A stretch of 54,129 nt of DNA from Thermoflexus sp. GTDB lineage: Bacteria > Chloroflexota > Anaerolineae > Aggregatilineales > Aggregatilineaceae. The translations under genes were made by a program, and so were the position numbers. The DNA is taken from positions 1 through 54,129 of the forward strand of contig DYGX01000023.1 in the NCBI GenBank assembly GCA_020724465.1, read 5' to 3'. Positions 1 to 54,129 of this stretch are shown here, piece after piece. Numbering within the stretch: the first letter of the stretch is position 1; every line of letters begins with the position of its first letter. Under the pieces are notes generated by a model, which ran no database searches, was not told the DNA's origin, and saw only the letters and a program-made list of their open reading frames with translations.

Positions 1-62
1 TCCTGGGCCAGGCTCAGGACGCGTCGGGCGCGTTGGGTGAAACGCTCCATTTTGTCTGACAT
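1..62 (-). CDS. clpC: ClpC-like ATPase, N-terminal fragment (runs off window)
   Basis: Reading the minus strand from an ATG at 62 gives MSDKMERFTQRARRVLSLAQ before the window ends. This matches the opening of the Clp N-domain of ClpC/ClpA-type AAA+ unfoldases, which classically begins with a (G)RFT(E/D)RARKVL.LAQEEA motif. The family unfolds substrates for ClpP. Only about 20 codons are present, so nothing can be said about the ATPase domains. An AGAGGTG stretch lies about 12 bases upstream of the ATG at 62; an alternative ATG at 50 has no such element. The assignment rests on the N-terminal motif alone. Confidence 0.6.
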   Translation of the reverse strand, partial: MSDKMERFTQRARRVLSLAQ

Positions 63-130
63 ATCTCTGTCCAACACCTCTGGCTCTCCTCTCCCTGGCG
101 CGCGTGTTAAGGAGTCTCGGCTGGGCGCGG

Positions 131-694
131 CTAGTCGAGGGGTTTGCGGGCGGCAAACAGGCTGAGATGGTCCAGGTCGGCGGCCTCCAGCACGATCCAG
201 CCGGGGAAATACGCCGGCAGTTCGCCGTGTTGCAGGACGCGCTCCGGATCGGTGTCGGGATGCTGCACCAGGTGGCCGGTGTTGAGCGTCTGGTAGATCA
301 CCACACCGCCCGGCCGCACCCGCTCGCGGATGGCGGGGAACAGCGAGCGATCCAGGAAGCGAAAGACACAGATCAGGTCATAGGGATAGGGCGGCAGCAC
401 AAAGTGATCAAGATCGGCGGCGACGAAATTGACGCCGCGCACGCCGCGCGCCAGCATAGCCGCCCGCGCCTGGCGCAGCGCGGTCAGACTGATGTCGAAC
501 GCGTCAACCGTGTAGCCCTGCTCCGCCAGCCAGATTGCGTTGTGTCCCAGCCCGCAGGCCAGCTCCAGCGCCCGGCTACCGGGTTGCGCGGGGGGCGTGT
601 GGCGGACCAGCAGCGCGTCCGGCCCGTCTTTGTGGACGCGGCTGGACGGGTCGGCGTAGCGGCGGTCCCAGCGAATACGATCCGAACGAGCCAT
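131..694 (-). CDS. SAM-dependent class I methyltransferase
   Basis: A 187-residue class I (Rossmann) methyltransferase. The SAM-binding motif I is ALELACGLGHNAIWLAEQG at about residues 42-60, followed by the acidic end of beta2 (DAFDIS) and a motif II-like segment (AADLDHF). It resembles the TehB/UbiE-like small-molecule methyltransferases; the substrate cannot be read from the sequence. It lies just downstream of the unknown gene at 725-1582 on the same strand (30 bp gap), so the two are probably cotranscribed. Length is normal for a single-domain member. Tellurite or thiopurine methylation are possible analogues but unsupported. Confidence 0.8.
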   Translation of the reverse strand: MARSDRIRWDRRYADPSSRVHKDGPDALLVRHTPPAQPGSRALELACGLGHNAIWLAEQGYTVDAFDISLTALRQARAAMLARGVRGVNFVAADLDHFVLPPYPYDLICVFRFLDRSLFPAIRERVRPGGVVIYQTLNTGHLVQHPDTDPERVLQHGELPAYFPGWIVLEAADLDHLSLFAARKPLD

Positions 695-724
695 TCTCCA
701 ACCTCGCTGCGTGGCGCGGGCGGC

Positions 725-1582
725 TCAGCCGCGCGCCCGTCCCATATAGACCGGCCGGTAGGCGAGCGCGTCCGGCACAGCGGCCAGCGTCTCCTGATCG
801 CCGGGCATCAGCGGCAGGCGCGGGCTGCGCTGGCGCAGGCGCGCAAGCTGGTACGCGTCGCGCACCGCGTCCCAGGCGGGGTCGCGCCAGGCAGCGGGCA
901 GCGCCAGCAGGTTCGCCAGCGCGAGCACACGCTGCCCCGCCGGCCCGGCCCACGGATCGGCCTGCCCGGCCAGCAGAGCGCGGGCCTCGGCCTGGGCGTC
1001 GCCATCGGCCCCGCCTGCCTGACGGTTGAGCTTGCCGAACAAGTTGCCGCTCAGACGCTGGATCAGCCTGTCCGCCTGCCCGGCGTTGACCCCGCGCGCC
1101 TGGGCAAGCTGCGCCACTTCGGGCGGGAGCGCATCCCCCACGAGGGCGTGGATCGCGGGCGGCCGGTTCTGCTCGCGGGGGGCCGGCGGCGCGCCGCGCA
1201 GCGCCTCGTCTAGCGCCTGGCGCGAGCAGCCGGGTTGCAGGAAGGCGGCCAGCGCGTTTGCCGAATCGTCGCGTTCCCCGCCGCGCCAGACGGAGAAGCC
1301 GCCGTCACCGCCGTCGATCCACCCGTACAGCAGCGGCACGTCCAGCGCGGCGCTGAGCGCGGGAATCGCGGCATCCGGCTCGCCCAGAATCCGCGTCCAC
1401 CCGTCGACCGGTGGCGCAACAAAGCAGCGCGCCAGATCGATCAGACCGGGCGGCGTGCCTGTGCCGCCGGGGAACGGATCGTAGGGCTGGTAGCCCTGCG
1501 CCGCCAGCGCGTCGTGCAGCGCGGCTTCGATGCGGGGCGTGTCGTCGTGCGGGATGTACAGCATCTGCCAGCCAGGCGTCAT
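725..1582 (-). CDS. Conserved hypothetical protein, 285 aa
   Basis: I do not recognise this protein. It has no signal peptide or membrane segment. The N-terminal half alternates short beta-like strands (MLYIPHDDTPRIEAAL, VPLLYGWIDGGDGGFSVW) and the C-terminal half is Ala/Leu/Arg-rich and likely helical, with a pattern (DRLIQRLSGNLFGKL) that looks like a packed helix pair. Its ATG overlaps the TGA of the upstream GNAT gene (ATGA, 1579-1582), indicating translational coupling and a shared operon. It may be a partner of that acetyltransferase, but no function can be claimed. Confidence 0.6.
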   Translation of the reverse strand: MTPGWQMLYIPHDDTPRIEAALHDALAAQGYQPYDPFPGGTGTPPGLIDLARCFVAPPVDGWTRILGEPDAAIPALSAALDVPLLYGWIDGGDGGFSVWRGGERDDSANALAAFLQPGCSRQALDEALRGAPPAPREQNRPPAIHALVGDALPPEVAQLAQARGVNAGQADRLIQRLSGNLFGKLNRQAGGADGDAQAEARALLAGQADPWAGPAGQRVLALANLLALPAAWRDPAWDAVRDAYQLARLRQRSPRLPLMPGDQETLAAVPDALAYRPVYMGRARG

Positions 1583-2466
1583 AGCGGGGCTTCTCCTTGC
1601 TCTGCACTGCTCTCACCGATCTGTTCGGCGCGCGGCTCACCGTCGTAGATCCACAGCGGACCGTGGTCGACAAAACCCAGCCGCCGGTAAAAGCGCGCCT
1701 GATCCGGCCCGTCGGCGCAGGTGAAGATCACCCGCGCGCCCTCATCGAGCGCGGTGCGGACCGCGCAGGCCACCAACGCCACTTCCAGACCCATCCCGGC
1801 CCACAGCGGCGCCGTGGTGACCAGCGCCAGCCACGCGCTGGCGGGCGGGTTCAGGCTCAGGCGGGCCGCGCCCAGCGGGATATCGTCATAGGCGGCCAGA
1901 ACAAACCGGTCCGCGCCGGCGGCGGCGGTGTCAAGCAGCGGCGCGATCTCATCTCCGGCGTTGCCTTGCGCGCTCAGCGGATCGACCGCCTGGCCGGTAT
2001 GCAACACTTCAAGCCAGATGACCAGATCGCGCGGGGCCTCGACCACCCAGGCGGAGACGCGCGGTGGCAGGCTGAGCGGCAGCCGGCCATAGGGGGTTTC
2101 TCCGGGCAGGTGCGGCCCTTCCAGCGGCTGGTAGACCAGGATCGGCCGGGCGCCGGTGCGCGTCAGGCCCAGCGTGGCGCCCGGCGCGTCGATGGGTGGG
2201 ACGAGCGCCCCCGGCACCACGACCCGCGCCCGGCGTTCCGCTGCGCCCAACAGCCGCAGACCGTGCGCCAGATCGTCCGGTGCGATCGCGATGGCGTATG
2301 GGTGCGGCATCACAAAGTTCGCGTCAGGCGCGGCGCTGCGCGGGTGGATGAACACTTCCACCGAGCCACAGGCGCGAACGGCGGCGCCTTGCCGCCGCGC
2401 AACCGCCCGCCAATGCCCCACGATCTCGCGCAGCAGGGCACGGTTGGGCGCGCTGGCGTCGTCCAT
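1579..2466 (-). CDS. GNAT family N-acetyltransferase with extra N-terminal region
   Basis: About 295 residues. The C-terminal part (roughly residues 170-280) has GNAT features: beta4 with an acidic turn (RFVLAAYDDIPLGAARLSL), a degenerate acetyl-CoA loop region (WAGMGLEVALVACAV) and the typical ending ARFYRRLGFVDHGPLWIY. The N-terminal 170 residues are not the usual GNAT fold core and may be a second, degenerate GNAT-like repeat. Start chosen at ATG 2466, one codon inside a GTG at 2469, because a GAGGAGA element lies about 11 bases upstream. Its stop overlaps the start of the next gene. The acetyl acceptor is unknown. Confidence 0.75.
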   Translation of the reverse strand: MDDASAPNRALLREIVGHWRAVARRQGAAVRACGSVEVFIHPRSAAPDANFVMPHPYAIAIAPDDLAHGLRLLGAAERRARVVVPGALVPPIDAPGATLGLTRTGARPILVYQPLEGPHLPGETPYGRLPLSLPPRVSAWVVEAPRDLVIWLEVLHTGQAVDPLSAQGNAGDEIAPLLDTAAAGADRFVLAAYDDIPLGAARLSLNPPASAWLALVTTAPLWAGMGLEVALVACAVRTALDEGARVIFTCADGPDQARFYRRLGFVDHGPLWIYDGEPRAEQIGESSAEQGEAPL

Positions 2467-2546
2467 CACACGGGGGTCTCCTCAGCTTTCCGGATCGCCT
2501 TCCAGTGTATCTGTTTTGAGCCTGCGCGCCACAGCGGGGCTGTTGC

Positions 2547-4358
2547 TCAGTCGCCAAGCGGATGCGCGGCGAAAAAGGCCCACAGTTCGTCGGCGGTGTT
2601 GATGTCCGTGTTGACGGCGCCCGCGACCGCCGGATCGAGGCGGCCCACCACGCCCGGCAGGTTGTGCCCGCCGCCCGCGATTACCTCGTACAGCACGGCG
2701 CCGCGCCCCGCACAGCCGCCCACCGACAGGCGATGCACCTCGGTGCTGGCGTCCGGATCGGCTTTGGGAACCAGCTCGTGGACCACCTGCTCCGGGTCGC
2801 AGCGGTTGTGTTCGGCCCAGAAACCGGCGGTATCGGGCATCGAGAGCGCGATGATCTGGCCCTGGATGGCCGCGCCTTCCCAGCGCACGACGGCGTCGTG
2901 CGTGCCGTGGATCAGCATGATCGGCACGGGCGGGGCGCCGGCGCAGCGGTCGATAAAGCCGGGATAGAGCGTCGCCGCCACCGAGCCGAAGGCGGCGAAG
3001 GTGTCGGATGCGTCGCAGGCCAGGCGCTGCGTCATGAAGCCGCCGTTGGAAAAGCCCATGACGTAGACTCGCTGCGCATCAAGCGTCAGGTCGCGCGCCA
3101 GGTCCGCGATCAGGCGCGTCAGAAAGCCGACGTCGTCCACCCCCGCCTCAGCCGGGATCCCCGGCGTGCCGGGCAGATAGCTCCACTCGCGGTCGATGCC
3201 GTCCGGATAGACCACGATGACCCCCTCGCGCTCGGCCAGCTCGTTGAAGCGCGAGAGATAGGCCATGCCCGCCCCATTGCCCGAGCGCCCGTGCAGCGCG
3301 ATGATCACCGGCCACGCGCGGGCCGGGTCGTAGGCGCGCGGCACGTACAGGGTGTAGCTGCGCGGGATGCCGCCCCACAACGCGCTGGCGGGCGCCTGCG
3401 CGGCGGAGAGCGTGACCGCCAGCTCTTCCGCGCTTCGCTCCCGCAGCAGAAAATCCGTCGCCAGCGCGCTGATGTCGAAGCCAGTCTGGTTGAGCGCGTA
3501 GCCGCCCGCCCGCGCCCAATTCGCGCCAACGCCCGGCAGCAGGGCCAGCGTCACGCTGCCGCCGTCCGGACACGGGCCGGTGGATGCCACAATGCGCTGC
3601 TCCGAGCCGACCAGCGCCACCGGCTGGCAGCCGAAACGTGCCGCCCAGAACGCCAGTGTGCCCGCCAGATTGATGCGCCGTGGTTCGGCGCCGGGGACCG
3701 GCGTGACCCGGCGCGCCTCGGCCAGGGTGAGCGCGTCCGGGTCGTTGAGCGGGGCGCTGGCATCCTGCGCGCCGGCTACGATCAGCAGCCGGACCGGCCC
3801 GGACTCGGCCGGGCAGGTGCTGAGGTGGTAATCCCACAGGGTGGCGCCGACGACCGCGACTCCGGCGAAGCGCTCCGGCATCCGGCAGGCCGCCGCGTAG
3901 GCCAGCGTGCCGCCCGTCCCCTGGCCGATCAGGGCCACGCGCGCCGTGGCGATGGCGTAACGTGCGCTCAGATCGTCGATCAGTGCGCCGAGGAAGCCGA
4001 GATCGTCGATCGGTTGCGGCTCTGGGAACCAGTTGGGCCGCGGGCGACCGTCGTCCCAGTACAGATCGGCGCTGTCCGGATAGGCGACCAGAAACCCGTC
4101 CTGGCCAGCCAGCGCGTCCAGCCCGCTCAAAGCGCGCAGGGCTTTGCCGGACGAGCCGAAGGGGTGCAGCGCGATCAGCAGCGGGGCAGGCTGTGCAGGG
4201 TCGTAGTGCGCGGGCACGGTCAACGTGTAGCTGCGGGTCAGGCCGCCGTGTTCGAGCGTGAAATCGAGCGTCTGCGGCTCCTGGGCGGCGGCGGGTGCCA
4301 GCCCGGTTAGCAGCGCGAGAAGCGTCAGAACCAGTGCGCCTGCGGTAAGTCGGCCCAT
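2547..4358 (-). CDS. Secreted tandem PHB-depolymerase/feruloyl-esterase-like protein, first domain lacking its nucleophile
   Basis: About 603 residues. The frame extends further upstream, but ATG 4358 starts a clear signal peptide (MGRLTAGALVLTLLALLTG, then APAAAQ cleavage region). Two homologous alpha/beta-hydrolase domains follow (about 36-300 and 320-603), each with the family's YTL.VP..YDPA..., LHG/LHPFG, and W..DGxxR/VYPD motifs of esterase PHB depolymerases (LpqC type). Domain 2 has the intact nucleophile elbow GFSNGG (Ser about residue 437) and a plausible HNLPG histidine near the end. Domain 1 reads GQGTGG at the same place, with Gly147 (GGG, 3918-3920) replacing Ser, so it is probably catalytically dead. 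Likely acts extracellularly on ester-linked polymers; substrate unknown. Confidence 0.8.
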   Translation of the reverse strand: MGRLTAGALVLTLLALLTGLAPAAAQEPQTLDFTLEHGGLTRSYTLTVPAHYDPAQPAPLLIALHPFGSSGKALRALSGLDALAGQDGFLVAYPDSADLYWDDGRPRPNWFPEPQPIDDLGFLGALIDDLSARYAIATARVALIGQGTGGTLAYAAACRMPERFAGVAVVGATLWDYHLSTCPAESGPVRLLIVAGAQDASAPLNDPDALTLAEARRVTPVPGAEPRRINLAGTLAFWAARFGCQPVALVGSEQRIVASTGPCPDGGSVTLALLPGVGANWARAGGYALNQTGFDISALATDFLLRERSAEELAVTLSAAQAPASALWGGIPRSYTLYVPRAYDPARAWPVIIALHGRSGNGAGMAYLSRFNELAEREGVIVVYPDGIDREWSYLPGTPGIPAEAGVDDVGFLTRLIADLARDLTLDAQRVYVMGFSNGGFMTQRLACDASDTFAAFGSVAATLYPGFIDRCAGAPPVPIMLIHGTHDAVVRWEGAAIQGQIIALSMPDTAGFWAEHNRCDPEQVVHELVPKADPDASTEVHRLSVGGCAGRGAVLYEVIAGGGHNLPGVVGRLDPAVAGAVNTDINTADELWAFFAAHPLGD

Positions 4359-4437
4359 GATGGTGTGTCCTGTCTGTGATCGGCGTAACTGAAAAGTTAT
4401 ACGGGGCGAGGCTGCTGATCTGGGGAGTGTCGCGCGA

Positions 4438-5178
4438 TCAGCCGCGCGCGGCGCGCTGACGCATGATCTCGAACGCCAGCACCGCAGCCGCGGCGGTCGT
4501 GCCAAGCGACTGGTCAAACGCCCGCCCGTAGGGGATCGCCAGCAGCAGATCGGCCTGCTCCAGAAACGAGCGCGTGATTCCGCGCCGCTCGCCGCCGATG
4601 ACCAGAAACAGCGGGCCGCTCAGATCTACCTCATAGATCGAGACGGCTCCCTGTTGCGCGGTGCAGGCGATGGTCAGGCCGCGGGCGCGGAAGTGCGCCG
4701 CCGCATCGAGCGCGGTTTCCGCCACGGCGGTTGGCATCCACTCCGACGCCCCCGCCGACGCCCGCGCGACGATCCCCGCCGCCGAGAGCCAGTTGCGCGG
4801 GCGAACGACCAGCCCGTGCGCGCCCGCAGCGTAGAGCGCGCGCATCGCCTGGCCGAAGTTGAACGGGTCTTCCACCCCGTCGAGCATCGCGACAAATGGG
4901 GCACGGACGCCGTCGGCGAGGGTATCCAGCGGCTCGAACCGGCGCGGCCCGACCTGCGCGATCACGCCGCCGTGCGTCGTGCCTTCGGCGGCAGCGTCGA
5001 TCGCAGCGGCGTCGACCCGCTCAACACGAATCCCGGCGTCTCGCGCTGCGCGCTCCAGCCGGACAATGCCGGGATCCCATTTGTCGCGGCGGATCAGGAT
5101 GGCGTGAATCGGGCGGCTGCCCGACTCCAGCGCCGCGCGGACCGACACAATCCCTTCCAGTACGGCGATCTCGGACAC
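4438..5178 (-). CDS. TrmH/RlmB-family (SpoU) rRNA 2'-O-methyltransferase
   Basis: A 246-residue SPOUT-class enzyme. N-terminal ~90 residues form the usual substrate-binding (L30e-like) domain, followed by the knotted catalytic domain. Motif 1 is DGVEDPFNFGQAMRALYAAG with the conserved Asn and Arg; motif 2 is LVIGGERRGI with the conserved Glu; motif 3 is IPYGRAFDQSLGTTAAAA. Motif 3 normally reads SLNVSVA; here the Asn is Gly. The start is GTG 5178, with GGGAG 5 bases upstream. It lies 20 bp downstream of the hydrolase gene. The family methylates ribose 2'-OH in 23S rRNA or tRNA; which site is not determinable here, so I give no gene symbol. Confidence 0.8.
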   Translation of the reverse strand: MSEIAVLEGIVSVRAALESGSRPIHAILIRRDKWDPGIVRLERAARDAGIRVERVDAAAIDAAAEGTTHGGVIAQVGPRRFEPLDTLADGVRAPFVAMLDGVEDPFNFGQAMRALYAAGAHGLVVRPRNWLSAAGIVARASAGASEWMPTAVAETALDAAAHFRARGLTIACTAQQGAVSIYEVDLSGPLFLVIGGERRGITRSFLEQADLLLAIPYGRAFDQSLGTTAAAAVLAFEIMRQRAARG

Positions 5179-5198
5179 GCTGCTCCCGCCCAGGCCGT

Positions 5199-6152
5199 CT
5201 AGCCGCTCACCACAAACTCGATCAGCTCCGGCAGGCGCTGGGCGAAGCCGGGCGGGTAATCGTGCCCCAGGCCGTCGTAGATCAGCAGGCGCAGCGGCAC
5301 TCCGGCGGCTTCCAGCCGGTCCGCCAGCCCGGTGACGTTCCCGACCATCGGATCGTGCGATCCGATCACAATCGCGCCCCGCAGCCCGTCGGGGGGTGGC
5401 GCGGCCAGCAGCTCGCCGTGCTCATCCAGCTCGCGGATCAAGGGGCCGCTCGGCGCGACGGCGATGAATCCATCCGCCGGAAGCACGCCGCGCAGCGCCA
5501 GCGCGATCGCCGTCTCCGCGCCCATCGAAAAGCCGCCGACGACGAAATGCCCCGCTTCGAGAGGGTACTCGTCGCGCAGGGCGTTATAGTGCGCCTGTAG
5601 CTCGCGCTCGGCCTGACGGCGGTCGTCCCAGATGTAGCGATTCGGCCCGGCCACCTGCGACGACTGGGCAGAGGCGACCAGCCAGCCTTGCCTCAGCAAG
5701 CCGAGCCAGTGCGCCAGCTCGCGCTGGCCATCGTGCAGATTGCCGTGCAGCGCCAGCAGCACCGGCAGCGGCTCGCGCGCCTGTTCGGGCAGGTGGACGA
5801 ACAGCTCCGGGCGGGCGGCTGCCAGCGCCGATGCGCGGCGCCGGTCGGAGTCAACCCGCAGCGCCTTGAACTCGTCCAGGCCGCGCAGCGCCGCCAGCTC
5901 CGGGCTTTCCCAGAAGACGGGCGCATACCAGTACCCGGCGTCCAGCGCCTCGCGCAGCAGGCGCAGCGCCAGCGCCGGATCGTGCAGGCGGGCGGCCATG
6001 CTTGCCCGGAAGTGGAGCAGAATCGCCTCGTCGTCCGGATAGTGTGGCTGAGCGCCTGCCGCGCGTTCCATGGCCTCACGATAGCGACCCGCGCTATGCA
6101 GCCGGGTCAGCTCGCGGTAAAACGTCCCAAAATCCGGGTAAGCCTCGCTCAT
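5199..6152 (-). CDS. Alpha/beta hydrolase (carboxylesterase/phospholipase type) with helical N-terminal extension
   Basis: 317 residues from ATG 6152, which has an AGAGGAAAGG element about 11 bases upstream; a longer in-frame reading has no homology-like content. The first ~110 residues look like helical TPR-type repeats (FYRELTRLHSAGRYREAMERA, ALALRLLREALDAG). The hydrolase domain has VLLALHGNLHDG (oxyanion loop), nucleophile elbow GGFSMGAE (Ser about residue 209), Asp in GSHDPMVG and His in GLGHDYPPG. All triad members are therefore present. No signal peptide, so cytoplasmic. Reaction unknown; predicted serine esterase. Confidence 0.8.
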   Translation of the reverse strand: MSEAYPDFGTFYRELTRLHSAGRYREAMERAAGAQPHYPDDEAILLHFRASMAARLHDPALALRLLREALDAGYWYAPVFWESPELAALRGLDEFKALRVDSDRRRASALAAARPELFVHLPEQAREPLPVLLALHGNLHDGQRELAHWLGLLRQGWLVASAQSSQVAGPNRYIWDDRRQAERELQAHYNALRDEYPLEAGHFVVGGFSMGAETAIALALRGVLPADGFIAVAPSGPLIRELDEHGELLAAPPPDGLRGAIVIGSHDPMVGNVTGLADRLEAAGVPLRLLIYDGLGHDYPPGFAQRLPELIEFVVSG

Positions 6153-6205
6153 CGGGGGCGTAGCCTTTCCTCTGTCACTCCGCCGGCGCCGGGCAGAGTC
6201 TGCCT

Positions 6206-6388
6206 TCAGACATCTTCCGGGTCGGACTCCCATTCGAAGAAGCCGCGCACCCCCAGCGTGCGATCGGCGATCTGGCCGGCGAGCGCCCGCTGCGCGCCGG
6301 GATCGCGCGCCAGCCTGGACCGGACGTCATCAGACAGGGCCGCGCTCCAGGTACCGGCGGCGGGCAGCGCCGCGCCCCGGCTGGCCGC

Positions 6389-6392
<4 letters not shown>
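6206..6392 (-). pseudogene. Frameshifted small ORF coupled to glpK
   Basis: An ATG at 6392 overlaps the glpK stop as ATGA, the usual arrangement of a translationally coupled gene, but that frame stops after 20 codons. The +1 frame, open from 6388 to a TGA at 6206-6208, has protein-like content (SDDVRSRLARDPGAQR, then GVRGFFEWESDPEDV). Removing one base from the CCCC run at 6375-6378 joins the two into a 61-residue protein starting MSGQPGAAL. Either a sequencing/assembly indel in the homopolymer or a recent frameshift mutation explains it. I do not recognise the family; the product would be small, soluble and acidic at its end. Confidence 0.5.
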
Positions 6393-7897
<1,505 letters not shown>

Positions 7898-8054
7898 GCG
7901 TCTCTACGCCTTTCATGCGCATCATGCCGCTCCGTGCGCCTATTATAGCCGCGCCTGGCAGCCAGCCCACTTTGGGCGCGGTGGCGAGGCCCACGCAAGG
8001 GGAGTAAGATTACCCGCAGTGGCGCAGGTGCGCATCCCAGGAGATGTTTGCGTA

Positions 8055-9239
8055 ATGACGGAACCGGTTCGTGTTCGCCGGGTCGAATCGAAGGCGGACT
8101 ATGATACGCTGTTGAAGTTTCCGTGGACCCTCTACAGAGGCGATCCGTACTGGGTGCCGCCCCTGCTCTCGATGCAGAAGCACAAGCTCGACCGCCAGAA
8201 AAACGCCACCTGGAAGCACATGGAAGGCGAGTATTTCATCGCCTGGCGCGGCGCGCAGCCGGTGGGGACCATCGCAGCGTTTATCAACCACCGGCACAAC
8301 GAGTTCCACAACGAGCATATTGGCTTCTTCGGGCTGTTCGAGGTTTACGACGATCAAGAGGCGGCCAGCGCGCTGCTAAACACCGCGGCGGATTACGTGG
8401 CCGGCCTGGGCTACGATGCGATCCGCGGCCCGGCGACCTTCTCCACCAACGACGAGTGCGCCGTGCTGATCGAGGGATTCGACGACCCGCCCGTCGTGCT
8501 GATGCCCTACAATCCCCCCTACTACGCGCGCCTGATCGCCAACACGCCCGGCTTCGAGAAGGTGATGGACCTCTACAGCTATTACATCACGCTCGAAGGC
8601 GTCCACCAGGCCAGGGAGCGCCTGGAAAAGCTGTTTCGCATCACGCAGAAGAACAACGAGCGCCGCGGCATTACCGTCCGCCCGATCGACCGCAAGAACC
8701 TCAAGCAGGAGTTCGTCCTGTTCCGCAACATCTACAACAAGGCGTGGGAGCATAACTGGGGCTTTGTGCCGGCCTCTGACGAGGAACTTGACGAGCTGGT
8801 CAAGGCGCTGGGGCAGTATTTTGATCCGAGGCTGGCGTTTTTTGCCGAGGTGCACGGCAAGCCGATCGCCTTCATCCTCGCCATTCCGGACATGAACCAG
8901 CCGCTTCACCGCGCCTACGCGCGGCCCGGCAAGCCGGAAGTCCTGACCCTGCTCCAGGTCCTGTGGCACTGGAAGGTGCGCTCCAAGATCAACCGCATCC
9001 GCATCATGCTGATGGGCGTGGAAGAAGGCTACCGCGGGATTGGCGTCGAAGCGGCGATGTTCGCCGAGCTGTACCACGTGGCGTCCGGCATGGGCTGGCG
9101 GTACGCCGACGGCGGCTGGGTGCTGGAGACGAACACGGCGATGTCGCGGCTGGTCGAGGCGCACAACGGCCGCATCTACAAACGCTACCGCTTCTTCCAG
9201 CGCGCGCTAAAAGCGCCGCCTTCGGGCGAGGGGAGTTAA
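8055..9239 (+). CDS. YghO-like GNAT-fold protein
   Basis: 394 residues from ATG 8055, with AGGAG about 9 bases upstream; the frame is open further 5' but without support. The pattern FPWTLYRGDPYWVPPLL near the N-terminus, RGPATFSTNDECAVLIEGFD in the middle and a GNAT-like C-terminal half (AFILAIPDMNQPLHRA, RIMLMGVEEGYRGIGVEAAM, then GWVLETNTAMSRLVE) is typical of the widespread uncharacterised family related to E. coli YghO. The GVEEGYRGIGVEA segment is the degenerate acetyl-CoA pyrophosphate loop. Function unknown; lipid or amino-acid acyl transfer is often guessed but not shown. Its stop codon overlaps that of the convergent gene (9236-9239). Confidence 0.8.
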   Translation: MTEPVRVRRVESKADYDTLLKFPWTLYRGDPYWVPPLLSMQKHKLDRQKNATWKHMEGEYFIAWRGAQPVGTIAAFINHRHNEFHNEHIGFFGLFEVYDDQEAASALLNTAADYVAGLGYDAIRGPATFSTNDECAVLIEGFDDPPVVLMPYNPPYYARLIANTPGFEKVMDLYSYYITLEGVHQARERLEKLFRITQKNNERRGITVRPIDRKNLKQEFVLFRNIYNKAWEHNWGFVPASDEELDELVKALGQYFDPRLAFFAEVHGKPIAFILAIPDMNQPLHRAYARPGKPEVLTLLQVLWHWKVRSKINRIRIMLMGVEEGYRGIGVEAAMFAELYHVASGMGWRYADGGWVLETNTAMSRLVEAHNGRIYKRYRFFQRALKAPPSGEGS

Positions 9240-10618
9240 TCCATCAGGCTGGTGATGGCGGCCTCGGCGGCTTCCGCGGGCGGCATGCCGCGCAGCACAT
9301 TGGCGAAGCTATCTTGCAGGGCTGCCGCCGCGCTGCCGCTGCGCTGTGCCGTGGTGACGATCTCGCCGTGCGGGATCAGCCCCGCCGCAAACTCCGCGTA
9401 GGCTTCATCGTCCCATAGCGCCAGGGCGCGCCCCTGGGTCGGGATCACCCGCAGCGCCTCGGTGAGCGCCGCCTGCTGGCTGACGCGCATCATCCACGAC
9501 AGAAAAGCCCGTGCGCGGTTCTGCCGGTCCGGGTCCTGCGTGACCAGCACCCACACCCATCCGTTCAGCGCCGTGATCGGTTCGCCGTCGTGGGTGGGAA
9601 TGGGTGCCAGGCCCACCGCTTGTAGTTCCGCACGGCGCGCGAGGTAGACGGTCGAATCAATGCCGATCAGGTTCAGCTCGCCGTTCGCAAAAGCGGTCCA
9701 ATAGCCGGCCGGCTGCGTGTATTCCAGCAGCTCCGCGTCGAAAATGCCCTGCGTCACCCCGGTCGCGTAATATTGCAGGACGGTCAGCAGCGGCGCGCGA
9801 TCTAGCACGGGGGTGCCGTTGGCATCGGCCAGCCGCCCACCCGCGTGAAGATACTGCAGCAGCACGGTGGCATTGACCGTCGCGCTGGGGCCGCTGCCGC
9901 CGGGGAAGCGATAGGCCGGGGATTCGCGCAGCACGTCGGAGAAGGCGCGCAGCGGCTCGTCGAATTCCGGCGCGCGATACAGGTTGTGGGTAAAGATCAG
10001 CGCGTAGGGCACGCCGTAGAGTGTGCCGTCGACCTCGCCCAGCGCCTGCGCGCCCGGCAGCAGGTTGCTCTCCAGAATCTCCGGCGGGACCCAATCGGCA
10101 ATCGGGACCAGCAGCCCTTCTTCTGCCGCGCTCACCATATCCGACCGGCGCATGAGCGCGAGATCGGGCAGCGCGCCCGGCGCGACCGGCGACGCCGCGC
10201 GCAGCGTCGAGAGGATGCTGCCCAGCCCGCTCGAACGCTTGCGGCGCACCTCAAGCTCGTAGCTCTGGTAGGTCTGGCGGAAGCCGTCGAGCTGGCGCTG
10301 TAGAAGTGCCTCGGCCTGCTCGTCCGTGTCCGGGTACAGCTCGTCCGGCCACCAGACGCGCACGCGAGGAGTCTCGGGGGTTGCCTGGACGGGCGGTGCT
10401 GCGCCGTAGCCGGTCAGCGCGATGACATCACTCCCGGCGGGGGCGGGCGTCGGGGTCGGCAAAGCGACGGTGATCGCCGCCTGCGGGCGCTCGATCAGCA
10501 GCACAGACAGACCGGCGGCACCGGCGAGCGCGACGAGCGCGAAGAGCGAGTAAAGCGTGATCCAACGCTGCGCCAAGGTGAGCATCCTCTCAGCGGGGTC
10601 GTCTGAACGTCGCGGCAC
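9236..10618 (-). CDS. Membrane-anchored extracellular solute-binding protein
   Basis: About 460 residues. A single hydrophobic segment (YSLFALVALAGAAGLSVLL, about residues 23-42) with no Cys lipobox is followed by a Pro/Thr linker (ALPTPTPAP) and a family 1 solute-binding-like fold: VRVWWPDELYP, LPDLALMRRSDMVSAAEEGLL, DGTLYGVPYALIFTHNLY and TALNGWVWVLV are typical of sugar ABC binding proteins. No permease or ATPase gene adjoins it, so it may serve a remote transporter or act as a sensor. Start is a GTG at 10618, 15 bases after the ACP stop; ATG 10585 is an alternative. Probably cotranscribed with the ACP upstream. Confidence 0.75.
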   Translation of the reverse strand: MPRRSDDPAERMLTLAQRWITLYSLFALVALAGAAGLSVLLIERPQAAITVALPTPTPAPAGSDVIALTGYGAAPPVQATPETPRVRVWWPDELYPDTDEQAEALLQRQLDGFRQTYQSYELEVRRKRSSGLGSILSTLRAASPVAPGALPDLALMRRSDMVSAAEEGLLVPIADWVPPEILESNLLPGAQALGEVDGTLYGVPYALIFTHNLYRAPEFDEPLRAFSDVLRESPAYRFPGGSGPSATVNATVLLQYLHAGGRLADANGTPVLDRAPLLTVLQYYATGVTQGIFDAELLEYTQPAGYWTAFANGELNLIGIDSTVYLARRAELQAVGLAPIPTHDGEPITALNGWVWVLVTQDPDRQNRARAFLSWMMRVSQQAALTEALRVIPTQGRALALWDDEAYAEFAAGLIPHGEIVTTAQRSGSAAAALQDSFANVLRGMPPAEAAEAAITSLMD

Positions 10619-10633
10619 CCGAACCGGCTGCCG

Positions 10634-10885
10634 TCAGGCCAGGCCCTGCATCACCCGGTCAACCATCTGGTTTAGCGTGTCCAGGTTCTCAACGGTCAGG
10701 TCTGTGTCGGGGATGTAGAGGTTGAAGGTGTCTTCCACAAACACGCCAAAATGAGCCAGCGAGAACGAGTCGATCAGCCCGCCGGTGATCAGCGGCTCGT
10801 CGTCCTGCAGGGGGTAGCCTGGGTTGCGGATCAGCTCGGCCAGCACGAAAGCGCGCAGTTTGTCTTTGACGTCGGACCGGTCCAT
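10634..10885 (-). CDS. Stand-alone acyl carrier protein
   Basis: 83 residues with the acidic four-helix carrier pattern and the phosphopantetheine attachment motif GGLIDSFSLAHF (Ser at about residue 40). The DSF form, rather than the DSL of fatty-acid AcpP, is common in carrier proteins of secondary or specialised acyl transfer systems. No ketosynthase, adenylation enzyme or acyltransferase is next to it; the following gene is a membrane-anchored binding protein. Its partner enzymes must be encoded elsewhere, and the carried acyl or aminoacyl group is unknown. Confidence 0.85.
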   Translation of the reverse strand: MDRSDVKDKLRAFVLAELIRNPGYPLQDDEPLITGGLIDSFSLAHFGVFVEDTFNLYIPDTDLTVENLDTLNQMVDRVMQGLA

Positions 10886-11007
10886 GATGGTCTTGTCCCC
10901 CGTGAAATCGTGCGGCGCAGCGCGCCAGGGTCGCCAACGCGCTTCAGTCTACCGGGATCGGCGCGCGATGCAAGAATCTCCCGCCGCCCGAACGCCGCTC
11001 AACACGA

Positions 11008-11030
11008 ACGGCCAGCGCGGAGCTGGCCGT
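11008..11030 (-). terminator. Hairpin downstream of tRNA-Ser
   Basis: Perfect 9-bp stem ACGGCCAGC / GCTGGCCGT (11008-11016 with 11022-11030), 5-base loop, placed about 27 bases after the tRNA 3' end on the minus strand. The downstream side (TCGTGTTG) is only weakly T-rich, so it may be a processing or weak terminator hairpin. Confidence 0.45.
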
Positions 11031-11057
11031 CGGCACGGTCGAGATGGCTATAACAGG

Positions 11058-11145
11058 CGGAGGGGGTGGGATTCGAACCCACGGTAGGGACAGGCCCTAC
11101 AACGGTTTTCGAGACCGCCCCGATCAACCACTCCGGCACCCCTCC
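11058..11145 (-). tRNA. tRNA-Ser (anticodon CGA)
   Basis: 88-nt class II tRNA on the minus strand. The acceptor stem GGAGGGG (11139-11145) pairs with CCCCTCC (11059-11065), with discriminator G at 11058; CCA is not encoded. The anticodon loop CTCGAAA carries CGA with U33 and A37, closed by GGT/ACC, so it decodes UCG. A long variable arm (GTAGGGCCTGTCCCTAC type) and a T-loop GTTCGAATC are present, as expected for tRNA-Ser. It lies between tadA (upstream) and the ACP gene. Confidence 0.95.
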
Positions 11146-11180
11146 GTATCGGCTTATACAATTGTTAACGGCGCGCCGCG

Positions 11181-11642
11181 CTACTTTTGACCCTGCGCGC
11201 GCAGCTCGGCGAAGAACTCAACGATCAGCGCGGCACACTCCTCGGCCAGCACCCCGCCGGTGACCTCGACGCGGTGATTGAGCTGTGGGTGGTTCAGCAG
11301 GTCAAGCACGCTGCCACCCGCCCCGGCTTTGGGGTCGGGCGCCCCGTAGACCAGCCTGGGCAGCCGCGCCAGGACCATCGCCCCGGCGCACATCGCGCAC
11401 GGCTCCAGCGTGCAGTAGAGCGTCACGCCTTCCAGCCGCCAGTGCCCCAGGCTGCGCGATGCTTCCCGGATCGCGATCAACTCCGCGTGGGCGGTCGCAT
11501 CGCCGTCGGCTTCGCGGCGGTTGTGCGCTCGCGCCAGGATTGCGCCGCCGCGCACGGCCACGGCGCCGATGGGCACATCGCCGTGTTCTCGCGCGCGCCG
11601 CGCCTCGTCCAGAGCTACGCGCATCCAGGTGAGATCGTCCAT
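11181..11642 (-). CDS. tadA: tRNA-specific adenosine deaminase TadA
   Basis: About 153 residues from ATG 11642 (ATG 11654 gives four more). The cytidine-deaminase fold zinc site is intact: HAELIAIREA (His ligand and catalytic Glu) and TLEPCAMCAGAM (two Cys ligands). TadA converts A34 to inosine in tRNA-Arg(ACG), an essential decoding function. MDDLTWMRVALDEARRA matches the usual start of the family better than the longer form. A TATAAT sequence overlaps ATG 11654, so an mRNA from that promoter would begin within a few bases of ATG 11642. It sits 35 bp upstream of tRNA-Ser on the same strand. Confidence 0.93.
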   Translation of the reverse strand: MDDLTWMRVALDEARRAREHGDVPIGAVAVRGGAILARAHNRREADGDATAHAELIAIREASRSLGHWRLEGVTLYCTLEPCAMCAGAMVLARLPRLVYGAPDPKAGAGGSVLDLLNHPQLNHRVEVTGGVLAEECAALIVEFFAELRAQGQK

Positions 11643-11652
11643 CGCGCGCGCC

Positions 11653-11681
11653 ATTATACCACGCGGTCCGGCGCACCGGAA
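11653..11681 (-). promoter_or_regulatory. Probable tadA promoter (near-leaderless)
   Basis: Minus strand: TTCCGG (11676-11681), 17-bp spacer, TATAAT (11653-11658). The predicted transcription start, 6-7 bases on, falls 3-4 bases before ATG 11642. The -10 is perfect; the -35 is poor. Confidence 0.45.
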
Positions 11682-11708
11682 GACTGATTTCGGCGCCGGG
11701 GGCTGCCC

Positions 11709-12125
11709 TCAGAACAGCGAGAGCTGGTTGGGGGGCGGGCCGGTGGCGTCGGACGTCTCGTCATCTGCGTCCGGGTCGTACCCGTCATCGAACACATCCG
11801 CCTCAAGCGCCGGCTCGCCGGTTGTGTCCCCTGCCGGCACGGTATCGTCGTAGGCTGCCTCGTCTAGATCGCTGTCGAGCGCGGGATCGTCCAGGGCCGC
11901 GTCCGGCAGCGGCGCGCGGTCGATGGTTTCCGCTTCCGGCGCATCCGCCATGCCGAGTGCCTCCGCTCGCAGCGCGGCCAGTTCTGCTTCGCTCAGGCCG
12001 GTGGCCAGCAGCACATGGCGCAGGGTCGGCTCGGTGACCGTGTCGTTCGTTCGGATGACGTGGATGTAATGCGCGCGCAGGCACGCCTGCCACTCGTCGA
12101 AGAAGATGCTGTCTCTGGGCGTCAT
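11709..12125 (-). CDS. Small acidic protein with C-terminal QLSLF motif
   Basis: 138 residues from ATG 12125. Residues 1-60 look like a small helical domain (DSIFFDEWQACLRAHYIHVI, then TLRHVLLATGLSEAELAALRAEAL); the rest is a strongly acidic, low-complexity tail rich in Asp, Glu, Ala and Pro. The protein ends in PPPNQLSLF. QL(S/D)LF is the established consensus by which bacterial proteins bind the DNA polymerase III beta sliding clamp, and it is commonly placed in flexible tails. No enzyme signature is seen. The start has no strong ribosome-binding site; a longer reading to 12230 lacks protein-like content. Transcribed away from the mutS2 leader. Confidence 0.65.
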   Translation of the reverse strand: MTPRDSIFFDEWQACLRAHYIHVIRTNDTVTEPTLRHVLLATGLSEAELAALRAEALGMADAPEAETIDRAPLPDAALDDPALDSDLDEAAYDDTVPAGDTTGEPALEADVFDDGYDPDADDETSDATGPPPNQLSLF

Positions 12126-12210
12126 AGCCGCTGCACCATCTGCGGCGCTGTGCCGCGGTGATATGGCTTCAAGCACCAGATACAGTAGCGAGGATCGCCC
12201 CGCTTGGCAA

Positions 12211-12252
12211 GCGCGCCTCGCCGTTGACAAGCGAGGCGCGCGCCGCTATACT
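12211..12252 (+). promoter_or_regulatory. Consensus promoter with perfect inverted repeat over the -35 box
   Basis: TTGACA (12224-12229), 17-bp spacer, TATACT (12247-12252): an excellent housekeeping-sigma promoter firing rightward at about 12259. An 11-bp perfect inverted repeat, GCGCGCCTCGC (12211-12221) and GCGAGGCGCGC (12231-12241), flanks the -35 box, with arm centres 20 bp apart (two helical turns). This is the geometry of an operator for a dimeric repressor. It serves the leader and mutS2. Confidence 0.65.
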
Positions 12253-12299
12253 TCGCCCGACGTTCGCGCTGGAACACATGAGAAAGGGGGCGTCCGGTG

Positions 12300-12368
12300 A
12301 TGGTACCTGCAAATAACGTCCTTGCTGCCGCACTCACACCGCGGGCCATGACCGGATTGCCCTATTAG
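12300..12368 (+). CDS. Putative 22-codon leader ORF of mutS2
   Basis: ATG 12300 to TAG 12366-12368, encoding MVPANNVLAAALTPRAMTGL then PY. AGAAAGGGGG (12281-12290) sits 9 bases upstream as a plausible ribosome-binding site. It has no run of one amino acid, so it does not look like an amino-acid biosynthesis leader; position relative to the stems argues for a regulatory role. It could be chance. Confidence 0.35.
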   Translation: MVPANNVLAAALTPRAMTGLPY

Positions 12369-12405
12369 GTTGCCGGGCAAACCGGCCGGTTTCTTGCGAC
12401 GCTGC

Positions 12406-12445
12406 CGCCGTGGGTGTTGGACCTGAACACGCCGCGGCGTTTTTA
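12406..12445 (+). terminator. Intrinsic terminator inside mutS2 leader
   Basis: Stem CGCCGTGGGTGTT (12406-12418) with AACAC-G-CCGCGGCG (12426-12439), 7-base loop GGACCTG, one bulged G, then TTTTTATT. It lies between the promoter at 12224-12252 and mutS2, about 100 bases before the start codon, so transcripts must pass it to express mutS2. Confidence 0.65.
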
Positions 12446-12543
12446 TTCATTGCCACAAGCCGAGCGACGCCCCTGATGGGGTGGTAGTTGACGGATAAAC
12501 GACTATGAACCCAACCGATCCACATGACCGGACCGGACATGTG

Positions 12544-14946
12544 ATGAACGAAAAATCGGCGCGCACGCTGGAACTGCCGAAAATCCTCGAGCGGCTGGCA
12601 AGCTACGCGTCGTTCTCGGCGGGCGCGGAGCTGGCGCGCAGCCTGCGCCCGACGCCCTATCTCGACGAAGCGCAGGAGCGCCAGCAGGCCACCACCGAAG
12701 CGCGCCTGCTGCTGAACACCCACGATCAGATCGGCATGGGCGGCGCGCGCGACGTCCGCCCGGCGGTGCTGTCTGCCGCGCGCGGAGTCACGTTGGAGCC
12801 GGCAGCCCTGCTCGACATCCGCGCCACACTGCGCCAGGCGACCACCCTGCGCCGCACGGTGGGCCGCCTGAGCAACCAGTTTCCCCATCTGGCCGCGATC
12901 GCCGAGCGCCTGGAAGAGTGCACCGGGGTTCAGCACGAGATCGCCCGCGTGCTGGACGAGACCGGCCAGGTGCAGGATTCGGCGAGCGCCCGGCTGGCGA
13001 CCATCCGCCGCGATCTGCGCATCGCCTTTGACCGGCTGCAAAGCAAGCTGCAGAACATCGTGCACAACGCGGAGAACGCCAAGTTCCTGCAAGAAACCCT
13101 GATCACGCAGCGGCACGGGCGCTATGTCGTCCCCCTGAAGAGCGAATTCAAGGGGCGCATCCCCGGCATCGTGCACGATCAAAGCTCCAGCGGGGCAACG
13201 CTGTTCATCGAGCCGCTGGCGACGGTCGAGCTGAACAACGCCTGGCGCGAGCTTCAGCTTGAGGAAGAAAACGAGGTCCGCCGCATCCTGCGCGAGCTGA
13301 GCGAGCTGGTCGGGCACGAGTCGAGGTACATCGTCCGCACGGTCGAGACGCTGGCTGAGCTGGACCTGATCTTCGCACGGGCCAAATACGCGGACGCGCT
13401 CGACGCGAACCCGGTCGAGCTGGTGGGCTTTCGCCAGGCGCCGTACCCGCATCCCGGCAGCACGATCCACCTGCTGGCCGCGCGCCACCCGCTTCTCGAC
13501 CCGAAAACGGTTGTGCCGATTGACGTGGACATCGACGAAGACACCTACGTGCTGGTGATCACCGGTCCCAACACGGGCGGCAAGACGGTTGCGCTGAAGA
13601 CGGTTGGGCTGCTGACGCTGATGGCGCAGTGCGGGATGCATCTGCCCGTCGCGCCCGGCTCGCGCCTGACGGTCTTCGAGGATGTCTTCGCGGATATCGG
13701 CGACGAGCAGAGCATCGAGCAGTCGCTGTCGACGTTCTCGTCGCACATGAAGCAGATCATCGAGATTTTGCAAGCGGCCAACGAGCGCTCGCTGGTCATC
13801 CTCGACGAGCTGGGCGCAGGGACCGACCCGGCAGAAGGCTCGGCGCTGGCGCGCGCGTTGCTCGACGACCTGGTGGCGCGCGGGATCACGACTCTGGTCA
13901 CCACACATCACCCGGAGCTGAAGATCTACAGCCACGAGAAAAAGGGCGTGCGCAACGCCAGCGTCGAGTTCGACCTGGAGACTCTGGCGCCGACCTACCG
14001 GCTGATCGTGGGCTTGCCGGGGCGCTCCAACGCGCTGGCGATCGCCGAGCGGCTGGGCCTGCCGGCGAGCATCATCGAGAAGGCGCGCGGGCTGGTGACC
14101 GAAGAAGACCTGATCGCCGACGACCTGCTCGACGAGATCCACAAGACCCGCGAGGAAACCCGTCGCGCCCTCGCCCAGGCCGCCCAGGCCCAGGCCCAGG
14201 CGGAAGAGCTGCGCAACACGTTGCGCGAGCGCCTGGAAGCGATTGAGGACGAGCGGCGCGAGCTGCTGGCCCAGGCGCGGCAGGAAGCCGCCGCCGAGCT
14301 GGACGCCTTGCGCGCCGAGATCCGCCGCGTGCGCAAGCAGTTGGCGGCTGCCGGCCAGCCTTTGGATGCGATCCGCCGGGTGGCCGACGAGGTCAAGTCC
14401 ATCGAGGGCGATCTGGACGAGCTGCCCGTCCCGGCGGTGGAGATGCCGGACGATGTGGACGACGAGCGCGCGCTGCGCCTGGGCGATCTGGTCTGGGTGC
14501 AGTCGCTGGGCGTCGAAGGGCAGATCATGGAGTTGGGCGAGGACGAGGCCGAGGTGCAGGTCGGGCGGCTGCGCCTGCGCGCCAAGCTGGACGACCTGGC
14601 CTATCGCAGCAAGAGCGAGAGCAAGCGCGACAAGAAGCGCACCGCCCGCTCGACGGCCAGCGAGGCAGTCAGCGCCCCGCCGCGCACCGCGTCACCCGGG
14701 CTGGAGCTGGACCTGCGCGGCCAGACGGTTGAGGACTCGCTCCCCACGCTGGAAGACTACCTCGATGCGGCGTACATGGCCGGGCTGCCCTTTGTGCGCA
14801 TCATCCACGGCAAAGGCACCGGCGCGCTGCGCCAGGCCATTCGCGAGCGGCTCAACGGCCACCCGCTGGTGAAGGCGTATGCGCGGGGGGACGAAAAAGA
14901 GGGCGGCGACGGGGTGACCGTAGTCAGCCTGGTGCCGTCGAGCTAG
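12544..14946 (+). CDS. mutS2: MutS2 ATPase/endonuclease with Smr domain
   Basis: About 800 residues, typical of MutS2. After an N-terminal clamp/lever region come the ATPase core motifs GPNTGGKTVALKTVGLL (Walker A), SSHMKQIIEIL, and LDELGAGTDPAEGSALARAL (Walker B), then the TTHHPELKIYS motif. A long Gln/Glu/Arg coiled coil (about 530-640) leads to a basic linker and a C-terminal Smr nuclease domain with LDLRGQTVEDSL and HGKGTGALRQ. MutS2 has been linked to suppression of recombination and, in Bacillus, to splitting collided ribosomes. Start set at ATG 12544, where homology-like sequence begins (MNEKSARTLELPKILERLA); ATG 12505 is in frame and possible. Neither has a strong ribosome-binding site. 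Controlled by the leader described above. Confidence 0.95.
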   Translation: MNEKSARTLELPKILERLASYASFSAGAELARSLRPTPYLDEAQERQQATTEARLLLNTHDQIGMGGARDVRPAVLSAARGVTLEPAALLDIRATLRQATTLRRTVGRLSNQFPHLAAIAERLEECTGVQHEIARVLDETGQVQDSASARLATIRRDLRIAFDRLQSKLQNIVHNAENAKFLQETLITQRHGRYVVPLKSEFKGRIPGIVHDQSSSGATLFIEPLATVELNNAWRELQLEEENEVRRILRELSELVGHESRYIVRTVETLAELDLIFARAKYADALDANPVELVGFRQAPYPHPGSTIHLLAARHPLLDPKTVVPIDVDIDEDTYVLVITGPNTGGKTVALKTVGLLTLMAQCGMHLPVAPGSRLTVFEDVFADIGDEQSIEQSLSTFSSHMKQIIEILQAANERSLVILDELGAGTDPAEGSALARALLDDLVARGITTLVTTHHPELKIYSHEKKGVRNASVEFDLETLAPTYRLIVGLPGRSNALAIAERLGLPASIIEKARGLVTEEDLIADDLLDEIHKTREETRRALAQAAQAQAQAEELRNTLRERLEAIEDERRELLAQARQEAAAELDALRAEIRRVRKQLAAAGQPLDAIRRVADEVKSIEGDLDELPVPAVEMPDDVDDERALRLGDLVWVQSLGVEGQIMELGEDEAEVQVGRLRLRAKLDDLAYRSKSESKRDKKRTARSTASEAVSAPPRTASPGLELDLRGQTVEDSLPTLEDYLDAAYMAGLPFVRIIHGKGTGALRQAIRERLNGHPLVKAYARGDEKEGGDGVTVVSLVPSS

Positions 14947-14971
14947 CTGTCTGCGGCGCAAACGACAAACG

Positions 14972-14998
14972 AACCGGGTCGCCTGTCGCGGCCCGGTT
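14972..14998. terminator. Hairpin between convergent mutS2 and the 107-aa gene
   Basis: AACCGGG (14972-14978) pairs with CCCGGTT (14992-14998) across a GC-rich 13-base loop, followed by TGCTG on the plus strand and by TCGTTTGTCGTTTG on the minus strand. Its position between convergent genes suits a bidirectional terminator. Confidence 0.5.
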
Positions 14999-15007
14999 TG
15001 CTGAACA

Positions 15008-15331
15008 TCAGCCGAAATGCAGCGGTCGGCTGTGCGGCCACGGCTCGACGCGCTCTGAGACGGCGCGCGCGCCGTGCGCCAGCAGAAGATCGCGCGCGCG
15101 CCCGGCGTCGGTCGTGGTGATGACGTTAAAGGCGAGCAGGGTGCGCTCTGGGCTTTTGTCGGCGCTGTTGACGCGCAGCCGGTATTCGGACACCACGCGC
15201 TCGAAGCCGGTCGTATCCTTCCCGTACTCGAGCAGGCTGATCTGGTCGCGCGGGGCGCCCGCCTTCTCCAGCGCGTCGAGCGCCTTGCGTGCCTCGGCGG
15301 CACGCTCGAATACGGCCAACACTGCTTTCAT
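15008..15331 (-). CDS. Small stress-type (YflT/DUF1269-like) protein
   Basis: 107 residues with an alternating beta-alpha-beta pattern: MKAVLAVFERAAEARKALDA, then LEKAGAPRDQISLLEYG and a second half starting ALLAFNVITTTDAGRARDLL. This is the ferredoxin-like layout of heat-induced/general stress proteins such as YflT, where an N-terminal MK.V.AVF.....A..A...L motif precedes a Gly. No active-site residues are evident and there is no signal peptide. GAGGGGAAG lies just before ATG 15331. Function unknown; the family call is by pattern only. Confidence 0.6.
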   Translation of the reverse strand: MKAVLAVFERAAEARKALDALEKAGAPRDQISLLEYGKDTTGFERVVSEYRLRVNSADKSPERTLLAFNVITTTDAGRARDLLLAHGARAVSERVEPWPHSRPLHFG

Positions 15332-15439
15332 GGTCTTCCCCTCTGTGTTCGGCGCCGTACACTCCGTTCATCTGGTGGATTGAGTATACCGTTCCGGCGC
15401 TCCGCCGCCTACCGCGCCGCCTGCCCCGTGCGCGGGCCG

Positions 15440-16954
15440 TCAGCCGACCGGGAACGCGCCCACCCACTCGGCAAAGACATCGTCCAGATCGGCGCCGAGC
15501 GACTGTTCAAAGCTCGCCAGCATGTCCGCCGGCTCGGCGATCCGGTAGCGGTACGCCGCGAAGTAGTCGCGCAGTGCGGCCAGCACGGCCTCAAGCCCGT
15601 AGGCGTCGGCCAGCGCGCCGAAGAAGAGCGGCCCTTTCTGGTAGACCAGGTAATAGTAAGAGGTGGCGTCGTAGGCGCTCGCCGGCAGGCCAATCGGCCG
15701 GTCGAGATTGGCCGCCAGCGCCAGGAAGCGGGTGTACTGCGCCAGATAGGTTTCCATTGCGGCCTCGAACGACGCCTCGCCTTCAAGATCGCGGATGAAC
15801 AGCGCGGTGGCGAACTGCGCCAGGGCTTCGTCCATCCAGGGGTCAAGCGTCTGATCGTTGCCGACCAGGCTGTACCACCACTGGTGCGCGGTCTCGTGGA
15901 CGATCACGAACAGGAAATTGTCGCCGTTCTCGTCCCACAGCCGGTCGCCGACGACGAACAGGCCGGGATACTCGACCCCGCCCGCGCGGGTCGGCGTCTG
16001 GACGACATCCAGCTCGGCGAAGGGGTAGGCGCCGAACGTCGCGTTGAAAAGCTTAACCGCTTCCTGCGTGACGCGCAGCGCGACGAACGCGTTGAACTCG
16101 GCATTGACGCGGGCCGGATCATAGCTGATGCGGATGGTGGTTCCATCCTGCTCGCCGCTGAGCGTCACATAGTGTGTGCTGGCGAAGATGGCAAAGTCGC
16201 GCACCAGGGGCGCGATGTACTCGTGCACGAGCGTCCCCGCGGCGCCCGCGTGCTGCGCGATCTCGATCCCGCTGGTGGCGAAGACGAGGTCTTCCGGCGC
16301 GGTGATCGTGACCTCATAGAAGGCTGTTTCGCTGTAGACGGCGTCGCCCTGGGCGTGATCGGTGACGTCCCACCACCCGTCACCCGGCTCGTACACCGAC
16401 AGGACCGGGTAGGCGTTGGGCAGCGCCAGCACGCCGTCCAGATAGCTGAACTGCGCGTAGAGGCGGACGCGCCCTTCCCACACGGTCAGCTCGTAATCCA
16501 GCGCGAGGGTGGCCGCGGCGCCGGGCGCGAGCGGGCCGGGCAGCGGCACGCGCAGCACCGTGCCGGTCGGGTCGAGGTGGGGGGTCACGGTCCGGCCGTC
16601 GACCGTGACGTGCGAAACGAACATCTTGCCCCCGTACGACTCCAGATTCGGGTAGAGCCGGAAGACGATCTCGTCAAGCGCGTCCGGCGCCCGGTTGGTA
16701 TAGCGCACGCGCTGGTACCCGTCGATCGCCGCCTGGGTGGGGGTCAGCGCGAGCGCCATGTCGATCGTGTAGTGGGGTGCGTGGGCGTGCGCGGCGAGAT
16801 CGCCGGCGAACTCCGGCAGCATGGCCGGGGCAAAGCGCGCCAGCGGTTCATCGCCCGGTGCCTGAGCGGCTGCGGGCATACCAGCCCCGGCAAGGACAAG
16901 CACCCCCACCAGTGCGATCAGCCCGCCGAGCCGCAGAAGTCCACGCCGCTCCAT
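15440..16954 (-). CDS. Secreted M1 family metallopeptidase (paralogue 1)
   Basis: About 504 residues. A Sec signal peptide (LLRLGGLIALVGVLVLAGAG then MPAAAQA) precedes a beta-rich N-terminal domain (YTNRAPDALDEIVFRLYPNL) and a gluzincin catalytic domain with HETAHQWWYSLVGN, the third zinc ligand in DPWMDEALAQF and the catalytic Tyr in YQKGPLFF. The GxMEN exopeptidase motif is replaced by GGVEYPG, as in the DUF-type bacterial M1 branch, so N-terminal trimming specificity is uncertain. Start at ATG 16954, with GAGAAGGGG just upstream (the codon before is GTG). It lies downstream of a paralogue on the same strand (about 110 bp apart). Confidence 0.9.
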   Translation of the reverse strand: MERRGLLRLGGLIALVGVLVLAGAGMPAAAQAPGDEPLARFAPAMLPEFAGDLAAHAHAPHYTIDMALALTPTQAAIDGYQRVRYTNRAPDALDEIVFRLYPNLESYGGKMFVSHVTVDGRTVTPHLDPTGTVLRVPLPGPLAPGAAATLALDYELTVWEGRVRLYAQFSYLDGVLALPNAYPVLSVYEPGDGWWDVTDHAQGDAVYSETAFYEVTITAPEDLVFATSGIEIAQHAGAAGTLVHEYIAPLVRDFAIFASTHYVTLSGEQDGTTIRISYDPARVNAEFNAFVALRVTQEAVKLFNATFGAYPFAELDVVQTPTRAGGVEYPGLFVVGDRLWDENGDNFLFVIVHETAHQWWYSLVGNDQTLDPWMDEALAQFATALFIRDLEGEASFEAAMETYLAQYTRFLALAANLDRPIGLPASAYDATSYYYLVYQKGPLFFGALADAYGLEAVLAALRDYFAAYRYRIAEPADMLASFEQSLGADLDDVFAEWVGAFPVG

Positions 16955-17063
16955 CACGCCCCTTCTCTCCCGACCTGTACGGCGCAGCGCGCGCCGGTCT
17001 GTGCCCTATGATAGCAGCGAAGGCCGCCGGCACGAAACCGGCGGCAGACCGGCCCGGCACCCC

Positions 17064-18686
17064 TTAGCCGCCGGGCGAGGGCGCGGTGGACATGTCCAGA
17101 CCGGGAAACTCGCCGACCCACTCGCGGAAGATCGCGTCGAGGTCCTCGCCGGTCGCGTCCTCGAAGGCGGCCAGCACGTCCGCCGGGCGGGCGACCTCGT
17201 AGCGGTGGCGCTCGAAGTAAAGCTGAAGCGCCGCCAGAAGGCGCTCGGTGCCGAGCAGCCGCTCCAGCTCGGCATAGAACAGCGGCCCCTTGACGTAGAT
17301 GATCAGGCCGTAATTGTTATCGACGTAGGACGCCACCGGCAGATTGAGCGGCAGATCCGGCGCGCCACTGCCGCGATAGTAGCTGTACGATCGCTCGTCG
17401 GCGGCCAGGAGCTCCTGGGCGCGTCTTTCGCCGTAAACCGCGCGCATATACAGGTACTCGGAGTAGGCCGTCAGGGACTCGTCCAGCCAGGGCTGCTCGA
17501 CCTGATTGTTGCCGACCAGGCTGTACCACCACTGGTGCGCCACCTCGTGCGCGGTGGTGATCTCCAGGAAGGCGTTGCCGCGCTCCCAGTTGCGGTCGGC
17601 GATGATGACGATGCCGGGGTATTCGATCCCGGTCAGGTTGAACGTCTCGACCACGTCCAGCTCGGCGAACGGATACGGGCCGAACGCCTCGTTGAAAGCA
17701 CGCACCGAGTCCAGCGCGATCTGCAGCACCCATTCTGCGGCGCTCTCGCCCCCCGGCCAGAAGTAGACCTTGACCGCGATATCCTCGACGTTCCCGGTGA
17801 TCACGCCGAACTCCGGCCCGGCGACGATCAGCGAGTCGCGCATGGGGCCGCTGACGATGTGATGCGTGGTCAGGCCGCCCCCCGCCGGATAGGTGGCCAG
17901 GGTGGAGCCGCTGGCCGCCACAACGAACGTGTCCGGCACGGTCAGCAGAATCTCGTACAGTCCAGTTTCGCTGTAGACGGCGTCGCCGGCGGGCAGCGGG
18001 CGCTCCTGCCACCAGCCGCGCCCTTCTTCATAGACGGACAGCATCGGGTGCCATTCCGGGCCGGAGAAGACGTTGTGCTGGTAGCCAAACGCGCCGTAGG
18101 ACGCGAACATCCCGCGCTCGGCTGAGACGATGAACTGCATCGCGATCTCGACCGCCTGGCCCGGCGGCAATGGCTCCGCCAGCGGGACGATCAGCACCGA
18201 CTGGCGCCCGGCCAGCCTCGGCTCGACCGGCACCCCCTCGACCTCGACATCCGAGACGACCATCCGCCCGCCCAGCGACGGCAGGTTGGGGTACAGCCGG
18301 AACACGATTTCGCTCAGTATGTCGGATGAATGGTTGGTGTAGCGCACGCGCTGGGCGCCGCGAATCACCGCCACGTCGCCCTCGAAGCGGAGCGACGCCT
18401 CGATGTAGTAGCGGTTGCGATCCGCGAAGCGATACACATCCCCTGCAAAGGTCGGGCGCATGGCCGCTTCGAAGCGGGCCACATCGTCCCAATCGACGGC
18501 AGGCAGCGCGATGGGGTCAACCGGCGGGAGGTCGGTCGGCGTTGCCGGCGGCAGCGCGGTGATGGTCGGAGCCAGAGTCGGCAACGCGCCGGAAGCAGCA
18601 TCGGCTGCCGCTCCGCAGCCGGCCAGCGCGGCGATCCCCAGCAGCGCCGCGCTCAGCACCAGCGCCGCCTGTGCTCGAACGGTCAT
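17064..18686 (-). CDS. M1 family metallopeptidase, lipoprotein (paralogue 2)
   Basis: About 540 residues. The N-terminus is a lipoprotein signal with lipobox LAGC (Cys about residue 24), then a Thr/Pro-rich spacer. The M1 core has HEVAHQWWYSLVGN, PWLDESLTAYSEYLY and YVKGPLFYAEL, matching the paralogue at 15440-16954 almost motif for motif, including GIEYPG in place of GAMEN. The two genes arose by tandem duplication and differ in anchoring: this one is tethered to the outer face of the membrane, the other is released. ATG 18686 is preferred over GTG 18692 because AAAGGGGA lies 8-9 bases before it. Likely role: digestion of external peptides. Confidence 0.9.
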   Translation of the reverse strand: MTVRAQAALVLSAALLGIAALAGCGAAADAASGALPTLAPTITALPPATPTDLPPVDPIALPAVDWDDVARFEAAMRPTFAGDVYRFADRNRYYIEASLRFEGDVAVIRGAQRVRYTNHSSDILSEIVFRLYPNLPSLGGRMVVSDVEVEGVPVEPRLAGRQSVLIVPLAEPLPPGQAVEIAMQFIVSAERGMFASYGAFGYQHNVFSGPEWHPMLSVYEEGRGWWQERPLPAGDAVYSETGLYEILLTVPDTFVVAASGSTLATYPAGGGLTTHHIVSGPMRDSLIVAGPEFGVITGNVEDIAVKVYFWPGGESAAEWVLQIALDSVRAFNEAFGPYPFAELDVVETFNLTGIEYPGIVIIADRNWERGNAFLEITTAHEVAHQWWYSLVGNNQVEQPWLDESLTAYSEYLYMRAVYGERRAQELLAADERSYSYYRGSGAPDLPLNLPVASYVDNNYGLIIYVKGPLFYAELERLLGTERLLAALQLYFERHRYEVARPADVLAAFEDATGEDLDAIFREWVGEFPGLDMSTAPSPGG

Positions 18687-18801
18687 CTTCACGGTCCCCT
18701 TTGCGTCTGCACGCCGTGCCTCTATCTACAGCTTATACGTTTCTGCCAGCGAAATTTGCGCAGGCTTGCCACACCCGGTCGCCAGCCGAGTTATGATCGG
18801 A

Positions 18802-18830
18802 TTGCTCGAATTCGTGAAGTGGTGTACAGT
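18802..18830 (+). promoter_or_regulatory. Candidate promoter 1 of maltodextrin operon
   Basis: TTGCTC (18802-18807), 17-bp spacer, TACAGT (18825-18830). An AAACGTTT palindrome at 18863-18870, just downstream of the predicted start, resembles the core of LacI-family operators but is too short to be decisive. The whole gap 18687-19186 holds no gene I can support. Confidence 0.3.
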
Positions 18831-19009
18831 CTAATCAAGAGGCCTACGCATCAGGGATCAATAAACGTTTTGCTCAAGCCGTCACAGAATATCCGGCGTA
18901 CACTCAGCAGGGGTTCTCGGTCTGCCCGGCGGGCAAGGTTCGTTGTGCGCGATTATCGCCCCTGCTGTGGACGCGGATAAGCCAAACATGCTACCTGATC
19001 TTGCCCAGA

Positions 19010-19018
19010 TGATATACA
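19010..19018 (+). promoter_or_regulatory. Candidate extended -10 promoter of maltodextrin operon
   Basis: TGaTATACA (19010-19018) is a good extended -10 element; the -35 position (GCTACC) is poor. It would give a 5' leader of about 160 bases before the malE-like gene. It is an alternative to, or works beside, the candidate at 18802-18830. Confidence 0.3.
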
Positions 19019-19186
19019 TTAGAATCAGCTTGCATGGTCAGGTAGTGAGGGCGTTCCCGCCTTGAGCACGGCGCTGCGATCTCTGATTGCGGGCCGTTGA
19101 GCGGGTCATTCCGGCGCCGCCTCGCTGGCCCGGCAAGCACTCGCTGCAACTGCTGACTTGATTTTATTTTGTGGAGGAAGAACCGT

Positions 19187-20422
19187 ATGAAGCACCGTTC
19201 CTGGATTCTCGTTACGATTGTCCTGATCGCGATGGTCGTCGCCCCGGTGGCCTATCGCCCGGCCGTTCAGGCACAGGGCCAGACGCTAACCATCTGGGTA
19301 GACCTCAACCGCGCGCCGATCCTTGAGGGGCTGGCGCCCGATTTCGCCGATGAGTACGGCGTAGAAGTGGTTATCCAGCAAGTCGGCTTTGGCGACATCC
19401 GCGACCAGTTCATCGTCGCCGCCCCGGCGGGCGAAGGCCCGGACATCTTCATCGGCGCGCACGACTGGATCGGCGAGCTGGTTGCCAGCGGCCTGCTGGC
19501 CCCGATCGACCTGGGCGCCAACGAGGAAAACTTCCTGCCCGCGGCAATCGATGCTTTCACCTATGAAGGCGACCTGTACGGCATGCCGTACTCGGTCGAG
19601 AGCCTGGGCTTTTTCCGCAACCCCGAACTGGTTCCGGATGCCCCGGAGACCTGGGACGATGTGCGCGCTATCTCCGAGGAGCTGGTGGGCGCGGGCACGG
19701 TCCCCTATGGCTATGTGATTCAGGAAAACGACCCCTTCCACGTCTTCCCGCTGATGACGGCCTTCGGCGGCTATGTCTTCGCCTTTGAGGAAGGCGTCGG
19801 CTACGATCCGCAGGATGTCGGCATCGACAGCGAAGGCGCTATCGCGGCGTTCGAATGGCTGGACGGCATGGTCGAAGACGGTCTGACCCCTGACGGCCTG
19901 GACTATGACTCGATGCACGCGCTGTTTGAAAGCGGCGACGCGGCGATGATGGTCAGCGGCCCGTGGGCGGTCGAGCGTGTCAGCGCATCGGGCGTCCCCT
20001 TCGAGATCAGCCGCATCCCGGATGGCCCCGCCGGCCCGGCGCGCCCGTTCCTGTCGGTGCAGGGCTTTATGGTCAGCGCCTTCAGCGACGACCCGCAGCT
20101 TGCTCAGATCTTCCTGAACGAGTTCGTGGCGACCGACGAAACCATGCTGGCGCTGTACGAGGGCGAGCCGCGTCCGCCGGCGTGGGCACCCATCCTGGAG
20201 GAAATTGAAGACCCGCTGCTGATCGCCTTCGGCGAGTCGGCGGCCAACGGTATGCCCATGCCTGCCATCCCCGAGATGTCGGCGGTGTGGAGCGCGTGGG
20301 GTTCCGCCATGCAGCTTGTGATCCAGCAGCAGCTTGAGCCGGCTGAGGCGTTGATGGATGCGGCGGAGCAGATTCGCGCTGCGATTGCCGCGGAACAGGA
20401 AGAAACCACAGAAGGGTCGTAG
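19187..20422 (+). CDS. malE: Maltose/maltodextrin ABC transporter substrate-binding protein (MalE-like)
   Basis: 411 residues from ATG 19187, with a strong GGAGGAAG ribosome-binding site. A Sec signal (WILVTIVLIAMVVAPVAYRP...VQAQ) has no lipobox. The mature part has family 1 solute-binding features: LTIWVDLNRAPILEGLAPDF, GPDIFIGAHDWIGELVASGL, YGMPYSVESLGFFRNPELVP, AAMMVSGPWAVERVSASGVP and a C-terminal region resembling bacterial maltose-binding proteins (MPAIPEMSAVWSAWGSAMQL). It is first in an operon with malF-like, malG-like and amylase genes, which supports maltodextrin as ligand. No ATPase gene is present, so a shared MsmX/MalK-type ATPase must be encoded elsewhere. Confidence 0.92.
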   Translation: MKHRSWILVTIVLIAMVVAPVAYRPAVQAQGQTLTIWVDLNRAPILEGLAPDFADEYGVEVVIQQVGFGDIRDQFIVAAPAGEGPDIFIGAHDWIGELVASGLLAPIDLGANEENFLPAAIDAFTYEGDLYGMPYSVESLGFFRNPELVPDAPETWDDVRAISEELVGAGTVPYGYVIQENDPFHVFPLMTAFGGYVFAFEEGVGYDPQDVGIDSEGAIAAFEWLDGMVEDGLTPDGLDYDSMHALFESGDAAMMVSGPWAVERVSASGVPFEISRIPDGPAGPARPFLSVQGFMVSAFSDDPQLAQIFLNEFVATDETMLALYEGEPRPPAWAPILEEIEDPLLIAFGESAANGMPMPAIPEMSAVWSAWGSAMQLVIQQQLEPAEALMDAAEQIRAAIAAEQEETTEGS

Positions 20423-20465
20423 CCGGCTGCTGGACGGCGTCAGACCTTAGGAGCCTGAGAGGGTC

Positions 20466-22454
20466 ATGAACGCTGTGAAAAAAACGGGCAGGGGCTCCGA
20501 TGGGCCCCTTGCCCTCTTTTCCGGATCGGTGACGGGCAGCTTGCTGCTCCTGGGGGGCTTGGCGTTGATTGACGCCTTTGCCCTGTGGTTTCTGATCCGC
20601 CTGATCGACGATCGCGTCTGGTTTCTGGCCCTTGCCGTTCTGGTAGTCACGATCGGCGTCAACGCGGCCTTCCTGAGCCGCAAGCTCTATCCCTTCCGGT
20701 GGTTCTCGCCCGGCCTGTCGCTGATGGTGCTGATGGTCGCGTATCCGACCCTGTTCACCATCTATACGGCGTTCACCAACTACTCGACCGGTAACCTGCT
20801 CAACAAAACCCAGGTGATCGAGCGCATCGAAACCAAGCCGGAGTACCGCTATCTGCCGGATGGAGAGCAGTACTACGACGCGATCCCCTTCCGCAATGAG
20901 GACGGCAAGTATCTGCTTTGGCTGGTCGGCCGCAGCGATCGACAGGCTTACATTGTGACGGAAGATGACGAGATCGAGCCGGTCACGCCCGAGCAGGCCG
21001 GGATCGAGGGCGTTGAGTGGGTGGAAGACGGCGATCCGCCGATTCGCGTCGAAGGCTACGAGTACCTGCCGCCCGAAGATGCCGCCGCCGTGCTGGCCGA
21101 GCGCGATACCCTCGACTATGGCTATCCGGTGGGCGAGGTGTCGATTCGCCTGATCGACGGCCCGGCGGAAGTGCCGGCAGGCTACGCGCTCGACCCCGGG
21201 ACGCTGCTGTTTGTGGACAACACCGGGCGGCGGCCCAAAGAATACCAGGCGTATCTGTTCCGCGCGGCGGATGGCGACGATCTGCTGCTGTACGCTGTAG
21301 ACGGGCGCGATACGCTTCTGGCGCGGCCCGATGGGCGCGTGGTGATCAACGGGCAGCCGTACACGATTGGCGGCTACCGGATGCTCTCCAACCGCGAGCG
21401 CACCGCCATCACGCAGGTGCTGCCGACCCTGACGTTCGGCGAGCGGGACGATCCGATCTATATCGATCCGTTCTCGGCGTCGCGCGCCGGGCGCTTCCGC
21501 CCACGCTTTCTGTACGACGAGCGCCAGGACGCGTTTGTCGAGCAGGAAACCGGCGCGATCTACCGCCCGGTGAAAGGGACTTTCACGCTCGATCGGGCGT
21601 CGGTCAGCGTCGAGGCAGCCGACGAGCTGCCGGCTACGCTCTCACCGGGCTATTATGTCGTCGTGGGGCTGGATAACTTCGAGCGGCTGCTCACCGATCA
21701 GCGGTTGCGGGGGCCGTTCGTGCGCGTGTTCCTGTGGACAATTGCGCACGCGTTTCTGACGGTGTTGCTGACGTTTTCTCTGGGGCTGGCGCTGGCGCTG
21801 TTGCTCAACGACAGGCTCATCCCCGCGCGCAAGATCTGGCGCTCGCTGATCCTGATCCCATACGCGATACCGGCCTTCATCAGCACGCTGGTCTGGCGCG
21901 GCCTGCTCAACCCGCGGCTGGGGCTGATCAACGACACGTTGGAGCGCATTGTTGGCGCTGGCAACGCGCCGGGCTGGTACTCGGACCCGATGTGGGCCAA
22001 AATCGGTATCCTGTTGATCCAGCTTTGGCTGGGCTTCCCGTACATGATGCTGATCTGCACCGGCGCGTTGCAGTCCATCCCGCAGGATATGTACGAGGCG
22101 GCGCAGGTGGACGGGGCGAACGCTTTCCAGCGTTTCCGCCATCTGACGCTGCCGCTGCTGCTGGTGGCGGTTGGCCCCCTGCTGATCGCGTCGTTCGCCT
22201 ACAACTTCAACAACTTCACCGTCATCGAGCTGTTCAACGAAGGCGGGCCGCCGATTGCCAACAGCTCGGTGCCCGCCGGCCACACGGACATCCTGATCAC
22301 CTATACTTATGAACAGGCGTTTGGCTCCGGCGGGGGTACGAACTATGCCTTCGCGTCCGCGATCACGCTGGTGATCTTCCTGCTGGTGGCGGCGATCACG
22401 ATCTTCAACTACCGCTTCACCCGGTCGTGGGAGGAGACGTCGAGAAATGTCTAG
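20466..22454 (+). CDS. malF: Maltodextrin ABC transporter permease (MalF-like) with enlarged extracytoplasmic loop
   Basis: 662 residues against 514 for E. coli MalF. Two N-terminal membrane helices and a third (LSLMVLMVAYPTLFTIYTAF) are followed by a loop at about residues 108-395, then five more helices. The loop is beta-rich and contains acidic repeats; the E. coli P2 loop, which contacts MalE, is about 180 residues, so this one is about 100 longer. The conserved EAA coupling motif EAAQVDGANAFQRFRHLTLP, which contacts the ATPase, is intact. GAGAGGG precedes ATG 20466. Its 3' end overlaps malG by 8 bp, implying translational coupling. Confidence 0.93.
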   Translation: MNAVKKTGRGSDGPLALFSGSVTGSLLLLGGLALIDAFALWFLIRLIDDRVWFLALAVLVVTIGVNAAFLSRKLYPFRWFSPGLSLMVLMVAYPTLFTIYTAFTNYSTGNLLNKTQVIERIETKPEYRYLPDGEQYYDAIPFRNEDGKYLLWLVGRSDRQAYIVTEDDEIEPVTPEQAGIEGVEWVEDGDPPIRVEGYEYLPPEDAAAVLAERDTLDYGYPVGEVSIRLIDGPAEVPAGYALDPGTLLFVDNTGRRPKEYQAYLFRAADGDDLLLYAVDGRDTLLARPDGRVVINGQPYTIGGYRMLSNRERTAITQVLPTLTFGERDDPIYIDPFSASRAGRFRPRFLYDERQDAFVEQETGAIYRPVKGTFTLDRASVSVEAADELPATLSPGYYVVVGLDNFERLLTDQRLRGPFVRVFLWTIAHAFLTVLLTFSLGLALALLLNDRLIPARKIWRSLILIPYAIPAFISTLVWRGLLNPRLGLINDTLERIVGAGNAPGWYSDPMWAKIGILLIQLWLGFPYMMLICTGALQSIPQDMYEAAQVDGANAFQRFRHLTLPLLLVAVGPLLIASFAYNFNNFTVIELFNEGGPPIANSSVPAGHTDILITYTYEQAFGSGGGTNYAFASAITLVIFLLVAAITIFNYRFTRSWEETSRNV

Positions 22455-23358
22455 CGTAGCCACCACCACCGATCGTCAGGGGCGAACCGCCATCCAGCGC
22501 GAGCGGCGGCGCCAGCGCCAGCGTCAGCTTGCCGTGCGGATCGTCCTGCTGCTGCTGGCGCTCGCCTACGCGCTGTTCCCGATTATCTGGATCGCCTCGG
22601 CGTCAGTCGACCCGCGCAACAGCCTGGTCAACCTGGGGCTGATCCCGCGGGGCGCGACACTCAAGAACTACGAGACGCTGCTCAACAACAGCATCCACCC
22701 CTTTACGCGCTGGCTGTGGAACTCGATCAAAGTCTCCACCATCACGATGGTGCTGTCGGTGCTGGTCAGCACCTTTGCGGCCTATTCGTTCTCGCGCTTT
22801 CGCTTCCGGGGCCGCGACGCGACGCTGCTGACCGTGTTTCTGATCCAGGTCTTCCCGAACTCGCTGACGATCGTGGCGACCTTCCTGCTGATCCAGGAGA
22901 TCGGGAACTACATCCCCTCGTTTGGGCTGAACTCGCATGGCGGCCTGATCCTGGTCTATCTGGGCGGCGCGCTGGGGATCAACACCTGGCTGATGAAGGG
23001 CTTCTTCGACTCGGTCCCGCGCGACCTGGACGAGTCGGCGATGATCGACGGAGCTTCGCACTGGCGCATCTTCTGGCAGATCCTGTTTCCGCTGGTGCGC
23101 CCCATCCTGGCGGTGGTTGGCATCCTGACCTTCATTGCTACCTACAACGACTACATCATCGCGCTGACGCTGTTGAAGAACACCCAGCAGCAGACGCTGG
23201 CCGTCGGCCTGAACCTGTTCGTGGGCGAGCAGTTTTCGCAGCAGTGGGGCGTCTTTGCCGCCGGCGCGCTGCTTGGCGCGCTGCCGGTTGTGGTGCTCTA
23301 CCTGCTGATGCAGGATTACATCGTGGGCGGGCTGACCGCGGGCGCGGTCAAGGGATAG
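22447..23358 (+). CDS. malG: Maltodextrin ABC transporter permease (MalG-like)
   Basis: 303 residues, close to E. coli MalG (296). Six membrane helices, starting with IVLLLLALAYALFPIIWIAS after a basic cytoplasmic tail (RERRRQRQRQLAVR), and the EAA loop DESAMIDGASHWRIFWQILF. MalG-type motifs include LTIVATFLLIQEIGNYIPSF and the closing QQWGVFAAGALLGALPVVVL. It pairs with the MalF-like protein to form the membrane channel. The start overlaps the end of malF by 8 bases. Confidence 0.94.
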   Translation: MSSVATTTDRQGRTAIQRERRRQRQRQLAVRIVLLLLALAYALFPIIWIASASVDPRNSLVNLGLIPRGATLKNYETLLNNSIHPFTRWLWNSIKVSTITMVLSVLVSTFAAYSFSRFRFRGRDATLLTVFLIQVFPNSLTIVATFLLIQEIGNYIPSFGLNSHGGLILVYLGGALGINTWLMKGFFDSVPRDLDESAMIDGASHWRIFWQILFPLVRPILAVVGILTFIATYNDYIIALTLLKNTQQQTLAVGLNLFVGEQFSQQWGVFAAGALLGALPVVVLYLLMQDYIVGGLTAGAVKG

Positions 23359-23388
23359 TGGCCCGCCCTTCTTCTCACGTGCTGGAAA

Positions 23389-23428
23389 CGCTGCCGCCCC
23401 GGTCACTGTCTGGACTGAGGCGGCAGCG
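23389..23428 (+). promoter_or_regulatory. Intra-operon hairpin between malG and amylase
   Basis: Perfect 10-bp inverted repeat CGCTGCCGCC (23389-23398) and GGCGGCAGCG (23419-23428) with a 20-base loop and no T-run. Such a stem inside an operon commonly stabilises the upstream mRNA or sets the ratio of transporter to enzyme transcripts. The 138-bp gap holds no other gene. Confidence 0.5.
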
Positions 23429-23496
23429 CGGCTGTTGGACCGGTTCCCGACAGGCCGCGACGATCGCGAGAATGTGGAAAGGATGGTTTTAGCGGG

Positions 23497-26400
23497 ATGA
23501 AGCGAAAAGTGTTTCATGGGATGTTTCTGGCGCTGCTAATCGCCGCGCTGCTGCCGCTGGGCCTGTTGAGCGCCCGCGCGCAGGATGGGATCGATGCACA
23601 GGCGCTGCTGCACGATAGCCGCAGCGACCTGTACCGCACGCCCGGCGGGGCGGCACCCTTCGGCAGCACGGTCCTGCTCCGGCTGCGGGCCGCCGCAGGC
23701 GACCTCGACAGCGCCACGGTGCGCCTCTACAACACCCTGCGCGACCGGCAGGACCTGATCCCGATGGCGGTCGTCGCTACGACGCCGGACGGCTACGACC
23801 TGTGGGAAGCCGCGATTGAGGTGGGCGACGCGCCGACGATTCTGTGGTACCGCTTTATCGTCACGCGTGGCAGCCAGACCCTCTACTATGAGGACGATCA
23901 GCGCCTGAACGGCGACGGCCCCTATCTGGCCGAGAACGAGGGCGGACCGGGCGCGGTCTACACCCAAAGCCCGGACCTCAGCTATCAGATCACGGTCTAC
24001 GACCCGGCGTATGATACGCCGGAGTGGATGCGCAACGCGGTTGTCTACCAGATCTTCCCGGACCGCTTCCGCAACGGTGACCCCGCCAACGATCCGGTCG
24101 ATGGCGCAGACACGTTCTACGGCGAGCTGCCGCTGATCTTCCACGAGACGTGGAACGAGCCGCCGGTCAACCCGCGCGCGCCGGGCGAGTTCCAGAACAT
24201 CTGGGGGTCGGACTTCTTCGGGGGCGACCTGGCCGGCATCACCGAGAAGCTGGACTATCTGGCCGGGCTGGGCGTCACCGCGATCTACCTCAACCCGATC
24301 TTCGAGGCGCGCTCGAACCACCGCTATGATACGGCGGACTATCTGAAGATCGACCCCATGCTCGGCACGCTTGAAGACTTCGAGCGGCTGGTCGCCGAGG
24401 CCGACGCGCGCGGGATCCGGCTGATCCTCGATGGGGTGTTCAACCACATGTCGAGCGACAGCGCCTTCTTCGACCGCTACAACCGCTTCCCGGATGTGGT
24501 GGGCGCGTGCGAGAGCGTGGACTCTCCCTGGCGCGGCTGGTTCTACTTCGTCGAGCCGCGCGGGCCGCAGCGGGCCGTCTGCGACGGGGGCGAGGAAGGA
24601 CTGTCGTACTATGTCTCGTGGGCCGGGTTCGAGTCGATCCCCAAGCTCGACAACACCAACCCCGCCGTGCGCGCGTACTTCATCACGGGTGAAGACAGCG
24701 TGGTGCGCTACTGGGGCGAGAAAGGTATCGGCGGCTGGCGGCTGGACGTGGGGGGCGACATCGACCCCGGCGGCCCCGCCAACGACTATTGGGAGCTTTT
24801 CCGCAGCGTGGTGCGCGAGGTGGATCCTGAGGCGGTCATCATCGGCGAGGAATGGCACGACGCTTCGCGCTGGTTGAACGGCGCGGAATGGGACGCCGTG
24901 ATGAACTACCGGCTGCGGCGGGGTATCCTGGGCTTCGCCCGCGACGCGATCTTCACCGACAACGACGCCAGCGGCGACAACATCATCCGGCCCCTGAAAC
25001 CGTCCGCGCTCGACGCGCTGATCGAGTCCATCGCCGAGGACTACCCGCCCCAGGCCTACCACGCCATGATGAACCTGCTCGGCAGCCACGACACGTCGCG
25101 TGCCTTCTTTGTGGTGGGCGACGACCCGGCGCGGCTCAAGCTGGCGGCGCTGGTGCAGTTCACCCTGCCTGGCGCGCCGACGGTCTACTACGGCGATGAG
25201 ATCGCGCTGGACGCGCCAAGCCTGCCGGATAGCGGCGGCAACCTGCAAGACGACCCGTACAACCGCGCACCCTATCCCTGGCCGGACGAGGAAGGCGACG
25301 CTTACAGCCGCGACGAGGATATGCTGGCGTTCTACCAGACGCTCGGCGCGTTGCGGAACGGGCATCCGGCCCTGCGCGAGGGCGAGCGGATCACGCTGCT
25401 GGCGGACGACGACGCGGGCGTGCTGGCCTATCTGCGGGTGGATCCCCTGGCGGGCGACGCGGCGCTGGTGGTGATCAACCAGAGCCAGCAGGACCGGACG
25501 GTCGAGCTGGCGCTGGATGGGCTGGTCGCGCGCGATCTGGCGTTGGAACCGGCCTTCGGCGGCGAGACGATCACCGTCGGGCCGGAACCGGTCAGCGTCA
25601 CCGTGCCTGCCTTGAGCGGCAACGTCTGGGCCGGGACCGCTTTCGCCCCGTTCAGCATGCCTCAGGCTCCCACCAATCTGAGCGCAACAGGCGAGCCGGG
25701 CGCGGTGTCGCTGGCGTGGGAGGCCCAACCGGAAGCCAGCGGCTACCTGATCTATCGCAGTCCGGTGGCGATGGGCGGGTTCGAGCGCATTACCGAGCAG
25801 CCGGTCCTCGAAGCGTCGTACGTCGATGCGTCGGTGGTTAACGGCTATCGCTATTTCTACAGGGTGGCGGCGGTAGGCGCAGACGGGCTGCCCGGCGCGC
25901 TGAGCGAGCCGGCCCTGGCGATCCCCAGCGCGGCGATTGCGGAGACGTTCTTCGTGCGGGACGGCGTGCGCCTCGAGACGGCCGAGCCGCTGTCGCTGGT
26001 GCTGGGCGTGGGCAACACGGCTGATGTCAGCGCGGCGATCCGCATCGAGGGCGAAACCGAGGCGGGCGGACCGGCTGAGGGCGTGCGCGCCGAGGCGGCG
26101 CTGTTGCCCGAAGGCGCGGATCTGGCGGGCGCGGTTTGGCGGCCCATGACCTACGCCGGCGAACTGGACGGCGCGGACGTCTACAGCGCCGCATTCCAGC
26201 CGGCGGCGGCAGGGGCTTATGTCGGCGTGGCGCGCTTCAGCACCAACGCCGGCGAAAGCTGGCAGATCGTGACGCTGCCCGGTGGCCTCTATCCGCCGCT
26301 GACGGTTGAGCCGCCGGACGACACGACTCCGCCTGAACCCCCGGCGGCGGTGCGTGTGCCGCGTGCGACCACGGCAGGCGTGCAGGTGGAATGGGACGCC

Positions 26401-26961
26401 TCACCGTCCGAAGATGTCGCCTTCTACCGCGTCTATCGCACGGTGCGCGGCGGCGAGCAAACGCTGATGGCGGAAGTCTCCGCCGGTGACGCGCTGCGCT
26501 TCACCGATACGGACGCTTTCTTCCGCAAGCGGCACACCTACGCCGTGACCGCGGTCGATACCGCCTACAACGAATCCGCGCAGACCGTGGCCGAGGAAGT
26601 GGTTATCGAGCGGCCTATCGTTTCGGTGACGTTCAACGTGACCGTGCCGGACTACACCGAGACCGGCGAGGGCGCTCTGTACATCGCGGGCAGCTTCGGC
26701 ACCGGCTACCCGACCTGGGACCCGGCCGGGCTGGTGATGGAGCAGATCGACTCCACGCATTGGACTATCACGCTCGATCTGGCTGAGGGCGCGACGGTCG
26801 AGTACAAGTACGTGCGCGGCACATGGGAAGCGGTCGAGAAAGGGCCGGAGTGCGAGGAGATCGCCAACCGGCGGCTCAAGGTGGCGCTGGAGCCGGGCGC
26901 GTCCGAGCTGATCGTCGAGGATGCGGTCGCCAAGTGGCGCGATCTGGACAACTGCGACTGA
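23497..26961 (+). CDS. Secreted multidomain GH13 alpha-amylase/amylopullulanase with FN3 and CBM20 domains
   Basis: 1154 residues. After a signal peptide (FLALLIAALLPLGLLSARAQ) comes a CBM34-like beta domain (about 25-165), then a GH13 barrel from about 176: YQIFPDRFRNGDP, LGVTAIYLNPIFEARSNHRY, GIRLILDGVFNHMS, nucleophile Asp in GGWRLDVGG (about 416), acid/base Glu in VIIGEEWHD (about 450) and the third Asp in LLGSHDTSRAF (about 530). All catalytic residues are present. Two fibronectin type III-like domains (about 723-800 and 946-1035) flank an unassigned beta domain, and residues 1041-1154 are a CBM20 starch-binding domain (VTFNVTVPDY, YIAGSF, EYKYVRGTWE). It degrades starch or pullulan outside the cell and feeds the adjacent transporter. 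Exact bond specificity is not certain. Confidence 0.93.
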   Translation: MKRKVFHGMFLALLIAALLPLGLLSARAQDGIDAQALLHDSRSDLYRTPGGAAPFGSTVLLRLRAAAGDLDSATVRLYNTLRDRQDLIPMAVVATTPDGYDLWEAAIEVGDAPTILWYRFIVTRGSQTLYYEDDQRLNGDGPYLAENEGGPGAVYTQSPDLSYQITVYDPAYDTPEWMRNAVVYQIFPDRFRNGDPANDPVDGADTFYGELPLIFHETWNEPPVNPRAPGEFQNIWGSDFFGGDLAGITEKLDYLAGLGVTAIYLNPIFEARSNHRYDTADYLKIDPMLGTLEDFERLVAEADARGIRLILDGVFNHMSSDSAFFDRYNRFPDVVGACESVDSPWRGWFYFVEPRGPQRAVCDGGEEGLSYYVSWAGFESIPKLDNTNPAVRAYFITGEDSVVRYWGEKGIGGWRLDVGGDIDPGGPANDYWELFRSVVREVDPEAVIIGEEWHDASRWLNGAEWDAVMNYRLRRGILGFARDAIFTDNDASGDNIIRPLKPSALDALIESIAEDYPPQAYHAMMNLLGSHDTSRAFFVVGDDPARLKLAALVQFTLPGAPTVYYGDEIALDAPSLPDSGGNLQDDPYNRAPYPWPDEEGDAYSRDEDMLAFYQTLGALRNGHPALREGERITLLADDDAGVLAYLRVDPLAGDAALVVINQSQQDRTVELALDGLVARDLALEPAFGGETITVGPEPVSVTVPALSGNVWAGTAFAPFSMPQAPTNLSATGEPGAVSLAWEAQPEASGYLIYRSPVAMGGFERITEQPVLEASYVDASVVNGYRYFYRVAAVGADGLPGALSEPALAIPSAAIAETFFVRDGVRLETAEPLSLVLGVGNTADVSAAIRIEGETEAGGPAEGVRAEAALLPEGADLAGAVWRPMTYAGELDGADVYSAAFQPAAAGAYVGVARFSTNAGESWQIVTLPGGLYPPLTVEPPDDTTPPEPPAAVRVPRATTAGVQVEWDASPSEDVAFYRVYRTVRGGEQTLMAEVSAGDALRFTDTDAFFRKRHTYAVTAVDTAYNESAQTVAEEVVIERPIVSVTFNVTVPDYTETGEGALYIAGSFGTGYPTWDPAGLVMEQIDSTHWTITLDLAEGATVEYKYVRGTWEAVEKGPECEEIANRRLKVALEPGASELIVEDAVAKWRDLDNCD

Positions 26962-27014
26962 GCGGATAGCGAAAAGCAGCGATCAGGCTGCTCAAGACGC
27001 GATCACGCAGCAAG

Positions 27015-27052
27015 AAGCAGCGGGGGCGTGGCTTCGTCCCCCGCTGCTTTTT
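27015..27052 (+). terminator. Strong intrinsic terminator of maltodextrin operon
   Basis: Perfect 12-bp stem AAGCAGCGGGGG (27015-27026) with CCCCCGCTGCTT (27038-27049), followed by TTTG. It ends the malE-F-G-amylase transcript. The preceding bases contain AGCAGCGA/AGCAGCAAGA motifs like the 10-bp repeats at 40750-40899. Confidence 0.85.
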
Positions 27053-27102
27053 GTTGCGCTCCGCTGTTTCTGGCGGTGCTGGTGGTGCAGCGCCGACCCG
27101 GC

Positions 27103-28044
27103 CTAGAACCAGATCAGCGCGCTCCGCCGCCGGTCCAGCCGCAGCCCGGCCTGCTCGGCCAGCGCGCGGGCGGCCTCGACCTCGTCGCGGCGCACAGGGC
27201 GGTTGAGCGGCGCGATGTCGCGCTCCCGGACGCGCCAGGCGGGGTGATACTGGCCCATAATGTTGATGTACGTATTGGGCGAAATTTCCTCGGCCAGAAA
27301 GCGGACGATTTCCGCGGTTCCGGCCAGCCCGTCCGGCAGCACCAGATGGCGCACCAGCAGCCCGCGCTGGGCGATCCCGTTTTCGTCCAGCACCAGATCG
27401 CCGACCTGACGGTGCATCTCGCGCACGGCGGCCTGATTATGCTTGGGATAGTCGCGTATCTTTGAGAAACGCTGCGCGATGTCGGCGTCTGCGTACTTCA
27501 TGTCGGGCATGTAGATGTCGATGATCCCGTCCAGCAGCGCCAGCCCGGCCAGCGAGTCGTAGCCGCCGGTGTTGTAGACCAGGGGGATGTTTAACCCGCG
27601 CTGCGCCGCCAGATAGACCGCTGCGACAATCTGCGGGATGACGTGGCTGGGCGAGACGAAGTTGATGTTGTGGCAGCCCAGCTCTTGCAGGCGCAGCATG
27701 ATGGCCGCCAGCCGCTCCACACTGACCGGCGTCCCCTCGCCAAGCTGGCTGATTTCGTAGTTCTGGCAGAACTGGCAGCGCAGGTTGCACTGCGCGAAGA
27801 AGATCGTCCCGGAGCCGCGCCAGCCGCGCAGGGGGTCTTCTTCGCCCATGTGTGGAAAGGCGCTGCTGACGATCGCGTCCTTGCCCGTGCGGCAGAATCC
27901 GACGCGCTGCGTGCGGTCCACGTGGCACGCCCACGCGCACAGGTCACAGTCGCGCAGCGCCTGCTCGGCCTGGGCCACGCGCTGCGCGAACTCCCCTGAT
28001 TGCAGGAGCGCGCGATAGGCTGGCTCGAAGGTTTCCACGCGCAC
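27103..28044 (-). CDS. Radical SAM protein, PflX/COG1313 family
   Basis: 313 residues. The radical SAM cluster motif is CNLRCQFCQNY (CxxxCxxC), inside FFAQCNLRCQFCQNYEISQ. An N-terminal cysteine set (CDLCAWACHVDR...GFCR) is the hallmark of the uncharacterised PflA-like family COG1313 and probably binds a second cluster. GGYDSLAGLALLDGIIDIYM and DMKYADADIAQRFSKI match the family's barrel. The partner protein that would be activated is not adjacent. Start is GTG 28044; a GTG at 28038 preceded by GAGAGG is also possible. Related enzymes act as glycyl-radical activases, but no such target is evident. Confidence 0.88.
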   Translation of the reverse strand: MRVETFEPAYRALLQSGEFAQRVAQAEQALRDCDLCAWACHVDRTQRVGFCRTGKDAIVSSAFPHMGEEDPLRGWRGSGTIFFAQCNLRCQFCQNYEISQLGEGTPVSVERLAAIMLRLQELGCHNINFVSPSHVIPQIVAAVYLAAQRGLNIPLVYNTGGYDSLAGLALLDGIIDIYMPDMKYADADIAQRFSKIRDYPKHNQAAVREMHRQVGDLVLDENGIAQRGLLVRHLVLPDGLAGTAEIVRFLAEEISPNTYINIMGQYHPAWRVRERDIAPLNRPVRRDEVEAARALAEQAGLRLDRRRSALIWF

Positions 28045-28096
28045 CTCTCTTTCTCTCTATAGGCATTTTAACATACCTTGAACGCGGCTTTGACCG

Positions 28097-28171
28097 GCCG
28101 GGGCGCGGCGTGTAGGCCAACCGGGCTACGCCCCCGGCACCAGTTATCCCGGCCCAAAACGGGCCGGGTTT
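28097..28171 (+). promoter_or_regulatory. Structured intergenic RNA candidate ending in a terminator-like hairpin
   Basis: GCCGGGG (28097-28103) pairs with CCCCGGC (28132-28138), and the sequence then reads ACCA (28139-28142), resembling a tRNA acceptor stem on a 46-base mini-helix; an inner stem GCGTgTAG/CTACGC fills the middle. A second hairpin, CCCGGCCC with GGGCCGGG (28148-28169), is followed by TTTCTC. It lies in the 211-bp divergent gap between the radical SAM gene and the FAS1 gene. It could be a short RNA, a leader of the FAS1 gene, or chance in GC-rich DNA. Confidence 0.3.
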
Positions 28172-28255
28172 CTCATGTTTTCGCGCCAACGCGCATTTAG
28201 TATCTGGCGTGGGTGTACCTGATGAGACGGAACGTTCAAGAAACAGGAGATGGCT

Positions 28256-29389
28256 ATGCGGAAATCACTCGTGATGCTGTTGTCAGTCTTAACCGCTCTT
28301 GCGATCCTCGCGCCGGGCGCGGCGGCGCAGAGCGGCGACGAAATCGATCCTGAAAACCGCGCGTACCTGCGTACGGCTAACTTCCGCACCGACGGCGTCG
28401 GTGTCGATCTGTATGTTGATGACGAGCCGGGCGAGACGGCCAATCTGGAAGCCGACGCCGTCAGCGCGTGGACAGCGGTTCCTGCCGGGACGCACAGCGT
28501 CGCTGTAGTGGACACCGGCGCAACCCCTGACACCGGCGCGATTGAGCCGCTGGATGTCGAGCTGCTGCCCGGCCAGTGGATCACGCTCGTGGTGACCGGC
28601 TCGGCAGAGGCGGGTACGCTGCGTGCCTTCCCGGTCGAGATTCCGGCGCAGGATATGATGCCGGGCACGGCCATGATGACGTTTGTCAACGCGCTGAGCG
28701 GTGAGACGCGCGTGAACTTCGACCGCGACGGCGTACCGTTCGTGACCGAGCTGGCTCCGCCCGGCAACGCCGACGGCCTGAGCAGCGACACATCGACGCT
28801 GGTCGACGCGGGGACCTACATCTTTTCCGCTTACCCGACTAGCGAGCCGGACAACCTGATCGGCGAGCTGGATGAGGTCAAGATCGTGGAGACCAGCTAC
28901 TACCTGCTCGCGGTGGTTGAGGGCGCGGAAGGTCCGGCGCTGGTGATGGACGAGACGCGCTTCGCCGAGCTGCTGATGGCGCGCGGCGATCTGGAAGCGC
29001 CGGGCACGCTGCTGGACGCGGCCCGCGCCAGCGATCTGCTGGTCCCCTTTGTGCAGGCGCTGGAAGAAACGGGCGTGGCGGATGAGCTGACCGGGGAAGG
29101 CCCGTACACCGTCTTCGCGCCTGCGGACTTCGCCGTTGAGGGGGCGCGCAGCCGCTTTGGGAGCGACACCGAGGCGCTGGCCAACTGGCTGCGCGGGTAT
29201 ATCGTCGAGGGCGACCTCAAGTTTGGCGATGTCTGGGAGAGCGAGTCGCTGACGTCGCTCACCGGCGAGACCCTGCAGATCGAGCCGGTGGAAAACACCG
29301 CGACGGTGAACGGAGCCGAGATTCTAACGCCGAATCTGGCCGCGATGAACGGCACGCTGCACATCATTGGCGCGTCGCCGGCGGGCTAA
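28256..29389 (+). CDS. Secreted DUF4397 plus fasciclin (FAS1) domain protein
   Basis: 377 residues from ATG 28256, chosen because AGGAG ends 6 bases upstream; ATG 28250 would abut it. A signal peptide (SLVMLLSVLTALAILAPGAA then AQ) precedes a DUF4397-type beta domain (about 30-215, with TANFRTDGVGVDLYVDDE and VPAGTHSVAVVDTGATPD) and a C-terminal FAS1 domain (about 255-375: LVPFVQALEETGVADELTG, GPYTVFAPADFAV, TVNGAEILTPNLAAMNGTLH). FAS1 domains mediate surface adhesion; the pairing with DUF4397 is common in Chloroflexota-like genomes. No membrane anchor is seen, so it is likely released or wall-associated. Confidence 0.9.
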   Translation: MRKSLVMLLSVLTALAILAPGAAAQSGDEIDPENRAYLRTANFRTDGVGVDLYVDDEPGETANLEADAVSAWTAVPAGTHSVAVVDTGATPDTGAIEPLDVELLPGQWITLVVTGSAEAGTLRAFPVEIPAQDMMPGTAMMTFVNALSGETRVNFDRDGVPFVTELAPPGNADGLSSDTSTLVDAGTYIFSAYPTSEPDNLIGELDEVKIVETSYYLLAVVEGAEGPALVMDETRFAELLMARGDLEAPGTLLDAARASDLLVPFVQALEETGVADELTGEGPYTVFAPADFAVEGARSRFGSDTEALANWLRGYIVEGDLKFGDVWESESLTSLTGETLQIEPVENTATVNGAEILTPNLAAMNGTLHIIGASPAG

Positions 29390-29464
29390 GCTGTGCCCTG
29401 CCGGACCGCTACCCCACCGCCCGCGCTCAATCGAGTGCGGGCGGTTTGTATGTGCGGCGCGGGT

Positions 29465-31018
29465 CTACTCCCACTCAATCGTCGCGGGCGGCTTCGAGGT
29501 CACGTCGTACAGCACCCGGTTGACGCCCGGCACTTCGTTGACGATGCGGCTGCTGATGCGCGCCAGCAGATCGTCGGGCAGGCGCGCCCAGTCCGCCGTC
29601 ATGAAGTCGTCGGTTGTCACTGCGCGCAGCACGACCACCTCATCGTAGGTGCGGTTATCGCCCATGACGCCCACGCTGCGCACGGGCAGCAGCACCGCGA
29701 ACGCCTGCGCGATCGCGTCCATCAGCCCGGCGGCGCGCAGCTCGCTGAGAAAGATCGCGTCGGCGGCGCGCAGCGTTTCCAGCCGCTCCCAGGTCACTTC
29801 GCCCACACAGCGCACGCCCAGCCCCGGCCCCGGGAACGGCTGGCGCCGCACGATCGCTTCTGGCAGGCCGAGCCGCTCGCCGACAGCGCGCACCTCGTCC
29901 TTGAACAGCTCGCGCAGCGGCTCGACCAGCCGGGTGCGCAGGTGTTCGGGCAGGCCGCCCACGTTGTGATGCGACTTGATGCGCCGCGCGCCGGGGCGGC
30001 CGGTCCCGGCGCTTTCGATCACGTCCGGGTAGATGGTGCCCTGCGCCAGCCAGTCGAGCCGGCCCGCGCGCGCCGCTTCACGCTCGAAGACCCCGGCGAA
30101 GGTGGCGCCGATGATGGTGCGCTTGGCTTCGGGGTCGGATACGCCCTGCAGCGCGCTGAGAAATTCCTCGGTGGCATCGACCGCGATCAGCTTCCAGCCG
30201 AGCGTCCGCGCCAGCTCCAGCACCGCGTCCGGCTCGCCCTGGCGCAACATGCCGTGATTGACGAAGACCGGCACCAACTGCTCGCCCACCGCGCGGTGGA
30301 TCAGCTCGCCCGCCACCGCCGAATCGACCCCGCCGCTCATGCCGAGCAGCACGCGCCCGCTGCCGACCTGCTCGCGGATGCGCGCGATGCTGGCGTCGAT
30401 AAAGTGTTCGGGCGTCCATTCCGCCACCGCGCCGCAGACGTTGAGGACAAAATTGCGCAGCATCGCCTGGCCGTGCGCAGTGTGCCGGACCTCAGGGTGA
30501 AACTGGATGCCGTACAGCGCCCGCTCTGGCTGGGCGATGGCGGCGTAGGGCGCGTTGGCCGTCCGCGCCAGCACGCGAAAACCCGCTGGCGGGCGCTCGA
30601 TGCGGTCGCCGTGACTCATCCAGACCGTCTGTGTTGCGTCCAGCCCGGCAAAGAGCGCGCCCCGCTCGACGACCTCAACCGCTGCCTGGCCGTACTCGCG
30701 CTGTTGCGCCCCGGCGACGCGCCCGCCCAGCGCCTGGGTGAGAAGCTGCATCCCGTAGCAGATGCCGAGCACCGGGCGGCCACACTCCAGCACCCAACCG
30801 GGCAGCCCGGGCGCGTCCGGCTCGTAGACGCTGGCCGGGCCGCCGGAGAGGATGATGCCGCGGAAGTCGGGCACCTCGCGCCCGGCGTCGTCGAGTGTGG
30901 CGTCGAAGGGCAGCAGCGCGGCGAAGACGTTCAGATCGCGCACGCGCCGCGCGATCAACTGCGCCGTCTGCGATCCGTAGTCGAGGATGACGATCCCGCC
31001 TGCTTCGATGCGTGCCAT
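29465..31018 (-). CDS. guaA: GMP synthase (glutamine-hydrolysing)
   Basis: 517 residues, the normal length. Converts XMP to GMP with ATP and glutamine. The class I glutamine amidotransferase domain has [13 protein letters not shown], the nucleophile in GICYGMQLL and the His/Glu pair in [11 protein letters not shown]. The ATP pyrophosphatase domain has the PP-loop [18 protein letters not shown], and the C-terminal dimerisation domain contains [15 protein letters not shown] and ends in the canonical ...[18 protein letters not shown]. It starts one base after the stop of the phosphoribosyltransferase gene, which makes the XMP substrate from xanthine. Confidence 0.98.
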
Positions 31019-31618
31019 TTAGTCTCCCGGCTGGTGTGGTTGATCGTCGGCGAACTCGATGCGGTGCTCGTCCAGATAGGTGATGATCGCCAGCGACTCG
31101 ACCCGGACGTTGTACTTTTCCAGCAGGCGCGCGCGGCCTTCCTCGAAGCTCTTTTCGACGACGGTCGCCACGCCGACCAGCGTGCACCGCGCCTCGGCCA
31201 CCATGCGGGCCAGCGCCAGCAGTGTCTTGCCGCTGGCGAGGAAGTCGTCCACAATCAGCACGCGCTCGCCGGGGGGCAGATACTCGGCAGCGACGAGCAG
31301 ATGCGTCTCGCCGCCCTTGGTATGGCTGGGCGCGGTTTCGAGGAACACCGGGCCGTACATGGTAACCGGCTTGGACTTGCGCGCGTAGACGATGGGCACG
31401 TTCAGCGCCAACGCGGCCATCAGCGCCGGGGCGATGCCCGACACTTCGGCGGTCAGGATGCGTGTCGGGTGAAGGTCGCGGAACCGGGCGGCGATCTCCT
31501 CGCCCATGGCCCGGATCAGGTTAGGATCCATCTGGTGGTTGAGGATGCCGTCGATCTTGAGGATACCGTCTCCCAGATAGACCCCTTCAGCGCGAATACG
31601 ATCTTTCAAGATTTGCAC
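31019..31618 (-). CDS. xpt: Xanthine phosphoribosyltransferase
   Basis: 199 residues from GTG 31618, which has AAGGGA 7 bases upstream and gives the family's usual N-terminus (MQILKDRIRAEGVYLGDGIL); an ATG at 31675 adds 19 residues without a ribosome-binding site. Xpt makes XMP from xanthine and PRPP. LKIDGILNHQMDPNLIRAMG, TAEVSGIAPALMAALALNVP and the PRPP-binding motif VLIVDDFLASGKTLLALA are diagnostic. Its product feeds GuaA, encoded immediately downstream. No purine riboswitch consensus is visible upstream; an AT-rich inverted repeat at 31757-31787 may be the control site. Confidence 0.93.
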   Translation of the reverse strand: MQILKDRIRAEGVYLGDGILKIDGILNHQMDPNLIRAMGEEIAARFRDLHPTRILTAEVSGIAPALMAALALNVPIVYARKSKPVTMYGPVFLETAPSHTKGGETHLLVAAEYLPPGERVLIVDDFLASGKTLLALARMVAEARCTLVGVATVVEKSFEEGRARLLEKYNVRVESLAIITYLDEHRIEFADDQPHQPGD

Positions 31619-31756
31619 GACATTATCCCTTGGCTGTGTATGGTTCGCCTCACACGGGGCGATCAGGCGGCTCATGTTCGCTCAGCAGAGATGATTGTCT
31701 CGGAGAAGAGGAATGCGACAGCACTGTTGTTGCCGTGTGATGAAATAATGCCCATC

Positions 31757-31787
31757 TCATGTCAAAAAACGCAAAAAATCGACATGA
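31757..31787 (-). promoter_or_regulatory. AT-rich inverted repeat upstream of xpt-guaA
   Basis: TCATGTC (31757-31763) and GACATGA (31781-31787) flank a 17-base core AAAAAACGCAAAAAATC. On the minus strand this includes TTGACA, a candidate -35, though no good -10 follows at 17 bases. The similar string AAAAACGCGCAAAAG next to ATGTCAAA occurs upstream of the BMP transporter gene (37005-37031), suggesting a shared regulator. Confidence 0.35.
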
Positions 31788-31799
31788 CGGGAAAATGCA

Positions 31800-31825
31800 G
31801 CGCCCAGGCGGTCGAACCTGGGCGC
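31800..31825 (-). terminator. Terminator of the BMP transporter operon
   Basis: 9-bp perfect stem GCGCCCAGG (31800-31808) with CCTGGGCGC (31817-31825); on the minus strand the stem is followed by TGCATTTTCC. It separates the transporter genes from xpt-guaA. Confidence 0.65.
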
Positions 31826-31830
31826 CGAGA

Positions 31831-32799
31831 TTAGTGCTTCTCGAAGGGTCGGCCAAGCGCCGCGGGCGGACCAGCCCGCAAGAAGCGCCGGGCAGCCGGC
31901 TGGAAACGCGCCGGTGTATAGCGGACGACCCGCTCCAGCACGCCGCTGGTGGCGACCATCAGGGTCAGGATCATCAGGAACCAGGGAAGCATGTTGACGA
32001 TCTGCGCCGGCAGGTCGATGACCCGGCTGCTCTGCAAATCGATGGCGATGGAGCGCAGGCCGACGATGAAAAAGGCGCCCAGCGCCACACGCGCCGGGAT
32101 CCACAGCCCGAAGATCACGATCGCCAGCGCGATCCAGCCCTCGCCGCTGAGGTCTTCGCGCCAGCCGAGCTTGACCGAAAGCGAGTAGGTCGCCCCGGCC
32201 AGCCCCACCAGCGACCCGCCGATCATCGTGTAGGCGTAGCGCAAGACGTTGACCGGCGTCCCGCGCACGAACGCCGCTTCGGGCTGCTCGCCGATGGCGC
32301 GCAAGGTCAGGCCGGGCCGCGTGCGGTAGATGTAGAAGGTGATCGCGGCGACCAGGATCAGGCTCAGGTAGATCAGGATGTTGTGGTTGAACAGCACCGG
32401 CCCCAGCAGCGGGATATCCTTGAGCATGGGAATGGGCATGTGCGGGATTTCGCGCCCAACCTGGTTGAAGTGCGGCTTGCCGAGAAAGATCGCCAGATCC
32501 GCGCCGAGGATGGTCAGCACGAAGCCGACCGCCACCTGATTCAGCCGCAGCGCAATGCTCGAAAAGACCACGATAAACGCCATTCCCGCGCCGACGGCCA
32601 TCGCCGCCAGGACGCCCTGCGTCAGGCTGCCCGTGATGCGGGTTACAGCGTGGGCTGTCATGGCCGAGAGCATGATCGTGCCGTCCAGCGACAGGTTGAT
32701 CACGCCCGATCGCTCGGTGATCAACTCGCCCTGGGCCGCGATGACGATGGGGGCCGCGGCGCGGATGATGCCGCTGAGTGTGCTTTCCAGACCGGTCAT
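31831..32799 (-). CDS. BMP-family ABC transporter permease 2 (purine/nucleoside type)
   Basis: 322 residues, about 8-9 membrane helices. It belongs to the branched-chain/ribose-type permease family used with BMP binding proteins (YufQ/NupQ-like). The motif GELITERSGVINLSLDGTIM near the N-terminus and GYTYTMI-type segments (LRYAYTMIGGSLVGLAGATY), then GEGWIALAIVIFGLWIPARV, are characteristic of this clade. It is the last gene of the operon, 49 bp after permease 1, and ends just before a terminator. Ligand by family and by neighbours (xpt, guaA, ade): purine nucleosides or bases. Confidence 0.9.
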   Translation of the reverse strand: MTGLESTLSGIIRAAAPIVIAAQGELITERSGVINLSLDGTIMLSAMTAHAVTRITGSLTQGVLAAMAVGAGMAFIVVFSSIALRLNQVAVGFVLTILGADLAIFLGKPHFNQVGREIPHMPIPMLKDIPLLGPVLFNHNILIYLSLILVAAITFYIYRTRPGLTLRAIGEQPEAAFVRGTPVNVLRYAYTMIGGSLVGLAGATYSLSVKLGWREDLSGEGWIALAIVIFGLWIPARVALGAFFIVGLRSIAIDLQSSRVIDLPAQIVNMLPWFLMILTLMVATSGVLERVVRYTPARFQPAARRFLRAGPPAALGRPFEKH

Positions 32800-32848
32800 A
32801 GACGGCTAACTTTCCTTACAGGCTTGCCTCTCATGCTTGGCCAACGCG

Positions 32849-34072
32849 TCACGTTCGGGCGACCTCTTCGTCCTCATCGACCGCGGCCTGGGCGCTGCGC
32901 GGCGGGAAGTAGCGGTTGCGCACGCCAAACGCCAGCACCACCATCAGCACAATGCCGGACTGCAACACGCGGACCAGCGACCGGTCGAGATTGATCGGCG
33001 GATCGCTCCACTGGAAGCCGCTCTCGATCTTCTGCCCGCCTTTGGACAGCATGGCAAAGGCGAAGGAGACAAACGGCGTCAGCAGGGCGGACATCGCGGC
33101 CAGCAGCACGACCAGGATCGCCAGGAAGCCGATCCCGCCCGACGGGTTCGCGGTCAGCTTGGCGCGCGTGACGTATGGGCCGAGCACGCGGAAAGACCCC
33201 GCCAGGCCGGCCATCATCCCGCACAGCATCATCGCCATCAGCACGTTGCGCTCGGTGTGCACGCCGAGCAAGAAGGCCGAGCGCAGATTCTTGCCCATCG
33301 CGCGCAGTTGCAGCCCCCAGCGCGACACGTACATGATCAGGACCAGCAAAATGAACGCCGCCGTGGTGATGTAGATCGGCGTCAGGCTCAGGTGGCGGAA
33401 GCCGCCGTAGGACGAGAGCCGCGCCACCTCGGGAAAGGCGGCGGTTTCGGTCGCCCGGCTGCCGACCGGCTGCCACGGCCCGCCATTCGACACCAGGTAC
33501 ATGTTGAAGGTTTGAATGATGAAATTGAGCGCCACACCGCCGAAGATCTCATTGACGCCGCCGCGTGTTTTCAGCAACGCCACCAGCAGCGCCCACAGAC
33601 CACCCGCCCCTGCCGCGAACACAAAGCACAGCAGCAGCACCCAGCCGTGCCCCAGCGGCGTGATCTGCGCGCGCCAGCCCTCGCCTTCCGCGAAGAGGCG
33701 CGCGGCCCAGGTCGCGCCGATGGCGCCGGCGATGATCTGGCCCTCGACCCCGATGTTCCACAGCCCGGCGTTGTAGGTCAGAACCAGGCCGAACGCGGTG
33801 ATCGCCAGGGGCATCCAATACGACATCAGGTCGGCCCGCTCGGCGGCGGTGGCGAGCGTGCCGTCGTAGAGGAACTGCCACGCCAGGCGCGGATCGGCGC
33901 CCTGCCATTCCAGGATCAGGACTACCAGCCCCAGCGCGGCGGCGATCCCGATGAAGGGTGTGATCAGCGTCGGGATCAGGTCCACAACCCAGCGCCAGAG
34001 CAGCGAGCGACTCGGACGGACCATCGCCGGCGGACGGGGCGGATAGGTGCGTTCCTCCGGTATGCTCGTCAT
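32849..34072 (-). CDS. BMP-family ABC transporter permease 1 (purine/nucleoside type)
   Basis: 407 residues with about 9-10 membrane helices, YufP/NupP-like. LVLTYNAGLWNIGVEGQIIA is the family's conserved N-terminal motif, corresponding to ITERSGVINLSLDG in permease 2; GGVNEIFGGVALNFIIQTFN and LLGVHTERNVLMAMMLCGMM follow. A hydrophilic region around residues 195-235 is a loop. Its ATG overlaps the stop of the ATPase gene (ATGA, 34069-34072), so translation is coupled. It ends in an acidic tail (VDEDEEVART). Confidence 0.9.
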   Translation of the reverse strand: MTSIPEERTYPPRPPAMVRPSRSLLWRWVVDLIPTLITPFIGIAAALGLVVLILEWQGADPRLAWQFLYDGTLATAAERADLMSYWMPLAITAFGLVLTYNAGLWNIGVEGQIIAGAIGATWAARLFAEGEGWRAQITPLGHGWVLLLCFVFAAGAGGLWALLVALLKTRGGVNEIFGGVALNFIIQTFNMYLVSNGGPWQPVGSRATETAAFPEVARLSSYGGFRHLSLTPIYITTAAFILLVLIMYVSRWGLQLRAMGKNLRSAFLLGVHTERNVLMAMMLCGMMAGLAGSFRVLGPYVTRAKLTANPSGGIGFLAILVVLLAAMSALLTPFVSFAFAMLSKGGQKIESGFQWSDPPINLDRSLVRVLQSGIVLMVVLAFGVRNRYFPPRSAQAAVDEDEEVART

Positions 34073-35538
34073 CGCGCCAGCTTCCCTCCGATCAGCTCGC
34101 CGAGCCGGGTGGTGTTCATATCGGCCGGATCATCGACCAGCGTGACGTGCCCGCCGAAGAAGACCAGGATCCGGTCGCTGTAGGCGACGATCTCATCCAG
34201 CTCGGCGGAGATGAACACGATGGCCGTGCCGCTGGCGCGCCGCTGGAGCAACTGCTCCCAGATGTACAGCGCGCTTTCGACGTCCAGCCCGCGCGTCGGG
34301 TGTTCGAGCAGCAGAACCTTGAGGTTCTCCGGCAGCAAAGCCAGTGCGAACCGCTGCTGGTTGCCCCCGGACAGCGTCTGGATCGGGCTGTTGGGGCGCC
34401 CTTTGACGTTGAACGTCTGAATGCGCTCAGCGGTGGTTTGCCAGGCGCGCATCCAGTTGACCCACGGCGCTTTGCCCGGCTGCGTGAGCGCGAAATGTTC
34501 CATCAGCGTCATGCCCCGGATCAACCCTTCTTCCAGGCGGCCCGCGGGCAGGAAGGCGACCCCCGCTTCCGCGACGCGGTGGTAGGACGCGCGCGTGAGG
34601 TCGAGATGGTTCAGCCGGATGGTGCCGCGCTCGGGTGTGAGCAGCCCGGCGCACGACCGGATAAACTCCGCCTGGCCGCTGCCATCCAGCCCGGCCAGGC
34701 CGATAACCTCGCCCGCGCGGATGGTCAGCGAGACATTGTGCACGCTCAGGCGATGGCTGGAGAGGCAGACGTCGTCGATGATCATCACCGGCTCGCCAAA
34801 CGTCGCCGGCGGGCGTTCCTGGCGCGCCACGATCTTGCCGAACATCAGCTCGACCAGATCGCCGATCGGGCAGGGAATCGTCTTGTGGCCGACGTAGCGC
34901 CCGCGCCGCAGCACATAGGCCTCGTCGCACAGCTCCAAGACGTCTTCAAGCTTGTGCGACACCAGGATGATCGTCATCCCTTCGTCGCGCGCCAGCGATT
35001 TGAGGACATTGAAGAGGGCGCTCTTTTGCTCGGCGGAGATGCCGGTCGTTGGCTCGTCGAGAATCAGGACGCGCACATTCAGCGAGAGCAGCCGCAGAAT
35101 CTCAAGCTGTTGGCGCTCGCCAATGGTGAGCATGTCCACGTAGCGGTCTGGGTCGAGATGAAAGCCGAAGCGCTCGGCCAGCGAGATGAGCGTCTGCCGC
35201 GCCGCCGCCGTGTCGGGGAAGAAGCCGCCCGGCCGGCCTGCGATGAAATTCTCCAGCACGGTAAAGGGCGGGAAATCCAGCGGATCCTGGTACAGCATGC
35301 CGATTCCGTGCGCGATGGCGTCGGTCGGGGATTTGAACGTGACAGGCTGCCCGTCGATCAGGATGGTCCCACTGTCCGGCGACTGATAGCCGGACATGAT
35401 CTTCATCAGCGTGCTTTTACCGGCGCCGTTCTCGCCCAGGATCGCATAGATCCGGCCTGCGCTGAAGCTCAGCGAGATGTCCTCATTGGCCCGCACCCGC
35501 CCGAAAGTTTTGCTGATATTGCGAAGTTCAACGTGCAT
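34069..35538 (-). CDS. BMP-family ABC transporter ATPase (two ABC domains)
   Basis: 489 residues from ATG 35538, where the ABC fold begins (MHVELRNISKTFGRVRANED); an upstream GTG lacks homology-like sequence. Domain 1 has Walker A GENGAGKSTLMKIMSGY, signature LTIGERQQLEILR and Walker B LILDEPTTGIS. Domain 2 has the degenerate P-loop GLAGLDGSGQAEF, typical of sugar/nucleoside double-ABC proteins, the signature LSGGNQQRFALAL and VLLLEHPTRGLDV. It resembles YufO/NupO and RbsA. Only the first site looks fully hydrolysis-competent, as is normal in this family. Confidence 0.93.
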   Translation of the reverse strand: MHVELRNISKTFGRVRANEDISLSFSAGRIYAILGENGAGKSTLMKIMSGYQSPDSGTILIDGQPVTFKSPTDAIAHGIGMLYQDPLDFPPFTVLENFIAGRPGGFFPDTAAARQTLISLAERFGFHLDPDRYVDMLTIGERQQLEILRLLSLNVRVLILDEPTTGISAEQKSALFNVLKSLARDEGMTIILVSHKLEDVLELCDEAYVLRRGRYVGHKTIPCPIGDLVELMFGKIVARQERPPATFGEPVMIIDDVCLSSHRLSVHNVSLTIRAGEVIGLAGLDGSGQAEFIRSCAGLLTPERGTIRLNHLDLTRASYHRVAEAGVAFLPAGRLEEGLIRGMTLMEHFALTQPGKAPWVNWMRAWQTTAERIQTFNVKGRPNSPIQTLSGGNQQRFALALLPENLKVLLLEHPTRGLDVESALYIWEQLLQRRASGTAIVFISAELDEIVAYSDRILVFFGGHVTLVDDPADMNTTRLGELIGGKLAR

Positions 35539-35628
35539 CGAAAAGTATTGGTTTCTTCCTTCAGGCGACGGTTCGCGAATGCTGCGAGGGTGTGCGTTCA
35601 CGTCGCGCCAGGCTCTGGTGAGAAAGAA

Positions 35629-35655
35629 GGGAGAGGGGCAACCTCACCCTCTCCC
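35629..35655 (-). promoter_or_regulatory. Intra-operon hairpin after the binding-protein gene
   Basis: GGGAGAGGG (35629-35637) pairs perfectly with CCCTCTCCC (35647-35655), 9-base loop, no T-run on the minus strand. Placed between the highly expressed binding-protein gene and the ATPase gene, it probably acts as a partial terminator or 3' stabiliser. Confidence 0.5.
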
Positions 35656-35676
35656 CCTGCTGCGATTTGCTGCGTC

Positions 35677-36927
35677 TTACTGGCTGGTCCCGATAATCCC
35701 CTGCAGGAGCTGCGGCGGGTTGACCTCATCCGGCGTGGTCGCCTCATCCGCGTTGGCGGCGGCGAACCAGATCTGCTTGGGTGTGGCGACTTCGCCTTCC
35801 TCCAGGTAGACCGAGCCATCCTGGAAATACAGTGGGCCGGTGAACAGGTTCAGCCCGCCTTCTTCACCCTTGGCGCCTGCCGCGAGCTGGGCGATGAACT
35901 CGTCCAGAATCGCCTTTTCTTCATCGGTCAGGCCGTCGCCATAGATGAAGCCGACGGTGGTCGTTTCGGGGTTGTTGATGTCGTCCCAATCGGGGCCGCG
36001 CCAGATCCACGACGGCTCCCAGGTCCCTTCCATGACCTGCCGGACGGTCTCCAGATAGACCGGACCCCAGTGGAAGTACGGGACGCCCAGGCAGATGTCC
36101 GGCGCTTCGGCGCAGGCGCCTTCAAAGTCGTAGGGGATAGCCCACACGGTCTGACCCTGAGCCGCGCGCTGGCCCGCCACCACGATGGCCTCGGTGGTAT
36201 CGATGCCGGAGATCACCACATCGGCGCCGCCGTCGAAGAAGCCATTCACGACTTCGGTCGGGTCGAGCGTGACACCGGGGATATTGAACCAGAAGCCGAT
36301 CCACGTCACCTGGAAGCGCAGATCGTCCGGGTCCAGGCCGCGGTAGGTTTCGTAGCAGTGCCGCGCGCCGAGGTAGGTTGAGTTGACCAGACGGGTTGTC
36401 TCAGGGTCGATCAGCGGGCCGACATAGGCGATCGAGCCGGTCTGGGTCTTCAGCGCGGCGGCGCAACCGGCGATCATCTTGCCGTATTCCATCTGACCCA
36501 TGATGTTACCGAGGTTGTCCGTCGCGATGCCCCACAGGGCGTCGTCGCCGGAGATGTTGATGAAGACCACGTCCGGATAGAGCGCGGCGACCTCGGTCGT
36601 ATCCACCTCAAAGTCCGCCGAGGTGGTGAGGATCAGCTTGGCGCCCTGGTTGACCATGTCTTCGACCACCTGGTCGAGCGTAGTCTCAGGGCGGGCTGCC
36701 GAGTTCAGGCTTTCCAGTGCGATCATCTTGGCGCCAGGCAGATTCTCTTCGACGTATAGCCCTGCGGTGTAGTGCGCCTCGCTCCAGCCGTGGTCATCCC
36801 TGGGTCCGACGAGAATGACACCGAAAATGATCCCCTCGTCCTGTGCGGTGGCGCTCGGCGCACCGGCGGCGAACCCGCCCAGCGCCACGGCCACCAACAG
36901 GCCCAGCACAGACAATTTTCTGAGCAT
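35677..36927 (-). CDS. BMP-family substrate-binding protein (purine/nucleoside uptake)
   Basis: 416 residues. Signal peptide SVLGLLVAVALGGFAAGAPS then ATAQ, without a lipobox Cys. The mature protein has the periplasmic-binding fold of the basic membrane protein (BMP/PnrA/Med) family: IIFGVILVGPRDDHGWSEAH, VVEDMVNQGAKLILTTSADF, PDVVFINISGDDALWGIATD, GSIAYVGPLIDPETTRLVNS and DPTEVVNGFFDGGADVVISG. BMP proteins such as PnrA and NupN bind purine nucleosides. AAGGAGA precedes ATG 36927 at 6 bases. First gene of a four-gene minus-strand operon. Confidence 0.92.
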   Translation of the reverse strand: MLRKLSVLGLLVAVALGGFAAGAPSATAQDEGIIFGVILVGPRDDHGWSEAHYTAGLYVEENLPGAKMIALESLNSAARPETTLDQVVEDMVNQGAKLILTTSADFEVDTTEVAALYPDVVFINISGDDALWGIATDNLGNIMGQMEYGKMIAGCAAALKTQTGSIAYVGPLIDPETTRLVNSTYLGARHCYETYRGLDPDDLRFQVTWIGFWFNIPGVTLDPTEVVNGFFDGGADVVISGIDTTEAIVVAGQRAAQGQTVWAIPYDFEGACAEAPDICLGVPYFHWGPVYLETVRQVMEGTWEPSWIWRGPDWDDINNPETTTVGFIYGDGLTDEEKAILDEFIAQLAAGAKGEEGGLNLFTGPLYFQDGSVYLEEGEVATPKQIWFAAANADEATTPDEVNPPQLLQGIIGTSQ

Positions 36928-37137
36928 ACGCTTCTCCTTGAAATAACCGGACTAAGTTCGAGTGCGCGAGACACACCGCGCCTTCACTCTTATTCAGTTT
37001 AGTGGAAAAACGCGCAAAAGAAAATGTCAAACGGCACCAAATGAAGTGCCAGCCGGATTAGGCGCTTTGACTATGTGGCCGTGCCAGACAGGCACCCGCC
37101 GGGTCGTGCGCCGCCCGCCAAAGCATGTGATGCGCTT

Positions 37138-37257
37138 GACGGGAAGCGGCGATCTGGGATGTTCTCGTAGGGGCGATGCGGGCAACGCCCGCTGCTCCAC
37201 TGCTGCGCGTTTGTCCCTGCATTTCGCACGGGCGCGGCAAGCTGCGCCCCTGCACGC
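37138..37257. repeat. Dispersed intergenic repeat, copy A
   Basis: Begins GACGGGAAGCGG and contains GTAGGGGCGATGCGGGCAAC at 37168-37187; GGGGCG here and CGCCCC near 37248 are inverted ends. Copy B at 52604-52672 shares GACGGGAAGCG, a T-rich spacer, GTAGGGG and (C)GCCCGCTGC in the same order. The surrounding gap 36928-37305 otherwise holds only the upstream region of the BMP gene (CGCGCAAAAGAAAATGTCAA at 37011-37030). Confidence 0.45.
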
Positions 37258-37305
37258 GGCGCTGGCTTTCCCTCACGGTCCACTCTGCAAAGTTCACCGC
37301 AACCG

Positions 37306-39021
37306 CTAGTCCACGAACAGATCGACGATCTCGAAGCGGTCTACATCGACCAGGCCCTGGTCAGTCAGTTTGAGACTGGGAATGACTTCCAGCGCCATGA
37401 ACGCCATCGCCATGAAGGGGTCGTGCAGCGGCGAGCCGAGCACGCTGCGGGCTGCATCCAGCACACGATCCAGCCCGGCGCGCACCTGGTGAATGGGCGC
37501 AGTGCTCATCAGCCCGGCGACAGGCAGCGGAAGTTCGGCCAGCACCTGCTCGCCGTCGACCGCCACCAGCCCGCCGCCCATCTGCTCGACGGCTCGCGTG
37601 GCGGTGCGCATACTGACGTCGTCGACGCCGATCACGATCAGGTTGTGGTGATCGTGCGCGACTGTGCCCGCGATTGCTCCGCGCTGCAGCCCGATGCCCT
37701 GGATGAACCCTTTGCCGATGCGGCCCGTCGCCAGATGGCGCTCGATGACGACCATCTTCAGCAGATCGCGTGATGGGTCGGCCACGGCGCAGCCATCTTC
37801 CAGGCGCGCATCCAGCACGCGGTGCTCGGTGATAAGCTGGTTCGGGATGCTGCCGATCACACGGATGCGCCGCCCCTGGGCCGGAATGCGGAAATCTATC
37901 TTCGACCAGTCGATATTGACACAGGGGGGAAGCTGCCGCGTGTCCGGCGTTGGCAGCGGGGCCAGCAGCTTGCCCTCGCGCGCCACGACCTGCCCGCTGC
38001 GCAAGACGAGTTCGGCCTGTGGCGCGGCCAGGTCCGAGAAGACGAACAGGTCGGCGCGGCGTCCGGGCGCAATGGCGCCAATGTCCGCCAGGCGGAACGC
38101 CTCGGCAGTGTTGAGCGTGCCCATGCGGATGGCGGTGATGGGGTCGATCCCGCCTTCGCGGATCGCCACACGGATCATGTGGTCGATTGAGCCGTCGTCG
38201 AGCAGGTCCGCCGGCTGGCGGTCATCGGTGCACCAGCACAGGCGGCGGCTGTTTTCCGGGGTGATCAACGGCAGGAGCGGGCGCAGGTTTTGGGCGTTGG
38301 TCGCCTCGCGGATGAAGACATACATCCCTTTGCGCAGCTTCTCGCGGGCCTCGTCGATGGTGGTGCACTCGTGGTCGCTCTGGATGCCCGCCACGATGTA
38401 GGCGTTGAGGTCGTGGCCGGTCAGGCCGGGGCAGTGCCCGTCCAGCACGCGCCCCGCGAACGCGTCGATCTTGGTCATGACTTCGGGATGCCCGGCGACA
38501 ACCGCCGGATAGTTCATGACTTCGGCCAGCCCAATCACCCAGCGGCTGCCCAGCAGGATCTCGAGGTCGGCGGCGTCGAGCGTGGCCCCGGCGGTTTCCA
38601 TGTGGGTGGCCGGGACACAGCTTGACGCCATGACGTAGATGCTCAGCGGCCCCCACTTGGCGGCGTTGAGCATAAAGCGCACCCCTTCCAGTCCGTGCAC
38701 GTTGGCGATCTCGTGCGGGTCGGTAATGACGGTGGTGACGCCGTGCGTCAGGACGGCGCGGGCAAACTCGGGCGGGGTGCACATGCTGCTCTCGATGTGC
38801 ACGTGCGCGTCGATCAGCCCTGGCGCGACGTAGCGCCCGCCCAGGTCGATCGTCTGGTGCGCCTGGTAACCCTCGCCCACGCCGATGATGTGCGTGCCGG
38901 CGATGGCGATTTCGGTGGGATAAATTTCTCCGGTGAAGACGTTGATAAGTTGCAGGTTGGTCAGAAGAATATCTGCCGGGCGGTCGCCGCGGGCAAAGGC
39001 CAGGCGATCAGTCAAATGCAT
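37306..39021 (-). CDS. ade: Adenine deaminase
   Basis: 571 residues, the usual size. Deaminates adenine to hypoxanthine. The amidohydrolase metal site is visible: GLIDAHVHIESSMCTPPEFA, DPHEIANVHGLEGV, LDGHCPGLTGHDLNAYIVAG, and DHECTTIDEAREKL, followed by LCWCTDDRQPADLLDDGSID. The C-terminal domain contains GTVAHDHHNLIVIGVDDVSM and ends FMALEVIPSLKLTDQGLVD, as in bacterial Ade. GAGAGGAG lies 9 bases before ATG 39021. Its position upstream of the BMP transporter and xpt-guaA on the same strand supports a purine salvage role, with its own promoter. Confidence 0.97.
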   Translation of the reverse strand: MHLTDRLAFARGDRPADILLTNLQLINVFTGEIYPTEIAIAGTHIIGVGEGYQAHQTIDLGGRYVAPGLIDAHVHIESSMCTPPEFARAVLTHGVTTVITDPHEIANVHGLEGVRFMLNAAKWGPLSIYVMASSCVPATHMETAGATLDAADLEILLGSRWVIGLAEVMNYPAVVAGHPEVMTKIDAFAGRVLDGHCPGLTGHDLNAYIVAGIQSDHECTTIDEAREKLRKGMYVFIREATNAQNLRPLLPLITPENSRRLCWCTDDRQPADLLDDGSIDHMIRVAIREGGIDPITAIRMGTLNTAEAFRLADIGAIAPGRRADLFVFSDLAAPQAELVLRSGQVVAREGKLLAPLPTPDTRQLPPCVNIDWSKIDFRIPAQGRRIRVIGSIPNQLITEHRVLDARLEDGCAVADPSRDLLKMVVIERHLATGRIGKGFIQGIGLQRGAIAGTVAHDHHNLIVIGVDDVSMRTATRAVEQMGGGLVAVDGEQVLAELPLPVAGLMSTAPIHQVRAGLDRVLDAARSVLGSPLHDPFMAMAFMALEVIPSLKLTDQGLVDVDRFEIVDLFVD

Positions 39022-39062
39022 GCTACGGCTCCTCTCGAAGCGCGGCGAAGTGTTAATCCTTT

Positions 39063-39092
39063 ATTATACTGCAAGTATTTCTCGTCTCACAA
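39063..39092 (-). promoter_or_regulatory. ade promoter
   Basis: Minus strand TTGTGA (39087-39092), 18-bp spacer, TATAAT (39063-39068). Predicted start near 39056, about 35 bases before ATG 39021. Confidence 0.55.
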
Positions 39093-39140
39093 CCGGCTCG
39101 CACGGCGGGTGTCCTGCCAGGCTGCCCCTGTCGCTGAGAG

Positions 39141-39174
39141 AAAAACAACAGGAGCCGACGCATGTCGACTCCTG
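39141..39174 (-). terminator. malQ terminator
   Basis: CAGGAGTCGAC pairs with GTCGGCTCCTG across ATGC on the minus strand (39164-39174 and 39149-39159), with one wobble pair, followed by TTGTTTTTC. It lies 24 bases after the malQ stop. Confidence 0.8.
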
Positions 39175-39197
39175 CGGAGACGGTGGCCGACGCAAGC

Positions 39198-40733
39198 TTA
39201 TTTCTGGACCGCAACGTCGCCGTATTCTTTTTCCTGCTGGTCAGCCCGGCGCTGGTAGAGCCAGGTCAGGTGGGCAAGCGCGGGATTGGCGCGGTGGTTG
39301 AGCATGTCCTCGGTGAAGCGCCAGGTCCAGTTGCCGGCGGGCTTGCCGGGCGTGTTCATGCGCGCTTCGGGACCCAGCCCCAGCACATCTTGCAGCGGCA
39401 TGATGAAGGTGTGCGCGACCGAGCGCATGCCGACCTTCATCAGCGTCCAGACCGGGTCCTGAATCTCGTGGCCGAGGTAATCGCTCATGAAGCGCCGCGT
39501 GTCGTCATCGACCTCTTCTTCCCACCAGCCGCGCGTGGTATTGTTGTCGTGCGTGCCGCTGTAGACCACGCAGTTGACGACATGGTTGTGCGGCAAGAAG
39601 GGGTTGGTGGGCTTGTTCCACGCGAACTGGAGCACTTTCATCCCCGGCAGCTCGAATTGATCGCGTAGTTCCTCGACCTCGCGCGTGATCACACCCAGGT
39701 CTTCGGCGATGATCGGCAGCTCGCCCAGCTCGCGCTGGACCACGTGGAAGAAATGCGCGCCGGGGCCGGGCACCCACTGCCCGTTGACAGCCGTTTCTTC
39801 CTCGGCGGGGATCTCCCAGTAAGCCTCGAAGCCGCGGAAGTGGTCGATCCGCACGATGTCCACCGTGGTGAACACCGCCCGGAAGCGCCGGATCCACCAG
39901 GCATACCCGTCCTCGCGCATCCGGTCCCAGCGATAGAGCGGGTTGCCCCAACGCTGGCCCGTCTCGCTGAAATAGTCCGGCGGGACACCCGCGATCACGG
40001 TAGGCTGCCCCTTTTCGTCCAGGTAGAACAGTTCGCGGTTGGCCCACACATCGGCGCTGTCGTGCGCGACGAAGATCGGCAGATCGCCGAACAGGCGGAT
40101 GCCCTTTTCCGAGGCGTAGCGGCGCAGCGCCGACCACTGCTGGTCGAAGACCCACTGGCGCCACTGATGCTCGCGGATCAGGTCGGCGTATGTTTCGCGG
40201 GCCTGGGCGATGGCGTCTGGATCGCGCAGGGCCAGCGGGGCCGGCCACTCGACCCAGGGGCGCCCGCCAAACTCGCCTTTGAGCGCGATGAACAGCGCGT
40301 AGTCGTCCAGCCAGGTCGCGTTGTGGTCGCACCAATCCTCGAAGGCGCGGGTGGTGCGGGCGCTGTCCGCGGCGAACCGCTCGTAGGCCAGATGCAGCTT
40401 GGCATCGTGGTACTGGATGACCGGGCCATAATCGACGCGGTCCGCCGGGAAGCCGGGCACGTCCGCCAGGTCCTCGGCGGACAGCCACCCGGCCTCGACC
40501 AGCCGATCCAGGCTGATCAGGTTCGGGTTGCCGGCGAAGGCGGACAGAGTCTGGTAGGGCGAGTCGCCGTAGCTGGTGGGGCCAAGCGGCAGCACCTGCC
40601 AGACGCCCTGCGCGTTGTCGGCCAGCCAGTCCACGAAACGATAGGCCCACTCGCCCAGGTCGCCGATGCCATAGCGACCGGGGAGCGAAGTCGGATGCAG
40701 CAGAATGCCGCTGGAACGGGTAAACAGGCTCAT
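39198..40733 (-). CDS. malQ: 4-alpha-glucanotransferase
   Basis: 511 residues, GH77. It transfers alpha-1,4-glucan chains and processes imported maltodextrins in the cytoplasm. Signatures: RSSGILLHPTSLPGRYGIGD, WQVLPLGPTSYGDSPYQ, GIRLFGDLPIFVAHDSADVW, nucleophile Asp in VDIVRIDHFRGFEAYWEIPA, acid/base Glu in LPIIAEDLGVIT and the third Asp in YSGTHDNNTTRGWW. AGGA lies just before ATG 40733. It is not in the maltodextrin operon but would act on the products taken up by it. Upstream lies the 10-bp repeat array. Confidence 0.97.
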   Translation of the reverse strand: MSLFTRSSGILLHPTSLPGRYGIGDLGEWAYRFVDWLADNAQGVWQVLPLGPTSYGDSPYQTLSAFAGNPNLISLDRLVEAGWLSAEDLADVPGFPADRVDYGPVIQYHDAKLHLAYERFAADSARTTRAFEDWCDHNATWLDDYALFIALKGEFGGRPWVEWPAPLALRDPDAIAQARETYADLIREHQWRQWVFDQQWSALRRYASEKGIRLFGDLPIFVAHDSADVWANRELFYLDEKGQPTVIAGVPPDYFSETGQRWGNPLYRWDRMREDGYAWWIRRFRAVFTTVDIVRIDHFRGFEAYWEIPAEEETAVNGQWVPGPGAHFFHVVQRELGELPIIAEDLGVITREVEELRDQFELPGMKVLQFAWNKPTNPFLPHNHVVNCVVYSGTHDNNTTRGWWEEEVDDDTRRFMSDYLGHEIQDPVWTLMKVGMRSVAHTFIMPLQDVLGLGPEARMNTPGKPAGNWTWRFTEDMLNHRANPALAHLTWLYQRRADQQEKEYGDVAVQK

Positions 40734-40749
40734 AGAGTCCTCATTTGGT

Positions 40750-40899
40750 CAGCTAAAAGCAGCAAAGGGCAGCCAAGAGCAGCTAAATACAGCCAAGAAC
40801 AGCCAGAACCAGCTAGCGACAGCAACAAGGCTGCCCAGATGTAGATTTTAGCTGCATTTCGCTGTCTTTCGCTGCTTCTTGCTGCTTTATCGCTGTTGT
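40750..40899. repeat. Inverted array of 10-bp CAGC repeats
   Basis: Left arm: eight consecutive 10-bp units beginning CAGC (40750, 60, 70, 80, 90, 40800, 10, 20), for example cagctaaaag, cagcaaaggg, cagccaagag. Right arm: the same motif inverted as GCTG at 40830, 40851, 40861, 40871, 40881 and 40892, for example gctgcatttc, gctgtctttc. The arms could fold into a long imperfect hairpin around 40834-40850. The A-rich parts of the units recur every helical turn. It fills the gap between the ftsK stop and malQ. Confidence 0.8.
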
Positions 40900-40903
40900 T
40901 CGC

Positions 40904-43900
40904 TCAGTCAAACTTCAGCACTTCGCGCGGCTTGCTGCCGCTCTCGGCGGGCCCGACGATGCCTTCCTGCTCCATCAGGTCGATCAGGCGCGCGGCGCGG
41001 GTGTAGCCGATGCGCAGCCGCCGCTGGAGCAGCGAGATTGACGCGCGGCCCAGGTTCTGCACGATCTCGACCGCCTCGCGATAGAGCTCATCCTGCTCGG
41101 CGTCTTCGTCGTCCTCGCTCTCGAACGACACCGAGCCAGACGCGCCCCAGAAGGTGGGCTGGCCGTCGTCGTCGCGGGTGGGCAGCGACGCGCCACTGCG
41201 CCCCCCATCCATCGGCGCGACCGCGAACGACACGCCGCGCCCGGCCGGCGCTTCCTCACTCGCCGCTGAGTGCGCCTGCTGCCGCCAGTGCGCGGTGACG
41301 CGGTTGATTTCCTCGTCGGACACAAACACGCCCTGCATGCGCAGCGGGGCGGCGGCGTCCGGCGATTGGTAGAGCATATCGCCGCGCCCAAGCAGCTTTT
41401 CGGCCCCCGGCTGGTCGAGGATGACGCGCGAGTCCACCGACGAGGCGACCGCGAAGGCGATCCGCGCCGGGAAGTTGGCTTTGATCAGCCCGGTGATGAT
41501 ATCCACGCTGGGCCGCTGCGTGCTGATGATCAGGTGGATGCCGGTGGCGCGGGCCATCTGCGCCAGCCGCGCCAGCAGGCGCTCGGTCTCGTCCGGCGCC
41601 AGCATCATCAGGTCCGCCAGCTCGTCGACCACCACGACCAGATACGGCATCTTCGGCTGGTCGCCGCTGAGCTTGCGGTTGTAGTCGAGGATATTGCGCG
41701 AGGTAGTTTCGGCAAAGCGGCGGTAGCGCTCTTCCATCTCGCGCTGGACCCACTGCAGCACGCCGACGATGCGCTCCAGATCGACCACGACCGGCGCGAC
41801 CAGGTGCGGGATGCCGTTGTAGCCGGTCAGTTCGACGCGCTTGGGGTCCACCATAATGAACTTGACATCATCCGGCGTGTTGTTCACCAGCAGGCAGGTG
41901 ATGATCGCGTTGACGCACACGGACTTGCCCGAACCGGTCGTGCCCGCGATCAGCAGGTGTGGCATGGCGGTCAGGTCGGCGGCGACCGGCGTGCCGTCCA
42001 CGCCCAGGCCGAGCGCGATAGCCAGTTTGGAGTCGATGCGCTTGAACTCAGGCGACTCGATCACATCGCGCAGGGCGACGAGGGTCAGGTCGTCGTTGGG
42101 CACTTCGATCCCGACGAAGCCCTTGCCGGGGACGGGCGCCTCGATGCGGATCGATTTGGCCGCCAGCGCCAGCGCCAGGTCTGCGTCCAGCCGGGCGATG
42201 GAGCTGACCTTCACCCGTGTCTTCTTGCCGGTCCGGCTGACGAGATAATCCGGCTCAACGCCGAACTGCGTGATCACCGGGCCAGGGTTGACCTCGACCA
42301 CCTTGCCGGGCGCGCCGAAGCTCGCCAGCGTGTCCTCGATGACGCGCGCCTTTTCCAGCAGCACTTCGTCGTTGACGCGCTGCTCTTTTCCGGCGTTGAG
42401 CGTCTTGGCGATATCCGGCAGCGCGTACTCGATGCGCTTGCGCTTGACCGTCCGGCTGACGGGCCGCTCGCCCGCGCTGTCCTGCGCTCGGGCCGCCGGC
42501 GCGCGCCGGGTGACATCGTCTGACGGGCGCGTCGCCCCGGCATCGTCGCGGGCGATCTGCGTGGCGAACTCGTTGGCGGCGCGCACCCCGGCGTCGCTGG
42601 GCCGCGGCTCTGCCCGTGGTGGCGTGGGGATCCCCGGACGCTGCGGCAGACGCACGAGGCCCTTTGGCCGGGCGGGCTGGTCGAACAGCGGCTCCTCGAT
42701 GTCTTCGTCGTCGTCCTCGTCCTCGCTGTCGTCGTCCAACAGGTCGAGGTCATCGTCATTGGCAGCGGCCGACGGGCGGGTCGCGCCGAACGGACGCGCC
42801 GGGCGCTGTGGAATGGCGGGCGGGGGATCCTCATCTGCCGCCGTGTCCGGCGACTCCTTGTCGCTGCCGGACAGCGCGGCGGCCCCCGCCAGCGCAGCGG
42901 CCCCTGCCAGCCCCGCCCCCGCGATCAGATTGCCCGCCTTCGAGCCGCGCTCGTCCGGCTGCCCGGCTTGCTCGTTCGACGCGTCCGGCTCATCGCCTGC
43001 GTCATCGACTCGATCGGATGGGCGTGGGGGCAGGTTCAGGCCGCCGAGGAACGAGCGCACGCTGTCCGTCGCGCCGGGTGGCGCACTTCCGGCTTCGGAG
43101 CGTTCGGCGACGGGGCGCGTGCGGACCGGCGGCTTGTCTTCGGGCGCGGCTGCATTCGCCTCAGCCGCCGTGTCATCGGCTGTGCGCCGCAGCGGGCCGG
43201 AGCCAAAGGGCAGCGAGCGCCGCCGCGGTGGCTCGTCCTCGCTGGCGGGCCGGTCGGCGGTCGGCGCGCCGGGGGTGGATTCGAGCGCCTGGCCGGCGGG
43301 ACGGGCGCGCAGCGGGTTGGCGAACGGCAGGGCGCGCGCCGTGGGGCGCTCGGGCGGCTGCTCGGACGGCGTCGCACCGGGGATCGGATGCTCCGGCATC
43401 GGGCGCTGAGGCGGTTCCTCGGCGCTGGCGCTCGCGGAGGCTGCCGGCTCGTCCGTCGAGGCGTCCGGCGGGGCGGCGAACGGCAGATAGCGCCGCCGCG
43501 CCGCAAACTTTGCTTCGTCGCTTGCTGCGTCTTCGGCTTTGTCCCCGGTTTCGGTGCTCGCATCCGGCCCGGACTCCGAGGCGTCCGATGCAGGTGCGGC
43601 GTCGCGCGCGGGTGTGGTCGGGCTTGCCGCCAGGCCCGCAGGTCGCTCGTCCGCTTCGCCCGCGTCCGGCGCGGGCTTCACCTCGCCAGCGGGAGCCGGT
43701 TCGGACCCGGCTTCGGCGACTTCATCCGGAGTTGCGGCGCGCGCTGTGGGCGGCTCCGCGACCCCCGGCGTGGCTTCGGGCGTCTCGCTCTCGTCCGCCT
43801 CGTGGCGGCGCAGGAAGCGCCCCATACGGCTGCCCAGGCCCGCGCCCACGGCGGCAGCCGTGCCGGCGCCGGCGCCGGGCGTCTTCTCCGCGCTGGCGGT

Positions 43901-46051
43901 CCCGGTGTCCTGAGCGCTCGCCGGTTCGGACGGGCGGCGCAAACCTGGCAGGTGGCGCTTCGAGAACAGGCCGCCCCCCTCAGCAGAAGCCGCTTCATCG
44001 GTGGTGGCGCCGGGCGTCGCCGCGCGAGCCGCCTGGCCGGGTGTGTCCGGCTCGTCTTCGGCGCTGCCAGCGCGCCGCCGGATCAGCGGCAGCGCGCGCC
44101 CCGCAGCGTTGGCGGCGGTCGTTCCGCCTTCGGCGCCGGCGGTGCTGGGCGCCAGGGGCATCTGGCGCGGGCTGGCGGGAGCGGTCTCGCCGGGCCGCGT
44201 GACGGGCACTGATGGCGCTTCCGCCGTGGCCTGGGCGGCGCGCTTGCGGGCGCGTCGCGCCGGGCTGACGTTGAACGCCGCCAGAATCGCGACCAGGAAC
44301 TGCCCCAGCTCGACCAGCGAGACGTCGAAGGTCAGCATCAACCCGACGACCAGCCAGGCGACCATGACCGATACCGCGCCCAGGTCGCCCAGCTGGCTGA
44401 GCAGAATCAAATACAACTGGTGGCCGAACCAGCCGCCCCCTTCGCCTAAATCGACCGCGACATGGTACGAGATCGCCCGGAACGCCTCGACGGTGGGCGC
44501 GGGGTCGTTGACCAGCTCGAAGAAATGCAGCCAGGTCAGCGCGCAGGCGTAGAGCACCAGGGCGCCAACCACGCGGAAATAATCGACGTCGAACATCTGG
44601 CCGCCGAAGTAGCGCAGCATCAGCCAGATGCCGATCACGGCGCTGGTGATCGGCCAGACGATCTTGCCCCAGCCGAACAACTGCGACAGGATGCGGTTGA
44701 TCGTGCCGGTCAGGCCGCCGGTGACAGGCGGCAGCAGGCCGAACGACATCGACGGCAGCACGGCGAAGAAGACAACGAGCGCGAAGCCGACCAGGGTCAC
44801 GCCGATCAGGTCGAGCTTGCGGTCGAGGTCCAGCCCGTGCTTGACGATGCGGGGCGCTTTCTTGGTTTGCGGCAGCGCGCGCGACGCGGCCCGGTTTGCC
44901 TTGGGGCCGGGCGGTGCGGGGGCTTTGTCTTCGCCCCGGCGCAGCGGCAGACCCCCGCCGCGTGGTCTGGCAGCGTCCTCGGCCTGGTCGGCGCTGCTGC
45001 CCAGCAGCGAGCTGCGCGTGGCGGGGCGCTCGGCGCGGTCCGGGCTGCCCGGCAAGGCGCGATCAGCCGGGCGGGGCGTGCCGAAGCCTGATGGCCGTCC
45101 CAGCGATCCGCGATCGTCTTCGTCCTCATCGGGCGCGCCCAGCGGCGAGCGCCGGGGCAGGCCGCTATCACCTAGCGGGCTACGCGTCGGGCCGCCGAAC
45201 GAGCTGCGCTCGGCGCTGCCGGGCGTGCCCCCCAGGGGGGTGCGCGGAGATGAAGGGCGGTCGCCCAGGCCGCCGCTCAACGGCGAGCGCGGCGGGCTGT
45301 CGCTGCTGCGCGGCACGCCCGAACCAAACCCCCGGCTGGCGCGGTCGTCTTCGTCGAAGGTGGAACGGCGCGGCAGGCTGCTGCCCGGCCGCGGCTCGCC
45401 CCTGGGGGGGGCTTGCTCCTCTTTGTCTTTGCGACCCAGCAGCCCGCCCAGGCCACCCTTCTTTTCTTCTTTCGGGGGCGGCTTGCTGCCGGGCAGCCCG
45501 CCGGGATAGGCAGGACGCGCCGGGCGGTCTTCCTTCTTATCGTCTTTGTCACGCCCAAATGGCAGCCCAAACTTGCCGCCGGACTCCTTCTTGCCGGCTT
45601 GCTTGTCCCGTTCTGAGTCGCCTTTGCCCGGCAGCGGAAACCGGCTGCCAGGGCCTTTGTCGTCTGGCTTCTTATCGGGGCCGGTCCCGCGGCTGAAAGG
45701 GAGCTTGCGGCCGCCCGCGCCTTCGTCGCGCGGGTTGTCGCCACGCACGCCAAACGGGGACTGCGGCGCCGGGCCGGATTTGGCGCTGTCCTTGTCGCCC
45801 TTGCGGAAGGGCAGGCCAAACCGCCCGCCGCTGTCTTTGCCCGTGTCTTTGTCCGGCGGTTTTCTGTCGGCACCGAGGGCGCCGGGACGCTGGGGCAGCC
45901 CTGTCCGGCTCGGACGATCGTCCAGGCCGCGCCCCCCACGCTCGTCCGCGTCGGCCCGGCTGCGGTAGCCGCTGCGCAGCTCAAGCGGCGAGCGCGGCTC
46001 CTCGTCGGGGTCTTCGTCCTCGTCGTACGGCCTGCCGAATGGAGATTGCAT
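40904..46051 (-). CDS. ftsK: FtsK/SpoIIIE DNA translocase, unusually long
   Basis: 1715 residues against about 770-1330 in most bacteria. Residues 1-410 are a charged, Gly/Pro-rich low-complexity region with repeated (R/Q)SP(L/F)G motifs. About 413-593 hold the membrane domain (LIGVTLVGFALVVFFAVLPS and three further helices). About 595-1200 are an Ala/Pro/Glu disordered linker. The motor follows: IEYALPDIAKTLN, Walker A IAGTTGSGKSVCVNA (about 1372), MVDPKRVELTGYNGIPHL, Walker B VVVVDELADLMML and STQRPSVDIITGLIKANFP. Residues about 1650-1715 are the gamma winged helix (RRLRIGYTRAARLIDLMEQE) that reads KOPS-type sites. It pumps chromosomes at the division septum. AGGTAAGG precedes ATG 46051. 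Two palindromes lie over its promoter. Confidence 0.95.
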   Translation of the reverse strand: MQSPFGRPYDEDEDPDEEPRSPLELRSGYRSRADADERGGRGLDDRPSRTGLPQRPGALGADRKPPDKDTGKDSGGRFGLPFRKGDKDSAKSGPAPQSPFGVRGDNPRDEGAGGRKLPFSRGTGPDKKPDDKGPGSRFPLPGKGDSERDKQAGKKESGGKFGLPFGRDKDDKKEDRPARPAYPGGLPGSKPPPKEEKKGGLGGLLGRKDKEEQAPPRGEPRPGSSLPRRSTFDEDDRASRGFGSGVPRSSDSPPRSPLSGGLGDRPSSPRTPLGGTPGSAERSSFGGPTRSPLGDSGLPRRSPLGAPDEDEDDRGSLGRPSGFGTPRPADRALPGSPDRAERPATRSSLLGSSADQAEDAARPRGGGLPLRRGEDKAPAPPGPKANRAASRALPQTKKAPRIVKHGLDLDRKLDLIGVTLVGFALVVFFAVLPSMSFGLLPPVTGGLTGTINRILSQLFGWGKIVWPITSAVIGIWLMLRYFGGQMFDVDYFRVVGALVLYACALTWLHFFELVNDPAPTVEAFRAISYHVAVDLGEGGGWFGHQLYLILLSQLGDLGAVSVMVAWLVVGLMLTFDVSLVELGQFLVAILAAFNVSPARRARKRAAQATAEAPSVPVTRPGETAPASPRQMPLAPSTAGAEGGTTAANAAGRALPLIRRRAGSAEDEPDTPGQAARAATPGATTDEAASAEGGGLFSKRHLPGLRRPSEPASAQDTGTASAEKTPGAGAGTAAAVGAGLGSRMGRFLRRHEADESETPEATPGVAEPPTARAATPDEVAEAGSEPAPAGEVKPAPDAGEADERPAGLAASPTTPARDAAPASDASESGPDASTETGDKAEDAASDEAKFAARRRYLPFAAPPDASTDEPAASASASAEEPPQRPMPEHPIPGATPSEQPPERPTARALPFANPLRARPAGQALESTPGAPTADRPASEDEPPRRRSLPFGSGPLRRTADDTAAEANAAAPEDKPPVRTRPVAERSEAGSAPPGATDSVRSFLGGLNLPPRPSDRVDDAGDEPDASNEQAGQPDERGSKAGNLIAGAGLAGAAALAGAAALSGSDKESPDTAADEDPPPAIPQRPARPFGATRPSAAANDDDLDLLDDDSEDEDDDEDIEEPLFDQPARPKGLVRLPQRPGIPTPPRAEPRPSDAGVRAANEFATQIARDDAGATRPSDDVTRRAPAARAQDSAGERPVSRTVKRKRIEYALPDIAKTLNAGKEQRVNDEVLLEKARVIEDTLASFGAPGKVVEVNPGPVITQFGVEPDYLVSRTGKKTRVKVSSIARLDADLALALAAKSIRIEAPVPGKGFVGIEVPNDDLTLVALRDVIESPEFKRIDSKLAIALGLGVDGTPVAADLTAMPHLLIAGTTGSGKSVCVNAIITCLLVNNTPDDVKFIMVDPKRVELTGYNGIPHLVAPVVVDLERIVGVLQWVQREMEERYRRFAETTSRNILDYNRKLSGDQPKMPYLVVVVDELADLMMLAPDETERLLARLAQMARATGIHLIISTQRPSVDIITGLIKANFPARIAFAVASSVDSRVILDQPGAEKLLGRGDMLYQSPDAAAPLRMQGVFVSDEEINRVTAHWRQQAHSAASEEAPAGRGVSFAVAPMDGGRSGASLPTRDDDGQPTFWGASGSVSFESEDDEDAEQDELYREAVEIVQNLGRASISLLQRRLRIGYTRAARLIDLMEQEGIVGPAESGSKPREVLKFD

Positions 46052-46127
46052 CGACCTTACCTGAAACTTGCCTACGAACGACTAGCGGCGCTACGCCGGG
46101 ACTGCACCGGCGCCCGTCACCCCTCAT

Positions 46128-46147
46128 TTTAGCACAAATGTGCTAAA
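46128..46147 (-). promoter_or_regulatory. Palindrome over ftsK promoter, operator candidate
   Basis: TTTAGCAC-AAAT-GTGCTAAA, a perfect 8-bp inverted repeat. On the minus strand it covers the spacer and the start of a -10 candidate (TAAAAT, 17 bases after CTGATC). Its form resembles LexA-type boxes of some phyla, but the LexA box of this organism is not known. Confidence 0.5.
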
Positions 46148-46170
46148 TGATCAGCAGTTCCATCTGATCA
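46148..46170. promoter_or_regulatory. Second inverted repeat next to the ftsK operator candidate
   Basis: TGATCAG (46148-46154) and CTGATCA (46164-46170) separated by 9 bases; arm centres are 16 bases apart. Immediately abuts the palindrome at 46128-46147 on the upstream side of ftsK. Confidence 0.35.
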
Positions 46171-46187
46171 CGAGGATATAACATAAA

Positions 46188-46223
46188 CGGGAAGAGTACC
46201 AAGCGAAAATGGTCCTCTTCCCG
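46188..46223 (-). terminator. Terminator of the M20 peptidase-bglA operon
   Basis: CGGGAAGAGgaCCA and TGGtaCTCTTCCCG form a long stem (46188-46200 with 46210-46223), 9-base loop, followed on the minus strand by TTTATG. It ends transcription 27 bases after the bglA stop. Confidence 0.75.
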
Positions 46224-46249
46224 CCAGCAAGCGGCCGCAGGCGGCCCGC

Positions 46250-47602
46250 TCAGTCTTCGACAACGGCATTGGCGGCAATGACGGACTGGTAGTAATAGGC
46301 GCTGTCCTTCCAGTAGCGCCGGCCCGTCGGGTAATCGACATACAGGATGCCGAAGCGCTTGCTGTAGCCGTGCGCCCACTCGAAGTTGTCCATCAGGCTC
46401 CACACAAAATAACCCTTGAGCGGCGCGCCGTCCGCCAGGGCGCGCTGCGCAGCCCGCAGATGCTCGCGCAGGTACGCCACGCGGCGCGGATCGTGCACGC
46501 GGCCGTCGGGCGCCAGCTCGTCGTGGAACGCGGCGCCGTTCTCGGTGACGTAAATCGCCTTGGGCGCGTAGCGTTCTGTCAGGTTCATCAGCGTGGTATA
46601 CAGGCCCTGCGGGTAGATTTCCCAGCCCATTTCGGTGTACTCAGAGTCCGGCAGGATCACGGTGTCGGACAGATCGGCCCGGTCCCCGCTCGCGGAGCCG
46701 ATCAGCGTGCGGCTGTAGTAGTTCGCGCCGACGAAGTCAACCGGCGTGCGGATGATCTCCAGGTCGCCCGGCTCGATGCGCAGCCCGGACCACCGTGGGT
46801 CTGCGAGCAGTTCTTCCGGGTATTCGCCGCGCAGCACCGGATCGAGGAACCAGCGATTGGTTTGCGCGTCGAGCAGGCGCTGGCGGGCCAGCACGGCGGG
46901 ATCGTTGCTGATGGCTTCGACCGGGCTGAGCGCGTAGACGATCCCGATCTGGGCGTCCGCGCCGAGGATCTGCCGCAGCGCGCGGAAAGCGGTGCCGTGC
47001 GCCAGCATGACGTGATGCGCCACCTGGACGCCGGTCGGCCAGTCGCGCAGGCCGGGCGCGTGGGTGCCCTCGATATAGCCGAGCCAGGAGAAGATGCGCG
47101 GCTCGTTGAAGGTCGTCCAGTAGCGCACGCGGTCGCCCAGCCGCCGCGCGACAACCTCGGCGTACCGGGTGAACTGGTCCACAATCCGGCGCGAGGCCCA
47201 CCCGCCCTGGCTGTCTTGCAGAACCTGCGGCAGATCCCAGTGATAGAGCGTCAAAAACGGCGTGATGTCCGCCGCCAGCAGCTCGTCCACCAACCGGTCG
47301 TAAAAATCGAGACCGGCTTCGTTGACCGGCCCCTCGCCCTGGGGCAGGACGCGCGGCCAGGCCACGGAAAAGCGATAGGCTTTGAGGCCCAGCTCGCGCA
47401 TCAGCGCCACATCTTCACGATAGCGGTGGTAGTGATCGGCGGCAACGTCGCCGGTGTCCCCATTGAAGATCTTGCCCGGCGTGTGGGCGAAGCGGTCCCA
47501 GACGGATTCGCCCCGCCCGTCTTCGTGAACCGCTCCTTCGATCTGATACGAGGCCGTCGCAGCGCCCCAGACGAAATCGTGCGGAAACGCGTAGTCTGCC
47601 AT
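46250..47602 (-). CDS. GH1 beta-glucosidase
   Basis: 450 residues, standard for GH1 enzymes of the BglA type. It hydrolyses terminal beta-glucosides (possibly beta-galactosides). Motifs: FPHDFVWGAATASYQIEGAV near the N-terminus, FRFSVAWPRVLP-type (AYRFSVAWPRVLPQGEG), acid/base Glu in YWTTFNEPRIF, nucleophile Glu in IYVTENGAAF and the sugar-binding WSLMDNFEWAHGY close to the end. No signal peptide, so intracellular. It follows the M20 gene by 9 bases on the same strand and is followed by a terminator. Confidence 0.96.
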   Translation of the reverse strand: MADYAFPHDFVWGAATASYQIEGAVHEDGRGESVWDRFAHTPGKIFNGDTGDVAADHYHRYREDVALMRELGLKAYRFSVAWPRVLPQGEGPVNEAGLDFYDRLVDELLAADITPFLTLYHWDLPQVLQDSQGGWASRRIVDQFTRYAEVVARRLGDRVRYWTTFNEPRIFSWLGYIEGTHAPGLRDWPTGVQVAHHVMLAHGTAFRALRQILGADAQIGIVYALSPVEAISNDPAVLARQRLLDAQTNRWFLDPVLRGEYPEELLADPRWSGLRIEPGDLEIIRTPVDFVGANYYSRTLIGSASGDRADLSDTVILPDSEYTEMGWEIYPQGLYTTLMNLTERYAPKAIYVTENGAAFHDELAPDGRVHDPRRVAYLREHLRAAQRALADGAPLKGYFVWSLMDNFEWAHGYSKRFGILYVDYPTGRRYWKDSAYYYQSVIAANAVVED

Positions 47603-47611
47603 TGCGGTCGC

Positions 47612-48862
47612 CTAGTCCTTTCGCATCTCCCGTGCTTCAGCAACGCCCAGATAGTCTACCACGGCGCGGGCCAGGATCCGCGTGCTGTCGAGCAGGCTGT
47701 CTAGCTCGACGAACTCGTCCGGCGCGTGCATGCCGCCCCCGTTGGGGCCGAAGCCGCACACCGCCGGGATGCCGCGGGTGATGAACATCCAGCCGTCGTT
47801 CCACGGGCCGCAGCCGAGGCGGGCGGGCGTTTGCCCGGTGATCTCGGCCGTGTGCGCGGCCAGCGCCTCGACCAGCGGGTGATCGGGCGCGATGGCGACG
47901 GGCGGCACAGCCAGCAGTGGCTCCAGCGTGTAACGCAGGCCGGGCAGCGCGTCCAGCCGGTCGCGCACCAGGCGCTCGACCGCCGCCGCGTCCGCCCCCG
48001 GCAGCAGCCGCACATCGCCGTAGGCCGTGCAGGTATCGGGCACGGTGTTGATCGAGGTGCCGCCCGCGATCAGGGTTGGGAAGGTGAAGACCGGACGCCG
48101 CCCTGGAAACGCGGGCGAGTCGTCCATCGGGATCAGCAGGTCTTGCAGCGCCGCAATGGCGCGGGTCATGTCGAGGATCGCGTTGCGGCCCCGCTCGCCG
48201 CGCTCCCAGGCGTCCAGACCGGTATGCGCCGCTTCGCCGTGCGTGGTGAGCTTGAAGCGAAAGCCGCCGCGATGCCCGATGGTGATGGTTGTGTTCTCCG
48301 GCTCGGTGACGATGGCGGCGCTGCCGGTCAGCCCCTGCTCGAGCAGGTAGGCCGTGCCGAAGGGCGAGCAGCCACCCGGCTCTTCGTCAACCACGAAGGT
48401 CAGCACCAGGTCGCCCGCCAGCGGAATCGCGCTGTCATGCAGCGCCGCCGCCGCGTAGATCATCATCGCCAGCGAGGCTTTCATATCCAGCGCGCCGCGC
48501 CCGTAGAGGCGGCCTGCCTCGATCGCGCCGCCCCAGGGGTCGCGCGTCCAGCCGGACCCGGCCGGGACGGTGTCCATGTGCCCGTTGAGGATCAGCGCCG
48601 GGCCGCCGTCCGCGCCGCGCAGCCGCGCCACCACGTTGGGGCGCTCAGGTGTCAGGCCGTTCAGCTCCGGCTCAAAGCCCAGATCGGATAGCTGCGCCGC
48701 GATCAGCGCCGCGACCTCGCGCTCAACCGGCGCCGCCGGGTCCGAGGTTTCGGGGGTGAAGGGGTTGTCGCTGCGCGCCTGCACCAGCCGCTGCACGAAG
48801 GCGATCTGCTCGTCGCGGCGCCGGGCAATGGCGCGATCCAGCCGATCGAAGAGAATGTGCAT
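47612..48862 (-). CDS. M20 family metallopeptidase/deacylase (ArgE/DapE type)
   Basis: 416 residues. Dinuclear zinc amidohydrolase motifs: LNGHMDTVPAG (first His and Asp), GRGALDMKASLAMMIYAA (bridging Asp), VVDEEPGGCSPFGT (catalytic Glu pair), and a lid/dimerisation domain from about residue 200 (GFRFKLTTHGEAAHTGLDAW) with the final ligand in GGGMHAPDEFVELD. These enzymes remove acyl groups from amino acids or cut dipeptides; ArgE, DapE and carboxypeptidase G2 activities cannot be told apart here. It lies 9 bases upstream of the GH1 gene on the same strand, so the two are probably cotranscribed, though no metabolic link is obvious. Confidence 0.92.
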   Translation of the reverse strand: MHILFDRLDRAIARRRDEQIAFVQRLVQARSDNPFTPETSDPAAPVEREVAALIAAQLSDLGFEPELNGLTPERPNVVARLRGADGGPALILNGHMDTVPAGSGWTRDPWGGAIEAGRLYGRGALDMKASLAMMIYAAAALHDSAIPLAGDLVLTFVVDEEPGGCSPFGTAYLLEQGLTGSAAIVTEPENTTITIGHRGGFRFKLTTHGEAAHTGLDAWERGERGRNAILDMTRAIAALQDLLIPMDDSPAFPGRRPVFTFPTLIAGGTSINTVPDTCTAYGDVRLLPGADAAAVERLVRDRLDALPGLRYTLEPLLAVPPVAIAPDHPLVEALAAHTAEITGQTPARLGCGPWNDGWMFITRGIPAVCGFGPNGGGMHAPDEFVELDSLLDSTRILARAVVDYLGVAEAREMRKD

Positions 48863-48952
48863 CGGAAACTGCTCCGGGGTAACTCCGCGCGCCCGGAGTA
48901 TAACCGGATCGCGTGCGCATGGCTATGTCTGGCGCCGGGGCTGCGCGCCGAA

Positions 48953-48984
48953 CGGTTTACAAACCGCCCGATCCTCGCTACACT
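48953..48984 (+). promoter_or_regulatory. Promoter abutting the propeller gene, with palindrome on -35
   Basis: TTTACA (48956-48961), 17-bp spacer, TACACT (48979-48984). The palindrome CGGTTT-AC-AAACCG (48953-48966) covers the -35 box. The predicted start (about 48991) is within two bases of ATG 48993. Confidence 0.55.
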
Positions 48985-48992
48985 GCGCGGCC

Positions 48993-50405
48993 ATGAGTAC
49001 CGATTCCTCTCGCCCAAACAGCCGCGACCGGCGGCGTCTCGGCCTGCTGGCGCTGATCGTGGTGCTGGCCCTGATGGGGGCCGCGGCGGGGATCGTCGCG
49101 GCCACCGCCCGGCGCGCCGTCACGGTGGCGGAAGAGGCGGTTGCGCCGCGCGGCGAGGCCTGGGGCAGCGAGCCGGTGCGTGTGCGCTTCTCGCATGAGA
49201 TGGCGCGCGAATCGGTCGAGGCGCGCTTCCGCGTCACGCCCGATGTGCCCGGCGATTTCGACTGGATCGACGGGCGCACGCTGATCTTCACGCCGCGCCG
49301 CGCTCTGCCCGCCGGCCAGACCTATACCGTGACCATCGACGTGGGCGCGCGAGCCGCGAGCGGCAGCGCGACCCTCGACACGCCGGTGACGTGGCGCTTC
49401 ACGGTGCGCCTGCCTCGCGTCGTGGCACTGGCTCCGGCCAGCAGCCCGGTACAGCAGATCGTCCTGATCGATCCGCTGAGCGGCGCTCGCGAGCCGTTGA
49501 CCGACGCCGAATACGGCGTGCTGGACTATGCCGTCAGCCCCACGGGTCGCGCCATAGCGTACTCCGAGCGCACGGCGGACGGCGGGGCGAATCTGTGGGT
49601 GCTCGATCTGCTGACCGGCACGCGCGGGCCGATCACCGATTGTGTGGCGGCGGTGTGCAGCGCCCCCGCCTGGAGTCCCGATGGCCGCCGGATCGCCTTC
49701 CAACGCGCCGAGCTGGACCCGGCGCGCGGCTCCGGCACCGGACCGGCGCGGGCCTGGATCGTCGATCTTGACACGCTCCAGCCGCGCCTGCTGTTCGAAG
49801 ACGAGCAGGCGCTCGGCGTCAGCCCGACCTGGTCGCCGGACGGGACGCGCGTCGCTGCTTTCGATGCGACCATTCCCGGCATCCGCGTGCGCGATCTCGG
49901 CGGCGGCCCGGATCTGCTGATCGAGTCACTGGAAGGGGCATCCGGCGCCTTTGCACCGGATGGGACGCGGCTGCTGGTTCCCGTGCTGGTGCGGGGCGCG
50001 CTGGGCGAATCGTTCTACACGCAGCTTGAGCTGGTCGACCTGGCGCAGCGGGAACGCACGCGGCTGAGCGGTGAGGTCGACGCGCCGGTCGAGGATGCTG
50101 TCGGTGTCTGGTCGCCGGACGGGGCGTCGCTGGTCCTGCTACGGCGCTATCTGGACAGCCGCTTTACGCCGGGCCGCCAGATCTATCGCATGGACGCCGC
50201 AACCGGCGAGGTCGAGCCACTGGTCGTCGACCCGGCTTACACGCACAGCGTGGCAAGCTGGGACGCCGCCGGGGCGCGGCTGGTCTTCCAGCGATTCCCG
50301 GTCGACCGGCCGGACGCCGCCCCCTCGGTCTGGGCGCTCGACCTGGCGAGCGGCGCGCTGGTCGAGGTGATGCCCGACGCATTCGTGCCCGCCTGGGTCC
50401 CCTGA
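48993..50405 (+). CDS. Membrane-anchored Ig-like plus TolB-type beta-propeller protein
   Basis: 470 residues from ATG 48993; the frame is open further upstream but has no protein-like content. A single signal-anchor helix (LGLLALIVVLALMGAAAGIV) follows a basic tail. Residues about 55-140 are a bacterial Ig-like (SbsA/Big_5) domain: VRVRFSHEMARESVEARFRV and GRTLIFTPRRALPAGQTYTV. Residues about 145-470 contain repeated blades with the TolB/PD40 pattern: APAWSPDGRRIAFQRAEL, SPTWSPDGTRVAAFDATI, VGVWSPDGASLVLLRRYL, HSVASWDAAGARLVFQRF. It probably acts outside the membrane as a binding scaffold; ligand unknown. Lack of a ribosome-binding site and the adjacent promoter point to a leaderless mRNA. 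Confidence 0.85.
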   Translation: MSTDSSRPNSRDRRRLGLLALIVVLALMGAAAGIVAATARRAVTVAEEAVAPRGEAWGSEPVRVRFSHEMARESVEARFRVTPDVPGDFDWIDGRTLIFTPRRALPAGQTYTVTIDVGARAASGSATLDTPVTWRFTVRLPRVVALAPASSPVQQIVLIDPLSGAREPLTDAEYGVLDYAVSPTGRAIAYSERTADGGANLWVLDLLTGTRGPITDCVAAVCSAPAWSPDGRRIAFQRAELDPARGSGTGPARAWIVDLDTLQPRLLFEDEQALGVSPTWSPDGTRVAAFDATIPGIRVRDLGGGPDLLIESLEGASGAFAPDGTRLLVPVLVRGALGESFYTQLELVDLAQRERTRLSGEVDAPVEDAVGVWSPDGASLVLLRRYLDSRFTPGRQIYRMDAATGEVEPLVVDPAYTHSVASWDAAGARLVFQRFPVDRPDAAPSVWALDLASGALVEVMPDAFVPAWVP

Positions 50406-50500
50406 TGCGGCGCGCTCCCCCGGCGGTTTCTCACCGGCCCCGATTGTGCTACGATTAGCAACCATCTTCCGGTTGATGCTGCGGACTCCAGGAGCACCCC

Positions 50501-52564
50501 ATGACCGTTGCCGCTGCCTCTGCTGCGTTCGAGCCTGTGGACGAGGCTACCTACCGGCGCCGTCAGCGCGCCTGGATGCTCTACGACTGGGCGAACTCGG
50601 CCTTTGCGACCACCATCCTGGCGGCGGTGTTGCCCGCCTATTACAGCCAGGTTGCGGGGGCCACGCTGCCCAGCGAAGCGACGGCGACGAGTTATTGGAG
50701 CCTGACGCTGGCGATCGCGCTCTTCATCGTCGCCATCCTCTCGCCCATCCTCGGCACCATCTCGGATGTGCGCCGGGGCAAGAAAGCGTTCCTGTCGATC
50801 TTCGTCACCATCGGCGTGATCGCGACCGGGCTGCTGGTTTTCGTCGGCACGGGTGACTGGCTGCTGGCCTCGGTCCTGTTCGTCTTCGGACGGATCGGCT
50901 TCTCGGCGTCGATTGTCTTTTACGACGCGCTGTTGCCCCATGTCGCCCGGCCGCAGGATGTGGATCGCGTCTCGACCGCCGGCTACGCGATCGGCTATCT
51001 CGGCGGCGGGCTGCTGCTGGCGATCAACATCGTCATGATCTTCGTGCTGGGCAGCGAGCTGGGCGCGCGGCTGTCGTTCCTCAGCGTCGCGCTGTGGTGG
51101 GCGGTGTTCTCGATCCCGGTGCTGCGCGTCGTGCCGGAGCCGCCGGCGGCGACCGCCAGGCTCGGCCCCGGCGAGACCGTGTTGAGCGTGAGCCTCAAGC
51201 GCCTGCGCGATACGTTCCGCGACCTGCGCCAGTACCGCGAGCTGCTCAAGTACCTGATCGCCTTTCTGATCTACAACGACGGCATCGGGACGATCATCGG
51301 CATCGCCGTGATCTACGGGGCCGAGCTGGGCCTGGGGACGCTTTCGCTGGTGGGCGCGCTGCTGCTGGTGCAGTTTGTGGGCATCCCGTTCAGCTTCATC
51401 TTCGGGCGGCTGCCGGCGGCGGGCGACCCGCGCCGCGCGTTCTTTCTGGCGTTCATTTTGTGGAATCTGGTGCTGCTGCCGCTGGTCGCTGTGGGCGCGC
51501 GCGCCACGCTCGACGCGGACCTGACCGGCGCGCCGCGTCCCGATACCCCCGCGATCGATGGCGCCGTGGGGACCGGCGTCGTCGCGCTGGATGATGAGGC
51601 GGCGGTGTTGCGCGGCCTGTTCGCCGAAGACGAAGCCGGCGTGCTCCCCGCGCCGGATGTGTGGCAGGCGGCGACGGTCGAAGACGCGAAGTTCAACGGC
51701 GAGGCGCTGCTGTACCTCTCGACCGATGCGCCCGACGCGGCCTACGCGCTGCGCTTCAACGGGCAGTCGGTCGCGCTGTTCTATTCTGAGGGGCCGGACC
51801 GGGGCATCTTCCGCGTGTACCTCGACGGCGAGCCGTATGCGCTGGAGAATGGCGCCGGTCTGGAGATGGGCGAGGTGGACGCCTATCGCCGGACCGTGCG
51901 CTGGAACAACCGCCTGACGGTTGAAGCCGACGAGCCGGGGATCCACACGCTGATCGTGCGCAATACCGGGCGCGCTCACCCCGACTCCAGCAGCACGCGG
52001 CTGGATGTGGGCCGTCTGGAAGTGTTGCCCCCGGCGCGCGTGGCGAGCCTGCCGTTGATTCTTGGCCTGCTGGCCGCGATTGAGCTGAGCGGGCTGGCGT
52101 TCGCCTGGGCGGTCGGCCAGCGGTTGGTGCGAGGGCTGGCCGAGACGCTCGACACCAAGCGCGCGATCCTGCTGGCGCTGTTCATCTACGGCGTGATCGC
52201 GGTGCTGGGCTACTTCGTCAACTCGGTGGTGGAGTTCTGGCTGCTGGCATGGCTGGTGGCGATTGTCCAGGGCGGAAGCCAGGCGCTGAGCCGCAGCCTG
52301 TACGCCAGCATGAGTCCCAGCGCCAAGAGCGGCGAGTTCTTCGGCTTTTTCAGCGTGATGGAGAAGTTCGCCGGGATTCTGGGCCCGGTGATCTTCGCCG
52401 CCGTTGGCACGCTCTTTGGCAGCAGCCGCCCGGCGGTGCTGAGCCTGATCGCGCTGTTTGCCATCGGGGGCTGGCTGCTGGCGCGGGTGAATGTGGATGA
52501 GGGGCGGCGCGTGGCCCGCGCCGAGGACGAAGCATTGCGCGCCAGCGGTGCAGTGACCGACTAG
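50501..52564 (+). CDS. MFS transporter, UMF1/Atg22-like, with large beta-rich insertion
   Basis: 687 residues. The MFS core matches the UMF1 (vacuole effluxer Atg22-like) family: MLYDWANSAFATTILAAVLP at the N-terminus is its hallmark, followed by TISDVRRGKKAFLSIFV, ASIVFYDALLPHVARPQDVD and VQGGSQALSRSLYASMSPSA with EFFGFFSVMEKFAGILGPVI. Between helices, about residues 335-512, lies a soluble insertion with alternating strands (LNGEALL-type FNGEALLYLSTDAPDAAYAL, GIFRVYLDGEPYALENGAGL, GIHTLIVRNTGR), resembling a small carbohydrate-binding beta-sandwich. AGGAG lies 7 bases before ATG 50501. Substrate unknown; amino acids or sugars are possible. Confidence 0.88.
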   Translation: MTVAAASAAFEPVDEATYRRRQRAWMLYDWANSAFATTILAAVLPAYYSQVAGATLPSEATATSYWSLTLAIALFIVAILSPILGTISDVRRGKKAFLSIFVTIGVIATGLLVFVGTGDWLLASVLFVFGRIGFSASIVFYDALLPHVARPQDVDRVSTAGYAIGYLGGGLLLAINIVMIFVLGSELGARLSFLSVALWWAVFSIPVLRVVPEPPAATARLGPGETVLSVSLKRLRDTFRDLRQYRELLKYLIAFLIYNDGIGTIIGIAVIYGAELGLGTLSLVGALLLVQFVGIPFSFIFGRLPAAGDPRRAFFLAFILWNLVLLPLVAVGARATLDADLTGAPRPDTPAIDGAVGTGVVALDDEAAVLRGLFAEDEAGVLPAPDVWQAATVEDAKFNGEALLYLSTDAPDAAYALRFNGQSVALFYSEGPDRGIFRVYLDGEPYALENGAGLEMGEVDAYRRTVRWNNRLTVEADEPGIHTLIVRNTGRAHPDSSSTRLDVGRLEVLPPARVASLPLILGLLAAIELSGLAFAWAVGQRLVRGLAETLDTKRAILLALFIYGVIAVLGYFVNSVVEFWLLAWLVAIVQGGSQALSRSLYASMSPSAKSGEFFGFFSVMEKFAGILGPVIFAAVGTLFGSSRPAVLSLIALFAIGGWLLARVNVDEGRRVARAEDEALRASGAVTD

Positions 52565-52603
52565 AGCGGGCGACGGTATTCTCGTGGCGCGTGGGATGGG
52601 CCT

Positions 52604-52672
52604 GACGGGAAGCGCCGGCGATGGGTGTTTCTTTGTAGGGGGCAGCTTGCTGCGCCCGCTGCCAGGTCCGTA
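52604..52672. repeat. Dispersed intergenic repeat, copy B
   Basis: GACGGGAAGCGCCGGCGAT followed by a T-rich spacer and GTAGGGGGCAGCTTGC then TGCGCCCGCTGCC. It aligns with the start of copy A (37138-37257) and contains the same AAGCTGC core in opposite orientation. It sits in the 108-bp gap between two convergent genes. Confidence 0.45.
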
Positions 52673-54001
52673 CTAGAACTGCTCCGGCATACCCGCGGCG
52701 CGGTTGCGGGCGCGCCAGGCCCGCCGGTAAAGCGGTCCCGGCGAGTTGGTGACCGGCGCGGCTTCGACCAGCTCCCGCCAGCGCGCTTCGGCGGCCTCGG
52801 CCTCGGCGAAGCAGCGCGATGCGAACGCGGCGCGTTCTTCCGGCGTGGTGTGGCGGAACGCCAGCGCCGCGGGGATGAAGCGCTGCTCCAGGGCGTCGCG
52901 CTCCGGCTGGTAGAGCGGGGCCAGCGCCGCGTAGTCGCGCAGGGTGGCGCGGTGCAGCGCCTCGTGCCGCCAGAAGAGCGTCGCCTCGTCGTAGCTGCCG
53001 TCCGGGACCGGCCCGAAGAGGTTCAGCTCCGTCCCCAGCCAGACCGGTTTGAAGACGCTCAGGCAGGGCGCGGCGGTGCCGGTCACGAAGTGCGTCTGCA
53101 CATCCGGCGCCAGGGACGAGACCATCGAGCCAACCGTCTGGCTGCCGCGCATCGGGCCTGCGCCCGCATGCATACACACTTCCGCGCCGGTCAGGCCGGC
53201 GGCAGGGTTGTAGGGCGCGTCGCCGTGATCGCGCAACACCGCGATCACGTCCTGAACGGTGAGCGCACCCAGCCGCGCGCGCAGCGCGCCCTCGGTTGCG
53301 TTGCGGCGGTAGTGGCTGGCGCTCAGGCGGGTGAAGAGCGTGTGCGAGTAACACCGGGCGAAGTGGAAGTCGTCCCGGCCGGTGTACCAGCCGCGCCGGA
53401 CAGCATATGCCACCAGATCTTCGGAGCACATATCCCACGTCGTGCCGATTGTCAGGCCGTTGGAGATGGCCCGCACGTCCTTCACGCGTTCGGCGGCCCA
53501 GTGTCGCCCTGCCGTTTCCAGCACCCAGGCGTCGTGCGGGTCCGCGATGATGAAGCTGGTGTGCGCGTACAACTTGTGGTGGAAGCCGGCGTTGCCCCCC
53601 TGGCCGTACTCGGCCAGCAGCGTCGTGATGACATCCAATGCTTCCAGGGCGGTGCGCCCGCGCTCCAACCCCAGCCGGACGAGGTCCATCCCCAGCAGGC
53701 CGGTGCGCTTCTCGTAGGGCACGCGGGTGAAGACCGGCTCGCTGCCGATGGCGACGCCGTACGCGTTGGCGCCCATCTCCGCGCCCCAGATCCAGAACGG
53801 CTTGGCGAGCAGGACCTCGTAGGTGGTGCGTGCCTGGGGGATGGTCAGGTAGGTGCAGGTGACCGTGCTGCCGGGAGCATGTTGTGTGCGAGGCAGGCGT
53901 ACCAGATGATGCGCTTCGTTCGGCTCCCGGTCGCTGTTCTTGCCGAACAGCGTGATGCCGTCCGCCGTCGCACTACCCAGGGCCACCACGGTATCGCACA
54001 T
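52673..54001 (-). CDS. C69/secernin-like peptidase
   Basis: 442 residues from ATG 54001. The start is set by the family: secernin/C69 N-terminal nucleophile hydrolases begin M-Cys, and Cys2 in MCDTVVALGSATADGITLFG becomes the catalytic residue after Met removal; the following GKNSDREPNE is also diagnostic. Further motifs: WGAEMGANAYGVAIGSEPVF, LGMDLVRLGLERGRTALEAL, and AWVLETAGRHWAAERV. No signal peptide, so cytoplasmic or non-classically located. Related proteins are dipeptidases, but secernin activity is poorly defined. Transcribed toward the convergent UMF1 gene. Confidence 0.9.
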   Translation of the reverse strand: MCDTVVALGSATADGITLFGKNSDREPNEAHHLVRLPRTQHAPGSTVTCTYLTIPQARTTYEVLLAKPFWIWGAEMGANAYGVAIGSEPVFTRVPYEKRTGLLGMDLVRLGLERGRTALEALDVITTLLAEYGQGGNAGFHHKLYAHTSFIIADPHDAWVLETAGRHWAAERVKDVRAISNGLTIGTTWDMCSEDLVAYAVRRGWYTGRDDFHFARCYSHTLFTRLSASHYRRNATEGALRARLGALTVQDVIAVLRDHGDAPYNPAAGLTGAEVCMHAGAGPMRGSQTVGSMVSSLAPDVQTHFVTGTAAPCLSVFKPVWLGTELNLFGPVPDGSYDEATLFWRHEALHRATLRDYAALAPLYQPERDALEQRFIPAALAFRHTTPEERAAFASRCFAEAEAAEARWRELVEAAPVTNSPGPLYRRAWRARNRAAGMPEQF

Positions 54002-54129
54002 AAACTGTCTCCGATGCCCGGCTCCCGCGCTCGATCCCGTGCGCAAGAGTATAGACGAAAACGGGCCGGGACCAAAACATGAGTCATCCCGAATTTGAGG
54101 ATGACCAGTAGAAACAGAAAAGACCTCCG

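Follow-up and report, generated by a model that had tools for sequence, protein, structure and literature searches.

In attenuators of the trp type, the position of the ribosome sets which of the alternative stems 1:2, 2:3 and 3:4 is formed. Among the described systems, the vmlR leader of Bacillus subtilis is one of the closest to the locus reported here: a ribosome stalled at initiation of the leader ORF blocks an anti-antiterminator stem which contains this ORF, an antiterminator replaces the terminator, and initiation is the stage at which two of its inducers are expected to hold the ribosome (PMC9226507). The vmlR product protects ribosomes, and its leader has an ORF of 3 codons, a hairpin sequestering the Shine-Dalgarno (SD) sequence of vmlR and NusG-dependent pausing (PMC9226507). 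The rli80-hflXr leader of Listeria monocytogenes likewise consists of a leader ORF, an anti-antiterminator, an antiterminator and a terminator; its 14-aa ORF contains an RLR arrest motif, and its target, induced by lincomycin and erythromycin, encodes an HflX homolog, i.e. a homolog of a ribosome-splitting factor (PMC6310831). Ribosome-mediated attenuation by a leader ORF is likewise reported for bmrB-bmrCD of B. subtilis, which is induced by 50S-targeting drugs and differs from the present locus in that the terminator lies inside a 53-aa ORF and the target is an efflux pump (PMC4191407). These three attenuators (vmlR, hflXr and bmrCD) are all from Bacillota, and leader ORFs are also known in Escherichia coli, Sinorhizobium and Mycobacterium. 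The upstream ORF of topAI in E. coli is reported to sense several classes of ribosome drugs, so a general input exists elsewhere; its target, unlike ours, is a toxin-antitoxin operon, and we liken the two by input only (PMC12121999).

The locus examined here lies upstream of mutS2 in a window of 54,129 nucleotides (contig DYGX01000023.1) from Thermoflexus sp., whose genome assembly comprises 4.4 Mb in 56 contigs with 99.0% completeness and 4.3% contamination. Its putative attenuator shares architecture and logic with those of vmlR and hflXr, a likeness drawn from the described order of elements (PMC9226507, PMC6310831). Unlike the vmlR leader, the mutS2 leaders have an ORF of 23 to 39 codons which itself carries a candidate antiterminator arm, they precede mutS2, and they come from the phylum Chloroflexota. 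They also differ from hflXr in placing no constraint on the peptide (1 of 14 contains RLR) and in preceding a gene for a MutS2 ATPase. The alternative-stem logic is that of trp-type attenuators, but without a run of regulatory codons.

The downstream gene encodes a full-length MutS2, with 883 bits for TIGR01069 against a curated cut-off of 400, and the Pfam matches MutS_V, MSSS and Smr place it in the MutS2 family (ATPase plus Smr). In the closest relative compared (G001) the protein is 98% identical. Because relatives have an equivalent of MNEKSA at ATG 12544, this is the most likely start, and it replaces position 12505 assumed earlier. MutS2 of B. subtilis is reported to bind collided ribosomes and to split disomes by means of its ATPase, and cells without it are sensitive to chloramphenicol, tetracycline and erythromycin (PMC10897456). 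Judging from its domains, the protein in the window may act in the same way.

Table 1. Features of the mutS2 leader in the window.
Feature	Position	Strand	Remark
Promoter TTGACA-N17-TATACT	12224..12252	+	Promoter scan; same place in 14/14 leaders
Shine-Dalgarno site of leader ORF, GAAAGGGGG	12282..12290	+	GAAAGGAGG in 11/14 leaders
Stem I, 5' arm: SD end and start codons, putative anti-antiterminator arm	12287..12303	+	
Leader ORF of 23 codons, GTG start to TAG (12366-12368)	12297..12368	+	Peptide not conserved
Candidate antiterminator arm A inside ORF, complementary to terminator 5' arm	12328..12344	+	
Stem I, 3' arm: anti-SD strand, last ORF codons	12346..12362	+	Frame 0 in 13/14
Earlier-described second stem, 5' arm (partner 12375-12385)	12352..12362	+	Present here; family-wide support weak
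Earlier-described second stem, 3' arm	12375..12385	+	
Terminator 5' arm B, common to terminator and antiterminator	12405..12420	+	
Intrinsic terminator hairpin 12406-12439 (3' arm 12426-12439), T-run 12440-12444	12406..12444	+	
mutS2	12544..14946	+	MutS domain V, MutS2/Smr-associated SH3 domain, Smr domain; start from relatives

The consensus promoter TTGACA-17-TATACT of the original prediction is present (Table 1), a scan of 2 kb having returned 1 promoter-like site where 0.2 were expected, and transcription would start near 12259. A leader ORF of 22 codons with a ribosome-binding site had also been proposed; ORF and SD sequence stand, whereas the start at ATG 12300 probably does not. At the homologous position relatives have GTG in 13 and ATG in 1 of 14 leaders (own genome included), so GTG 12297 is most likely the start, giving 23 codons. 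The intrinsic terminator proposed in front of mutS2 is there as a hairpin followed by a T-run; a simple consensus terminator scan listed only 12372-12386 (0.9 chance sites expected) and missed this hairpin. Rfam searched over the whole window at gathering thresholds gave only a tRNA (11058-11145) and no RNA family at the leader, and a riboswitch or other described RNA family was rejected on these grounds. Taken by itself the leader of the window is not beyond chance: its fold is unremarkable (z -1.63, 15 of 200 shuffles being equally stable), 22% of codon shuffles match the complementarity between ORF and terminator, and in the folding described below the real ORF is equalled by 5 of 20 codon-shuffled versions in its pairing to the terminator arm. 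Significance comes from comparison within the family.

Some further sequence features were noted around the locus. A near-perfect palindrome at 12521-12543, right before the mutS2 start, contains CATGACCGGA, which is identical to 12347-12356 of the leader anti-SD strand. Its inner part is perfect in the sister genome L003, where the outermost pair differs; by eye it was not seen in the other leaders, and it could pair with the SD/start arm of the leader. The inverted repeat GCGCGCCTCGC/GCGAGGCGCGC at 12211-12241 flanks the -35 box and is a possible operator, already degraded in L003. Farther downstream, 15440-18692 holds two adjacent minus-strand ORFs of 505 and 542 aa with HEXXH motifs, which we take to resemble M1-type metallopeptidases.

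The family is the GTDB family of the window within Anaerolineae; of its 18 genomes searched, 15 gave a mutS2 match at 1e-100. We compared 14 upstream regions, leaving out G008, whose match starts at residue 176 without the first 175 residues. The same order of promoter, SD, short ORF, terminator and mutS2 was found in all 14. ORF with ribosome-binding site and intrinsic terminator between ORF and mutS2 are kept in 14 of 14, the opposite of the loss in relatives that would speak against an attenuator. The promoters have TATACT in every case, TTGACA in 12 and TTGTCA in 2, with a spacer of 17 (18 in L007 and L033). A 9-nt SD sequence precedes every ORF start (GTG in 13, ATG in 1), and the ORFs comprise 23–26 codons in 13 leaders and 39 in L013. 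The terminators are at or below -19.7 kcal/mol in 14 of 14. This comparison drew on 23 of 48 named loci and 17 loci from the order besides the 14 leaders; among the 40 non-family mutS2 upstream regions, of which L016 and L041 look by length like the same contig, a terminator-like hairpin occurred in 8 and -19.7 kcal/mol was reached in 2. The leader lies 23–161 nt from mutS2 (12 of 14 leaders measured). In L010 and L012 just 23–24 nt separate the T-run from the mutS2 ATG, a gap too short for a separate mutS2 promoter there.

Regarding the leader peptides, no common sequence was seen by eye in the 14 except for a pattern of C-terminal residues, which is probably dictated by the anti-SD strand. 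Frame 0 holds for this strand in all but one of the 14 leaders, its distance from the start codon being 48, 54, 57, 60 or 63 nt, and the stop follows exactly 5 codons past it in 12 of 14. Given this constancy of frame and stop spacing, the reading frame and the stop look to be under selection and the peptide does not. In L009 we noted by eye a 9-nt stretch, CCTCCTTTT, right after the leader stop and perfectly complementary to the leader SD, which is a second possible SD-hiding arm.

Strong matches to a covariance model of the leader (E no higher than 7e-10) were confined to the position before mutS2, where 14 of the 18 family genomes have one; elsewhere in these 18 nothing was better than E 0.003, the eight rows ranging from E 0.003 to 0.9. 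No strong match outside the family was found among 154 genomes of the order, with three weak ones (two f2-family genomes, E 5e-5 to 0.01), nor among 396 genomes of the class, with two weak ones, of which one, in G284 (E 4e-4), adds to those of the order. Weak-match alignments were viewed for L097, L098, L104/L106 and L105, which align mainly at the terminator hairpin, with L096, L099–L103 and L107 left out of this view; the match L107 covers model positions 93–158 only. Use of the leader as a module before other genes is unsupported, the strong matches preceding only mutS2.

The original prediction placed two mutually exclusive stems in the leader, 12293-12303/12346-12356 and 12352-12362/12375-12385. 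Both exist in the window and share 12352-12356, and across the family they fare differently. The first, which joins SD and start codon with the end of the ORF (stem I), holds up: 82.9% of its cells are paired, a value reached by 1 of 500 shuffles, its covariation score was reached by none of 500, the own-partner test gave 3 and 24 of 20000 permutations, and RNAalifold predicts stem I together with the terminator unaided. Both-sided changes and pair types were reached by 134 and 59 of 500 shuffles for stem I and by 118 and 296 for the terminator. The second stem is at best weakly supported family-wide, with 4827 of 20000 permutations for 14 leaders and 4838 for 11. When a ribosome occupies the start codon, pairing of the ORF end to the region past the stop is 0.52 against 0.34 for shuffled sequence, mostly not significant in single leaders.

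A pairing absent from the earlier reading is that of ORF codons 11–16 (12328-12344, arm A) with the terminator 5' arm (12405-12420, arm B), which would form an antiterminator excluding the terminator. Its register of ten pairs was taken from one leader, L011, and tested on an alignment (A1) of 13 of the 14 leaders; L013 with its longer ORF was left out there and included in the permutation, duplex and folding tests. On A1, 91.5% of cells are paired with a covariation score of 0.487, and 0 of 500 shuffles reach either value; registers slid along the alignment pair in 36–52%. The counts of both-sided pair changes and of further pair types, 4 and 14, do not stand out, being matched or exceeded in 224 and 357 of 500 shuffles; of the shuffle measures, these two are the least misled by relatedness. 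Because shuffles ignore relatedness, we added a comparison of registers, which keeps it. Among 632 ten-column registers between leader and terminator 5' arm, the top five are the antiterminator helix shifted along itself (88–92%), against a mean of 45% (sd 9) and 66% for the best other register, and the ranking was unchanged with the 10 rows left after removal of three close relatives.

Pairing with the own terminator was matched or exceeded with the terminators of other species in 1 of 20000 permutations for 14 leaders and 35 for 11; scored by duplex energy, the same test gave 10, 95 and 456 of 20000 for 14, 11 and 10 leaders. The own terminator is the single best partner of its ORF in only 2 of 14. 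Traced on a MutS2 tree, 20 changes fall on the seven core pairs, 17 of which retain a standard pair; over all ten pairs, pairing is retained in 25 of the 37 changes inferred, a lower share owing to single-base bulges in the outer pairs of several leaders. Many of the both-sided changes fall within one clade (L007, L010, L012, L033). In a duplex search the best partner of arm B within the ORF begins 29–34 nt past the start codon for 11 of the leaders, that is, for all but L004, L013 and L014; for L014 the search preferred an offset of 40, while the alignment offset of 30 was used in folding. The antiterminator is conserved by pairing and not by sequence.

We folded the leaders with ribosomes at different positions, masking a 31-nt footprint, on a transcript in which the terminator 5' arm is out and the 3' arm not yet made. 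For a ribosome at the start codon or codon 4, the antiterminator exceeded 0.5 in 13 of 14 leaders. Moving the ribosome to codon 6 left it dominant in 7 of 14, and at codons 11 and 16 none of the 14 had it dominant, the last result following largely from masking by construction. For start-codon occupancy the real ORFs averaged 0.82, against 0.34 for their codon-shuffled versions (20 per leader). The early-ribosome state and this shuffle control are the informative parts of the modelling. L014 hardly forms the antiterminator (0.02). The antiterminator was dominant in 7 of 14 when the leader carried no ribosome and likewise in 7 of 14 when one sat at the stop codon, so the model only partly explains the OFF state under normal translation. 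In equilibrium folding of the full leader, the terminator on average outcompetes the antiterminator under each occupancy modelled (0.72–0.85 vs 0–0.13), and switching must therefore be kinetic. Attenuation choices are generally kinetic.

These comparisons make it quite probable, in our estimation, that the leader is a ribosome-controlled transcription attenuator, in which an early-held ribosome would lead to read-through into mutS2 and ribosomes moving through the ORF to termination. The reading of the original prediction as a ribosome-controlled attenuator is largely supported by the ORF, terminator, stem I and antiterminator found family-wide. The anatomy of a real and conserved attenuator appears well supported by the aligned leaders: the ORF with its ribosome-binding site precedes the terminator in 14 of 14, and in 13 of them the anti-SD strand keeps the ORF's frame; an antiterminator arm lies within the ORF, L014 being the exception and the pair-type counts not exceeding those of shuffles; and SD and start codon are part of the conserved stem I. 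From its position, a ribosome at the start codon would block stem I. Control by the ribosome is likely, and the proposed direction of control probable; the conserved anatomy suggests that the ribosomes in question are stalled ones.

In detail, a ribosome halted within the first ~5 codons, the start codon included, by a drug, a shortage of charged tRNA or general arrest would block stem I and leave the middle of the ORF (codons ~11–16) free to catch the emerging terminator 5' arm, and RNA polymerase would read on into mutS2. Ribosomes running through the ORF would cover arm A, and after their release stem I might, as we would guess, close around arm A, with the terminator forming and mutS2 off. 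Should MutS2 have the same activity here as in Bacillus, it would take the stuck ribosomes apart, which would complete a feedback loop. With no constraint on the peptide, the expected input of the switch is a slowing or arrest of translation in general and not one amino acid or drug.

The same switch could also work with another sign and input. The leader would then sense the frequency of initiation, i.e. free ribosomes or initiation factors, and mutS2 would follow ribosome supply instead of stalling; in the absence of initiation, stem I would close or the antiterminator form. The conserved stem I does bury the SD of the ORF itself, and an antiterminator is predicted for half of the leaders (7/14) when no ribosome is present, but it is this even split, set against 13/14 for an early-held ribosome in pseudoknot-free folding, that makes us regard control by supply as unlikely. 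A drug-specific attenuator, in which certain antibiotics arrest ribosomes on certain early codons as in RLR macrolide leaders, seems to us distinctly unlikely: early arrest is the relevant kind, since in 11 of 14 arm A begins 29–34 nt past the start codon, and the ORF of L014 has RLR at codons 6–8, yet by eye the early codons of the 14 ORFs have no common arrest motif, RLR being confined to this one leader and conserved nowhere else. L014, the leader with the weak antiterminator, may have moved to a drug-specific mode with this macrolide-sensing leader motif, or the RLR is due to chance.

We give very little credence to a functional micropeptide, or to the terminated transcript being a small RNA with incidental read-through into mutS2. 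Promoter and terminator would indeed yield a discrete RNA of ~185 nt; against this, the peptide is not conserved, such an RNA offers no reason for the ORF interior to stay complementary to the terminator arm, the leader stays within 23–161 nt of mutS2 in the 12 of 14 measured, and the covariance model found nothing better than E 0.003 elsewhere in the 18 family genomes. A classical amino-acid attenuator of the trp/his type is scarcely credible and was rejected, since the leader ORF, antiterminator and terminator do stand in the classical order but by eye the 14 leader peptides contain no codon run, no long single-residue run is common to the 14 ORFs, the peptides are not conserved and mutS2 is not a biosynthetic gene.

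The original prediction held that feedback on mutS2 had not been described, which fits the openly licensed literature, where among the matches listed no regulation of mutS2 is described. PMC13159725, which combines MutS2, attenuation, leader and ribosome, concerns a Pseudomonas SmrB-like protein and not mutS2 regulation. The phrase 'mutS2 expression' alongside MutS2 occurs in PMC10897456, and no co-mention of MutS2 with uORF was found in this literature. In a wider search of openly licensed work from 2021 on, MutS2 is unmentioned among the matches listed; the main text of a survey of premature terminators (PMC2965389) has no word starting with mutS or Chloroflex. Among the matches listed for Chloroflexi with leader-peptide attenuation, again openly licensed, Chloroflexi are named only in a remark on noisy groups and in a reference title. 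What appears new is thus mutS2 as the target and, as far as searched, the phylum Chloroflexota.

If mutS2 is induced by translation stress with the proposed sign, the leader, by reading translation, would tie the expression of a collision-rescue factor to the stress it relieves, and making more MutS2 during ribosome stalling would be sensible. As hflXr has such a leader too, rescue factors may recurrently acquire leader-ORF attenuators. The leader offers a concrete prediction that can be probed by mutation (arm A vs arm B, start codon, SD), and it would be a natural reporter of early ribosome arrest. Our belief and our doubt are evenly balanced on the most far-reaching version, in which one family of Chloroflexota has evolved a peptide-independent gauge of early ribosome arrest that sets the dose of a collision-rescue ATPase, with more stalls near start codons giving more MutS2. 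If true, the traffic and the rescue of ribosomes would be coupled in a self-correcting loop.
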